In this document: positions 1 to 41,354 of the stretch, one piece after another | How the letters are laid out: every line of letters starts with the position of its first letter | Numbering within the stretch: position 1 is the stretch's first letter | Assembly (NCBI RefSeq): GCF_014180715.1 | Contig: NZ_JACEFC010000014.1 | Coordinates: forward strand, 13,059 to 54,412 | Length of the DNA stretch: 41,354 nucleotides | Direction of reading: 5' to 3' | From: Nocardioides stalactiti | GTDB lineage: Bacteria > Actinomycetota > Actinomycetes > Propionibacteriales > Nocardioidaceae | Notes under the pieces: generated by a model | What the model was told of the DNA's origin: nothing | Database searches by the model: none | What the model saw: only the letters and a program-made list of their open reading frames with translations | Made by a program: the position numbers and the translations under genes

Positions 1-809
1 GGGTAGGACCCGAGGAACACCGGGAGCCCGGAACGGACGCCGGCGGCGATGAGGCCGTAGGACAGCGCCAGGTTGCCGGTGATGTTGCGGTAGGTGCCGG
101 TCGGCAGCTTCGCGGGCTTGATCTCGTAGCGGACCACGAACGTCTCGGTGGTCTCACCGAAGTTCCAACCGGCCTTGAACGCTGCGAGGTTGGCGCCGAG
201 GATCGCCGCGTTCTTCTTGAACTTGGCCTCGAGGAACGTGGTGGTCGGCTCGGTCGGGCGGCCGTACATCCAGGACAGCAGGCCGAGGGCGAACATGTTC
301 TTCGCCCGCGCGGCGTCCTTGCGGGACAGGCCGAACTCGGCGACCGCGGCGACGGTCATCCCGGTCAGGTCGACCGGGTGGACCTGGAAGTCGCCCAGCG
401 GGTCGTTGGCGTCGCCGAGCAGGTCGATCGGGTTGACGTCGTAGCCGGCCTTGTCGAGGTTGCGCTTGGTGAAGTCGTGGGTGTCCACGATGATCGCCGC
501 GCCCTTGGGCAGGTCGCCCACGTTGGCCTTCAGTGCCGCTGGGTTCATCGCGACGAGGACGTCGGGGCGGTCTCCGGCGGTGAGGATGTCGTGGTCGGCG
601 AAGTGCACCTGGAACGAGGAGACCCCCGGGAGCGTGCCCTGAGGGGCCCGGATCTCTGCGGGGAAGTTGGGCAGGGTCACCAGGTCGTTGCCGAAGACGG
701 CCGACTCCTGGGTGAACCGGTCACCGGTCAGCTGCATGCCGTCACCGGAGTCACCGGCGAACCGGATGATCACCCTGTCGAGCTGCTTGACCTGCTTGGT
801 CTCACTCAC
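1..809 (-). CDS. korA: 2-oxoacid:ferredoxin oxidoreductase, alpha subunit (5' part)
   Basis: The open frame runs off the left edge, so only the N-terminal 269 residues are present. The start is GTG at 809-807, reading VSETKQVKQLDRVIIRFAGD. The early part (RFAGDSGDGMQLTG, PNFPAEIRAPQGT, GVSSFQVHF) is the gamma-type pyruvate/ketoisovalerate oxidoreductase domain that precedes the alpha domain in KorA-type proteins. The visible end (LALSYGLIAAG, LPVFLGSY) enters the thiamine-pyrophosphate-binding alpha domain. The family works with a KorB beta subunit to decarboxylate 2-oxoglutarate (or a related 2-oxoacid) to the acyl-CoA with ferredoxin as acceptor. In mycobacteria KorAB supports growth on fatty acids and cholesterol. 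korB would be expected just beyond the left edge. The promoter overlaps a KstR-like palindrome. The family is clear; the exact substrate is inferred. Confidence 0.93.
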   Translation of the reverse strand, partial: MSETKQVKQLDRVIIRFAGDSGDGMQLTGDRFTQESAVFGNDLVTLPNFPAEIRAPQGTLPGVSSFQVHFADHDILTAGDRPDVLVAMNPAALKANVGDLPKGAAIIVDTHDFTKRNLDKAGYDVNPIDLLGDANDPLGDFQVHPVDLTGMTVAAVAEFGLSRKDAARAKNMFALGLLSWMYGRPTEPTTTFLEAKFKKNAAILGANLAAFKAGWNFGETTETFVVRYEIKPAKLPTGTYRNITGNLALSYGLIAAGVRSGLPVFLGSY

Positions 810-840
810 TTGCGATCCACTTTCGTCCTGCACTCGCCTG

Positions 841-869
841 ATTCTAGAACCTGTTCCAGTTTTTGTCCT
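841..869 (-). promoter_or_regulatory. Probable korA promoter
   Basis: On the minus strand a -10 TAGAAT (846-841) lies 17 nt downstream of AGGACA (869-864), which matches the last four positions of the -35 consensus. The inferred transcript has a leader of roughly 25 nt before the GTG at 809. The call comes from sequence pattern only. Confidence 0.5.
845..858. promoter_or_regulatory. KstR-like operator overlapping the korA -10
   Basis: TAGAACCTGTTCCA fits the published KstR motif TnnAACnnGTTnnA exactly, and the palindrome extends to CTAGAACC/TGTTCCAG. KstR is the TetR-family repressor of sterol catabolism. A related TetR regulator with a similar site is equally possible. Overlap with the -10 would suit repression. 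Confidence 0.5.
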
Positions 870-881
870 GGACACGTGTCC
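870..881. promoter_or_regulatory. 12-bp perfect palindrome upstream of korA
   Basis: GGACACGTGTCC is a perfect palindrome directly behind the putative -35. It may be a second operator. No regulator can be assigned from sequence. Confidence 0.35.
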
Positions 882-1032
882 GACGTCTCTTCCGGGTCGG
901 GCGCGACGTCTGCCTCAATGCCGGCCCCACGATAGTCCGCGCCCGGCTCCGAGCGGAGTCCTCGCCAGTCGCTGAGAGGCCGACCCGGGTGACCTCACTC
1001 ACACCATCGGCCGGTTCCCGGCGTGCGTCAGC

Positions 1033-1061
1033 GTCCGCGTCGTCGGATCCGACACGCGGAC
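1033..1061. repeat. Composite dyad just upstream of the sulfate operon promoter
   Basis: GTCCGCGT (1033-1040) pairs with ACGCGGAC (1054-1061) around an inner palindrome TCGGATCCGA (1043-1052), giving about 13 bp with a small internal mismatch. It ends two bases before the putative -35. It could be an activator site or an upstream structural element. Confidence 0.45.
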
Positions 1062-1063
1062 AG

Positions 1064-1092
1064 TTGGCATTGAGTTACTAAAGTCTAGTAAT
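1064..1092 (+). promoter_or_regulatory. Probable sulfate operon promoter
   Basis: TTGGCA (1064-1069) is followed after 16 nt by TAGTAA(T) (1086-1092). This gives an mRNA leader of about 65 nt before sbp. The -10 lies inside the right arm of the inverted repeat at 1075-1091. Confidence 0.55.
1075..1091. promoter_or_regulatory. Candidate sulfur-responsive operator (inverted repeat)
   Basis: TTACTA-AAGTC-TAGTAA is a perfect 6-bp inverted repeat with a 5-nt spacer, placed between -35 and -10. The position suits a repressor. An Rrf2-type or other cysteine-metabolism regulator is plausible, but nothing in the sequence identifies it. Confidence 0.45.
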
Positions 1093-1164
1093 CTACCCAT
1101 CATTCACATGAAGGCCGTGCCTAACGGGGTATCGGTCGGGACATCAAGAGTGGAGCAGCAACAC

Positions 1165-2211
1165 ATGAACAAGACGATCAAGGCAACGGTGGTGGGTCTG
1201 ACCGGGATGCTTGCCCTGACCGCCTGCACCTCTGCCGGTGGTAGCGACTCCAAGGACACGCTCAACGTGGTGGCGTTCTCGGTGATGGAGGCGGCCAACG
1301 AGCCGGCCTTCGAGGCATTCCAGGACACCGACGCGGGCGAGGACATCGAGTTCGCCCCGTCGTACGGCGCTTCGGGCGACCAGAGCCGCGCCGTCGTCGA
1401 CGGCAAGGCCGCCGACTACGTGCACTTCTCCCTCGAGACCGACATGACCCGCCTCGTGGGCGAGGGCCTCGTGGCCGAGGACTGGAAGGAGCAGACGTCG
1501 ACCAACGGCATCGCGACCTCCTCGGTCGTGGTCTTCGTCGTCCGTGAGGGCAACCCGCTCGGCATCGACTCCTGGGACGACCTGGTCCAGGACGACGTCG
1601 AGGTGCTGACCCCCAACCCGGGCTCGTCCGGTTCGGCGCGCTGGAACATCCTCGCGGCGTGGGCGCACATCGTCGGCAACGGCGGCACCGAGAAGGAGGC
1701 GGAGGAGTACATCTCCGAGCTCCTCGCCAACACCCCGGCCCTGCCGGCCAGCGCCCGTGAGGCGACCTCGGCGTTCGTCGAGGGCGACCAGGACGTGCTC
1801 CTCTCCTACGAGAACGAGGCGATCCTCGCCAAGCAGAACGGTGAGGCCATCGACTACGTCGTGCCGACCGACACCCTGCTCATCGAGAACCCGGCTGCGA
1901 TCACCGAGGACGCCAAGGACGGCGCGCAGGACTTCCTCGACTTCGCCACCTCCGCCGAGGGCCAGGAGATCTACGCCGGCTTCGGCTTCCGCCCGGTCGC
2001 CGGTGTCGATGGTGTCGAGCTGCCCGAGGTCGAGGGTGCCAACGACCCGGCCAACCCGTTCCCGGCGCCCAACCAGCTGTTCACCATCGACGGTGACTTC
2101 GGCGGTTGGTCGGTGGCGGCGGAGAAGTTCTTCGCCGACGGTGAGGACGGCGAGCCGCTGGGCATCATCCCGCGTCTCATCGAAGAGTCCGGCTCGGACG
2201 CGCAGGAGTGA
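1165..2211 (+). CDS. sbp: Sulfate ABC transporter substrate-binding lipoprotein
   Basis: Encodes 348 residues. An upstream in-frame ATG exists at 1108, but ATG 1165 is preferred because it is followed directly by a lipoprotein signal (MNKTIKATVVGLTGML...LTAC, lipid-anchored Cys21) and preceded by GTGGAG. The family's sulfate-site motifs are visible: SYGASGDQSRAVVDGKAADY near residue 75, VVREGNPLGI, and TPNPGSSGSARWN. The protein should sit on the outer face of the membrane and deliver sulfate or thiosulfate to the CysT/CysW channel. It is the first gene of a tight operon with cysT, cysW and cysA. An inverted repeat over the promoter suggests sulfur-dependent control. A preference among sulfate, thiosulfate and molybdate cannot be read with certainty, but the neighbours favour sulfate. 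Confidence 0.95.
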   Translation: MNKTIKATVVGLTGMLALTACTSAGGSDSKDTLNVVAFSVMEAANEPAFEAFQDTDAGEDIEFAPSYGASGDQSRAVVDGKAADYVHFSLETDMTRLVGEGLVAEDWKEQTSTNGIATSSVVVFVVREGNPLGIDSWDDLVQDDVEVLTPNPGSSGSARWNILAAWAHIVGNGGTEKEAEEYISELLANTPALPASAREATSAFVEGDQDVLLSYENEAILAKQNGEAIDYVVPTDTLLIENPAAITEDAKDGAQDFLDFATSAEGQEIYAGFGFRPVAGVDGVELPEVEGANDPANPFPAPNQLFTIDGDFGGWSVAAEKFFADGEDGEPLGIIPRLIEESGSDAQE

Positions 2212-2217
2212 TCGGTC

Positions 2218-3072
2218 ATCGCTACTGCAGTTCTTGAAGCGACCGCCAGCCCGACGCCGCCGACGCGGCGCCGGGCTGGCGCCCGCTCGACACTGACGGC
2301 CGGGTCCTCCCTCGGGCTCGGCATCGCGGTCACCTGGTTCAGCCTGCTCGTGCTGGTCCCGCTGACCGCCATCGTCGCGACCTCCGCGGGTCGCGGCTGG
2401 TCCGGCTACATCGACACCCTCACCAACCCGCAGACCATGGCGGCGATCCAGCTGACCGTCGGCCAGGCCGCGCTCGTGACCGGCCTCAACGTGGTGATGG
2501 GCACGCTCATCGCCTGGGTCCTGGTCCGCGACCGGTTCTGGGGCAAGCGGATCCTCGACGTCGTCATCGACATCCCGTTCGCGCTGCCGACGATCGTCGC
2601 CGGACTGGTGCTGCTGGGTCTCTACGGCAACGGGAGCCCGATCGGGCTCGACTGGGCCTACACCGAGCGGGCGGTCATGCTCGCGCTCGCGTTCGTGACG
2701 CTGCCCTTCATCGTGCGCACGGTCCAGCCGGTGCTCGAGGAGCTCGACCACGACGTGGAGGAGGCGGCGGCCTCGCTCGGAGCCAAGCGGCTCACGATCT
2801 TCCGCCGGATCATCCTGCCGAGCCTGGTGCCGGCGATCACGGCCGGCGCGGCGCTGGCCTTCGCCCGGGCGATCGCGGAGTACGGCTCGCTGGTGCTGCT
2901 CAGCGGCAACAAGCCGTTCTCGACCGAGGTGGTCTCGGTGCGGGTGCTGTCCTTCATCGAGAACGGCAGCACGGAGTCCGCAGCGGCGGTCGCGAGCCTG
3001 ATGCTCGCGGTGGCGCTGGTGGTGATCGTCCTCCTCGACATCGTGCAGAGGCGGGTGTCGCGCCGTGGTTGA
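2218..3072 (+). CDS. cysT: Sulfate ABC transporter permease CysT, apparent ATC start
   Basis: This is the first inner-membrane permease of the sulfate transporter. It has about six membrane segments and the EAA-type coupling loop (EELDHDVEEAAASLGAKRLT). It is 284 residues from 2218, close to the usual ~277. The start is odd. The coding frame continues upstream without a stop to the sbp stop codon (2209-2211), yet no ATG, GTG or TTG occurs in frame until GTG 2350, which falls inside the first membrane helix (FSLLVLVPL). An ATC at 2218 lies 9 nt after AGGAG (2204-2208) and would give a natural N-terminus (ATAVLEATASPTPPTRRR). I therefore place the start there. A single-base sequence error changing ATG to ATC is the alternative. 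Only 6 nt separate it from sbp, so translation is probably coupled. Confidence 0.85.
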   Translation: MATAVLEATASPTPPTRRRAGARSTLTAGSSLGLGIAVTWFSLLVLVPLTAIVATSAGRGWSGYIDTLTNPQTMAAIQLTVGQAALVTGLNVVMGTLIAWVLVRDRFWGKRILDVVIDIPFALPTIVAGLVLLGLYGNGSPIGLDWAYTERAVMLALAFVTLPFIVRTVQPVLEELDHDVEEAAASLGAKRLTIFRRIILPSLVPAITAGAALAFARAIAEYGSLVLLSGNKPFSTEVVSVRVLSFIENGSTESAAAVASLMLAVALVVIVLLDIVQRRVSRRG

Positions 3073-3874
3073 GGTCTCGACTCCCGTGAAGTGGCTGCTC
3101 CGCCTGCTGGCGGTCGGCTACGTGTTCTTCCTCGTCGCCTGGCCGGTCACCACGATCGTCCGTGAGGCCTTCGCCGACGGCCTCGGCACCTTCGTCGACC
3201 TCTTCAGCGACGAGCAGGCCGTCAACGCCCTGACCCTGACCGCACAGGTGGCCGTTCAGGCCGTGCTCATCAACCTGGTGTTCGGCGTCGGCATCTCGCT
3301 GCTGCTGGTGCGCTACGAGTTCCCCGGCAAGCGGGTGCTCTCGGCGCTGATCGACCTGCCGATGGCGGTCTCCCCGGTCGTCGTCGGCCTGTCGCTGCTG
3401 CTCGTCTACAACGGGCGTGACGGCTGGTTCGGCAAGCACCTGGAGGAGTGGGGCATCCAGATCATCTTCAGCGGCACCGGCATGATCATGGCGACCTGCT
3501 TCGTCGCCCTGCCGCTGGTGATCCGCGAGGTCGTCCCGGTCCTCACCGAGATCGGTGACGACCAGGAGCAGGCCGCACGCAGTCTCGGCGCCAACGCGCG
3601 GCAGACGTTCCTGCGGATCACGCTGCCCAGCATCAAGTGGGCAGTGGTCTACGGCGTCGTGCTGAGCCTGGCCCGCAGCCTCGGCGAGTTCGGAGCGGTC
3701 AAGATCGTCTCCGGCAACGTCTCCAACCAGACCCAGACCGCGACGCTTCTCGTCGAGAAGCAGTACCAGAGCTTCGACCAGGCCGGCGCCTACGCCACCT
3801 CGTTCGTCCTCGCCTTCGTGAGCGTGCTCTGCATCGTCGTCGTGTCGATTCTTCGCCCGAAGGAGCACCACTGA
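3065..3874 (+). CDS. cysW: Sulfate ABC transporter permease CysW
   Basis: This is the second permease subunit (269 residues). It starts with GTG and overlaps cysT by 8 nt. It has six predicted membrane helices and the coupling-loop pattern [21 protein letters not shown], which docks on CysA. The sequence [19 protein letters not shown] is characteristic of CysW. It pairs with CysT to form the channel. The end overlaps cysA in a TGATG junction, which points to coupled translation. Family assignment is firm. Confidence 0.95.
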
Positions 3875-4863
3875 TGTCCATCGAAGTAACCAACGTGACC
3901 AAGAAGTACGGCGACTTCTACGCCCTCGACGACGTCAGCGTCTCGCTGCCGACCGGTCAGCTCACGGCGCTGCTCGGGCCGTCGGGCGGTGGCAAGTCGA
4001 CCCTGCTGCGGATCATCGCCGGCCTCGACACCGCGGACAGCGGGTCCGTCGCGATCGAGGGGACGAACGCCACCAAGCTGCCCCCGCAGAAGCGCAACGT
4101 CGGCTTCGTCTTCCAGCACTACGCCGTCTTCAAGCACATGACGGTCGCGAAGAACGTGGCGTTCGGCCTGGAGATCCGCAAGACGCCGAAGGCGGAGGTG
4201 AAGCGCCGGGTGGGTGAGCTCCTCGAGCTCGTCCACCTCTCGCAGTTCGCCGACCGGCTGCCCTCACAGCTCTCCGGCGGCCAGCGGCAGCGGATGGCGC
4301 TGGCGCGCGCGCTCGCCGTCGAGCCGACGGTGCTGCTGCTCGACGAGCCGTTCGGTGCGCTCGACGCCAAGGTCCGCAAGGAGCTGCGGGAGTGGCTGCG
4401 CCGCCTCCACGACGAGGTCCACGTGACGACGGTGTTCGTGACCCACGACCAGGAGGAGGCCATGGAGGTCGCCGACGAGATCGTGGTCATCAACCAGGGC
4501 AGGGTCGAGCAGGTCGGCAGCCCCGACCAGCTGTACGACGAGCCGGCCAGCGACTTCGTCATGGGCTTCCTCGGCGAGGTCACCCGCCTCGGTCCCGTGC
4601 GGCTGCGACCGCACGACGTCGACGTCGTGGTCGAGCCGGGGCGTTCGGGATCCTTCCCCGGCACCGTCACCCGGATGCTGCGCGTCGGCTTCGAGGTGCG
4701 ACTCCAGGTCGAGCTCGACCCCGAGTTCAGCCGGGGCGACGAGCCGGTCTCCGTCGTGCTCTCGCGCGGTCACGCGCGGGCGCTCGACATCGAGCTCGGG
4801 TCGAAGGTGTGGCTGTCGGCCGCCGTCGGCGCCGTCACGGTGCCGGCCATGGTGGCCGTCTGA
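3874..4863 (+). CDS. cysA: Sulfate ABC transporter ATP-binding protein CysA
   Basis: Encodes 329 residues beginning [14 protein letters not shown]. The ATG shares its A with the cysW stop codon. All ABC ATPase motifs are present: Walker [10 protein letters not shown] at 35-43, Q-loop Gln81, signature LSGGQ at 133-137, Walker B LLLDEP at 154-159 and switch His191. The C-terminal ~110 residues form a TOBE-like regulatory domain (LRPHDVDVV). It powers sulfate import through CysT/CysW. It is the last gene of the operon and faces a convergent gene 16 nt away. No obvious terminator follows. Confidence 0.95.
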
Positions 4864-4879
4864 TCCCTGGCCCGAGCGG

Positions 4880-5347
4880 TCAGGAACCCTCGGTCCGTCG
4901 CTTGAGGGCTTCCGCGTGCCTGCGGAAGCCCTCGGCGACGCGTCCGGGTCCGGCCAACGCGACGAGCGGGCCGGAGAACTCCTCCCACGTGTCGTAGGTC
5001 GTGGGAGCGCCCGGCGACTGGGTGAGGCGTTGGTGCCGGGTGCCGCGCACCAGACCGAGCTTGGCCGGCAGCCCGGCATAGACGTAGGACAGCAACGCGG
5101 TCGTCGTACCGCCCGCGTCGGTGGCCGGCGGCTCGATCGCGGTGATGACCTCGGGGGACCGTGTCTCCTTGCCGTTGGCCCAGCGGACGGTCAGGACGAT
5201 CGGGTTGCCGACAGCGGCGGGCTGCGGGGTCTCCACCCGGAACAGGAAGGGGTTCCACTCGCCGTACGCCTGGGTGTCGAGCATGACGCCCCAGACGTCG
5301 GCGAGCGGTGCGTCGATCGTGACGCTGGCCCGAGGGTCAGCAGGCAT
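4880..5347 (-). CDS. SRPBCC (START-like) domain protein
   Basis: Encodes 155 residues. The opening ASVTIDAPLADVWGVMLD..AYGEWNPF is the first strand and helix of the SRPBCC/polyketide-cyclase-like fold, whose members bind hydrophobic ligands in a deep cavity. Later conserved parts include TYDTWEEFSGPL near the C-terminus. No catalytic residues can be named. The ATG start lies inside the 3' end of the upstream gene (11-nt overlap), so the two are probably co-transcribed. The ligand is unknown. Confidence 0.8.
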   Translation of the reverse strand: MPADPRASVTIDAPLADVWGVMLDTQAYGEWNPFLFRVETPQPAAVGNPIVLTVRWANGKETRSPEVITAIEPPATDAGGTTTALLSYVYAGLPAKLGLVRGTRHQRLTQSPGAPTTYDTWEEFSGPLVALAGPGRVAEGFRRHAEALKRRTEGS

Positions 5348-5585
5348 CGAGCTGCGTGCCGATGGCGCCGAGCGACTGGATCTGGGAGTCCCGGTCGACC
5401 TCGTCGTCCGAGGTCAGCAGGGTCGGGATCATCAGGCCGATGATCGCGGTCGCCTGTGCCTTCTCGATGCAGGTCTGCCGCTCGGCGTCCTCGCGGGCGC
5501 GTTCGTCGGCGCGCCAGACGAGGACGCTGTTGATCGCCACCAGCACGATCAGCGCTGCTAGCAGGGAAGCCAGGATCCGGTTCAT
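5337..5585 (-). CDS. Small membrane-anchored protein of unknown function
   Basis: Encodes 82 residues starting MNRILASLLAALIVLVAINSVLVW, a single N-terminal membrane helix or uncleaved signal. A polar stretch follows (RADERAREDAERQTCIEKAQ), with one cysteine there and one at the C-terminus. I do not recognise the family. The ATG is preferred over upstream extensions because a -10 hexamer TAGGGT lies 7 nt before it, implying a leaderless mRNA. It overlaps the SRPBCC gene. Confidence 0.65.
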   Translation of the reverse strand: MNRILASLLAALIVLVAINSVLVWRADERAREDAERQTCIEKAQATAIIGLMIPTLLTSDDEVDRDSQIQSLGAIGTQLDAC

Positions 5586-5592
5586 GCCGGTC

Positions 5593-5598
5593 ACCCTA
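5593..5598 (-). promoter_or_regulatory. -10 element, leaderless start of the 82-residue protein
   Basis: TAGGGT on the minus strand with 7 nt to the ATG at 5585. The spacing implies transcription starting at or next to the start codon. Confidence 0.5.
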
Positions 5599-5689
5599 GA
5601 GCGTTCCGGACGGGCGACCGGGCCCCCGACGGAATTAGCCCATATGGCCGATGGAACGCCCGGTCTCCGACTACTAGCGTCGACCGTTG

Positions 5690-5708
5690 GGCCCGGTATC
5701 TCCGGGCC
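5690..5708 (+). promoter_or_regulatory. Leader hairpin of the first decapeptide-repeat gene
   Basis: GGCCCGG-TATCT-CCGGGCC is a perfect 7-bp stem ending 40 nt before the ATG at 5749. A TAGCGTC element lies just upstream. The paralogous gene at 7147 has the same arrangement, so the hairpin is probably part of a shared leader. Confidence 0.45.
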
Positions 5709-5748
5709 TTCCCGGGCACCCCCCCTGCTATCTCGAGGACGGCTACGA

Positions 5749-6609
5749 ATGAGGCTTCCGCAAATCACGACCGGAAAGGTCCTGGCCGGCACCGCCATCG
5801 TGCTGCTCGCGACCACCGGGACGGCCTATGCGGCCAACACGGTCACCAGCTCCGACATCGTCAACGGCACGATCCAGACCGTCGACATCAAGAACGACGC
5901 CGTGACCAACGCCAAGATCGCTGACGACGCGGTCGGCAGCCTGCAGATCATCAACCAGTCGATCAAGGGCACCGACATCACCGACGGCACCGTCGGCAGC
6001 ATCGACATCCTCAACGAGACCATCGTGACCGCCGACATCCTCAACGGAGCCATCGCCAACGTGGACCTCGGCGCCGACTCGGTGACCTCGGCGAAGATCC
6101 TCAACGGGACGATCCTCTCCGTCGACCTCGCCAACGACTCGGTCAACGGCGACAAGATCGCCGACGGGTCGGTCACCACCGCCGACGTCCTCGACGGGAC
6201 CATCAACAGCGACGACGTGCAGAACGAGTCGTTGACCAACGCCGACCTGGGGACCGACTCGGTCCAAGCCCTGGAGATCCAGGACAACTCCATCGACGCC
6301 GGCGAGATCATCAACGACTCCCTGTTCGCCGCCGACCTCGGGCCCAACGCGGTCGGGTCGAGCGAGCTGGGAACGATCACCCAGCGCTCGGCGACCAGCG
6401 CGGTGATCGCCAGCGGGACCACCGGCTCGGTGACCGTCGCCTGTCTCGCGGGCGAGGACGTCCTCTCCGGAGGCAACGACGTGTCCAACCTCGGGATGGA
6501 GGTCATCGCGTCCCGCAGGAACGGTGCCAACGGGTGGGCGCTGTTCATCCGGAACGACAGTGGAGGCAACGCGACGGCCACGGTCCACGCCTACTGCCTC
6601 GCGTCGTAG
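5749..6609 (+). CDS. Secreted decapeptide-repeat protein (paralog 1)
   Basis: Encodes 286 residues. A signal peptide (MRLPQITTGKVLAGTAIVLLATTGTAYA) is followed by about sixteen 10-residue repeats of the type (D/E)I-x-N-x-(S/T)(I/V)-x-x-A, for example DILNETIVTA, DLGADSVTSA and EIQDNSIDAG. The regular spacing of hydrophobic residues suggests a solenoid such as a beta-helix. A ~75-residue non-repeat C-terminal domain contains two cysteines (VACLAGEDV and the final CLAS). ATG 5749 is chosen because the signal peptide begins there; the open frame extends further upstream without coding character. Repeats of this style are common in secreted actinobacterial proteins of unknown role. A near-duplicate lies 540 nt downstream. 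A surface or matrix role is only a guess. Confidence 0.85.
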   Translation: MRLPQITTGKVLAGTAIVLLATTGTAYAANTVTSSDIVNGTIQTVDIKNDAVTNAKIADDAVGSLQIINQSIKGTDITDGTVGSIDILNETIVTADILNGAIANVDLGADSVTSAKILNGTILSVDLANDSVNGDKIADGSVTTADVLDGTINSDDVQNESLTNADLGTDSVQALEIQDNSIDAGEIINDSLFAADLGPNAVGSSELGTITQRSATSAVIASGTTGSVTVACLAGEDVLSGGNDVSNLGMEVIASRRNGANGWALFIRNDSGGNATATVHAYCLAS

Positions 6610-6630
6610 TACGGGACGGGTGAGTTGCTG

Positions 6631-6999
6631 ATGAAACGTCCGATGAGGGCGCGAGGCGCCCGATCTGCAGTGCTGGCAGGTGTGGTCGCGGTGGCGTTGG
6701 CCACCGGTGGCCTGGCCTACGGGTCCGCTGCCGACGGCGACGAGGGGACCGCGGGGGTGTCGGTCGCCACCGGCACGCCGGTCGACAAGGGCGACGCCAC
6801 GGGCACGGCGAAGATCAAGCCGAAGCCCGGGGTCAAGCCGTCGAAGTCCGTCGCCCCGGGGTCGACGGCCGAGAAGAACCCGGTCATCCGGTCCCGCACG
6901 ACAGGGGCACGGGTGGTCGACAAGTCCGACAAGGGCAAGAAGAACGTCCGCCCGACCAAGGACGGCGGCAGGAAGAACGCCCCGATCACCCGGGGCTGA
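6631..6999 (+). CDS. Small secreted Lys/Pro-rich protein, unknown function
   Basis: Encodes 122 residues from ATG 6631, which has GGGTGAG six nt upstream; a TTG at 6625 is the alternative. A basic N-terminus and signal peptide (RSAVLAGVVAVALATGGLAYGSAA) precede a low-complexity tail rich in Lys, Pro, Gly and Thr (KIKPKPGVKPSKSV, KSDKGKKNVRPTKDGG), which is probably disordered. It lies only 21 nt after the first decapeptide-repeat gene, so it is probably in its operon. A strong hairpin terminator follows. No homologous family is recognised. Confidence 0.7.
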   Translation: MKRPMRARGARSAVLAGVVAVALATGGLAYGSAADGDEGTAGVSVATGTPVDKGDATGTAKIKPKPGVKPSKSVAPGSTAEKNPVIRSRTTGARVVDKSDKGKKNVRPTKDGGRKNAPITRG

Positions 7000-7027
7000 T
7001 CGCCGGACTTCCCCCACGCACGACCCC

Positions 7028-7058
7028 GTGGCCCGGTTCCCTCGTGGAGCCGGGCCAC
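7028..7058 (+). terminator. Hairpin terminator after the secreted-protein pair
   Basis: A 13-bp stem (7028-7040 with 7046-7058, one G:U pair) and a 5-nt loop CTCGT. It has no T-tract, as is usual in high-GC actinobacteria. Confidence 0.65.
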
Positions 7059-7092
7059 TGGTCTGCCCGGGCCTGCGCTAGTAGCGTCACTA

Positions 7093-7112
7093 CCCGGCTC
7101 GGAAGCGCCGGG
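7093..7112 (+). promoter_or_regulatory. Leader hairpin of the second decapeptide-repeat gene
   Basis: CCCGGC-N8-GCCGGG sits 34 nt before the ATG at 7147 and behind a TAGTAGCGTC element like that of paralog 1. Confidence 0.4.
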
Positions 7113-7146
7113 TGATCTCGGGCGATCACTTTCGCGAGGTCATGCC

Positions 7147-7998
7147 ATGAAGCTCCCCCAGCTGTCCTTCGGCAAGGTGCTGGGCGGCACTGCCGTTGTC
7201 CTGGTCGTCACCACCGGTACGGCGGTCGCGGCCGACACCGTCGGCAGCGCCGACATCATCAACGAGTCGATCGTCAGCATCGACATCAAGAACGACAGCA
7301 TCACCGGTGCCGACATCAAGGCAGAGACGGTGGGGAGTGCCGACATCCTCAACGCCTCGATCAAGGGGGTGGACATCACCGACGGGACCGTCGGCAGCAT
7401 CGACATCCTCAACGAGACGATCCGGACCGCCGACATCCTCAACGGGGAGATCCTCGGCGAGGACCTCGCCGACGGCACGCTGACGTCAGCCCAGGTCCTC
7501 GACGAGACGTTGACCTCCGCAGACATTCTCGACTCCTCGATCGGCAACGCCGACCTCGGGGACGACGTGGTCACCTCGAACAAGGTCGTCAACGAGTCGC
7601 TGACCAACGCCGACCTGGGCGTCGACTCGGTGCAGGCCGCAGAGATCCAGGACAGCGCCATCGACTCGGGTGAGATCGAGGACTTCAGCCTGAGCAACCA
7701 GGACATCAGTGTCTTCTTCGCCCAGGTGCGCGCCAACGCGACGCTGGCCAACGAGTGCTCCAACTGTGGCATCACTTCGTCGGACGCTGCCGGTGCGGGC
7801 GCCTACGTGGTGGACTTCAACCACCCGATCGTGAATTGCGCTTTCTTCGGCAGCCTGGGGGACTCCCTCACCAGCACAACCTCCGGCGAGATCAGCGTCG
7901 TGGACCGGATCAACGTCCAGGACAGCGTGTACGTCGAGACGAGGAGCTCCGCGGGGACCCTGACGGACAAGGCGTTCAGCGTCCTCGTCGTCTGCTGA
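7147..7998 (+). CDS. Secreted decapeptide-repeat protein (paralog 2)
   Basis: Encodes 283 residues. The signal peptide (MKLPQLSFGKVLGGTAVVLV...TAVA) and roughly fifteen decapeptides (SIDIKNDSIT, SIDILNETIR, SADILDSSIG) closely match paralog 1. Several stretches are nearly identical at DNA level, for example around 5991-6055 and 7381-7445, so this is a tandem duplication. The C-terminal ~85 residues differ: they contain CSNCG, a further NCAFF and a final VVC, giving four cysteines that could form disulfides. GAGGT seven nt upstream supports ATG 7147. The function is unknown. The shared repeats with divergent C-terminal heads suggest a common scaffold with different tips. Confidence 0.85.
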   Translation: MKLPQLSFGKVLGGTAVVLVVTTGTAVAADTVGSADIINESIVSIDIKNDSITGADIKAETVGSADILNASIKGVDITDGTVGSIDILNETIRTADILNGEILGEDLADGTLTSAQVLDETLTSADILDSSIGNADLGDDVVTSNKVVNESLTNADLGVDSVQAAEIQDSAIDSGEIEDFSLSNQDISVFFAQVRANATLANECSNCGITSSDAAGAGAYVVDFNHPIVNCAFFGSLGDSLTSTTSGEISVVDRINVQDSVYVETRSSAGTLTDKAFSVLVVC

Positions 7999-8004
7999 CG
8001 GTGC

Positions 8005-8035
8005 GGTGGCCCGCCCCGAATCGGGGTCGGCCACC
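8005..8035. terminator. Bidirectional hairpin between convergent genes
   Basis: GGTGGCC (8005-8011) pairs with GGCCACC (8029-8035), and an inner CCCCGA/TCGGGG stem completes it. It lies between the stop of paralog 2 (7998) and the stop of yajQ (8046), so it can serve both. Confidence 0.6.
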
Positions 8036-8045
8036 GGCCACAGGG

Positions 8046-8537
8046 TCAGCGGTAGTTCGTGAACTGCACCGCGAACTCGTAGTCCTGCGCCTTCACCAGG
8101 GCCTGGACGGCCTGCAGGTCGTCGCGCTTCTTGGAGGAGATCCGCAGCTCGTCGCCCTGGATCTGCGCCTTGACGCCCTTGGGGCCCTCGTCGCGGATCA
8201 GCTTGCTGATCTTCTTGGCGTCCTCGGAGGTGATGCCCTCCTTGAGGGTGATGCCGATCTTGGACTGCTGGCCCGAGGCGCGGGGCTCGGAGGCGTCGAG
8301 GATCTTCAGCGACTGGTTGCGCTTGATGAGCTTGTCCTGGAACACGCTCAGGACGGCGCTGGCGCGGTCGTCGGCCGACGCCGTGATCTCGATCGCCTGG
8401 TCGCCCTTCCACTCGATGGTGGCCCCGGTGCCCTTGAAGTCGAACCGGGTGGAGATCTCGCGAGCCGTCTGGCCGAGCGCGTTGTCGACCTCCTGACGGT
8501 CGATCTTGCTGACGATGTCGAAGCTGGAGTCGGCCAT
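8046..8537 (-). CDS. yajQ: YajQ-family (DUF520) nucleotide-binding protein
   Basis: Encodes 163 residues, the normal family length. It starts [20 protein letters not shown] at ATG 8537, a highly conserved opening (SFDIVSK.D.QEVDNA). TRFDFKG and [10 protein letters not shown], near the C-terminus, are also typical. Family members bind nucleic acid or nucleotides, and some bind cyclic di-GMP; the cellular role is poorly defined. It is a single gene on the minus strand. It diverges from tRNA-Tyr, with about 120 nt between them, and converges on the secreted repeat gene. Identification is firm; the function is only broadly known. Confidence 0.93.
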
Positions 8538-8658
8538 GTGTCGTTCAGTCCCCTGGGTTTCTTGGACGGGCACGTGCTGCGCTATTGTTTCGCGTCGTTG
8601 CCGACCCGCCAACCTGGCCCCCTCCGGAGCCCGAAATGGCAGGTCGCGACACACCCCC

Positions 8659-8740
8659 GGCAGGTTGCCCGAGCGGCCAAAGGGAGCTGACTGTAAATCA
8701 GCCGGCAACGCCTACAGTGGTTCGAATCCACTACCTGCCA
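8659..8740 (+). tRNA. tRNA-Tyr (GTA)
   Basis: 82 nt with a long variable arm. The acceptor stem GGCAGGT/ACCTGCC closes, the anticodon stem GCTGA/TCAGC closes, and loop CTGTAAA gives anticodon GTA at 8693-8695. The T-loop is TTCGAAT. CCA is not encoded. It stands alone and is followed closely by a terminator. Confidence 0.97.
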
Positions 8741-8746
8741 CAGGGA

Positions 8747-8775
8747 GAAGCCCGGCCTCGACGAGGCCGGGCTTC
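8747..8775. terminator. Hairpin terminator after tRNA-Tyr
   Basis: A perfect 13-bp stem GAAGCCCGGCCTC / GAGGCCGGGCTTC with a GAC loop. It begins 6 nt after the tRNA and also faces the convergent gene that ends at 8794. Confidence 0.8.
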
Positions 8776-8793
8776 ACTGTTTCCCGGCCCTGG

Positions 8794-9594
8794 TCACTCG
8801 GGGAGGGCGTCAACGACGCGCATCTCGTCCAGCAGCCGATCGGTCAGGTCCGCGACCTCGTCGAGCTCGGCGTCGGAGAGCTGCCAGGAAGCGGTGCCGA
8901 TCGTGGTGAGGTCGGCCCATCCGCAGATCGCGCCGGCGCCGGGCAGTTCGGCGCACAGCAGCTCGATGCCCGGGACGGATGCCGGGAACGCATCGGGATC
9001 CATGACGCCCGCACCTCCGAGGAAGTTGGTCAGCGCCTGCTTCGGTGACTGCTCGAGCTCCTCACGCAAGCCAGTGGAGTCCGAGGTGTTGATGGCCTGC
9101 ACCACCACGGTTCGGAGGCCGTCCTGATAGCTCGTGACGACAGCGGTCGATCCGGGTTCCCTGTCGAGCAGCTTCTCGTCGATGACCTCCCGCTGCCGCT
9201 CCAGCGCGGCGCTCTCGGTCTTTCTCCACCCGAGGACGGTCGGCCGGTCCACGACATGTGAGCGCGCGTAGGTGCGCGACGCCTCCTGACGATCCTCGCG
9301 CTGCTCGACGAGGTCGGGCCCGAGCAGGAGCGCGATCCCGAGCGAGGCGACCACCGGCGGAGCGAGCAACGAGGCCGCCTCGCGCCATCGCTCTCGAGCC
9401 GCGGACCCGAGGAACCCGCCCGCCACGAATCCCATCAGTGCGGGAACGAGCAGCTCCCCGGCGACGGCCGCGTCGGTCTTGCCGGAGAGGTCACGAGGAA
9501 GAACCAGGACCAGCGCGGCGAGGTAGGCAGCACCGGCCGCGATCGCGGCCCGGGTCCAGGCGGCGCCGCCCGAGGTGTTCGCGTCGATGGTCAT
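8794..9594 (-). CDS. Membrane protein of unknown function
   Basis: Encodes 266 residues from ATG 9594. Three hydrophobic helices fill the first ~110 residues (AAIAAGAAYLAALVLVLP, LLVPALMGFVAGGFLG, VVASLGIALLLG). A polar domain of about 150 residues follows, with one face containing two cysteines (IELLCAELPGAGAICGW). I do not recognise the family. The upstream extension to 9675 is rejected because TACAGT lies 6 nt before ATG 9594, implying a leaderless mRNA. It diverges from the alpha/beta hydrolase gene. Confidence 0.7.
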   Translation of the reverse strand: MTIDANTSGGAAWTRAAIAAGAAYLAALVLVLPRDLSGKTDAAVAGELLVPALMGFVAGGFLGSAARERWREAASLLAPPVVASLGIALLLGPDLVEQREDRQEASRTYARSHVVDRPTVLGWRKTESAALERQREVIDEKLLDREPGSTAVVTSYQDGLRTVVVQAINTSDSTGLREELEQSPKQALTNFLGGAGVMDPDAFPASVPGIELLCAELPGAGAICGWADLTTIGTASWQLSDAELDEVADLTDRLLDEMRVVDALPE

Positions 9595-9600
9595 CGCGGA

Positions 9601-9606
9601 ACTGTA
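9601..9606 (-). promoter_or_regulatory. -10 element, leaderless start at 9594
   Basis: TACAGT on the minus strand with 6 nt (TCCGCG) to the ATG. Confidence 0.5.
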
Positions 9607-9680
9607 GCCAGAGAGCGAGCGGTCACACCCGACTCGGTCCACCGCCCCATCCGCCGAGCGCAGGTGGACGAACAACAGGG

Positions 9681-10529
9681 GTGAGGCGACCGACCGACCT
9701 GGCTGCGGCGGCGATGATGCACGCGAGCGCCCGGTTCACGGTCCGGTACGGCGAGGACCTGCAGTTCTCCGGCCGCGACCTGCCGGACCCGGTGCGGGTG
9801 CGCGTGCCGACGCGGTACGGCAAGGTGCCGGTCCTCGTGTACGGCGACCTCGGGCGGCCGGCGTACGTGCACCTGCACGGCGGCGCCTGGCTGATGCGCT
9901 ACCCCGCGATGGACGACTTCTGGTGCCGCTACCTGGCGGCCGAGGCCGGCGTGACGGTCGTCAACGTCGACTTCCGTGCCGGCCCCTACGTCACCTACCC
10001 GGTGGCGCAGCACGAGGCGCACGACGCGGCGGCCTGGGTGGCGGGGCAGGGCGCGCCGGTCGCCGTCGGCGGGTTCTCCTCGGGCGGTGGGCTGGCGGCG
10101 TCGGTGTGCCTGCAGGCCCGTGACCAGGGCACCTTCGTCCCCACCCTGCAGGTGCTCGGCGTCCCGGCGCTCGACGTCGCAGCGTCGGTCCCGCAGGGTC
10201 CGTCGGGGATGATCTCGTCGTCGCTGCGCGACCTGGTGCGACGCGTCTACTTCCCCGACCCCGCGTCGCGGTCGGAGCCCTACGCGTCGCCCGTGCTCGC
10301 CGAGGACCTCGGTGGCCTGCCGCCGGCCGTGGTCCTGACCGCCGAGCTCGACGCGCTGCGTCACGACGGGCGGCGCTACGTGGATCTGCTGCGTGCGGCC
10401 GGCGTGGAGGTGCTGCACGACGAGACCCCGGGCGCCGACCACTACTTCCTCAGCGCCGACCTCTCGCGGGCACGCCAGACGATGGCGCTCGTCGCCGAGG
10501 AGGTCAGGCGTCGGGCAGTGCCTGTCTGA
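9681..10529 (+). CDS. Alpha/beta hydrolase, hormone-sensitive-lipase-like
   Basis: About 282 residues from GTG 9681; ATG 9714 or 9717 are alternatives and no strong ribosome site decides. The HSL-family oxyanion motif HGGAW is at 66-70, the nucleophile elbow GFSSGG gives Ser133, and TAELDALRHDG and ADHYF near the end supply the catalytic Asp and His. Such enzymes hydrolyse short- to medium-chain esters in the cytoplasm. No signal peptide is seen. It stands alone, divergent from the membrane protein at 8794-9594. The substrate is unknown. Confidence 0.88.
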   Translation: MRRPTDLAAAAMMHASARFTVRYGEDLQFSGRDLPDPVRVRVPTRYGKVPVLVYGDLGRPAYVHLHGGAWLMRYPAMDDFWCRYLAAEAGVTVVNVDFRAGPYVTYPVAQHEAHDAAAWVAGQGAPVAVGGFSSGGGLAASVCLQARDQGTFVPTLQVLGVPALDVAASVPQGPSGMISSSLRDLVRRVYFPDPASRSEPYASPVLAEDLGGLPPAVVLTAELDALRHDGRRYVDLLRAAGVEVLHDETPGADHYFLSADLSRARQTMALVAEEVRRRAVPV

Positions 10530-10582
10530 GAGCGCTCTCGCCGTTGGTCCGACGCGCATTCGGCACCGCCAGGGCGCCGACC

Positions 10583-10588
10583 TAGGAT
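10583..10588 (+). promoter_or_regulatory. -10 element, leaderless start at 10595
   Basis: TAGGAT followed by 6 nt (CCGGGC) and the GTG start codon. Confidence 0.5.
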
Positions 10589-10594
10589 CCGGGC

Positions 10595-11317
10595 GTGCCT
10601 CGGACCCTGCTCGCGCTGCTGGCCTGCCTTTTCGTCGTCGGCTGCTCGAACGACGGCGACAACGCTGAGGGAGGCGGCAGTGGCCGGAATTCATCGGGCG
10701 CCGACGGCGGGCTGGCGTCCTGCGGTCTCGAGAAGGACACGCTGGTCCCCACGCTGAAGGCGGCCGTCCCGACCGAGTCGAGCGCCAGGGTGACGATGGA
10801 GATGAACGGCCCGGGGATCGAGATCACGTACGACGCGACCATGACCTACCGGCCGGGCGGCGTCGACATGGAGCTGAGCGCGGTCCAGGACGGTCGGGAG
10901 ATCGCTCTGGTCATTGTCGACGGCCGCATCTTCGTCGCCGACGCGAACGGTGCCTTCCGTGAAGTCTCCGACGACGACCCGACAGGCGCGCCTCTGCGCG
11001 ACGTCGCGGGCGACCTGGACTTCGTGGGGACGTTCGATGCGATGGAGGCAGGCATCGTCGACGTCGGTGCGGTCGACACCGCGACGATCGACGGGGCGCC
11101 CGCATGCCGCTACCGGATCGACGTCGACACGGCCGCCGCCTCCCAGGCCGAGGGCGATCCGGTGCCTCCCGGGATGCCCGACACCCTCACCTACCGGATG
11201 GTCGTGGACTCCGACGACCTCATCCGGGCAGTCGAGTTCTCGCTGCTCGGGGTCGAGGCCGAAGGGGAGCTCAACTGGATCGACCCGGTCGACATCGAGG
11301 TCCCCGAGGTCGGCTAG
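10595..11317 (+). CDS. Lipoprotein, possibly LppX/LprG-like
   Basis: Encodes 240 residues. The signal MPRTLLALLACLFVVGC gives a lipobox ending at Cys17, followed by a Gly/Ser/Asn-rich linker. The body (ARVTMEMNG.GIEITYDATMTYRPGGVDMELS..) has alternating strands that resemble the mycobacterial LppX/LprAFG lipoproteins, which carry lipids in a half-barrel. The match is by pattern only and other beta-rich lipoproteins are possible. One later cysteine occurs (GAPACRYRI). It appears monocistronic with a leaderless GTG start. Confidence 0.75.
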   Translation: MPRTLLALLACLFVVGCSNDGDNAEGGGSGRNSSGADGGLASCGLEKDTLVPTLKAAVPTESSARVTMEMNGPGIEITYDATMTYRPGGVDMELSAVQDGREIALVIVDGRIFVADANGAFREVSDDDPTGAPLRDVAGDLDFVGTFDAMEAGIVDVGAVDTATIDGAPACRYRIDVDTAAASQAEGDPVPPGMPDTLTYRMVVDSDDLIRAVEFSLLGVEAEGELNWIDPVDIEVPEVG

Positions 11318-11444
11318 GAATCCCGCGCTTCTCCTACCTGGCGCCACCGATGTTGACGCCGGGGCAACCGGCCTCGACCACCCTCCCGATCCGCACCCCG
11401 GCCAGCTCGGCCTCCTCGTCCACCTGATATCTGCGTCCTGGCGT

Positions 11445-12122
11445 TCATCGGGTCGTCTCCGGGCCCTGGTCGGGTGAGACGCGGCCTGATCGGACCCGCT
11501 CGGCAGCGGCGAGTACGTCGCGCCGCAGGTCCCGGGACGGCCGTCCTGCAGTCCTCAACGCGAGCGGTGTCTCCTGGTCCCCGGACGGAACGACGGTGGA
11601 GCCGTCGAAGAGGAAGCGGGACTGGGTGTTCACGAGGTAGGCGTCACCGGTCTCGGGATCGATGTCGAGAGCGAAGACGCCCGTGTCGCCGACCTCCAGC
11701 CACGGCAGTCCCTCGAGCTGGTAGCCCTGACGCTCAGAGCTCCAGCCCTCCTCGTCCAGGGTCAACGTGCGGGGAACCTGCTTCCGGGGCTGCGGGCCGG
11801 ACCACAGCACTTCGTCCACTGCGAGGGTCACGGCCCTGGACCGCGTGCTGTCCGGTGCTCCCGGGTCGCCGTGCCATCTCCCAGGCTCGGTCGCCGTCGC
11901 CTCGGCGACGACGACCAGGTCGGAGGTCGCCACCATCTCCGCGAGGCTCTCGAAGTGGTGGATCTCGCGCACGTGGGCGACGGACTCGGGCTCGTCGTCC
12001 CAGCCGTGGGGATCCTCGGTGTCCTGCTGCGTGGCGTTGCACCCGGCCGTGAGCATCAATGCGGCGCACCCTCCTGAGGCTGCCCGTCGCGCCCGCTGAC
12101 CTTTGGCGTTCCCGTGCTTCAT
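11445..12122 (-). CDS. Lipoprotein of unknown function
   Basis: Encodes 225 residues from ATG 12122, which follows a GGGGGAG ribosome site. The N-terminus is basic (KHGNAKGQRARRAA) with a hydrophobic core and lipobox LTAGC (Cys28). The mature part contains SLAEMVATSDLVVVAEATA and VTLAVDEVLWSG, a pattern seen in small secreted beta-rich proteins, but I cannot name a family. It lies 98 nt downstream of the iron transporter ATPase on the same strand and has its own ribosome site. A longer reading to 12173 is less likely. Confidence 0.7.
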   Translation of the reverse strand: MKHGNAKGQRARRAASGGCAALMLTAGCNATQQDTEDPHGWDDEPESVAHVREIHHFESLAEMVATSDLVVVAEATATEPGRWHGDPGAPDSTRSRAVTLAVDEVLWSGPQPRKQVPRTLTLDEEGWSSERQGYQLEGLPWLEVGDTGVFALDIDPETGDAYLVNTQSRFLFDGSTVVPSGDQETPLALRTAGRPSRDLRRDVLAAAERVRSGRVSPDQGPETTR

Positions 12123-12220
12123 CCGCTCCCCCTGACCTCGTCTCCGCTTGAACGATAGATCAGATTGGGACATTGGTCGAGACGGGAAGTCACGCCATGC
12201 GAACCTGCCCTCTCGGACCG

Positions 12221-13276
12221 TCAGGCGGGGAAGGAGACGACGTCGCCGACGACGCCGACACGGACCCGGTCGCCGGGCTGCGGCACCGACGTGGCCGGGG
12301 TGCGGGCGGCGAGGAGCTCGCCGGAGTCCAGGCGGACCCGGACGGTGGCGTCGTGGCCGTAGAAGCTGATGTCGACGACCTCGGCAGGGGCGCCGTCGCC
12401 CGTGTCCTGGCGGATCTGGATCTGCTCGGCGCGGACCGCGAGGCGCACGGGGCCCGGTTGCGCTGCCGTCCGGAGGGGGACGACGCCCAGGGCGCAGGTG
12501 GCCTCCGCGCGGTCACCGGCCGGCGCGTCGCCGTCGACCAGCGAGGCATGGCCGAGGAACGAGGCGACGCGCGGCTCCGCCGGGGTCAGGTAGACCGCGG
12601 CCGGTGCGTCGACCTGGAGGAACGAGCCGTCCATCATCACGGCGACCTGATCGGCGAGCGAGAGCGCCTCGCCCTGGTCGTGGGTGACGAGGAGCGCGGC
12701 GGCACCGGCGGTCCGGAGCGCCCGGGCGACGGCCCGGCCGGTGTCCTCGCGCAGCGACGCGTCGAGGGAGGAGAACGGTTCGTCCAGGAGGACCAACCGC
12801 GGTCGGGGGGCGAGCGCGCGCGCCAGCGCCACCCGCTGCTGCTGACCCCCGGACAGCTCGTGGGGGAAGCGGGTCGCCATCGCGGCGGGAAGCTCGACGA
12901 GCTCCAGCATCTCCGCGACCCGGGCGGCGCTGTCGGCGCGCTCGCTCGCGGCCAGGCCGAACGCGATGTTGCCCGCCACGTCGAGGTGCGGGAAGAGGGC
13001 GCCGTCCTGCGGCACGTAGCCGAGGCCGCGCAGCCGCGCGGGCACCGATCGGCGTCCCTCCACGACCGGTGTGCCGGCGACGGTGACGGTGCCGGCGGTC
13101 GGTGCCACGAAGCCCGCGACCGAGCGCAGCAGCGTGGTCTTGCCGCAGCCCGAGGGCCCCAGGATCGCGGTCACGCCATCGGTGACGACCAGGTCGAGCC
13201 CGCGCAGCACCGGCGTGCGCCCGTAGCCGGCCTCGAGCCCGCGGATCTCGAGGGCGGCGCCGTGGGGGGTGCTCAC
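12221..13276 (-). CDS. Ferric-type ABC transporter ATP-binding protein
   Basis: Encodes 351 residues from GTG 13276, whose GTGA overlaps the permease stop. Motifs: Walker A GPSGCGKTT at 40-48, Q-loop Gln90, signature LSGGQ at 141-145, Walker B LVLLDEP at 161-167, switch His199. The C-terminal ~110 residues are a TOBE-type domain (VRLAVRAEQIQIR). It resembles FbpC/PotA-class importers. It energises the permease encoded immediately upstream. It is the last of four overlapping genes controlled from the iron boxes near 18493. Iron as substrate is inferred from the partner binding protein. Confidence 0.93.
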   Translation of the reverse strand: MSTPHGAALEIRGLEAGYGRTPVLRGLDLVVTDGVTAILGPSGCGKTTLLRSVAGFVAPTAGTVTVAGTPVVEGRRSVPARLRGLGYVPQDGALFPHLDVAGNIAFGLAASERADSAARVAEMLELVELPAAMATRFPHELSGGQQQRVALARALAPRPRLVLLDEPFSSLDASLREDTGRAVARALRTAGAAALLVTHDQGEALSLADQVAVMMDGSFLQVDAPAAVYLTPAEPRVASFLGHASLVDGDAPAGDRAEATCALGVVPLRTAAQPGPVRLAVRAEQIQIRQDTGDGAPAEVVDISFYGHDATVRVRLDSGELLAARTPATSVPQPGDRVRVGVVGDVVSFPA

Positions 13277-14844
13277 TTCCCGCTCCTCAGGCTGAGGCTG
13301 CCGAGCAGCCAGGTGGACGGGACGGACAGCAGGACCAGCGCCAGCGCGTAGGGGGCGGCGGCGCCGTACGCGATCGAGGAGGCCTGGGACCAGAACTGCG
13401 TCGCGAGCGTATCGGTCCCCGTCGGGGCGAGCAGCAGGGTGGCGGTCAGCTCGGTGGCGACCGCGAGCGCGACGAGCGCGGTGGCGGCGGTCAGCCCGGG
13501 CAGCACCAGCGGCAGGGTGACCCGCCGTGCCACCTGCGGCCCGGTGCAGCCGAGGTTGCGGGCGACGTCCTCCAGCCCCGGCGGCACCAGCTCGAAGGTC
13601 GAGCGCACGCTGACGACCGCGCGCGGCAGGAAGAGGATCGTGTAGCCGACGAGCAGCACGACGACGGTCTGGTAGAGCGGCTGGACGACGCGGATCGACA
13701 CCGTCACCAGGGCGAGGGCGATGACGATGCCCGGCATCGCGCTCGCCGTGTAGACGCTGCGCTCGATCGCGGTGGTGATCAGGCCGCGGTGCCGGACGGC
13801 GAGCCAGACGACGGGTACGGCGACCAGGGTCGCCGCGACGCCGCCGGCGAACGCCAGCACCAGGGTCGTCGCCGACGCCTGGACCAGCTCCCCGACCTCG
13901 ATCCCGGTGGTGCTGCCGCGGAGCAGCCAGCGCACCAGGGCCCCGAGCGGCACGCCCAGTGCCCACACGGCGACGCCGGTGAGCGCGGCGACGACGGGCC
14001 AGCGGTAGCGGCCGAGAGGGATCCGGACCGGCTCGCCGCTGGTGCCGGAGCCGACCCGTGCCCGCCGACGATGGCCTCGCAGCACGGCCTCGATGCCGAG
14101 CAGGAGCAGGCAGAACGACACGAGCACCAGTGCCAGCAGCGTCGCCTCGGGACCGTTGAAGACGGTGGCGTACTGCTGGAGGACGGCCGTGGTGAGTGTC
14201 GGGTAGTTGAGGAGCGCGAGGGCGCCGTACTCGGCGAGGAGGTGGAGCCCCACCAGGAGCGCACCGCCGAGCACGGCCGGGCTGACGGCCGGCAGTGTGA
14301 CCCGGAGGAAGACGCTCCAGCCGCTGCGGCCCAGGGACGTCGCGACCTCCTCGACCGCCGGGTCGAGGCGCCGCAGGGCGGCGACGGTCGGCAGGTAGAC
14401 GAGCGGGAAGTAGGACAGGGTCACGACCATGACCGCGCCGCCGTAGGACTGGACGGCGTGCGTCGTCGAGACCCAGCCGTAGCCGTTGACGAAGGCCGGT
14501 ACCGCCAGCGGCGCGCACAGGACCCCGTGCCACCAGCCGCGGCCGGGCACGTCGGTGCGCTCGACCACCCAGGCGCCGGCGACGCCGAGCACCGTGCTGG
14601 CGACGACGCCGGCGACGAGCAGCCGGACCGTGTTCCACAGGAGCTCGCCGATGCGCGGCCGCCAGAGGAAGTCCGTCGCCTCCTTCGGCCCGAGCTCGGC
14701 GGTGGTCGCCAGGACGTACCCGAGGGGGACCAGTGCGAGCCCCGCGACCGCCAGGCCGACGAGGAGCAGCACGGGCGAGGCGCCCCCGGCGACGGGCCGA
14801 GGGCGCCTCGAGGGCCGCGGGGGTGCGGTGGCGACCGTGCTCAG
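13273..14844 (-). CDS. Ferric-type ABC transporter permease (fused, two-domain)
   Basis: About 523 residues from an apparent CTG, or 499 from GTG 14772. Two homologous permease halves (about 12 helices) are fused, as in FbpB/ThiP. Each half has its EAA-like coupling loop (RRLDPAVEEVATSLGRSGWS and VPPGLEDVARNLGCTGPQ). The coding frame overlaps the binding-protein stop as CTGA, the place where ATGA or GTGA overlaps normally occur, and GAGG lies 10 nt upstream. GTG 14772 starts right at helix 1 and would remove the basic cytoplasmic tail (RPSRRPRP) that the positive-inside rule favours. The true start needs proof; the protein family does not. Confidence 0.9.
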   Translation of the reverse strand: MSTVATAPPRPSRRPRPVAGGASPVLLLVGLAVAGLALVPLGYVLATTAELGPKEATDFLWRPRIGELLWNTVRLLVAGVVASTVLGVAGAWVVERTDVPGRGWWHGVLCAPLAVPAFVNGYGWVSTTHAVQSYGGAVMVVTLSYFPLVYLPTVAALRRLDPAVEEVATSLGRSGWSVFLRVTLPAVSPAVLGGALLVGLHLLAEYGALALLNYPTLTTAVLQQYATVFNGPEATLLALVLVSFCLLLLGIEAVLRGHRRRARVGSGTSGEPVRIPLGRYRWPVVAALTGVAVWALGVPLGALVRWLLRGSTTGIEVGELVQASATTLVLAFAGGVAATLVAVPVVWLAVRHRGLITTAIERSVYTASAMPGIVIALALVTVSIRVVQPLYQTVVVLLVGYTILFLPRAVVSVRSTFELVPPGLEDVARNLGCTGPQVARRVTLPLVLPGLTAATALVALAVATELTATLLLAPTGTDTLATQFWSQASSIAYGAAAPYALALVLLSVPSTWLLGSLSLRSGK

Positions 14845-15878
14845 AGGAAGCCGACCTCGGTGAGCAGGTCGACGACGGCCTCGGCGTCGAGGTCGGAGAC
14901 GTTGACCTGAGGCGGCTGGAGCTCCCCGAACGGCTTGACGCCCCCGAGCTCGACGGCCGGGTTGAGCGGGTACTCGAGGGCATAGCTGTCGGCGAGGATC
15001 TGCTGGCCCTCCTCGCTCACGAGGAACTCCACGAACTCGCGGGCCTCCTCCTTCATGTCGCTGGACTCGAGGACGCCGGCGCCGGAGATGCTCAGGAAGG
15101 CGCCCGGGTCCTGGTCGGTGAAGTAGTGCTGCTCGCTGCTGTCGTGGAGGTCGCCGTCCTCGGCGCGGTCCCGCTCCCAGTAGTAGTGGTAGACGATCCC
15201 GACGTCGGACTGACCGGAGTTCACGGCCTCGAGGGCGACCAGGTTGTTGTCGGCGACGGTGCCGTTCTCCTTGATGCCCTCGAGCCAGTCGCGGGTGGAG
15301 TCCTCGCCCTCGAGCTCGAGGACGGCGGCGACGATGGCCTGGAAGTCGGCGCCGGTCGGCGAGAACGTCAGGCGGCCGGCCCACTCCGGGTCAGCCAGGT
15401 CCATGATCGAGTCCGGCAGCTCGGACTCCTCGACGAGGTCGGTGTTGTAGACGAGCACGGTGGAGCGGGCGACGAACCCGGTCCACAGGCCGCTCTCGGG
15501 CCGGTACTGCGCGGGGATGGTGTCGAGGATGGACGAGGGCAGCTCGTCGAAGAGCCCCTCCGCCTCGACCTGCGACATCGCGGGGGAGTTCTCGGTGAGG
15601 AAGACGTCGGCGTCGGACGCGTCGCCCTCCTGGATGAGCTGGTTGGACAGCTCGAGGTCCTTGCCGTGGCGCAGCTCGACCTCGATGCCGGTGGCCTCCT
15701 CGAACGCCGGCGCGAGCTCCTCGATCAGCTGCTCGTGCTGGGCGTTGTAGATGACCAGCTTGTCCCCGCCGAACAGCCCGCACGACTGGAGGAGCGGAGC
15801 GGTGAGCGCGAGGGCGGCCAGGCCGACGAGGTGGCGGGCCGCCGGTCGGTTCCGTCGAGTACGGCGGAGGGTGGTCAT
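14841..15878 (-). CDS. Ferric-iron-binding lipoprotein (FbpA-like) of ABC transporter
   Basis: Encodes 345 residues. The basic signal peptide ends in lipobox LQSC (Cys33). YNAQHEQL (His48) matches the iron-ligand strand of FbpA-type proteins, and YHYYWERDRAE places the characteristic adjacent tyrosines at 232-233, used in this family to bind Fe3+. GADFQAIVAAV and PLNPAV are further family features. The protein should bind ferric iron or a simple chelate outside the membrane and pass it to the permease. The ATG overlaps the stop of the upstream adenylation-acyltransferase gene in a TGATG junction, so the two are translationally coupled. Confidence 0.92.
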   Translation of the reverse strand: MTTLRRTRRNRPAARHLVGLAALALTAPLLQSCGLFGGDKLVIYNAQHEQLIEELAPAFEEATGIEVELRHGKDLELSNQLIQEGDASDADVFLTENSPAMSQVEAEGLFDELPSSILDTIPAQYRPESGLWTGFVARSTVLVYNTDLVEESELPDSIMDLADPEWAGRLTFSPTGADFQAIVAAVLELEGEDSTRDWLEGIKENGTVADNNLVALEAVNSGQSDVGIVYHYYWERDRAEDGDLHDSSEQHYFTDQDPGAFLSISGAGVLESSDMKEEAREFVEFLVSEEGQQILADSYALEYPLNPAVELGGVKPFGELQPPQVNVSDLDAEAVVDLLTEVGFL

Positions 15879-18463
15879 CAGTTGTCCCCTGAGTTGTCGT
15901 GACGCGAAGGGTAGTGAGGTGCAGCGGGCCGGCGACGCCTGCCCACCGCGTCCGAGATGCGGGCCCAGACCAGCCCGGAGAGGTGCCAGGCGGCGATGCC
16001 GACCAGTACCGACGCGAGCAGGCCACCGAACGCCCAGCGGTGCTCGAGGTGCGGATAGACCTGCCAGTGGGTGAGGTAGATCGCGAACGACGCTCCGGCG
16101 AGCTGGCCGACCAGGCCGGTGAGGGCCCGGGGCCACGGCAGCGTCGGCACCCAGACGAGCAGCAGGACGCCCGCGGAGATGATCGCCTCGCGGACCAGGT
16201 CCTCGGTGAAGCCGAGCGTGCCGGCGACGACCAGTGCGGTCACCATGAGACGGGCTCGGGCGCTCGGCGCGCATGCCGCCGCCCAGCCGGCGACGAACAG
16301 CCATCCGACGAACGCCGAGGAGTGGATGACGTCGCCGTCGTACCCGCTGAGCCGCGCCCAGAAGCGCGGGACCAGGGCGAGGACGAGCAGGCCGACCGCG
16401 AAGGCGTACGGCGCACGTCGTTCCAGCGCCGCGACCCGCGGCACGGCGGTCAGCGCCAGCGCGGCGAGCAGCAGGTAGACGAGGACCTCGACGAACCAGA
16501 AGTGCCACTGCGGCTCGCGCCAGCGGTGACTGCCGAGGGCGTCGTTGAGCAGCAGCACCTGCCGCCACCCGTAGTCGTGGGTGACCAGTGCGACGGCACC
16601 GACCCACAGTGCGGTCGGGACGGCGATCCGGGTCACCGAGGCCAGGATCCGCGCGACGCGGCGCTCGGCCCCGCTGTGCGGGAGGTGGAAGCGGGCGAAG
16701 TTGGCGCCGGCCACCGCCAGCAGGACGTGGGCCCCGCCGAGCAGCGCGAAGACGTTGGAGTGGCTGCCGACGATCAGCACGATCGCAGCGGCCCGCAGCA
16801 GGATGCTGGTGTCGAGCCGGACCCACCCCTGGGAGGAGGTCCGGGTGCCGAGGGCGGCCAGGTCGGCGATGCTCCGCTGCGGCCAGTCGGCCGGCAGCGT
16901 GCCGATACGCCGCTCGAGCCGGAGCGAGAGCTCGACGTAGGACAGGGAGTCGCCGCCGAGTCCGGCGAACGTGTCGTCGGGCGTCACCCGACGGCGGCGC
17001 AGGACGGCGCCGTACAGCGCCGTGAGGGCCTCCGTCGGCGGTACGTCGGCGGCGTCGTGGGTCGGCGCCTCGAGGCGGGAGACGGCGGTTTGGTCGACCT
17101 TGCCGTTGTTGAGCCGAGGGAGCGCCGGGAGGGGGACGACGGCGACGGCGTGGGCGGGCAACCCGGTCGCGGCAGCCGCGGTGTGGGCCACCTCGTCGAG
17201 GACGAACGCGTCCGGGTCGCCCGCGACCGCGACGACCAGGCGCGCCGCGTCGGCGGACTCGGCACAGGCGACGTCGTGGTCGTCGACGCTCAGCAGCGCC
17301 TCGACGCGGTCGAGGTCGATGCGCTGCCCGAAGAGCTTGGCGAAGCGGGCGCGGCGGCCGACGACCTCGAACAACCCCTCCGGGGTGCAGCGGGCCAGGT
17401 CGCCGGTGCGGAGGTGGCTCAGCTCGGGGTCGCGGGCCAGGTCGGCCACGCCGGTCGCGTAGCCCATCATCACGTTGGGCCCGCTGTAGACGAGCTCGCC
17501 GACGCCGGCGGGCTGGTCCTCGACGGCCTCGAGGTGCAGGGCACCGCCGGGGATGGCGACGCCGATCGTCGACGGATGGGCGGCCGCGAGCGAGGGGGGC
17601 AGGTAGGCCATCCGCGCGGTCGCCTCGGTCTGGCCGTACATGACGTAGAGCTCCCAGCCCTCCCGCGCGCCGCGCTCGGCGACGGCACGGACGCGCTCCG
17701 GCGCGAGCCGACCGCCGGCCTGGGTGACGCGGCGAAGGGACGGGAGCACGGGCCACCCGGCGGTGTCGAGCAGGTCGAACGTGTAGGGGACCCCGGCGAA
17801 CGACGTCACGCCGGTCGCGGCGGCGAGGTCCCACAGCCCGGCGTCGGCGACGGAGAGGTCGCTGAGGACGACGGATGCGCCGACGGCGAGGTGGCTGTGG
17901 AGGACGGACAGGCCGTAGCAGTAGTCCAGCGGCAGGGTCAGGACGGCGCGGTCGTCGTCCGCCAGCCCGAGGTACGACGCGATGGCCTCGGCATTGCTGT
18001 CCAGGTTCGTCTGCGAGAGCCGGACCAGCTTCGGCGAGCCGGTGGAGCCGGATGTGGAGAGCAGCAGTCGGAGGTCGGGGTGCAGCGCGGGCGCCGGTCG
18101 GCCGGTCGTCACGAACCCGCCGTCGGCCCAGGTCACGCTCGCGCCGTAGGCGCCGAGGAGGACCTGGTCCTTGGCCAGCAGCACGGTGTGGCCGTGCGCG
18201 AGAGCGGCGAGGTAGGCGACGACGAACTCCAGCGTGGGTGCCGGCGCGAGGCCGACGAGCTGCTGGTCGGCGGGGAGCCGGCTGGCCGCGCGGTCGACCC
18301 GCGCGGCCAGCTCGGCGTAGGTCACCTCGGCGCCCGAGCCGTCGAGGTGACCGGTGACGACCGCCGGGCGAGCTCCGTGGTGACGGAGGTCGCCAGCGAA
18401 CCCGACGCCTGTGCGGGGCCGGGTCACACGCTCGCGCACAGGCGCGTGGAGCGGAGGCGTCAC
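15878..18463 (-). CDS. Adenylation - carrier - membrane acyltransferase-3 fusion protein
   Basis: Encodes 861 residues. Residues ~20-460 are an AMP-binding adenylation domain: STSGSTGSPK 136-145, YGQTEA 276-281, TGDL 353-356, and Lys455 in LNNGKVD. Residues ~475-545 form a carrier domain with phosphopantetheine Ser506 in GLGGDSLSYVEL. From ~550 on there are about ten membrane helices. They carry the acyltransferase-3 (OafA-like) R-x10-H motif (Arg557, His568), WHFWFVEVL, and the terminal helix ASFAIYLTHWQVYP. The protein should activate a carboxylic acid as its AMP ester, load it on the built-in carrier, and hand the acyl group to a membrane transferase, functionally reminiscent of DltA-DltC-DltB but in one chain. 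It starts with GTG, 6 nt after TATATT, beside two iron-box-like sites, and leads the ferric transporter operon. The acyl donor and acceptor are unknown. Confidence 0.9.
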   Translation of the reverse strand: MTPPLHAPVRERVTRPRTGVGFAGDLRHHGARPAVVTGHLDGSGAEVTYAELAARVDRAASRLPADQQLVGLAPAPTLEFVVAYLAALAHGHTVLLAKDQVLLGAYGASVTWADGGFVTTGRPAPALHPDLRLLLSTSGSTGSPKLVRLSQTNLDSNAEAIASYLGLADDDRAVLTLPLDYCYGLSVLHSHLAVGASVVLSDLSVADAGLWDLAAATGVTSFAGVPYTFDLLDTAGWPVLPSLRRVTQAGGRLAPERVRAVAERGAREGWELYVMYGQTEATARMAYLPPSLAAAHPSTIGVAIPGGALHLEAVEDQPAGVGELVYSGPNVMMGYATGVADLARDPELSHLRTGDLARCTPEGLFEVVGRRARFAKLFGQRIDLDRVEALLSVDDHDVACAESADAARLVVAVAGDPDAFVLDEVAHTAAAATGLPAHAVAVVPLPALPRLNNGKVDQTAVSRLEAPTHDAADVPPTEALTALYGAVLRRRRVTPDDTFAGLGGDSLSYVELSLRLERRIGTLPADWPQRSIADLAALGTRTSSQGWVRLDTSILLRAAAIVLIVGSHSNVFALLGGAHVLLAVAGANFARFHLPHSGAERRVARILASVTRIAVPTALWVGAVALVTHDYGWRQVLLLNDALGSHRWREPQWHFWFVEVLVYLLLAALALTAVPRVAALERRAPYAFAVGLLVLALVPRFWARLSGYDGDVIHSSAFVGWLFVAGWAAACAPSARARLMVTALVVAGTLGFTEDLVREAIISAGVLLLVWVPTLPWPRALTGLVGQLAGASFAIYLTHWQVYPHLEHRWAFGGLLASVLVGIAAWHLSGLVWARISDAVGRRRRPAAPHYPSRHDNSGDN

Positions 18464-18469
18464 CCGATC

Positions 18470-18475
18470 AATATA
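18470..18475 (-). promoter_or_regulatory. -10 element of the iron operon, leaderless start
   Basis: TATATT on the minus strand with 6 nt (GATCGG) to the GTG at 18463. It touches the first iron-box-like site. No convincing -35 is visible. Confidence 0.55.
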
Positions 18476-18512
18476 AGGCTAGCCAAACCAATGTTAGGTA
18501 TCGCTCACCAAA
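18474..18512. promoter_or_regulatory. Two tandem IdeR/DtxR-like iron boxes
   Basis: Site 1 (18474-18492, read on the minus strand ATTGGTTTGGCTAGCCTTA) and site 2 (18494-18512, plus strand TTAGGTATCGCTCACCAAA) each match 14 of 19 positions of the iron-box consensus TTAGGTTAGGCTAACCTAA. Their centres are 20 bp apart, right upstream of the -10. They would allow iron-dependent repression of the operon at 12221-18463. Confidence 0.65.
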
Positions 18513-18520
18513 GTGTGAGC
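18503..18520. repeat. Inverted repeat GCTCAC-N6-GTGAGC
   Basis: A perfect 6-bp inverted repeat partly overlapping iron box 2 and 11 nt from the stop of the nitroreductase gene. It may act as a weak terminator for that gene or as part of the operator. Confidence 0.35.
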
Positions 18521-18530
18521 AGCGCCTCGC

Positions 18531-18998
18531 TCACACCGGGGTGAGGCGGAAGACCGGGATCGTGCGGTCGATCCGCTCGGCGTACTTGTCGAAGTTGGGC
18601 CAGGTCCTGTTCATGTGCCGCCAGGCCTGCTCGCGCTCCTCGCCCTCGAGCTCGCGCCAGCGGACCGTGTAGGGCTGGCGCTTGAAGCGGATCTCGACGG
18701 TCTCGGTCGCCCGCAGGTTGGCTGCCCACGCGGGCGGGCGCGGGTCACCGAAGAACGAGCCGGCGATCAGCCACTCCGGGCCGTCCGGCACCGTCAGCAG
18801 GTTGGTGGAGCGGAGCACGCCGCTCTTGCGGCCCGGCACGGTGAGCTCCATGCTCGGCAGCCCGGCGAGGTCGACGAAGCAGTAGCGCTTGCGGGTGACC
18901 GCCTGGAGCCGCTTGTCGAACCACACGATCTGGGGCAGGAGCTTCGGTGCCCAGGCGTACGACCCGAACTTGACCGCCACCGGTGTGAACAGACCCAT
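18531..18998 (-). CDS. Nitroreductase/deazaflavin-dependent (Ddn-like) oxidoreductase
   Basis: Encodes 155 residues, the usual length for the Ddn family. ELTVPGRKSGVLRSTNL is the family signature (TxGRKSGxxR), and EWLIAGSFFGDPRPPAWAANLRA continues the split-barrel F420-binding fold. Such enzymes use reduced F420 to reduce quinones or other acceptors near the membrane, or are of unknown substrate. ATG 18998 follows TACCTT by 6 nt (leaderless). It diverges from the PAP2 gene across a repeat-rich 82-nt gap. The substrate is not predictable. Confidence 0.88.
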   Translation of the reverse strand: MGLFTPVAVKFGSYAWAPKLLPQIVWFDKRLQAVTRKRYCFVDLAGLPSMELTVPGRKSGVLRSTNLLTVPDGPEWLIAGSFFGDPRPPAWAANLRATETVEIRFKRQPYTVRWRELEGEEREQAWRHMNRTWPNFDKYAERIDRTIPVFRLTPV

Positions 18999-19004
18999 GG
19001 CGGA

Positions 19005-19010
19005 AAGGTA
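19005..19010 (-). promoter_or_regulatory. -10 element, leaderless start at 18998
   Basis: TACCTT on the minus strand with 6 nt (TCCGCC) to the ATG. Confidence 0.5.
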
Positions 19011-19022
19011 GACGAAACCGTT

Positions 19023-19061
19023 GATGAGGGTCAGATGAGAGCCTCATGGAGGTCTCATCTG
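19023..19061. promoter_or_regulatory. Divergent operator: CTCAT(C) repeats spaced 11 bp on both strands
   Basis: GATGAG occurs at 19023 and 19034, and its complement-type CTCAT at 19043 and 19054, each pair exactly 11 bp apart. Together they also form an inverted repeat (CAGATGAGA 19032-19040 with TCTCATCTG 19053-19061, plus inner CCTC/GAGG). Tandem sites 11 bp apart are typical of OmpR/PhoB-type response regulators. The region separates the divergent nitroreductase and PAP2 genes. Confidence 0.5.
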
Positions 19062-19068
19062 GGGTTCC

Positions 19069-19074
19069 TAACTT
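19069..19074 (+). promoter_or_regulatory. -10 element, leaderless start at 19081
   Basis: TAACTT followed by 6 nt (CGTCAT) and GTG 19081. An ATG at 19079 is in another frame. Confidence 0.5.
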
Positions 19075-19080
19075 CGTCAT

Positions 19081-19740
19081 GTGCTCACGAACGTCGCCGC
19101 CAACGCCGCCGCCCAGCTCGACGCTGCCAGCTCCGTCTTCCGGGGGTGGGCAGCCACCCAGCCCTGGACGGAGCAGCCCCTGCTGTTCGTCGAGTGGGCG
19201 TTCGACAAGCACACGCTGCTCTACTGGACCGTCGCGCTCGCTGCGTTCCTGCTGGCCCGCCGCCAGGTGCGCGAGGCCGTGCTCGCGGTCGCCGTCATGT
19301 GGTCGACCCTGGAGCTGAGCGGCTGGGGCAAGGTGCTCTTCGCCCGCGAGCGACCCGAGTGGCAGAACCCGGCCAACTTCCACGAGTCCGGCTCGTTCCC
19401 CTCCTCGCACGCGGCCGGGACCGCCGCCCTCATGGGCCTGGTCCTGGTGTTCGTGGTGCTGCGCAGCCGCTCCGAGGTCGTGCGGCGCTGGGGCTCGGTC
19501 GCCGTCGGTACGACGGTCCTCGCGGTCTGCCTCGACCGGCTGCTGCTGGGCCGGCACTACCCGAGCGACCTGGCTGCGGGCCTGCTTCTCGGTGGCGGCG
19601 TCGTGCTCGCCGCGGTCGGCGTCCTCCACCTGCTGTCGACCGTGTCGACCGGTGTCCCGGCACGCGAAAGGGGCGCCACCCCTGTCGAGGTGACGCCCCT
19701 GCGCGATCGCGAGCTGGTGCTCGTCAGCCGATCTGCCTGA
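19081..19740 (+). CDS. PAP2-family membrane phosphatase
   Basis: Encodes 219 residues with about five membrane helices. The three PAP2 motifs are intact: K84-x6-RP (GKVLFARERP), PSSH at 107-110, and R153-x5-H159-x3-D163 (DRLLLGRHYPSD). Family members dephosphorylate lipid phosphates such as phosphatidic acid or polyprenyl pyrophosphate at the outer face of the membrane. The hydrophilic C-terminal tail (ARERGATPVEVTPLRDRE) is encoded by a hairpin. The gene overlaps the convergent RDD gene by 17 bp. The leaderless GTG start and the direct-repeat operator upstream suggest two-component control. The exact lipid is unknown. Confidence 0.92.
   Translation: MLTNVAANAAAQLDAASSVFRGWAATQPWTEQPLLFVEWAFDKHTLLYWTVALAAFLLARRQVREAVLAVAVMWSTLELSGWGKVLFARERPEWQNPANFHESGSFPSSHAAGTAALMGLVLVFVVLRSRSEVVRRWGSVAVGTTVLAVCLDRLLLGRHYPSDLAAGLLLGGGVVLAAVGVLHLLSTVSTGVPARERGATPVEVTPLRDRELVLVSRSA
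19669..19700. terminator. Hairpin inside the 3' end of the PAP2 gene
   Basis: AGGGGCG-c-CAC pairs with GTG-a-CGCCCCT around a 10-nt loop. It lies 24 nt beyond the RDD stop, inside PAP2 coding sequence. It is most likely the terminator of the minus-strand RDD gene. Confidence 0.5.
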
Positions 19741-20326
19741 CGAAGGTGCCGCCGGCGAACTTGTCGTGCCACCCCTGGTGGTTGGGCTGGTCGCTGTTGA
19801 GCGTGATCGCGATGTAGATGATCGCGGCCAGCGGAGCGGCCCAGCCGAGGAAGAACCAGCCGATGAACGGGACGATGCTGAGGACACCGAGCGCGGAGTA
19901 CAGGTTGCGCTTCACGGCCTGCTGCATGGTCGGCTTGCTGACACCGTCGGGGGCGAAGGTCTGCAGCTTGAGGATCATCTTGCCGACGGTCTGGCCGCGG
20001 TTGGACTCCAGGAACGCGAAGTACCCGAGGTAGAGGCCGGCCTGAACGATCGCGGTGAGCGTGTAGAAGATGAAGTACTCACCGAACGAGTTGCTGAACC
20101 CTGAGTAGATGATCGCGCTCAGGATCACGTAGATCGGGACGTAGACGACGCCCAGGATCACGTGGTCGATGAGGCGGGCCAGGAAACGGTTGAGCAGCTC
20201 GGCCGGGCGCGGGACGCCGGCAGGCTGGGCACCGGGGTAGCCGCCCGGCGTACCGCCCGGGAAGCCACCACCGGGCGGCGGCGGGGGAGGGGTCGGCGGG
20301 CCGGGAGGCTGCGGGGGCATCGACAT
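19724..20326 (-). CDS. RDD-family membrane protein with Pro/Gly-rich N-terminus
   Basis: Encodes 200 residues from ATG 20326, with AAGGAG 8 nt upstream. Residues 1-40 are Pro/Gly-rich (PPQPPGPPTPPPPPPGGG). The RDD domain follows, opening LLNRFLARLIDHVILG with its conserved Arg and Asp, then about four membrane helices and QTVGKMILKLQTF. RDD proteins have been linked to ion exchange in some bacteria, but most are uncharacterised. The Pro/Gly-rich head is common in actinobacterial versions. Its stop overlaps the PAP2 gene. Confidence 0.88.
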   Translation of the reverse strand: MSMPPQPPGPPTPPPPPPGGGFPGGTPGGYPGAQPAGVPRPAELLNRFLARLIDHVILGVVYVPIYVILSAIIYSGFSNSFGEYFIFYTLTAIVQAGLYLGYFAFLESNRGQTVGKMILKLQTFAPDGVSKPTMQQAVKRNLYSALGVLSIVPFIGWFFLGWAAPLAAIIYIAITLNSDQPNHQGWHDKFAGGTFVRQIG

Positions 20327-20530
20327 GAAGGTTGCTCCTTGATGAGGGCGTGCGAAGCGCGCGTGTGACACATCTGTACCGCGCAGGGATGTGGCCAAAC
20401 CTAAGGATGACCGACTCCTGCGCGAAAGGGGGTCAACCCCACCATTTGGGGCGTTCGGCGGTTCGCCCGGGGTTGCTTCCCGTTGTCCGCGGGTTGCTGC
20501 TGCGTTCAGGTCCCCGTCTCCCGCGCGCCC

Positions 20531-20536
20531 TACCTT
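20531..20536 (+). promoter_or_regulatory. -10 element, leaderless start at 20543
   Basis: TACCTT with 6 nt (CCGCCT) to GTG 20543. Confidence 0.5.
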
Positions 20537-20542
20537 CCGCCT

Positions 20543-22075
20543 GTGCTCCAGCAACGTCGACCCCGCACCGCGGTACCGATCACCCGCGGTCTGGTGGGCA
20601 GCAGCCTCGTGCTCCTCGGGGGTCTCGGCGTCGCCACGCTGCCGCCGTCGACGCCGCTGCTCCGCTCGGGCCTCCTCGACCTGGTGCGGGGCACGCAGGC
20701 CGGCCGGATGTCGGCGCTGGTGCTCGTGCTCCTCGGTCTCGGCATGGTGGCGAGCGCCTGGCTCGCCCTCTGTCGCCACGTCGCCCAGCACGCCGGGCAC
20801 GACGAGCGTGAGTCCCTCGACCTGGTGCGGTTCGCGGCGACGGCGTGGAGCCTGCCGCTCGTCGTGGCGCCGCCGCTGTTCTCCCGGGACGGCTGGTCCT
20901 ACGCCGCCCAGGGCATGCTCGCGCGGGTGGGCCTCTCGCCCTACGACTACGGTCCCTCGGCGCTGCTCAGCGGCCGGACCGCGGTGCTGCCGGACGCCTA
21001 CCGCCTCCAGAGCGGCGACCCGATCGTGCAGGCGGTCGACCCGATGTGGGCCGACACCCCGACGCCGTACGGGCCCCTGCACGTGCTGCTCGGTGAGGTC
21101 GGTGCCGGCCTGACGGGCAACCCGTGGGTCCTCGTCGTCGGTCACCGGCTGATCGCGCTGGTGGGCCTGGTCATGCTCGCCTGGGCGGTGCCGCGGATCG
21201 CGAGGTGGACGGGGGCCGACCCGGCGCTCGCCTCGGCGCTGGTGCTGGTCTCCCCGCTCATGCTGGCCAACGGGGTCGCCGGACTGCACAACGACCTGCT
21301 GATGGTCGGCCTGATGGCGGTCGCCCTCGTGATCGGCGTGGAGCAGCACTGGGCTGCCGGGGCTGCTGTCGGGGCGCTCGCCGCAGCGGTCAAGCTCCCC
21401 GGGGGACTGGTCTGCATCGGCATCGCACTCGCCTCGCTCCCGGCCGGCGTCGCCCTCGCGGACCGGGTACGACGGCTCGGGGCCGTTGCCGCTGCCTCGC
21501 TGGGGGTGCTCCTGGGGCTCGGGGTGGTGACCGGCCTCGGTCAGGGCTGGATCGCCGCGCTCACCGTCCCCGGCAAGGTCTCGACGCCCCTCTCCGCGAC
21601 GTCGCTCGTCGGCGGTGCGCTCGACTCGGTGGCCTCGGCGGTCGGCGCCGACCTGCCGGACGGCACCTTCCTCGGCGTGCTGCGCGCCCTCGGCATCGCC
21701 GGGATGGTCGTCGTCGCGGCCGTGGTCGCGCTCCGCTGGCCGACCGGGGACCGGGCCTCGGCCGTGACGGCGGTCGCGCTGGTCGCGGCCGCGTTCGTGG
21801 TGCTCTGCCCGGTGGTCCACCTCTGGTACTTCCTGGTGCTGCCGCCGTTCCTCGCCGCCCTCCCGCTCTCCCGGGGCGCCTCGAGCGCGTTCATCGCGCT
21901 GTCCGTCGTCCTGGGAATGGTGGCGCCGCTCGACTCCTCGATGCACGGCGCGTACCTGGCGATCGTGCTCGCCGTGATGACCCTCGCGGTGCTGCTGCCC
22001 GTGCTGCTGCTCACCCCGTCCGCGCGCGACCGGATCGACCGGATCGCGTCGTCACGCTGGCTCGTCGTCCGCTAG
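20543..22075 (+). CDS. mptB: MptB-like alpha-(1->6)-mannosyltransferase (GT-C)
   Basis: Encodes 510 residues with about 12 membrane helices and few polar loops. The first large outer loop has SRDGWSYAAQGMLARVGLSPYDYGP and DPMWADTPTPYGPLH, the conserved pattern of the polyprenol-phosphomannose-dependent MptA/MptB group; its acidic residue (Asp in SRDGW) is the expected catalytic one. These enzymes extend the mannan backbone of lipomannan-type glycolipids on the outer side of the membrane. The leaderless GTG 20543 is preferred over an upstream ATG-like start at 20483. MptA versus MptB cannot be separated by eye; the short N-terminus and loop pattern favour MptB. Confidence 0.85.
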   Translation: MLQQRRPRTAVPITRGLVGSSLVLLGGLGVATLPPSTPLLRSGLLDLVRGTQAGRMSALVLVLLGLGMVASAWLALCRHVAQHAGHDERESLDLVRFAATAWSLPLVVAPPLFSRDGWSYAAQGMLARVGLSPYDYGPSALLSGRTAVLPDAYRLQSGDPIVQAVDPMWADTPTPYGPLHVLLGEVGAGLTGNPWVLVVGHRLIALVGLVMLAWAVPRIARWTGADPALASALVLVSPLMLANGVAGLHNDLLMVGLMAVALVIGVEQHWAAGAAVGALAAAVKLPGGLVCIGIALASLPAGVALADRVRRLGAVAAASLGVLLGLGVVTGLGQGWIAALTVPGKVSTPLSATSLVGGALDSVASAVGADLPDGTFLGVLRALGIAGMVVVAAVVALRWPTGDRASAVTAVALVAAAFVVLCPVVHLWYFLVLPPFLAALPLSRGASSAFIALSVVLGMVAPLDSSMHGAYLAIVLAVMTLAVLLPVLLLTPSARDRIDRIASSRWLVVR

Positions 22076-22091
22076 GACCCTCCCGCGTTGC

Positions 22092-22097
22092 TAGCGT
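22092..22097 (+). promoter_or_regulatory. -10 element, leaderless start at 22105
   Basis: TAGCGT with 7 nt to ATG 22105. Confidence 0.45.
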
Positions 22098-22104
22098 GGC
22101 CGTG

Positions 22105-22668
22105 ATGACTCTCCGCCTCGCCGCCGCCCTCGTCGGGCTCGGCCTGGTCGCCGGCTGCTCCTCGACCGGCGACACCGCCGACGAGCCGGCCGACGCGTCC
22201 GACCCGGCGTCGACGTCGACCGACGCGTCGACGGACACCACGGTCGACTACCCGGAGGAGGGCGTCGACCTGGTCGAGCCGCCCGCCGTCGAAGGCGCCT
22301 ACCGGCAGGCGCTGCAGACCTACGTCGACTTCGAGCGCGGCCGTCGGCTGGCGGCGCGGACGGGCGACATCACCGACCTGCTGGCCCTCTCGGCCGTGGC
22401 GGCCGTGGTCGACCCCTACCGCGAGGCGATCAAGGCCTACGCCGGTGCGCCCTACGCCGGTGACGTCCGGATCGAGTTCCTCCGGGTCGAGCCGCGCGAC
22501 ACGGTGCTGGTGATCGACCTGTGCGTCGACGCCACCGACCTGGTCGTCCCGGACGACGCGCCCACCCAGCTGGGAGAGGCGACCCGCGCGCCGCAGCGGG
22601 TCGAGGTCCGCAACTACGAGGGCCCGTGGCGGGTCAGCAAGGCCGTGCCGGTCGACGGGTCGTGCTGA
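22105..22668 (+). CDS. Lipoprotein of unknown function
   Basis: Encodes 187 residues. The signal peptide is MTLRLAAALVGLGLVAGC (Cys18), followed by a Ser/Thr/Asp-rich linker (DTADEPADASDPASTSTDAS). The mature domain (YRQALQTYVDFERGRRLAARTGD..) with VLVIDLCVDATDL and VEVRNYEGPWRVSKAVPVDGSC resembles small NTF2-like secreted domains common in actinobacterial lipoproteins; this is an impression. Two cysteines may pair. It has its own leaderless promoter and ends 10 nt from the convergent glycosyltransferase. Confidence 0.8.
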   Translation: MTLRLAAALVGLGLVAGCSSTGDTADEPADASDPASTSTDASTDTTVDYPEEGVDLVEPPAVEGAYRQALQTYVDFERGRRLAARTGDITDLLALSAVAAVVDPYREAIKAYAGAPYAGDVRIEFLRVEPRDTVLVIDLCVDATDLVVPDDAPTQLGEATRAPQRVEVRNYEGPWRVSKAVPVDGSC

Positions 22669-22678
22669 CCCCGCGCAG

Positions 22679-23797
22679 CTAGGCCGTCTCCGGCACCCGC
22701 GCCGCCTCGCCGGCGTGGATCGCGAGCATCCGGCCCACGGTCTCGCTCCAGGGATACAGCTCGGCGCGCTGTCGGGCGCCCGCCCGTCGCTCCGCCCGCG
22801 GCCGGGCCGCGACCTGGAGCACCGCGTCGGCGAGCGCCGCGGGGTCGGGGGCGGCCCAGCCGCCCGAGGTGCGGTCGACGAGCTCGCGGGCGCCGCCGCG
22901 GTCCGCGGTGACCACCGGGGTGCCGCTCGCCAGCGACTCGAGCACCGCGAGCCCGAACGTCTCGGTGGGGCAGACCGACAGCGCTACGTCGGCCTCGGAG
23001 ATCCGCCGGCTGAGCTCCTCGCGTCCGTCGACGAACCCGTGGAAGTGCACGGGCGCGCGGCCCGCGATGGCCTGGAGCTCGTCGAGGTGCGGGCCGTCGC
23101 CGTACACGTCCATCCGGAGCGGGATCCCGCGCCGGTGCAGCTCGACGGCGGTGGCGACCGCGAGGTGCGGCGACTTCTCGCGGGACAGCCGGCCGACGTG
23201 GGTGAGGCGCAGGATCTCGTCGTCGGGGCGGGCGACGGGGTGCGGGCGGAACGTCTGCAGGTCCACGCCGAGCGGGACCCGCTCGACCGGGCAGCCGGCG
23301 GCCGCCGCGACCTGCTGGAACTCCTGCTCGGCGTAGCGGGAGGTGACGACGAGGGTGTCGAAGCTACGCACGACCAGCCGGTTGACGACCCCGATCGACA
23401 TCTTCGAGGTCGTCGGCTTGCCGCTGCGCCGGGCGAACATGTCGGTCAGCTGCTCGTGGGAGAGGCAGACCGAAGGGACGCCGGCGCGCCGGGCCCACCA
23501 GGCGACCGGCAGCAGCGTGAGCTTGTCGTTCCACTCGATCGACGTCGGCCCGAAGCGGTCGAGCACGTCGATGAGCCGCCACGGCTCGACGATGAGGCGG
23601 TAGCCGCCGCCGACCTGCGGAGCCCGGACCTGGACGACGGTCCCGTGCGCGGTCTCGGTGGTCGTGTCGGTCGGGCCGGGGACGACGAGGAGCCGGTCGA
23701 CGCCGGCGTCGACGTAGCCACGGCCGAGCTCGGCCAGCGCGGTCTTCATGCCGCCCGAGGCCGCCCCGACGAAGTTGGCCAGCTGGGCGATGCGCAC
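22679..23797 (-). CDS. Glycosyltransferase family 4 (GT-B)
   Basis: Encodes 372 residues. The N-terminal half begins MRIAQLANFVGAASGGMKTAL with the Gly-rich loop of GT4 enzymes. The C-terminal half has HVGRLSREKSPHLAV, YGDGPHLDEL and the E-x7-E sugar-nucleotide motif (PTETFGLAVLESLASGTP). It resembles the GDP-mannose-dependent mannosyltransferases of lipoglycan synthesis (PimB/MgtA-like), and the MptB-like gene nearby supports that. The donor is nevertheless inferred. GTG 23797 follows GGGAGGG by 7 nt. The protein acts on the cytoplasmic side of the membrane. Confidence 0.9.
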   Translation of the reverse strand: MRIAQLANFVGAASGGMKTALAELGRGYVDAGVDRLLVVPGPTDTTTETAHGTVVQVRAPQVGGGYRLIVEPWRLIDVLDRFGPTSIEWNDKLTLLPVAWWARRAGVPSVCLSHEQLTDMFARRSGKPTTSKMSIGVVNRLVVRSFDTLVVTSRYAEQEFQQVAAAAGCPVERVPLGVDLQTFRPHPVARPDDEILRLTHVGRLSREKSPHLAVATAVELHRRGIPLRMDVYGDGPHLDELQAIAGRAPVHFHGFVDGREELSRRISEADVALSVCPTETFGLAVLESLASGTPVVTADRGGARELVDRTSGGWAAPDPAALADAVLQVAARPRAERRAGARQRAELYPWSETVGRMLAIHAGEAARVPETA

Positions 23798-23840
23798 GTC
23801 GGCACCCTCCCCGGTGCCGGTGAACGGTCGGCGACCTGGG

Positions 23841-23866
23841 GACGATCGCGGGTTGACGATCGCGGG
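23841..23866. repeat. Direct repeat GACGATCGCGGG x2
   Basis: Two identical 12-nt copies start 14 bp apart (23841 and 23855), each with the palindrome CGATCG. They lie in the 80-nt gap between the divergent GT4 and pirin genes and could be a binding site for a shared regulator. Confidence 0.4.
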
Positions 23867-23877
23867 AGGATGACCCC

Positions 23878-24873
23878 GTGAGCAACGAGGAGCAGCGCCC
23901 CGACGAACTGACCTGCACCGGGGCCGACGCCCAGGGTGTGGAGATCATGACGCCGCGCGAGGTCCCGCTCGGCGGCCAGCGCGCGATGCCCGTACGACGC
24001 ACGCTGCCGCAGCGTGAGCGGAGCCTGGTCGGTGCCTGGTGCTTCCTCGACCACTACGGCCCCGACGACGTGGCGGACTCCGGTGGCATGTCGGTCGCCC
24101 CGCACCCGCACACGGGCCTCCAGACGGTGAGCTGGCTGTTCGAGGGCGAGATCGAGCACCGCGACAGCGCCGGCCACCACGCGATGGTGCGGCCCGGCGA
24201 GGTCAACCTGATGACGGCCGGCCGCGGCATCAGCCACTCCGAGGTCTCGACGACGGCGACCACGACGCTGCACGGCGCCCAGCTCTGGGTGGCGCTCCCC
24301 GACGAGCACCGCCACACCGATCCGGCGTTCGAGCACTACGCGCCGCCGGAGCGCGCGGGCGACGGCTGGCGCGGGCGGGTCTTCCTCGGCTCGCTGCTCG
24401 GCGAGACCTCGCCGGTGGCGACCTTCTCGCCGCTGCTCGGTGCCGAGCTCGTCCTCGACCCGGGCGTCATCCTCCCGCTGGAGGTCGACCCCACCTTCGA
24501 GCACGGCGTCCTCGTCGACCTCGGGTCGGTGACGGTCGACGGCGTGACCGCGAAGCCGTCCGACCTGGCCTACGTGCCGCCCGGCGACGGCACGATCGCC
24601 GTCGTCGCCGGCGACGAGGGTGCGCGGGTGCTGGTGCTCGGCGGCACCCCGTTCGAGGAGGCGATCGTGATGTGGTGGAACTTCGTCGGCCGCAGCCACG
24701 AGGAGGTCGTCGCGTTCCGCGGCGAGTGGCAGGACCAGATCACCCGGGACGGTGCGGTGGTCGCGGACTCCTCCGACGTCGCCGACGGCCGGTTCGGCGT
24801 GGTGCGGGGCGACCACCTGCGCCCCATCCCGGCGCCGGAGCTCCCCAACGCGCGGCTCAAGGAGCGCCGCTAG
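23878..24873 (+). CDS. Pirin-family protein
   Basis: Encodes 331 residues with two cupin domains. The metal ligands of the pirin N-domain are intact: His76 and His78 in APHPHTGLQT, and His120 and Glu122 in GRGISHSEV. The C-terminal cupin is followed by a long helical tail (MWWNFVGRSHEEVVAFRGEW). Pirins are metal-binding proteins; some have quercetinase activity, others act as regulators. The substrate or partner here is unknown. GTG 23878 lies 6-8 nt after both GGGAGG and a -10-like GAGGAT, so the start is supported either way. Confidence 0.92.
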   Translation: MSNEEQRPDELTCTGADAQGVEIMTPREVPLGGQRAMPVRRTLPQRERSLVGAWCFLDHYGPDDVADSGGMSVAPHPHTGLQTVSWLFEGEIEHRDSAGHHAMVRPGEVNLMTAGRGISHSEVSTTATTTLHGAQLWVALPDEHRHTDPAFEHYAPPERAGDGWRGRVFLGSLLGETSPVATFSPLLGAELVLDPGVILPLEVDPTFEHGVLVDLGSVTVDGVTAKPSDLAYVPPGDGTIAVVAGDEGARVLVLGGTPFEEAIVMWWNFVGRSHEEVVAFRGEWQDQITRDGAVVADSSDVADGRFGVVRGDHLRPIPAPELPNARLKERR

Positions 24874-24906
24874 GGCCCGTCTCCTTCTCCGGCATGATGG
24901 TCGCTC

Positions 24907-25491
24907 GTGCGAGCGGTCATCGGTGAGGACGGCGTCGGCCGCTGCCCGTGGGCCGGCGGGCCGGGCCCGATGCGCGCCTACCACGACGACGAGTGGGGCG
25001 ACCCGGTCACGGGCGAGTCGGCGTACTTCGAGCGGATGACGCTCGAGGCGTTCCAGTCCGGCCTCTCCTGGGCGACGATCCTCGCGAAGCGGCCGGCGTT
25101 CCGGGAGGTGTTCGTCGACTTCGACGCGGACGCGGTGGCGGCGTTCGACGACGTGGACGTCGAACGGCTCCTGGGCGACGCCCGGATCGTCCGCAACCGG
25201 GCCAAGGTCCTGGCGACCGTCCAGAACGCCCGGGCGACCGTGGACCTCCGCTCCCGGGAGGGGCTCGAGGCGCTGCTCCTCGGATTCGCCCCCGCCGTCG
25301 ACCCGGCCCCGGACGCGACGACCAGCGCCGAGTCGGTCGCCATGGCCAAGGAGCTCAAGCGGCGCGGCTTCGCGTTCGTCGGTCCGACCACGGCGTTCGC
25401 GCTCATGCAGGCACTCGGCCTGTTCGACCCGCACGTGCCCGGCTGTCATCGGCGGGGGCACGGGCGAGGCGCTCCGAGGGCAGGCTCGTGA
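24907..25491 (+). CDS. tag: DNA-3-methyladenine glycosylase I
   Basis: Encodes 194 residues from GTG. The family signature is clear: CPWAGG.GPMRAYHDDEWG, FERMTLEAFQSGLSWATILAKRPAFREVF and FAFVGPTTAFALMQALGLF, ending with the VPGCHRR zinc-region remnant. It excises 3-methyladenine from alkylated DNA. It heads a small operon: the stop overlaps the lrgA GTG by four nt. The pairing of a repair enzyme with lrgA/lrgB has no obvious logic and may be chance. Confidence 0.93.
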   Translation: MRAVIGEDGVGRCPWAGGPGPMRAYHDDEWGDPVTGESAYFERMTLEAFQSGLSWATILAKRPAFREVFVDFDADAVAAFDDVDVERLLGDARIVRNRAKVLATVQNARATVDLRSREGLEALLLGFAPAVDPAPDATTSAESVAMAKELKRRGFAFVGPTTAFALMQALGLFDPHVPGCHRRGHGRGAPRAGS

Positions 25492-25874
25492 TCGTCGGGC
25501 TGACCTGGCTGATCGCCTTCCAGCTGCTCGGCGAGGTCACCGTCCAGGTGCTCGACCTCACCGTGCCGGGGCCGGTCGTCGGGATGCTCTACCTCTTCGT
25601 CTTCCTCCGCCTGCGCCAGCCGGCGGCGGATGCTCCGGTGCTCCGTGCGGGCACCGGGCTGCTCCGCCACCTCCAGCTCTTCTTCATCCCGGCCGGCGTC
25701 GGCATCGTCGCGTCCTTCGGGGTCATCGGCGCCGACTGGCTGCCGATCCTCGTCGCGATGCTCGGCTCGTGGTTCCTCGGGCTCGCGGTGGTCGGCTGGA
25801 CCTCGACCGGCCTCGAGCGGCTGCTCGGCCAGCCGCGTGACGACCAGCCGCGCACGCCCCGGGCGGCACGATGA
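25488..25874 (+). CDS. lrgA: CidA/LrgA-family membrane protein
   Basis: Encodes 128 residues with four predicted helices. LLGEVTVQVLDLTVPGPVVGMLYLFVFL (helices 1-2) and LFFIPAGVGIVASFGVIGADWLPILVAML (helices 3-4) match the holin-like LrgA/CidA family. The GTG start shares four nt with the tag stop. The gene overlaps lrgB by four nt (ATGA). LrgA/LrgB pairs affect murein hydrolase export or small-acid transport in other bacteria. Confidence 0.9.
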   Translation: MIVGLTWLIAFQLLGEVTVQVLDLTVPGPVVGMLYLFVFLRLRQPAADAPVLRAGTGLLRHLQLFFIPAGVGIVASFGVIGADWLPILVAMLGSWFLGLAVVGWTSTGLERLLGQPRDDQPRTPRAAR

Positions 25875-26599
25875 GCGGGGGCATCGACGGGCTGGTGGAG
25901 ACCGTCCTCGACACCCTGCGGACGCCGCTGGGCCTGCTCGGGGTGACGCTCGTCGGCTACCAGCTCGGGCGCTGGTTGCAGCGGCGCAGCGGCGAGCACC
26001 CGCTCGTCCAGCCGGTCCTGGTCGCGGTCGTCGTCGCCGGCATGGCGATCACCCTGCTCGACGTCGCGTACGACGACTACCGGTCGTCGACCGAGCTGGT
26101 CGCCTTCTGGCTCGGGCCGGCGACGGTGGCGCTCGCGATCCCGCTGCACCGGCAGGCCGACCGGCTCCGCGGCTTCGTCGTGCCGCTGGTGGTCGCGGTC
26201 GTCCTCGGGGCGGCGACCTCGATCGTGAGCGCGGTCTATCTCGCGCGTTGGCTCGGCGCCGGGGAGGTGCTCCAGGAGACGCTCTCCACCAAGGCGGCGA
26301 CGACGCCGGTCGCGATCGCCCTCACCGACTCCCTCGGCGGGATCCCGCCCTTGGCCGCGGTGTTCGCCATCGTCATCGGCATCTTCGGGGCGATGTTCGG
26401 ACCGGCCACGTTGTGGCTCCTGCGGGTCCGCGACCGGCGGGCTCGCGGGCTCGCGCTCGGCGCGGTCTCGCACGGCGTCGGCGCCTCGCGGATGCTCCTG
26501 GAGAACGAGACCGAGGGTGCGTTCGCGGGGCTCTCGATGGGCCTCACCGCCCTCGCCATCAGCCTCCTGCTGCCGGTGCTGGCCCTCTGGGTCTTCTGA
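25871..26599 (+). CDS. lrgB: LrgB-family membrane protein
   Basis: Encodes 242 residues with about seven helices. Diagnostic stretches are FWLGPATVALAIPLHRQ, STKAATTPVAIALTDSLGG and GAVSHGVGASRMLLENE (the family's SHGIGTSRA region). It is the obligate partner of LrgA encoded just upstream. Substrate suggestions elsewhere include pyruvate and glycolate-type anions; nothing here decides. It is the last gene of the tag-lrgA-lrgB unit. Confidence 0.92.
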   Translation: MSGGIDGLVETVLDTLRTPLGLLGVTLVGYQLGRWLQRRSGEHPLVQPVLVAVVVAGMAITLLDVAYDDYRSSTELVAFWLGPATVALAIPLHRQADRLRGFVVPLVVAVVLGAATSIVSAVYLARWLGAGEVLQETLSTKAATTPVAIALTDSLGGIPPLAAVFAIVIGIFGAMFGPATLWLLRVRDRRARGLALGAVSHGVGASRMLLENETEGAFAGLSMGLTALAISLLLPVLALWVF

Positions 26600-26623
26600 C
26601 CTGCAACGGGGCTGGGGGAGCGC

Positions 26624-26629
26624 TAACGT
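26624..26629 (+). promoter_or_regulatory. -10 element, leaderless start at 26637
   Basis: TAACGT with 7 nt to ATG 26637. Confidence 0.45.
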
Positions 26630-26636
26630 GCCCCCC

Positions 26637-28037
26637 ATGAGTCGCGTGCACGCCTTCTCCGACGACGCTCTCGGTGATCTCGACGCGGTCGGCGTCGTCG
26701 AGCGCCTCCAGGCCGGTGAGGCCTCCGTCCAGGAGGTCGTGGACGCGGCGATCGCCCGGACGGAGGCGGTCAACGGGGAGCTGGGTGCGGTCGCCTACCG
26801 CGACTACGGCCGGGCCCGCAACGAGGCCCGGAACCCCCGCGGCGGGTACTTCGCCGGGGTGCCGACGTTCGTCAAGGACAACGTCGACGTCGGCGGCATG
26901 CCGACCATGCAGGGGACCGACGCGTGGACGCCGTACGTCGCCAAGAAGGACGGCGACTTCGCCCGGATGTACTTCGCGACCGGACTGGTGCCGCTCGGCA
27001 AGACCCGCCTGTCGGAGTACGGCTTCAGCGCCAGCTGTGAGCACCCGCGGCTCGGGCCGGTGCGCAACCCGTGGCACACCGACCACACCGCCGGTGCCTC
27101 GAGCGCCGGCTCGTCCGCGCTGGTGGCCGCAGGGGCGGTGCCGATCGCGCACGCCAACGACGGCGGCGGCTCCATCCGGATCCCGGCGGCGGTCAACGGG
27201 CTGGTCGGCCTCAAGCCCAGTCGGGGCCGGCTCGCCCAGGACGCGCTGATGCGCCAGCAGCCCGTCCGGATCGTCGCCGACGGGGTCGTCACCCGCAGCG
27301 TCCGCGACACCGCCGCGTTCTACCGGGAGGCCGAGCGGATCTACCGGCCGCTGGAGATGCCGCCCATCGGCGACCTCACCCGGCCCGGCCGCAAGCGGCT
27401 GCGGATCGCGCTCAACACGACCGGTCTCACCCGGGGAGCCGACGCCGAGGTCACCCGGCTCACCGAGGAGACCGCGCGGCTGCTGGAGGAGCTCGGTCAC
27501 ACCGTCGTCGAGACCGATGCCCCGGTGCCGCCGTCGTTCCCCGACGACTTCCTCCTCTACTGGGCCTCGCTGGCGCTGGCGCTGGTCACCGGCGGCCGGG
27601 CCAGCCACGGCCGCAGCTGGGTGCGCGCCAACCACGACGCGCTCACCGACGGGCTCGCCCGGCACGCGCGGCGCAACCTGCACCGGCTGCCCGGGGCGAT
27701 CGTCCGGCTGCGGCGCAGCACCCGTGACGCCGCCCTCTTCTTCGACAAGTACGACGTCAGCCTGACCCCGACCGTGGCGAGCCCGACGCCCCGGATCGGC
27801 CACCTCGACCCGACCGCCGACTACGAGACGATCATCGAGCGGCTCATGGACTGGGTGACCTTCACGCCCCTGCAGAACGTCACCGGGACACCCGCGATCT
27901 CGCTGCCCCTCGCGACCACGGCGACCGGTCTTCCGCAGGGCATGATGCTCGGCTCCGGGTTCGGTCACGAGGCCGTCCTGCTAGAGCTCTCCTACGAGCT
28001 GGAGCAGGCTCGACCGTGGGCCCGGATCACCGGCTGA
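26637..28037 (+). CDS. Amidase (amidase signature family)
   Basis: Encodes 466 residues. The catalytic triad of the family is intact: Lys80 (VPTFVKDN), cis-Ser155 (TAGASSAGSS) and nucleophile Ser179 (DGGGSIRIPA); the 24-residue gap between the serines is the family's usual one. It hydrolyses an amide bond of unknown substrate. It lacks a signal peptide. GatA is unlikely because gatB/gatC are not adjacent. It begins at a leaderless ATG. A tRNA promoter follows its stop. Confidence 0.93.
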   Translation: MSRVHAFSDDALGDLDAVGVVERLQAGEASVQEVVDAAIARTEAVNGELGAVAYRDYGRARNEARNPRGGYFAGVPTFVKDNVDVGGMPTMQGTDAWTPYVAKKDGDFARMYFATGLVPLGKTRLSEYGFSASCEHPRLGPVRNPWHTDHTAGASSAGSSALVAAGAVPIAHANDGGGSIRIPAAVNGLVGLKPSRGRLAQDALMRQQPVRIVADGVVTRSVRDTAAFYREAERIYRPLEMPPIGDLTRPGRKRLRIALNTTGLTRGADAEVTRLTEETARLLEELGHTVVETDAPVPPSFPDDFLLYWASLALALVTGGRASHGRSWVRANHDALTDGLARHARRNLHRLPGAIVRLRRSTRDAALFFDKYDVSLTPTVASPTPRIGHLDPTADYETIIERLMDWVTFTPLQNVTGTPAISLPLATTATGLPQGMMLGSGFGHEAVLLELSYELEQARPWARITG

Positions 28038-28058
28038 ACAGCCATGACGTCGGCCGAT

Positions 28059-28088
28059 TTCGTCGTACCGCCAGGAGGGTTGTATCGT
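28059..28088 (+). promoter_or_regulatory. Probable tRNA promoter
   Basis: TTCGTC (28059-28064) and TATCGT (28083-28088) are 18 nt apart, and the -10 is 12 nt before tRNA-Thr. The -35 is weak. Confidence 0.45.
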
Positions 28089-28099
28089 TCTCCGGCGTT

Positions 28100-28172
28100 G
28101 CCCCTTTAGCTCAGTCGGCAGAGCGTCTCCATGGTAAGGAGAAGGTCTACGGTTCGATTCCGTAAAGGGGCT
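28100..28172 (+). tRNA. tRNA-Thr (GGT)
   Basis: 73 nt. The acceptor GCCCCTT/AAGGGGC closes, and anticodon stem TCTCC/GGAGA holds loop ATGGTAA with anticodon GGT. T-loop TTCGATT. CCA is not encoded. Confidence 0.97.
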
Positions 28173-28234
28173 CTGGGAGCCAGGATGTCCTCCTCCGCGG
28201 TCGCGAGGTCGTGGGGAGGCAGCCTGAACCCCCT

Positions 28235-28308
28235 GGCGGGGTAGCTCAGGTGGTTAGAGCACACGGCTCATAATCGTGGTGTCGCGGGTTCGAGTCCCGC
28301 CCCCGCTA
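28235..28308 (+). tRNA. tRNA-Met (CAT), elongator type
   Basis: 74 nt. Anticodon loop CTCATAA, T-arm GCGGG-TTCGAGT-CCCGC, acceptor GGCGGGG/CCCCGCT with a G:U first pair. It lacks the unpaired C1 and the three G:C pairs in the anticodon stem of initiator tRNA, so it is the elongator. It is likely co-transcribed with rpmG. Confidence 0.95.
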
Positions 28309-28366
28309 CGCCAGATGACATCGCAACACCCCGCAGCACCACAGACAACAGACGCAAGGACTTCCC

Positions 28367-28537
28367 GTGGCCAGCAAGAGCTCTGACGTTCGCCCCAAGA
28401 TCACGCTCGCGTGCGTGGACTGCAAGGAGCGCAACTACATCACGAAGAAGAACCGGCGCAACGACCCCGACCGCCTCGAGCTGTCGAAGTTCTGCCCGCG
28501 TTGCCGCAAGCACACCGAGCACAAGGAAACGCGCTGA
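28367..28537 (+). CDS. rpmG: 50S ribosomal protein L33
   Basis: Encodes 56 residues, opening [19 protein letters not shown]. It is the zinc-binding form: Cys16, Cys19, Cys43 and Cys46 form two CxxC pairs. GTG 28367 has AAGGA six nt upstream. L33 sits near the E site of the large subunit. The position after tRNA-Thr and tRNA-Met, and ahead of hadA/hadB-like genes, repeats the order known in mycobacteria. A strong terminator follows, so it ends the tRNA-rpmG transcript. Confidence 0.96.
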
Positions 28538-28557
28538 CCGCTCAGTAGCACCCTGAC

Positions 28558-28600
28558 CGACCCGGCTCCCCTCGTGGGAGGCCGGGTCGACGTCTTTTTT
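28558..28600 (+). terminator. Rho-independent terminator after rpmG
   Basis: CGACCCGGC...GCCGGGTCG with inner TCCC/GGGA and one bulged G (stem 28558-28589), followed by six T at 28595-28600. Confidence 0.88.
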
Positions 28601-28645
28601 CGCCCCGTCGGGCCCTGTCCGGCCCTGTCCGGCCCCGCAGTCCCG

Positions 28646-29644
28646 TCAGGCTCCGCAGTCGGAGCGCTCGCCGCCGACCAGCTCCGAGACGTCGTAGCGG
28701 GCGAGGGCCGGGACGACCGGCCGGCCGCCCTGGAGGAAGTACGGCGCCGACGGCGTCTCGCTGACGACCCAGAGCCGGTCGCCGAGGAGCGCCACCCCCT
28801 CGGCGCCGGGCAGGAACGCGACCCGGCGCCGGGCCCCCGCCCAGAGCTCGCCGCAGTAGGTGTTGGAGCGGGTGAACCACACCTGCGCCGGGCCGGGGCC
28901 CAGGTCGCCCCAGAGCGCGCCCTGTCCCGCGGGCGGGCCGGGCTGGACGTCGGCCGCGTCCTCGGGGCCGAGGTCGAGGCGACCGGCCTCGAACAGCACG
29001 TCCGTCGCGAACCAGTGCAGCGGCCAGCGGTGGTCGCCGTGGAAGCCGCCGACGCCGAGCCGGCCGCGGTCGTCGTGGACGAGGAAGGACCCGCGGACCC
29101 GGTCGAGCAGGTGCCACACCCGCCGGACGACGAGGGACTCCGGGTCGAGGAGCCACACCTTGGTGAACTGCGAGACCCACAGCCCGTGCTCGTCGAGGCT
29201 CAACCCGCCCGCGTGCCGGCAGTTGGCGGGGCGGCGCGGGGCGAGGTCGGCCCGGATCGGCGAGACCTGCGCGATCTCCTCGCCGCTGCGCAGGTCCAGC
29301 CGCAGCACCCGACAGGTGTCGGAGCCGACCGCGGTGCGTCCCTTGTCGTACCCGCTCACCCACGCCGAGTGCCCCCGGACGACCAGGCCCTGCGGCACGA
29401 ACTCGGGGTCGGCCGGTGGTAGCCACAGGCCCGCGCACAGCGCGTGGTCGTTGGGGAGGCGCGCCAGCGGTCCGTCGAGGTAGGACGGCGGGTCTCCCAG
29501 GACGTCGTCGAACATGATCGGCCCGCAGCCCGTGCGCGTGGGCGGCGCCGTGTCCGGGTCGGCGCTCTCCGCCCCGCCGGAGCACGCCGCCAGCCCCAGC
29601 AGCAGCGCCGTGACGAGGGCGCCGAGCCCGGTCCGAGCCGACAT
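28646..29644 (-). CDS. Lipoprotein, possible beta-propeller
   Basis: Encodes 332 residues from ATG 29644. The signal peptide ends at lipobox LAAC. The mature protein alternates short blade-like units (VLRLDLRSGEEIAQVSP, GLSLDEHGLWVSQFTKVWLLDPES, RVAFLPGAEGVALLGDRLWVVSE), as in secreted beta-propellers. Six or more cysteines (GCGPIM, ALCAG, DTCRV, NCRHAG, YCGEL, SDCGA) suggest disulfides. I recognise no named family. It interrupts the rpmG-hadA order on the opposite strand and diverges from hadA. Confidence 0.8.
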   Translation of the reverse strand: MSARTGLGALVTALLLGLAACSGGAESADPDTAPPTRTGCGPIMFDDVLGDPPSYLDGPLARLPNDHALCAGLWLPPADPEFVPQGLVVRGHSAWVSGYDKGRTAVGSDTCRVLRLDLRSGEEIAQVSPIRADLAPRRPANCRHAGGLSLDEHGLWVSQFTKVWLLDPESLVVRRVWHLLDRVRGSFLVHDDRGRLGVGGFHGDHRWPLHWFATDVLFEAGRLDLGPEDAADVQPGPPAGQGALWGDLGPGPAQVWFTRSNTYCGELWAGARRRVAFLPGAEGVALLGDRLWVVSETPSAPYFLQGGRPVVPALARYDVSELVGGERSDCGA

Positions 29645-29671
29645 GCCGGCAAGTGTGCATCCTCCGCCCAA

Positions 29672-29677
29672 TAGGCT
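29672..29677 (+). promoter_or_regulatory. -10 element, leaderless start at 29684
   Basis: TAGGCT with 6 nt (GCCTCC) to ATG 29684. It drives the hadA-hadB-murB set. Confidence 0.5.
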
Positions 29678-29683
29678 GCCTCC

Positions 29684-30076
29684 ATGCCGATCGACGCTTC
29701 CCTCGTCGGCCGGGAGTTCCCGCCGACCGCGCCCTTCCTCGTGACCGAGGCGGAGGTGGCCTCGTTCGCCGCCGCCACCGGCTCCGGGTCGCGGCGGGTG
29801 CCGGCGACCTTCCCGGTCGTGGTCACGTTCCGCGCGCTGCTGGAGTTCCTGGAGGCCGAGCGGGTCGAGCTCGCCCGGATCGTCCACGGCGACCAGAAGT
29901 TCTCCTACGAGCGGCCGGTGGTCGTCGGCGACGAGCTGACCGCGACCCTGACCGTGACGGGCGTCCGTCAGATCGAGGGCACCGACATCCTGCGCACGAC
30001 GAGCGCCATCACCGACGCCGACGGCGCCCTGGTCTGCACCGCCGGCGCGACGATCGTGCACCGGGGTGAGGCATGA
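29684..30076 (+). CDS. MaoC/FAS1-like dehydratase, HadA type
   Basis: Encodes 130 residues. It is a hot-dog fold of the FAS1-like dehydratase group: PPTAPFLVTEAEVASFAAATG opens it, and HGDQKFSYERPVVVGDELTATLTV is the conserved core. It lacks the catalytic D-x4-H pattern, as HadA/HadC proteins do, and should pair with the next gene's product. In mycobacteria the HadAB/BC complexes dehydrate 3-hydroxyacyl chains in long-chain fatty acid synthesis. The overlap with the next gene is ATGA. No mycolate pathway is visible here, so the substrate is open. Confidence 0.88.
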   Translation: MPIDASLVGREFPPTAPFLVTEAEVASFAAATGSGSRRVPATFPVVVTFRALLEFLEAERVELARIVHGDQKFSYERPVVVGDELTATLTVTGVRQIEGTDILRTTSAITDADGALVCTAGATIVHRGEA

Positions 30077-30474
30077 GCGCCCTCGAGGCCGGCGCCGAGC
30101 TCGCGCCGCAGGAGTTCGTCGTACGACGCGACGACCTGGTCGCCTACGCCGGCGCGTCCGGCGACCACAACCCGATCCACCAGGACGAGTCGATCGCCCA
30201 CCTGGTCGGCCTGCCCGGCGTGATCGCGCACGGGATGTACACGATGGCGCTCGCCGCTCGCGCGGTCGCCGTGTGGACCGACGACGCCGAGGTGGTCGAC
30301 CTGGGCTGCAAGTTCACGGCCCCGGTGGTCGTCCCGGCGGAGGGCGGCGCCACGGTCCGGATCGCCGGGACGGTGAAGTCGGTCGCCGACGGCTGCGCGA
30401 CCCTCGCCCTCGACGTCACCTGCGCGGGGGAGAAGGTCCTGGGCGCACCCAAGGCGGTCGTCCGACTTGGCTGA
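30073..30474 (+). CDS. MaoC-family dehydratase, HadB type
   Basis: Encodes 133 residues. The hydratase-2 motif YAGASGDHNPIHQDE provides catalytic Asp31 and His36, and GLPGVIAHGMYTMALAAR follows as in HadB. It forms the catalytic half of a heterodimer with the upstream HadA-like protein and should dehydrate 3-hydroxyacyl-ACP or -CoA. The overlap with murB is 8 nt, so hadA-hadB-murB is one transcript. Confidence 0.92.
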   Translation: MSALEAGAELAPQEFVVRRDDLVAYAGASGDHNPIHQDESIAHLVGLPGVIAHGMYTMALAARAVAVWTDDAEVVDLGCKFTAPVVVPAEGGATVRIAGTVKSVADGCATLALDVTCAGEKVLGAPKAVVRLG

Positions 30475-31531
30475 GCGCCTCGCCGACCACACGACCCTGC
30501 GCCTCGGCGGACCGGCCCGGGCCTGGGTGCGGGCGACGACCGAGGACGAGCTGGTCGCTGCGATCACCTCGGCGGACGATGCCGGTGAGCCGGTCCTCGT
30601 GCTCGGCGGCGGCAGCAACCTGGTGGTCGCCGACGAGGGCTTCGCGGGCACGGTCGTCGAGGTCGCTACGCGCGGCATCGCGGCCGACGTCGAGGACTCC
30701 GACGACCCGACCTGTGGGGGAGCAGTGGTGACGGCGGCGGCGGGGGAGACCTGGGACGCCCTGGTCGCGCACGCGGTCGAGCGCGGCTGGGTGGGCATCG
30801 AGGCCCTCTCGGGCATCCCCGGCTCGGTCGGCGCCACCCCGATCCAGAACGTCGGCGCCTACGGCCAGGAGGTCAGCCAGTCCATCGCCTCGGTGCGGGT
30901 CTGGGACCGCAAGCTCCGCGGCGTCCGTACCTTCGCCGCAGCCGACTGCGGCTTCGGCTACCGCACGTCGCGCTTCAAGGTCGACCGGTACGACGCGAGC
31001 GCGGCCTTCGGTGGTCGGCACGTCGTCCTCTCCGTCACGTTTCAGCTGCCCCAGGGCTCGCTCTCGGCGCCGGTGGCCTACGCCGAGCTCGCGCGCTCCC
31101 TGGGCGTCGAGGTCGGCCAGCGCGCGCCGCTCGCCGAGGTCCGGGCCGCGGTGCTGGCCCTGCGGTCGGGCAAGGGCATGGTCCTCGACCCGACCGACCA
31201 CGACACCTGGAGCGCGGGCTCGTTCTTCACCAACCCCGTGGTGCCGGCCGACGCCGTCCCCGACGGAGCCCCGGCCTGGCCGACCGGCGACGAGGGCGCC
31301 CTCAAGACCAGCGCAGCGTGGCTGATCGAGCACGCGGGCTTCGGCAAGGGCCACGCCGGCCCTGGTGGACGTGTCTCCTTGTCGACAAAGCACACGCTCG
31401 CGCTCACCAACCGCGGTGGCGCGGCCACCGACGACCTGCTCACGCTCGCGCGGGAGGTCCGCGACGGCGTCGCGGCGTCGTACGGCATCACCCTGGTCAA
31501 CGAGCCCGTGCTCGTCGGCTGCACCCTCTGA
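30467..31531 (+). CDS. murB: UDP-N-acetylenolpyruvoylglucosamine reductase
   Basis: Encodes 354 residues from a TTG start that overlaps hadB. FAD-binding parts are clear: TTLRLGGPARAWV, VLVLGGGSNLVV, ALSGIPGSVGATPIQNVGAYGQEV. The C-terminal domain has GSFFTNPVV (catalytic Ser) and KTSAAWLIEHAGFGKG. It reduces the enolpyruvyl group to give UDP-MurNAc for peptidoglycan. The length and layout fit type I MurB. Tandem 21-bp repeats start three nt after its stop. Confidence 0.96.
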   Translation: MAERLADHTTLRLGGPARAWVRATTEDELVAAITSADDAGEPVLVLGGGSNLVVADEGFAGTVVEVATRGIAADVEDSDDPTCGGAVVTAAAGETWDALVAHAVERGWVGIEALSGIPGSVGATPIQNVGAYGQEVSQSIASVRVWDRKLRGVRTFAAADCGFGYRTSRFKVDRYDASAAFGGRHVVLSVTFQLPQGSLSAPVAYAELARSLGVEVGQRAPLAEVRAAVLALRSGKGMVLDPTDHDTWSAGSFFTNPVVPADAVPDGAPAWPTGDEGALKTSAAWLIEHAGFGKGHAGPGGRVSLSTKHTLALTNRGGAATDDLLTLAREVRDGVAASYGITLVNEPVLVGCTL

Positions 31532-31533
31532 CT

Positions 31534-31674
31534 CGAATCCGGACCTTCCTGGGCCGAATCCGGACCTTCCTGGGTCGAGTCCTGACCTTCCTGGGTCTCG
31601 AGGTCACGTCGAGCTCGAAAGGTCGGGATTCGCCGCGGACAACTAAGGATTCGACCCAGGAAGGTCAGGATTCG
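31534..31674. repeat. 21-bp unit in three tandem and two inverted copies
   Basis: Units at 31534-31554, 31555-31575 and 31576-31596 share the core GACCTTCCTGGG and differ at one to three positions. An inverted copy lies at 31654-31674 and a degenerate inverted one near 31613-31632. The array spans the murB/TetR convergent gap and forms the last codons of the TetR gene. Foldback of direct on inverted copies could terminate both transcripts. Confidence 0.8.
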
Positions 31675-32308
31675 ACGTGATCCGCAGCAGCCGGATGAGG
31701 CTGTCGACGTAGGCCCGGGTGCCGTCGGCCTCGAGGCTGGCGGTCGGGGTCGTGATGAGTGAGACGACGATCCGGAAGCACCACTCGGCAGCCTCACGCG
31801 GCGTGAGTGGGCGGGACCCGTCGGGTCGCGCCTCGGCCTGGTCGAGCGCGCGGCCGAGCTGTTCCTCGAACAGCGCGACGACCTGCTCGACGAGGGGACC
31901 CGAGCCCGTGGTGAGCGCCGGCAGGATCAGCTCGGGGTGCTCGCTCAAGGCCTTCTGGAGCAGGGCGTGGCCGCGCGCGTAGTCGACGACGTAGACGATC
32001 GCGCTGACGAGGTGGGCCTCGAGGTCGTCGCTGCGGCGCATGATCGGCACGACCGAGCTGAAGAAGGTGACGATCTCGCGGTCGAGGACCGCGGCCACGA
32101 TCGCGGACTGGTCGCCGGCGTACTTGTAGACGGTCGGCCGGGAGATCCCCGCGCGCTCGGCGATCGCAGCGTGCAACCGGGCGTCGAGGCCCTGGTCGAG
32201 GAGGCACTCGGTCGCCGCGTCGAGGATCCGCTCGCGGATGGTCTCCGCCGCCTTCGGGTTCGCGGGCCCGGGGCGGAGGCGGTGGACGCTGGACCTCAGG
32301 CCGGACAT
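31643..32308 (-). CDS. TetR-family transcriptional regulator
   Basis: Encodes 221 residues from ATG 32308, with TACGAT 6 nt upstream (leaderless). The helix-turn-helix is at about 43-66 (ARLHAAIAERAGISRPTVYKYAGD). The remainder is a helical ligand-binding domain. The last residues (SNPDLPGSNP) are encoded by the inverted copy of the 21-bp repeat, so the natural C-terminus may have been altered by repeat insertion. It is divergent from the AurF-like gene and probably controls it. The shared 98-nt gap has a GACCGGTC palindrome at 32329-32336. The ligand is unknown. Confidence 0.9.
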   Translation of the reverse strand: MSGLRSSVHRLRPGPANPKAAETIRERILDAATECLLDQGLDARLHAAIAERAGISRPTVYKYAGDQSAIVAAVLDREIVTFFSSVVPIMRRSDDLEAHLVSAIVYVVDYARGHALLQKALSEHPELILPALTTGSGPLVEQVVALFEEQLGRALDQAEARPDGSRPLTPREAAEWCFRIVVSLITTPTASLEADGTRAYVDSLIRLLRITSNPDLPGSNP

Positions 32309-32314
32309 GGATCC

Positions 32315-32320
32315 ATCGTA
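32315..32320 (-). promoter_or_regulatory. -10 element, leaderless start at 32308
   Basis: TACGAT on the minus strand with 6 nt (GGATCC) to the ATG. Confidence 0.5.
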
Positions 32321-32326
32321 GGGTCC

Positions 32327-32355
32327 TTGACCGGTCGTTGACGAAGTGCAATGGT
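32327..32355 (+). promoter_or_regulatory. Probable AurF-gene promoter with GACCGGTC operator
   Basis: TTGACC (32327-32332) and AATGGT (32350-32355) are 17 nt apart. The -35 overlaps the palindrome GACCGGTC (32329-32336), a candidate site for the adjacent TetR regulator. Confidence 0.4.
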
Positions 32356-32406
32356 ACGTAAACAACTCGCAGCACCGGCGCTGCGGGTCCGCCGGAGGGA
32401 CTCCTC

Positions 32407-33324
32407 ATGACCACCGCGCCCGAGCGCACCGCGCTCCCGCCCGCCCCCGACATGACGCAGGTCGCCACCCGCCTGCTCCGTGGCTCGGTCCGCCGTTCCT
32501 ACGAGCCGGCCGTCGCCATCGACTGGGACGCCCCGCTCGTCGAGGGCAAGTACTTCCTGCCCAAGGAGGTCGTCTCCCTCTACGGCACGACGTACTGGGA
32601 GGAGATGAGTGAGGAGCAGCGCATCGAGCTGTCCCGCCAGGAGATGGCCAACATCCTCTCCGTCGGCCTGTGGTTCGAGAACATCCTCAACCGCGGCCTG
32701 CTGCTCCAGCTGCTGCGCGAGGACCCGACCACGCCGTTCGCCCACTACGTGCTCACCGAGATGGGCGACGAGTGCCGCCACATGACGATGTTCGGGAAGG
32801 TGATCGCCCGGATCGGTGCGAAGCCCTATCGGATGGGTCTCGTCGACCGCACCGCCGCCGCGTTCCTCCCGCACTTCCTCCACGGCTCGCTGCTCTGGGT
32901 CGGCGCGCTCATCGGCGAGGAGATCTTCGACGCCCAGCAGCGCCGGATCATGACCGACCCGGAGCTCCAGCCCGTCGTCGCCCAGCTGATGAAGATCCAC
33001 GTCACCGAAGAGGCGCGCCACATCAAGTTCGCCCGCGAGGGCGTCGTCCACCGGATGCAGGACGCCTCGCGGCTCGAGCGGTTCCTGGTGGCGAACCTCC
33101 AGGGGCTCGGTGGCCCCACGATGAAACGGTGCCTCGTGCACAAGGGCATCTACCACCGCGCCGGGCTCGACGTGGAGCGCGCCTACCGCGAGGCCAAGGC
33201 CAATCCCCACCACCTGGAGATGGCGCGGATCGGCTTCGCGCCGCTCGCCGCGTTCCTCGAGGAGAACGGGTTGATGAGCCGGTTCTCCCGCACGATGTGG
33301 AAGCGCGCGGGGTTCCTGGCGTGA
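32407..33324 (+). CDS. Diiron oxygenase, AurF-like
   Basis: Encodes 305 helical residues. Metal-ligand motifs of the AurF/CmlI type are visible: EMGDECRHM (Glu122, His125) and HVTEEARHIKFA (His198, Glu202, His205), with WFENILNRG upstream supplying another carboxylate. Relatives oxidise aryl amines or hydroxylate small molecules with a dinuclear iron site; the substrate here is unknown. The stop overlaps the GTG of the DUF4873 gene. Paired with a divergent TetR gene, it looks like a small substrate-induced unit. Confidence 0.88.
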   Translation: MTTAPERTALPPAPDMTQVATRLLRGSVRRSYEPAVAIDWDAPLVEGKYFLPKEVVSLYGTTYWEEMSEEQRIELSRQEMANILSVGLWFENILNRGLLLQLLREDPTTPFAHYVLTEMGDECRHMTMFGKVIARIGAKPYRMGLVDRTAAAFLPHFLHGSLLWVGALIGEEIFDAQQRRIMTDPELQPVVAQLMKIHVTEEARHIKFAREGVVHRMQDASRLERFLVANLQGLGGPTMKRCLVHKGIYHRAGLDVERAYREAKANPHHLEMARIGFAPLAAFLEENGLMSRFSRTMWKRAGFLA

Positions 33325-33764
33325 ACACCCCACGCCGTTCTTTGCCTCCCCCGCTTCGCTCCTCCGGCAAACAACGCCGCGGGGACCCCAAGAACGTGAA
33401 GCTCCGCAACCGGCCACGGCGGCACCCCGCTGGGATGGCGTTCGTCCCGCCCGACGACGGCGACGGGTACGACGGCCCGGCGACGCTGCTGGTGGGCGGG
33501 GAGGTGCTGGCGGTCGCCGTCCACCTCGCGGGCCACCTCGAGCCGCTCGACGGGCTCTACCACTGGTACGGCCGGATCGACGGCACCCCGGACGTCGTCG
33601 CCCTCAAGGAGGGCGGCGCCACGACCGGCGAGCTCGCGATCGGGGACCGTGCCCCGGCGCCCGTCCGGCTCGCCGAGCTCGACGTCTGGGGGCACGTCCA
33701 GGTCAACGGCGCCGGCGCGCCGCCGTACCTCCTCGAGCCGGTCGACGTCGACCTCCCGTTCTGA
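33321..33764 (+). CDS. DUF4873-domain protein
   Basis: Encodes 147 residues. The domain starts near YDGPATLLVGGEVLAVAVHLAGHLEPLDGLYHWYGRI and ends WGHVQVNGAGAPPYLLEP, a typical DUF4873 layout. This domain is often found beside or fused to oxygenases and monooxygenases, which fits its overlap (GTGA) with the AurF-like gene. The first ~30 residues (RRSLPPPLRSSGKQRR) are encoded by a palindromic repeat element and are unlikely to be part of the fold. A later start, for example ATG 33435, is therefore possible. The function is unknown. Confidence 0.8.
   Translation: MNTPRRSLPPPLRSSGKQRRGDPKNVKLRNRPRRHPAGMAFVPPDDGDGYDGPATLLVGGEVLAVAVHLAGHLEPLDGLYHWYGRIDGTPDVVALKEGGATTGELAIGDRAPAPVRLAELDVWGHVQVNGAGAPPYLLEPVDVDLPF
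33333..33379. repeat. REP-like palindromic element inside coding sequence
   Basis: The 14-nt arms at 33333-33346 and 33366-33379 pair at 12 positions (TTTGCC with GGCAAA is the perfect core) around a 19-nt pyrimidine-rich loop. It lies directly after the AurF stop and within the DUF4873 N-terminus. A dispersed repeat is inferred from its shape. Confidence 0.6.
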
Positions 33765-33771
33765 CCGGCGG

Positions 33772-34785
33772 TCAGTCCGCGGCGAGCCAGGCGTCGATGT
33801 CGGCCTCGGCGCGCTTCCGGAGCTCCTCGGGCGACCGGCTCGCCCGGAACGACATCCGCGCCAGCTCGGCGAGCTGCTCGTCGGCGAGCCGGTGGGCGGC
33901 GCGCATCGTGGCGTACTGGCTGGCCAGCCGCGACCCGAACAGCAGCGGGTCGTCGGCGCCGAGCGCGACCGTCGCGCCCGCGGCGAGCAGCGTCGGCAAC
34001 GGCACCGACGACAGGTCGGAGTAGACCCCGAGCGCCACGTTGGAGACCGGGCAGACCTCCAGCGCCACGCCCGCGTCGACGATGCGCGCGAGCAGGTCGG
34101 GGTCCTCGGCGGCCCGGACACCGTGGCCGAGCCGGTGGGCGTGGAGCTCGTCGAGGCAGGTCCGGATGTGCTCGGGCCCGCGCAGCTCGCCGCCGTGGGG
34201 GGCGAGCAGCAGCCCGGCGCGCTCGGCGATCTCGAACGCGCCTGCGAAGTCGGCCGTCGTGCCGCGCCGCTCGTCGTTGGAGAGCCCGAAACCGACGACG
34301 CCGCGGTCGGCGTACTGGGCCGCGAGCCGGGCCAGCGTGCGCGCGTCGAGCGGGTGGCGGGTGCGGTTGGCTGCGATGACCACCGCCATGCCGAGGCCGG
34401 TGCGCTCCGAGGCGTCGCGGACCGCGTCGAGCACCAGGTCGGTGAACGCCGTGATCCCGCCGAACCGGGCCGCGTAGCCGCTGGGGTCCACCTGGATCTC
34501 CAGCCACCGACCACCGTCGGCCACGTCGTCCTCGGCGGCCTCGCGCACCAGGCGCCGTACGTCGTCCTCGGTGCGCAGCACCGACCGGGCCACGTCGTAC
34601 AGGCGCTGGAAGCGGAACCAGCCCTTCTGGTCGGCAGCGGTGAGCTGCGGTGGCCAGGCCGTCACCAGGGCGTCCGGGAGGTGGATGCCGTCGCGCTCGG
34701 CCAGCTCCAGGAGCGTCGTGTGTCGCATCGAGCCGGTGAAGTGCAGGTGCAGGTGCGCCTTCGGCAGTGAGTGAGGGTCCCGCAC
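33772..34785 (-). CDS. add: Adenosine deaminase family protein
   Basis: Encodes 337 residues from GTG 34785, which is preceded by TACGAT at 6 nt (leaderless). Metal ligands His11 and His13 are in KAHLHLHFTGSM; the usual LEGS is FTGS here. APHGGE supplies the catalytic His/Glu region, and ALGADDP the metal Asp. SNVALGVY matches the substrate-side loop. It deaminates adenosine (or a related 6-amino purine nucleoside) to inosine in the cytosol. The FTGS variant weakens the substrate assignment slightly. It is convergent with DUF4873 and divergent from tRNA-Trp. Confidence 0.9.
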   Translation of the reverse strand: MRDPHSLPKAHLHLHFTGSMRHTTLLELAERDGIHLPDALVTAWPPQLTAADQKGWFRFQRLYDVARSVLRTEDDVRRLVREAAEDDVADGGRWLEIQVDPSGYAARFGGITAFTDLVLDAVRDASERTGLGMAVVIAANRTRHPLDARTLARLAAQYADRGVVGFGLSNDERRGTTADFAGAFEIAERAGLLLAPHGGELRGPEHIRTCLDELHAHRLGHGVRAAEDPDLLARIVDAGVALEVCPVSNVALGVYSDLSSVPLPTLLAAGATVALGADDPLLFGSRLASQYATMRAAHRLADEQLAELARMSFRASRSPEELRKRAEADIDAWLAAD

Positions 34786-34791
34786 GCCGTC

Positions 34792-34797
34792 ATCGTA
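34792..34797 (-). promoter_or_regulatory. -10 element, leaderless start at 34785
   Basis: TACGAT on the minus strand with 6 nt (GACGGC) to the GTG. Confidence 0.5.
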
Positions 34798-34810
34798 GGT
34801 GGAGGTGCTT

Positions 34811-34840
34811 TTGGTCCGCTTGGGCCCGGGTGCGTAGACT
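34811..34840 (+). promoter_or_regulatory. Probable promoter of tRNA-Trp/secE/nusG
   Basis: TTGGTC (34811-34816) and TAGACT (34835-34840) with an 18-nt spacer. It lies about 95 nt before tRNA-Trp. Confidence 0.55.
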
Positions 34841-34935
34841 CCCACCTTGGTGGCTTTCCCCCATGGTGAGTCGCGCCCTCGTGACGGTCGTCACGGAGCG
34901 TGCGGATCCGCTCGAGGAGCGGGGGAAGCAATCGG

Positions 34936-35008
34936 AGGGCACTAGCTCAACTGGCAGAGCATCGGTCTCCAAAACCGAAGGTTGGGGGTTCAAGTCCCTC
35001 GTGCCCTG
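34936..35008 (+). tRNA. tRNA-Trp (CCA)
   Basis: 73 nt. Acceptor AGGGCAC/GTGCCCT, anticodon loop CTCCAAA with anticodon CCA, T-loop TTCAAGT. CCA tail not encoded. As in many actinobacteria it directly precedes secE. Confidence 0.97.
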
Positions 35009-35044
35009 CAAGGAACAGACGACGAGGTAGAAGAGGTGAGCAGC

Positions 35045-35296
35045 GTGTCGGACTCCCCTGCGACCGACAAGGGTCGCCAGTCCGACGCCGGCGAGCGGCG
35101 TACCGGCCCGGTGACGTTCTACCGCCAGGTCGTCGCTGAGCTGCGCAAGGTCGTCTACCCGACGCGTGAGCAGCTGGTGACCTACTTCTTCGTCGTCATG
35201 TCCTTCGTGCTGGTGATGATCGCGATCGTGTCGCTGCTGGACCTCGGTCTCGGCAAGGCGGTCTTCGCCATCTTCACCGGCGCAGACGACGTGTGA
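35045..35296 (+). CDS. secE: Preprotein translocase subunit SecE
   Basis: Encodes 83 residues. GTG 35045 has GAGG 8 nt upstream; the in-frame GTG 35036 is also possible. The conserved amphipathic part [23 protein letters not shown] and one membrane helix ([22 protein letters not shown]) are characteristic. SecE clamps the SecY channel. It is 37 nt after tRNA-Trp and 52 nt before nusG, so all three are probably co-transcribed. Confidence 0.95.
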
Positions 35297-35348
35297 CCGG
35301 CGCTTCCCGCGTCGTCACCCCCGCGAACAGCAACTGATGGAGCAGCAC

Positions 35349-36185
35349 GTGTCGGAGCAGTACGACTCCGCCCAGGAGATGGGCGAGGACGTCACCACCC
35401 CCGAGGAGGTCGAGGACATCCTCGACGCCGAGGGCGACGAGCCGACCCCCGAGGAGGTCGAGGCTTCCGAGGTCGAGGCTTCCGAGGTCGACGCCGACGA
35501 GGACGACGCTGACGAGGACGCCGATGCGGACCTCGACGACGCGGCTCCCGCCGAGGAGCTCGACCCGCTGGAGGCCTTCCGCCGCGAGCTCCTGATGAAG
35601 CCGGGCGACTGGTTCGTCGTGCACACCTACTCCGGCATGGAGAACCGGGTGAAGCACAACCTGGAGAACCGCATCCACTCCCTCAACATGGAGGACTACA
35701 TCCACGAGATCGTGGTCCCCACCGAGGAGGTCGCGGAGATCAAGAACGGCCAGCGCAAGATGGTCAAGCGCACCGTTCTCCCCGGTTACGTCCTGGTCCG
35801 CATGGATCTCACCGACGAGTCCTGGGCCGCGGTCCGGCACACGCCTTCGGTGACCGGCTTCGTCGGTCACAGCCACCAGCCGGTGCCGCTGAGCCTCGAC
35901 GAGGTCGAGAAGATGCTCGCCCCGTCGATCGTCCTCGCGGTCGCGTCCGAGTCCGAGGGCGGCGCCGCCTCCGGCACGCCCGGCTCGACCGCCGCGAAGA
36001 AGCCGATCGAGGTCGCCGACTTCGGTGAGGGCGACTCCGTCATGGTCGTCGACGGGCCGTTCGCGACCCTGCACGCGACCATCACCGAGATCAACGCCGA
36101 GGCCCAGCGCCTCAAGGCGCTGGTCGAGATCTTCGGCCGGGAGACCCCGGTCGAGCTGAGCTTCAGCCAGGTCCAGAAGGTCTGA
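35349..36185 (+). CDS. nusG: Transcription termination/antitermination protein NusG
   Basis: Encodes 278 residues from GTG 35349; TGGAG six nt upstream supports it over ATG 35337, which has no ribosome site. The first ~80 residues are an acidic extension ([21 protein letters not shown]) containing a 15-nt tandem duplication coding VEASE. The NGN domain begins [19 protein letters not shown], with [13 protein letters not shown]. The C-terminal KOW domain starts [15 protein letters not shown]. NusG binds RNA polymerase and couples it to ribosomes or Rho. Acidic extensions are usual in actinobacterial NusG. Confidence 0.96.
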
Positions 36186-36195
36186 CGCCCAGCAC

Positions 36196-36250
36196 CCCGG
36201 CCGCGAGGCCGGGCGCAAGGAAAGTGGCAGAGGCGTACGTCGTACCCCTC
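36196..36250 (+). promoter_or_regulatory. rplK leader hairpins, possible L1 control site
   Basis: Two hairpins lie in the nusG-rplK gap: CCCGGCC-gcga-GGCCGGG (36196-36213), and GAGG-c-GTAC-gtc-GTAC-c-CCTC (36230-36250). L1 is known to bind the leader of its own operon in other bacteria; the second hairpin is a candidate, by position only. Confidence 0.35.
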
Positions 36251-36281
36251 GTCATGACCACGAGAAGAAAGAGATAGAGGA

Positions 36282-36716
36282 ATGCCTCCCAAGAAGAAGA
36301 TCGCTGCGCTGGTCAAGGTGCAGCTGCAGGCGGGTGCCGCCACGCCGGCGCCGCCGGTCGGTACCGCCCTCGGTCCGCACGGTGTCAACATCATGGACTT
36401 CTGCAAGGCGTACAACGCCCAGACCGAGTCCATGCGCGGCAACGTCATCCCCGTCGAGATCACGATCTACGAGGACCGTTCGTTCGACTTCATCACGAAG
36501 ACCCCGCCGGCCGCCGAGCTCATCAAGAAGGCTGCCGGTCTGAAGAAGGGCTCGGGCGTCCCGCACAAGGAGAAGGTCGGCAAGCTGACCAAGGACCAGG
36601 TGCGCGAGATCGCCACGACGAAGCTCCCTGACCTCAACGCCAACGACATCGACGCCGCAATGAAGATCGTGGAGGGCACCGCCCGCTCCATGGGCGTCAC
36701 CGTCGAGGGCAACTGA
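36282..36716 (+). CDS. rplK: 50S ribosomal protein L11
   Basis: Encodes 144 residues with the full L11 signature: [49 protein letters not shown], and the C-terminal RNA-binding part ([25 protein letters not shown]). It binds 23S rRNA at the factor-binding site and is needed for stringent-response sensing. It is followed 63 nt later by rplA. Confidence 0.97.
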
Positions 36717-36779
36717 ACCACTGTGGGAGAGCCGCGCTGGCTCGCTGACCACACCTCCTCTTCTAAGTAAGGAATCACC

Positions 36780-37493
36780 ATGCAGCGCAGCAAGACCTAC
36801 CGCGCCGCGTCGGAGACGTTCGACAAGAACGAGCTCTACGCGCCGCTGGCCGCTATCAAGATCGCCAAGGCCTCCAGCAAGAAGAAGTTCGACGAGACCG
36901 TCGACGTCGTCATGCGCCTGGGTGTCGACCCGCGCAAGGCCGACCAGATGGTCCGCGGCACCGTCAACCTGCCCCACGGCACCGGCAAGACGGCCCGCGT
37001 CCTCGTGTTCGCGAACGCCGACAAGGCCGACGCCGCCCGTGAGGCCGGCGCCGACATCGTCGGTGGCGACGAGCTCATCGACAAGGTGGCCGGTGGCTGG
37101 CTCGACTTCGACGCCGTCGTGGCGACCCCCGACATGATGGGCAAGGTCGGCCGCCTCGGTCGCGTGCTCGGCCCCCGTGGCCTCATGCCGAACCCGAAGA
37201 CCGGCACCGTCACCCCGGACCCGGCCAAGGCCGTGACCGACATCAAGGGCGGCAAGATCGAGTTTCGTGTCGACCGCCACGCCAACCTGCACTTCATCAT
37301 CGGCAAGGCGTCGTTCGACGAGACCCAGCTCGCGGAGAACTACGCGGCGGCGCTCGAGGAGGTGCTGCGGCTCAAGCCGTCCAGCTCCAAGGGCCGCTAC
37401 CTGAAGAAGGTCACCGTCTCCACGACCATGGGCCCCGGTGTCCAGGTCGACCCCAACCGCATCAAGAACGTCGCGGTCGAGGACGAGGCCTGA
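36780..37493 (+). CDS. rplA: 50S ribosomal protein L1
   Basis: Encodes 237 residues, opening [17 protein letters not shown]. It has the L1 core: [57 protein letters not shown] and [20 protein letters not shown]1 binds 23S rRNA at the L1 stalk and represses its own operon. AAGGA precedes the ATG. The operon ends here with a strong hairpin; rplJ/rplL have a separate promoter. Confidence 0.97.
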
Positions 37494-37503
37494 CGAGTCG
37501 CCT

Positions 37504-37638
37504 AGGTTGCAGGTCCGAAGTGCCAGGGCCTGACCGATGAAGTGCCGATGCCCGGTGTGCGAAGCACGCCGGGCATCGGTTCGTTTTGATGCTGGTGTTC
37601 TCGGGTCCGCAACTGTGGGCACTTCGGACCCGCAACCT
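37504..37638. repeat. Long inverted repeat flanking the rplA terminator
   Basis: A 21-nt arm at 37504-37524 (core GGTCCGAAGTGCC) matches 20 of 21 positions of the reverse complement of 37618-37638. The ~93 nt between hold the rplA terminator and further GAAGTGCC and GGGTCCGCAAC copies. It fills the convergent rplA/aminotransferase gap. Confidence 0.75.
37545..37587 (+). terminator. Terminator after rplA
   Basis: Perfect 11-bp stem CCGATGCCCGG (37545-37555) / CCGGGCATCGG (37569-37579) with inner GTGC/GCAC, then TTCGTTTT. Confidence 0.85.
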
Positions 37639-37648
37639 GGGCAACTCG

Positions 37649-38935
37649 TCAGTTGGCGTGCAGCTTCTCCAGGGCGGCGAGCTCGACGCAGACGGCGACG
37701 CCGGCCATGGCGGCCTCGACCTCGGCCAGCACAGGGAAGGTGGGTGCGAGCCGGATGTTGCGGTCGTCGGGGTCGTTGCCGTGGGGGAACGCCGACCCGG
37801 CGGGGGTGAGCGCGATGCCAGCATCCTTGGCCAGCTGGACGACGCGGGCGGCGGTGCCGTCGAGGACGTCCAGGTCGACGAAGTAGCCGCCGACCGGGCG
37901 GCTCCAGGTCGCGACGCCCAGCCCGTCCAGGCGCCCGCTGAGGGCAGCCTCGACGGCCGCGAACTTCGGGGCGATCAGGTCGCGGTGCTTGCGCATGTGG
38001 TCGCGGACGCCGTCGGCGTCGCCGAAGAACTCGATGTGGCGCAGCTGGTTGACCTTGTCGGGCCCGATCGCGGCGTACGAGAGCCGCTTCAGGAACCACT
38101 GGAGGTTCTCGGTGCTCGCGGCGAGCGCCGCGACGCCGGCGCCCGCGAAGGTGATCTTCGAGGTCGACGCGAACATGATCGGGCGGTTCGGGTGGCCGGA
38201 GGCCGACGCGAGCCCGAGCGCGTCGGCGCTCTTGGTCTCCACGTCGGTGAGGTGGTGGACCGCGTAGGCGTTGTCCCACAGGATCCGGAAGTCCGGGGCC
38301 GCGGTCGGCATCGCCATCAGCTCGGCGGCCACTGCGGTGGAGGTGACGGCGCCCGTCGGGTTGGCGTAGGTCGGCACCAGCCACATGCCCTTGACCGTCG
38401 GGTCGTCGGCGACGAGCGCGCGCACCGCAGGGACGTCCGGGCCGTCCTCCCGCATCGGCACGGTCACCATCTCGATGCCGAGCTCGGCCAGCATCGTGAA
38501 GTGGCGGTCGTAGCCGGGCACCGGGCAGACGAACTTGACGGTCTCCTCCTGCGACCACGGTCGCGGGGAGTCGGGGCCGCCGTGGGAGAGCAGCCAGGTG
38601 ACGACCTGGTACATCATCGACAGGCTCGAGTTGCCGCCGGCGATGACCTGCGCGGCCTCGACGCCGAGCAGGTCACCGAAGATCGCGCGCATGTCGGCCA
38701 GGCCCTCGAGGCCGCCGTAGTTGCGCACGTCGACGCCCGCGCTGTCCTTGTGCGTCGTGGGCAGCCGCAGCAGGTCCTCGGAGAGGTCGAGCTGGTCGGC
38801 GCCCGGCTTGCCCCGCGTGAGGTCGAGCTTGAGCCCCTGGCCCTGGAGGGCCTCGTAGTCGGCACGGAGCGCAGTGAGGCGCTCGGCGAGCTGGTCGGGG
38901 GCGAGGTCGGTCAACGGCTGCGCGGACGAGGTCAC
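37649..38935 (-). CDS. Aspartate aminotransferase (Rv3722c-like subfamily)
   Basis: Encodes 428 residues from GTG 38935, which lies 6 nt after a weak -10-like CACCAT. The subfamily motifs are clear: LDLTRGKPGADQLDLS, NYGGLEGLADMRAIF, CPVPGYDRHF, WDNAYAVHHL, and the PLP lysine in STSKITFAGAGV. PDKVNQLRHIEFFGDADGVR also matches the mycobacterial aspartate aminotransferase Rv3722c. It transfers amino groups between aspartate and 2-oxoglutarate. Its placement between rplA and rplJ on the opposite strand splits the usual ribosomal order. Confidence 0.92.
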   Translation of the reverse strand: MTSSAQPLTDLAPDQLAERLTALRADYEALQGQGLKLDLTRGKPGADQLDLSEDLLRLPTTHKDSAGVDVRNYGGLEGLADMRAIFGDLLGVEAAQVIAGGNSSLSMMYQVVTWLLSHGGPDSPRPWSQEETVKFVCPVPGYDRHFTMLAELGIEMVTVPMREDGPDVPAVRALVADDPTVKGMWLVPTYANPTGAVTSTAVAAELMAMPTAAPDFRILWDNAYAVHHLTDVETKSADALGLASASGHPNRPIMFASTSKITFAGAGVAALAASTENLQWFLKRLSYAAIGPDKVNQLRHIEFFGDADGVRDHMRKHRDLIAPKFAAVEAALSGRLDGLGVATWSRPVGGYFVDLDVLDGTAARVVQLAKDAGIALTPAGSAFPHGNDPDDRNIRLAPTFPVLAEVEAAMAGVAVCVELAALEKLHAN

Positions 38936-38987
38936 GGACCAATGGTGCCAGTGCCGCCGCATCCGTCCGCACCCGATATCCGTCGAT

Positions 38988-39017
38988 TTGGACGGGTGCG
39001 CTGGCGCGCCGTACTCT
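38988..39017 (+). promoter_or_regulatory. rplJL promoter
   Basis: TTGGAC (38988-38993) and TACTCT (39012-39017) with an 18-nt spacer, giving a leader of roughly 210 nt. Confidence 0.6.
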
Positions 39018-39040
39018 TCTCGACGAAACCTTAAGACCAC

Positions 39041-39185
39041 CGGTTGTCCGGGCTGCCTCAGTCCTGACCGAAGGTTCCGCGAAGCGGACGGCCTGTGCAG
39101 GGGATCAGAGCATGACCAGCAGTTGTTGCTCCGTCACGGCGGAGCGCGGCCGGTGTCCACGCCCTGAGCGCCTGCGCTCGGGGCG
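39041..39185 (+). ncRNA. L10 (rplJ) leader
   Basis: The leader contains the GCCTGTGCAGGGGATC segment typical of actinobacterial L10 leaders. A strong attenuator-like hairpin ends it (CGCCCTGAGCG/CGCTCGGGGCG, 39160-39185). L10-L12 binding to this leader represses rplJL in other bacteria. Confidence 0.6.
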
Positions 39186-39235
39186 TTCGTCATCTCACGG
39201 TCCTTCACCCGGGGGTCAGATCCGGAAGGAGACCC

Positions 39236-39922
39236 ATGGCGCGGGCAGACAAGCAGGCCGCCGTCGCGGAGATCACTGAGTCCTTCAGTGACGCCGCCGG
39301 TGCTGTGCTGACCGAGTACCGCGGTCTCACCGTGAAGCAGCTGCAGGACCTGCGGCGCTCCCTCGGCGAGAACGCCAACTACGCCGTGGTCAAGAACACG
39401 CTGGCCAAGATCGCCGCCAAGGACGCGGGGATCGAGAGCTTCGAGGAGCTCCTCAGCGGCCCGACCGCCATCGCCTTCATCACGGGCGACGTCGTCGAGG
39501 CCGCCAAGGGTCTGCGTGACTTTGCCAAGGCCAACCCCGCTCTTGTCATCAAGGGCGGCGTCCTGGACGGCAAGGCCCTCGACGCTGCCGAGATCGCCAA
39601 GCTGGCCGATCTCGAGTCGCGTGAGGTCCTCATGGGCAAGCTGGCGGGCGCGATGCTCGCTTCGCTGAGCCAGGCCGTCTACCTTCTCAACGCTCCTCTC
39701 GCCCAGGTCGCCCGCCTCGCGGGTGCGCTGGAGGCGAAGGCCGCTGAGGACCCCTCGATCCTCGCAGGTGGTGCCGGTACGCCGGTCGCCGCCGAGGAGG
39801 CCCCCGCGGAGGCAGCTGCCGACGTCGAGGCCCCCACCGACGAGGCCCCCGCCGAGGAGGCGGCTCCTGAGGGGCCCGCCGCCGAGGCTGCCTCCGACGA
39901 GGGCGACACCACCGAGGCCTGA
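39236..39922 (+). CDS. rplJ: 50S ribosomal protein L10
   Basis: Encodes 228 residues. The N-terminal domain ([12 protein letters not shown]..., [31 protein letters not shown]) binds 23S rRNA. Helix 8 ([19 protein letters not shown]) anchors L7/L12 dimers. The last ~55 residues are a low-complexity Ala/Glu/Pro tail ([14 protein letters not shown]), longer than the ~175-residue minimal form. GGAAGGAG precedes the ATG. It is co-transcribed with rplL. Confidence 0.97.
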
Positions 39923-40006
39923 CCGGCCCCGGTACCCACCACCTGAAACCCGGCCTGCGCCCACCGACCACCTCGGCGCCGGCCACCTAACGGAAGGAAA
40001 GCCATC

Positions 40007-40399
40007 ATGGCGAAGCTCAGCACCGACGAGCTCCTCGACGCGTTCAAGGAGATGACCCTCATCGAGCTCTCGGAGTTCGTGAAGCAGTTCGAGGAGACCT
40101 TCGGCGTCACCGCCGCCGCGCCGGTCGCCGTTGCCGCTGCCCCCGCCGCCGGCGGTGCCGCGGCCGGTGGCGACGACGCTGCCGCGCAGGACGAGTTCGA
40201 CGTCGTCCTCGAGTCCGCTGGTGACAAGAAGATCAACGTCATCAAGGAGGTCCGCGCGCTGACCTCCCTCGGTCTCAAGGAGGCCAAGGACCTCGTCGAG
40301 GGTGCCCCGAAGGCCGTCCTCGAGAAGGTCAACAAGGAGACCGCGGACAAGGCCAAGGAGACCCTCGAGGCCGCCGGCGCCACCGTCACCCTCAAGTGA
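40007..40399 (+). CDS. rplL: 50S ribosomal protein L7/L12
   Basis: Encodes 130 residues. The N-terminal dimerisation domain ([27 protein letters not shown]) is followed by an Ala/Gly hinge and the factor-binding C-domain ([39 protein letters not shown]). It forms the flexible stalk that recruits translation factors. GGAAGGAAAG precedes the ATG. A very strong terminator follows. Confidence 0.98.
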
Positions 40400-40427
40400 C
40401 CTCCTGACGTCACACCTGCACCACCGT

Positions 40428-40473
40428 CGAGAGGCGGGCCCCCGGACTCGGGGGCCCGCCTCTCGCGCTTTTT
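40428..40473 (+). terminator. Rho-independent terminator after rplL
   Basis: A perfect 16-bp stem (40428-40443 with 40450-40465) and 6-nt loop GGACTC, followed by five T (40469-40473). It is the strongest hairpin in the window. Confidence 0.95.
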
Positions 40474-40572
40474 CTCGCTCCGGGGCGACATCCGACAACG
40501 GTCTGAGCCTGATGTGTCTCGTATTCGGGGGTCGCGTGACGTGGGACACGGTTTCCGCGTAACGTGCGCCAC

Positions 40573-40599
40573 GCGGCTGCGTTGTTCACTCGCAGCCGC
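40573..40599 (+). promoter_or_regulatory. Hairpin in the mkl upstream region
   Basis: GCGGCTGCG-N9-CGCAGCCGC, extended by CCAC/CGTGG with a bulge. It lies 77 nt before the mkl ATG and could be a leader structure. No convincing promoter was seen between 40474 and 40675. Confidence 0.4.
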
Positions 40600-40675
40600 A
40601 CGTGGGATTGCTCGCACTCCACCGGGGGGGCGGAACCCGCGGAGGGGCCAGAAGAAGGCGGAGGAAGAGGTCAAC

Positions 40676-41354
40676 ATGGGCGTCGATGTCGCAGTGACCA
40701 ACCTGACCAAGCAGTTCGGCAAGCAGCTCATCTGGAAGGGCGTCACGCTGACGCTGCCTGCCGGTGAGATCTCCGTGATGCTGGGTCCGTCCGGTACGGG
40801 CAAGTCCGTCTTCCTCAAGGCGCTCATCGGCCTGATCAAGCCCGACGAGGGTTCGATCGTGATCGAGGGCACCGACATCGCCTCGTGCTCGGAGAAGGAG
40901 CTCTACGAGATCCGCAAGCTGTTCGGGGTGCTGTTCCAGGACGGTGCGATGTTCGGCTCGATGAACCTCTACGACAACGTGGCGTTCCCGCTGCGCGAGC
41001 ACACGCGCAAGTCGGAGTCGGAGATCCGTGACATCGTCATGGAGAAGATGGACCTGGTCGGTCTGCTCGGTGCGGAGTTCAAGCTCCCCGGTGAGATCTC
41101 CGGCGGTATGCGCAAGCGTGCGGGCCTGGCCCGCGCCCTGGTGCTGGACCCCGAGATCCTGCTGATCGACGAGCCGGACTCGGGTCTGGACCCGGTGCGT
41201 ACCTCGTTCATCAACCAGCTCTTCGTCGACCTGAACGCCCAGATCGACGCGACGTTCCTGATCGTGACGCACGACGTCAACAGCGTCCGGATCGTGCCCG
41301 ACCAGATCGGTCTGCTCTACCACAAGCACCTGGCCATGTACGGCCCGCGGGAGA
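40676..41354 (+). CDS. mkl: Mce-type ABC transporter ATP-binding protein (5' part)
   Basis: The first 226 residues are present; the gene runs off the right edge. It opens MGVDVAVTNLTKQFGKQLIW. Motifs are Walker A GPSGTGKS at 37-44, signature ISGGMRKRAGLARAL, Walker B ILLIDEPDSGLDP and switch His in VTHDVNS. The GGM(R/Q)KR signature is typical of MlaF/MceG ATPases that energise Mce lipid importers. In mycobacteria mkl/mceG also follows rplJ-rplL. The permeases and Mce proteins are probably beyond the window or elsewhere. Confidence 0.92.
   Translation, partial: MGVDVAVTNLTKQFGKQLIWKGVTLTLPAGEISVMLGPSGTGKSVFLKALIGLIKPDEGSIVIEGTDIASCSEKELYEIRKLFGVLFQDGAMFGSMNLYDNVAFPLREHTRKSESEIRDIVMEKMDLVGLLGAEFKLPGEISGGMRKRAGLARALVLDPEILLIDEPDSGLDPVRTSFINQLFVDLNAQIDATFLIVTHDVNSVRIVPDQIGLLYHKHLAMYGPRE

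Follow-up and report, generated by a model that had tools for sequence, protein, structure and literature searches.

What is a run of 21-bp repeats doing in the gap between two converging genes, murB and the gene of a TetR-type regulator, and how did it come to encode the end of one of the two proteins? This question is raised by a 41,354-nucleotide stretch of Nocardioides stalactiti DNA (contig NZ_JACEFC010000014.1), the whole of which is called the window below and whose own numbering is used throughout, and it can be followed into the rest of the genome and into its relatives.

The element between murB and the TetR gene

The gap element consists of two arms of three 21-bp units each, the first forward and the second inverted, on either side of a 17-nt centre and with all six units in phase (Table 1), and it begins 1 nt downstream of the murB stop codon (TGA, 31529-31531). 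The original prediction had counted three tandem and two inverted units; the tandem ones are as described, while the inverted arm has three, two of which (at 31613 and 31634) are decayed, with 6 and 7 mismatches, respectively, to the nearest of three consensus units. The stop codon of the TetR gene (TAG, 31643-31645) lies within the element, and the protein terminates in RITSNPDLPGSNP, its final ten residues, SNPDLPGSNP, being encoded by the repeat.

Table 1. Features at the murB/TetR gap, in window positions
Feature	Positions	Strand	Remarks
murB	30467..31531	+	Putative start codon; open reading frame; Pfam MurB_C and FAD_binding_4 for 30491-31531
Unit 1	31533..31553	+	TCGAATCCGGACCTTCCTGGG
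Unit 2	31554..31574	+	CCGAATCCGGACCTTCCTGGG
Unit 3	31575..31595	+	TCGAGTCCTGACCTTCCTGGG
17-nt centre separating both arms	31596..31612	no strand	
Inverted unit 4	31613..31633	-	Decayed; CGAATC retained
Inverted unit 5	31634..31654	-	Decayed; CGAATC retained; contains the TetR stop codon
Inverted unit 6	31655..31675	-	TCGAATCCTGACCTTCCTGGG; translates as SNPDLPG at the TetR end
TetR-type regulator	31643..32308	-	Putative start codon; Pfam TetR_N; gene call; final 10 residues element-derived

The earlier suggestion that the repeat has rewritten the TetR C-terminus is borne out by comparison with orthologues from three relatives, which end in RIAG, SIAGAEGSQRPAEG and GIAGAEGSAS and have no SNPDLPGSNP tail. 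In three relatives (L202, L203, L204) a gene of a small membrane protein lies between murB and tetR, and this gene is not found at that place in the window. Taken together, the absence of this gene from the gap and the altered TetR tail suggest that the element, or a rearrangement which brought it in, replaced both the small membrane-protein gene and the native TetR end. The locus would then be a case of a repeat element replacing a neighbour gene and altering the end of a protein.

The TetR terminus could also be taken for a functional tag, the heptapeptide SNPDLPG being appended to proteins for its own sake. We find this scarcely credible, considering that the tail is missing in the three orthologues, that the arrays described below mostly start after stop codons, and that the period in relatives is mostly 22 bp. 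No clear codon pattern was found in 109 units of the same genome either, where the mean information at first, second and third codon positions is 1.34, 1.46 and 1.30 bits. By the same evidence the seven-codon, frame-keeping length of the unit, to which the original prediction gave weight, looks coincidental.

Directional arrays at gene ends

The unit is by no means unique to this site, nor is it conserved at the end of TetR orthologues. With a 161-bp query, a search of the genome detected another 24 loci (E of at most 0.2), and the pattern CGARTCNGNACYTWYCTG gave 66 matches, grouped into 27 loci, against none for the reversed pattern, and the murB/TetR repeats can therefore not be put down to chance. 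A stricter pattern, CGAATCNGNACCTWCCTG, matches 57 times in this genome and not once in 146 further genomes of the genus. Exact-core matches on contigs C26 and C211 had no unit at 6 mismatches or fewer and were dropped as chance. The unit is built of a near-constant CGAATC and about 15 lineage-variable bases, with a length of 21 bp in N. stalactiti and 22 bp in most relatives. There are one to five units per direction at a locus. Each of the 23 loci of the 21-bp subfamily with adjacent units has a spacing of 21 bp, the remaining four of the 27 carrying single clear units that yield no spacing value. Two additional arrays, on C71 and C188, are built of 22-bp units with CGAATC. At two loci the element is a perfect palindrome, whose stem measures 44 bp at one and 38 bp at the other. 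The outermost units of the two arms are more alike within a locus than across loci (2.79 versus 3.65 mismatches; p=0.0003, n=19), which may come from either pairing selection or local conversion. Contigs C73 (6969 bases) and C204 (32357 bases) terminate inside an element or a few bases from one, and further copies may therefore be hidden at assembly breaks.

According to our gene calls, which come from a codon-position caller rather than annotation and leave pair types uncertain, 17 of the 27 elements lie between convergent genes, seven between codirectional and one between divergent ones, and two are at contig ends. The convergent share is thus 17 of 25 classifiable elements as compared with 56 of 428 gene pairs in 433 kb (p=2e-9), and it is still 12 of 20 (p=3e-6) when five elements with a wide uncalled side are removed; the pair type is most uncertain at L049, L053 (both), L054 and L060, each with a stretch of 176-1314 nt on one side in which no gene was called. 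Over five genomes 30 of 63 arrays are convergent. Scaling the 56 pairs per 433 kb to 4.55 Mb, about 3% of convergent pairs would bear the element.

The position of the arrays relative to stop codons was counted on 64 arrays of five genomes, one array inside a called gene being left out, together with those at sequence ends and those of the other genomes with fewer than three CGAATC; for G002 and G189 the arrays are those among the matches listed. Where the units point away from the neighbour gene, 69 of 90 array ends face its stop codon and 21 face a start. A stop is no more than 30 nt away at 58 of these 90 ends, as opposed to 8 of the 35 remaining ones (Fisher p=4.6e-5, with ends that are not independent of each other). 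Broken down by genome, the share of outward-pointing ends at such a distance from a stop is 28 of 41 in N. stalactiti, 10 of 12 in G147, 7 of 11 in G002, 8 of 13 in G025, and only 5 of 13 in G189. In G147 the distance from stop to first unit is 12-14 nt at 8 of 12 loci. As one-armed arrays occur as well (C71 and C188 are examples, and G147 has many), the inverted repeat looks like the outcome of two arrays, one on each of two convergent genes.

Shared sites and variable units in relatives

At eight sites of the N. stalactiti genome a repeat is present at the orthologous gene end in another genome: five of these are CGAATC arrays of the close relative G025, one is in G212, one in G189, and one is a G025 array of another repeat family. 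Four of nine G025 triple-array loci are at such shared sites (binomial about 3e-5, at an assumed rate of 2.3% each); no CGAATC array was found at four orthologous gene ends in G204. The shared positions may come from ancestry or from a common site preference. Outside CGAATC, identity is 0.76 between the loci of N. stalactiti and 58% within G025, while it is 0.51 for five orthologous pairs between the two genomes, 0.51 for non-orthologous pairs and 0.49 for shuffled ones, as computed on 21 of the 27 loci and on 9 of the 10 listed G025 arrays. With orthologous variable parts no more alike than shuffled ones, and those of a single genome so similar, it would be logical to suggest that units have probably been transferred or copied between loci. 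The unit length points in the same direction, since 21 bp at 23 loci, against 22 bp elsewhere, would otherwise require parallel one-base changes, which are unlikely. Positions that are partly common to species, with a sequence alike within genomes and different between them, make the copying of short repeats between bacterial loci directly testable.

The earlier description of the repeat as mobile or expanding is therefore to be accepted in part: the family is dispersed and tandemly expanding, and transfer between loci is probable, while mobility in a stricter sense is at odds with the eight positions common to relatives and with the result that no REP-type Y1 transposase was found in the seven genomes searched.

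We consider as established, at the level of sequence and with our own gene calls, the dispersal of the family, its anchoring and orientation at stop codons as a strong tendency, its enrichment in convergent gaps, the sharing of sites with relatives that have different units there, and the likeness of units within this genome. Our best reading, to which we give about an even chance, is that of a lineage-expanded, directional gene-end element, whose two-armed form is perhaps a bidirectional terminator or insulator. An array would build up head to tail after a stop codon, oriented with transcription; where genes converge, arrays would often arise on both sides and the whole would become an inverted repeat. 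Copying or conversion would carry units from locus to locus, and slippage would multiply them within one. The murB/TetR element would have occupied the place of the membrane-protein gene and taken over the TetR end. Counting against this reading are the one-armed arrays without a notable fold, the lack of a U tract, the small share of convergent pairs concerned, the patchy occurrence in the genus, the array ends that face a start or depart otherwise from the expected anchoring, and the four G204 gene ends without a CGAATC array.

The main rival of the gene-end-element reading, which we consider quite possible though with less than an even chance, is a selfish or neutral satellite-like repeat without function, which is copied ectopically, grows by slippage and persists where it is harmless, i.e. 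after stop codons and in convergent gaps. The lineage-specific and patchy occurrence of the family, the homogenised units of the genome, and the murB locus, where the element stands in for a gene and for the original TetR tail, all speak for such a repeat. Tolerance alone leaves unexplained, however, why the units follow the orientation of the upstream gene and begin close to its stop codon although placement on the other side is loose, and why positions are shared with relatives, as in the four of nine G025 loci; that no Y1 transposase was found in seven genomes also speaks against it.

How far the family reaches was followed with a pattern of three spaced CGAATC, which selects for the core and is biased toward its conservation. 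Within the genus 21 of 215 genomes have it (no match for the reversed control), and within the order 29 of 391, belonging to 10 of 40 genera (control 1 match). Beyond the order but in the same class, one or two matches each were found in 8 of 355 genomes (control 1 match), and these we take as background. Four of the 21 genomes of the genus (G164, G100, G207, G052) have other periods; the other genomes with multiple arrays have a 22-bp period with few exceptions. G338 belongs to another genus of the family, and each of the seven distinct arrays inspected there begins within 29 nt of a stop, while the array of G262, from the genus of G338, has no nearby stop in the expected manner. Elsewhere in the order, the array of G369 is anchored (20 nt), that of G468 nearly so (43 nt), and those of G395, G441, G445, G399 and G316 lack the expected anchoring. 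As to the home genus, G212 has two further arrays, of which one is anchored as expected, and one or two of the three G060 arrays depart from the expected anchoring, none being clean.

An 18-base pattern gave at least 109 stretches in the genome collection, and the 80 listed have one match each and come from many unrelated phyla; by our own estimate we judge these matches to be at chance level. A phage origin was considered and rejected: 95 viral stretches contain three spaced CGAATC, and 80 of these became loci, with 98 matches. The matches inspected, which had four or more CGAATC in the vicinity or a GC above 0.6, look like unrelated tandem repeats, many on low-GC contigs; the viral matches served as background only.

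Possible functions and known systems

The three two-armed elements that were folded do so much better than shuffled sequences, with z of -8.0 and -7.2 for the two strands of the window element, -19.0 for L043 and -15.6 for L051. Six one-armed arrays gave z of -0.7, 0.1, 0.3, 1.7, 0.0 and -3.3, and as five of the six are without a notable fold, hairpin formation cannot fully account for the function. A single unit has only a weak internal dyad (mean z -0.53 over 34 typed units), and the idea that each unit is a mini-hairpin was discarded as too weak. A U-tract terminator was rejected too, there being no terminator-like match with a U tract in 31300-31900; in Rfam 15 nothing came near gathering for 31000-32300, the one match being mir-2432 at 22.1 bits versus a gathering score of 100. 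From the predicted folds, a two-armed terminator stays plausible. A long hairpin would form in both transcripts and may end or insulate convergent transcription without a U tract and, if the element does end transcription, this would account for the way in which convergent genes are kept apart in some high-GC genomes where U tracts are not used.

For one-armed arrays another possibility has to be weighed, namely a polar roadblock, in which a protein sits on each CGAATC core, about two helical turns apart, and halts RNA polymerase one way, like phage stoperators. A protein roadblock would account for the one-armed arrays, five of the six folded being without a notable fold, for the asymmetric units mostly following the direction of transcription, and for the core. 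At two G025 sites located by gene orthology alone, and so without search bias, there are 22-bp CGAATC arrays whose other bases are different, and these sites, together with the two decayed units of the window that keep CGAATC, argue for conservation of the core across species. Nevertheless we regard the roadblock as decidedly unlikely: G338 also has units with CGAAAC instead of CGAATC, and N. stalactiti itself (G000) has stop-adjacent 22-bp arrays with CGAACC or unrelated cores (one beginning GGGCAAGTCGGCCCC; C1:50248-50332, C1:69617-69714 and C112:35590-35670), which argues against one recognised core. These 22-bp arrays came from a de novo search for tandem repeats and speak against a universal CGAATC core. 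A wider proposal would make the arrays a gene-end marking system of the whole family: starting at the stop codon, directional arrays would be measured out by a fixed ruler of 21-22 bp, every species would overwrite the bases outside the core throughout its genome (the change from 22 to 21 bp at the 23 loci with adjacent units being a part of this), and some factor would read the core and halt RNA polymerase one way. That all these parts hold jointly we consider unlikely.

Among known systems, cluster A mycobacteriophage stoperators, which belong to a known phage repressor and measure 13-14 bp (PMC6550527), appear to be the best functional analogue for one-armed arrays. The stoperators share with our repeat asymmetric sites oriented with transcription (here a strong tendency, with exceptions) and variants differing between genomes; the present sites, unlike theirs, form chromosomal tandem arrays without a known binder. 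For the constant core, a possible analogue is offered by the TAACTGA direct repeats of Beggiatoaceae (PMC4679880), which are likewise intergenic, with a short constant core and a patchy distribution over lineages, and lie mostly upstream of start codons, whereas our arrays are mostly downstream of stops. Intrinsic terminators of the hairpin-cluster type, described (PMC8355165) as lying close behind stop codons with poly A/U trails not necessary, may be the analogue for two-armed elements, which also have predicted hairpins near stop codons; the differences are that one unit sequence is common to 27 loci here and that unfolded one-armed arrays exist.

A further reading is an element of the REP/BIME or REPIN type, moved by a RAYT transposase. 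The reports on such elements (PMC3733652; PMC3116915) describe short, dispersed, lineage-specific elements at downstream and convergent sites with hairpin-forming inverted pairs, and even REPs that supply stop codons (PMC3733652), and in all of this our repeat is similar, being extragenic, 3' of genes and preferring convergent gaps. The unit differs from theirs in being a 21-22 bp tandem module that mostly starts at a stop codon; on reading, it contains no full palindrome, where a palindromic unit of 20-40 bp would be expected, and its consensus has neither GTAG nor CGTC, one of which would be expected at one end. The Y1 transposase domain (PF01797) was found in none of the seven genomes searched, including that of N. 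stalactiti (control 5 of 14), and mobility by RAYT was accordingly rejected; an element of the REP/BIME type is very improbable. Among the literature matches listed, no description of the present repeat family was found.

Gene ends in these genomes also carry other repeats. The period is much the same in arrays of different sequence: intergenic tandem-repeat rows with a period of 20-22 bp make up 12 of 14 in the N. stalactiti sample, 15 of 24 in G025 and 4 of 12 in G204, as counted by eye, with some rows overlapping within one array. An inverted family, CCGACCCGGCTCGTTTGAACGAGCCGGGTCGG, occurs at L305-L313 in G025 and L314-L315 in G064; at L307 and L308 it has the 21-bp tandem spacing, and L307 is at the orthologous site of a CGAATC element of N. 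stalactiti. A different, palindromic family, CAACATCCCAnGTnnACnTGGGATG, is found at L229 and on contig C1 of G204 (e.g. 695798-695822), where it lies behind murB; it has 23 matches in G204, 8 in G170, 1 in G109 and none in the other 206 of the 209 genomes searched. A 21-bp array of TCGAATCGGTCCCTGAGCCTG is present near a stop at L503 in G369, and it resembles a repeat that we take to recur in many genomes. Finally, in the G204 sample (95707-95783 of the fourth joined block) a 19-bp tandem repeat, CTCGTCGGGACCAGTGACC, stands at the gene end orthologous to that of L059 in N. stalactiti.
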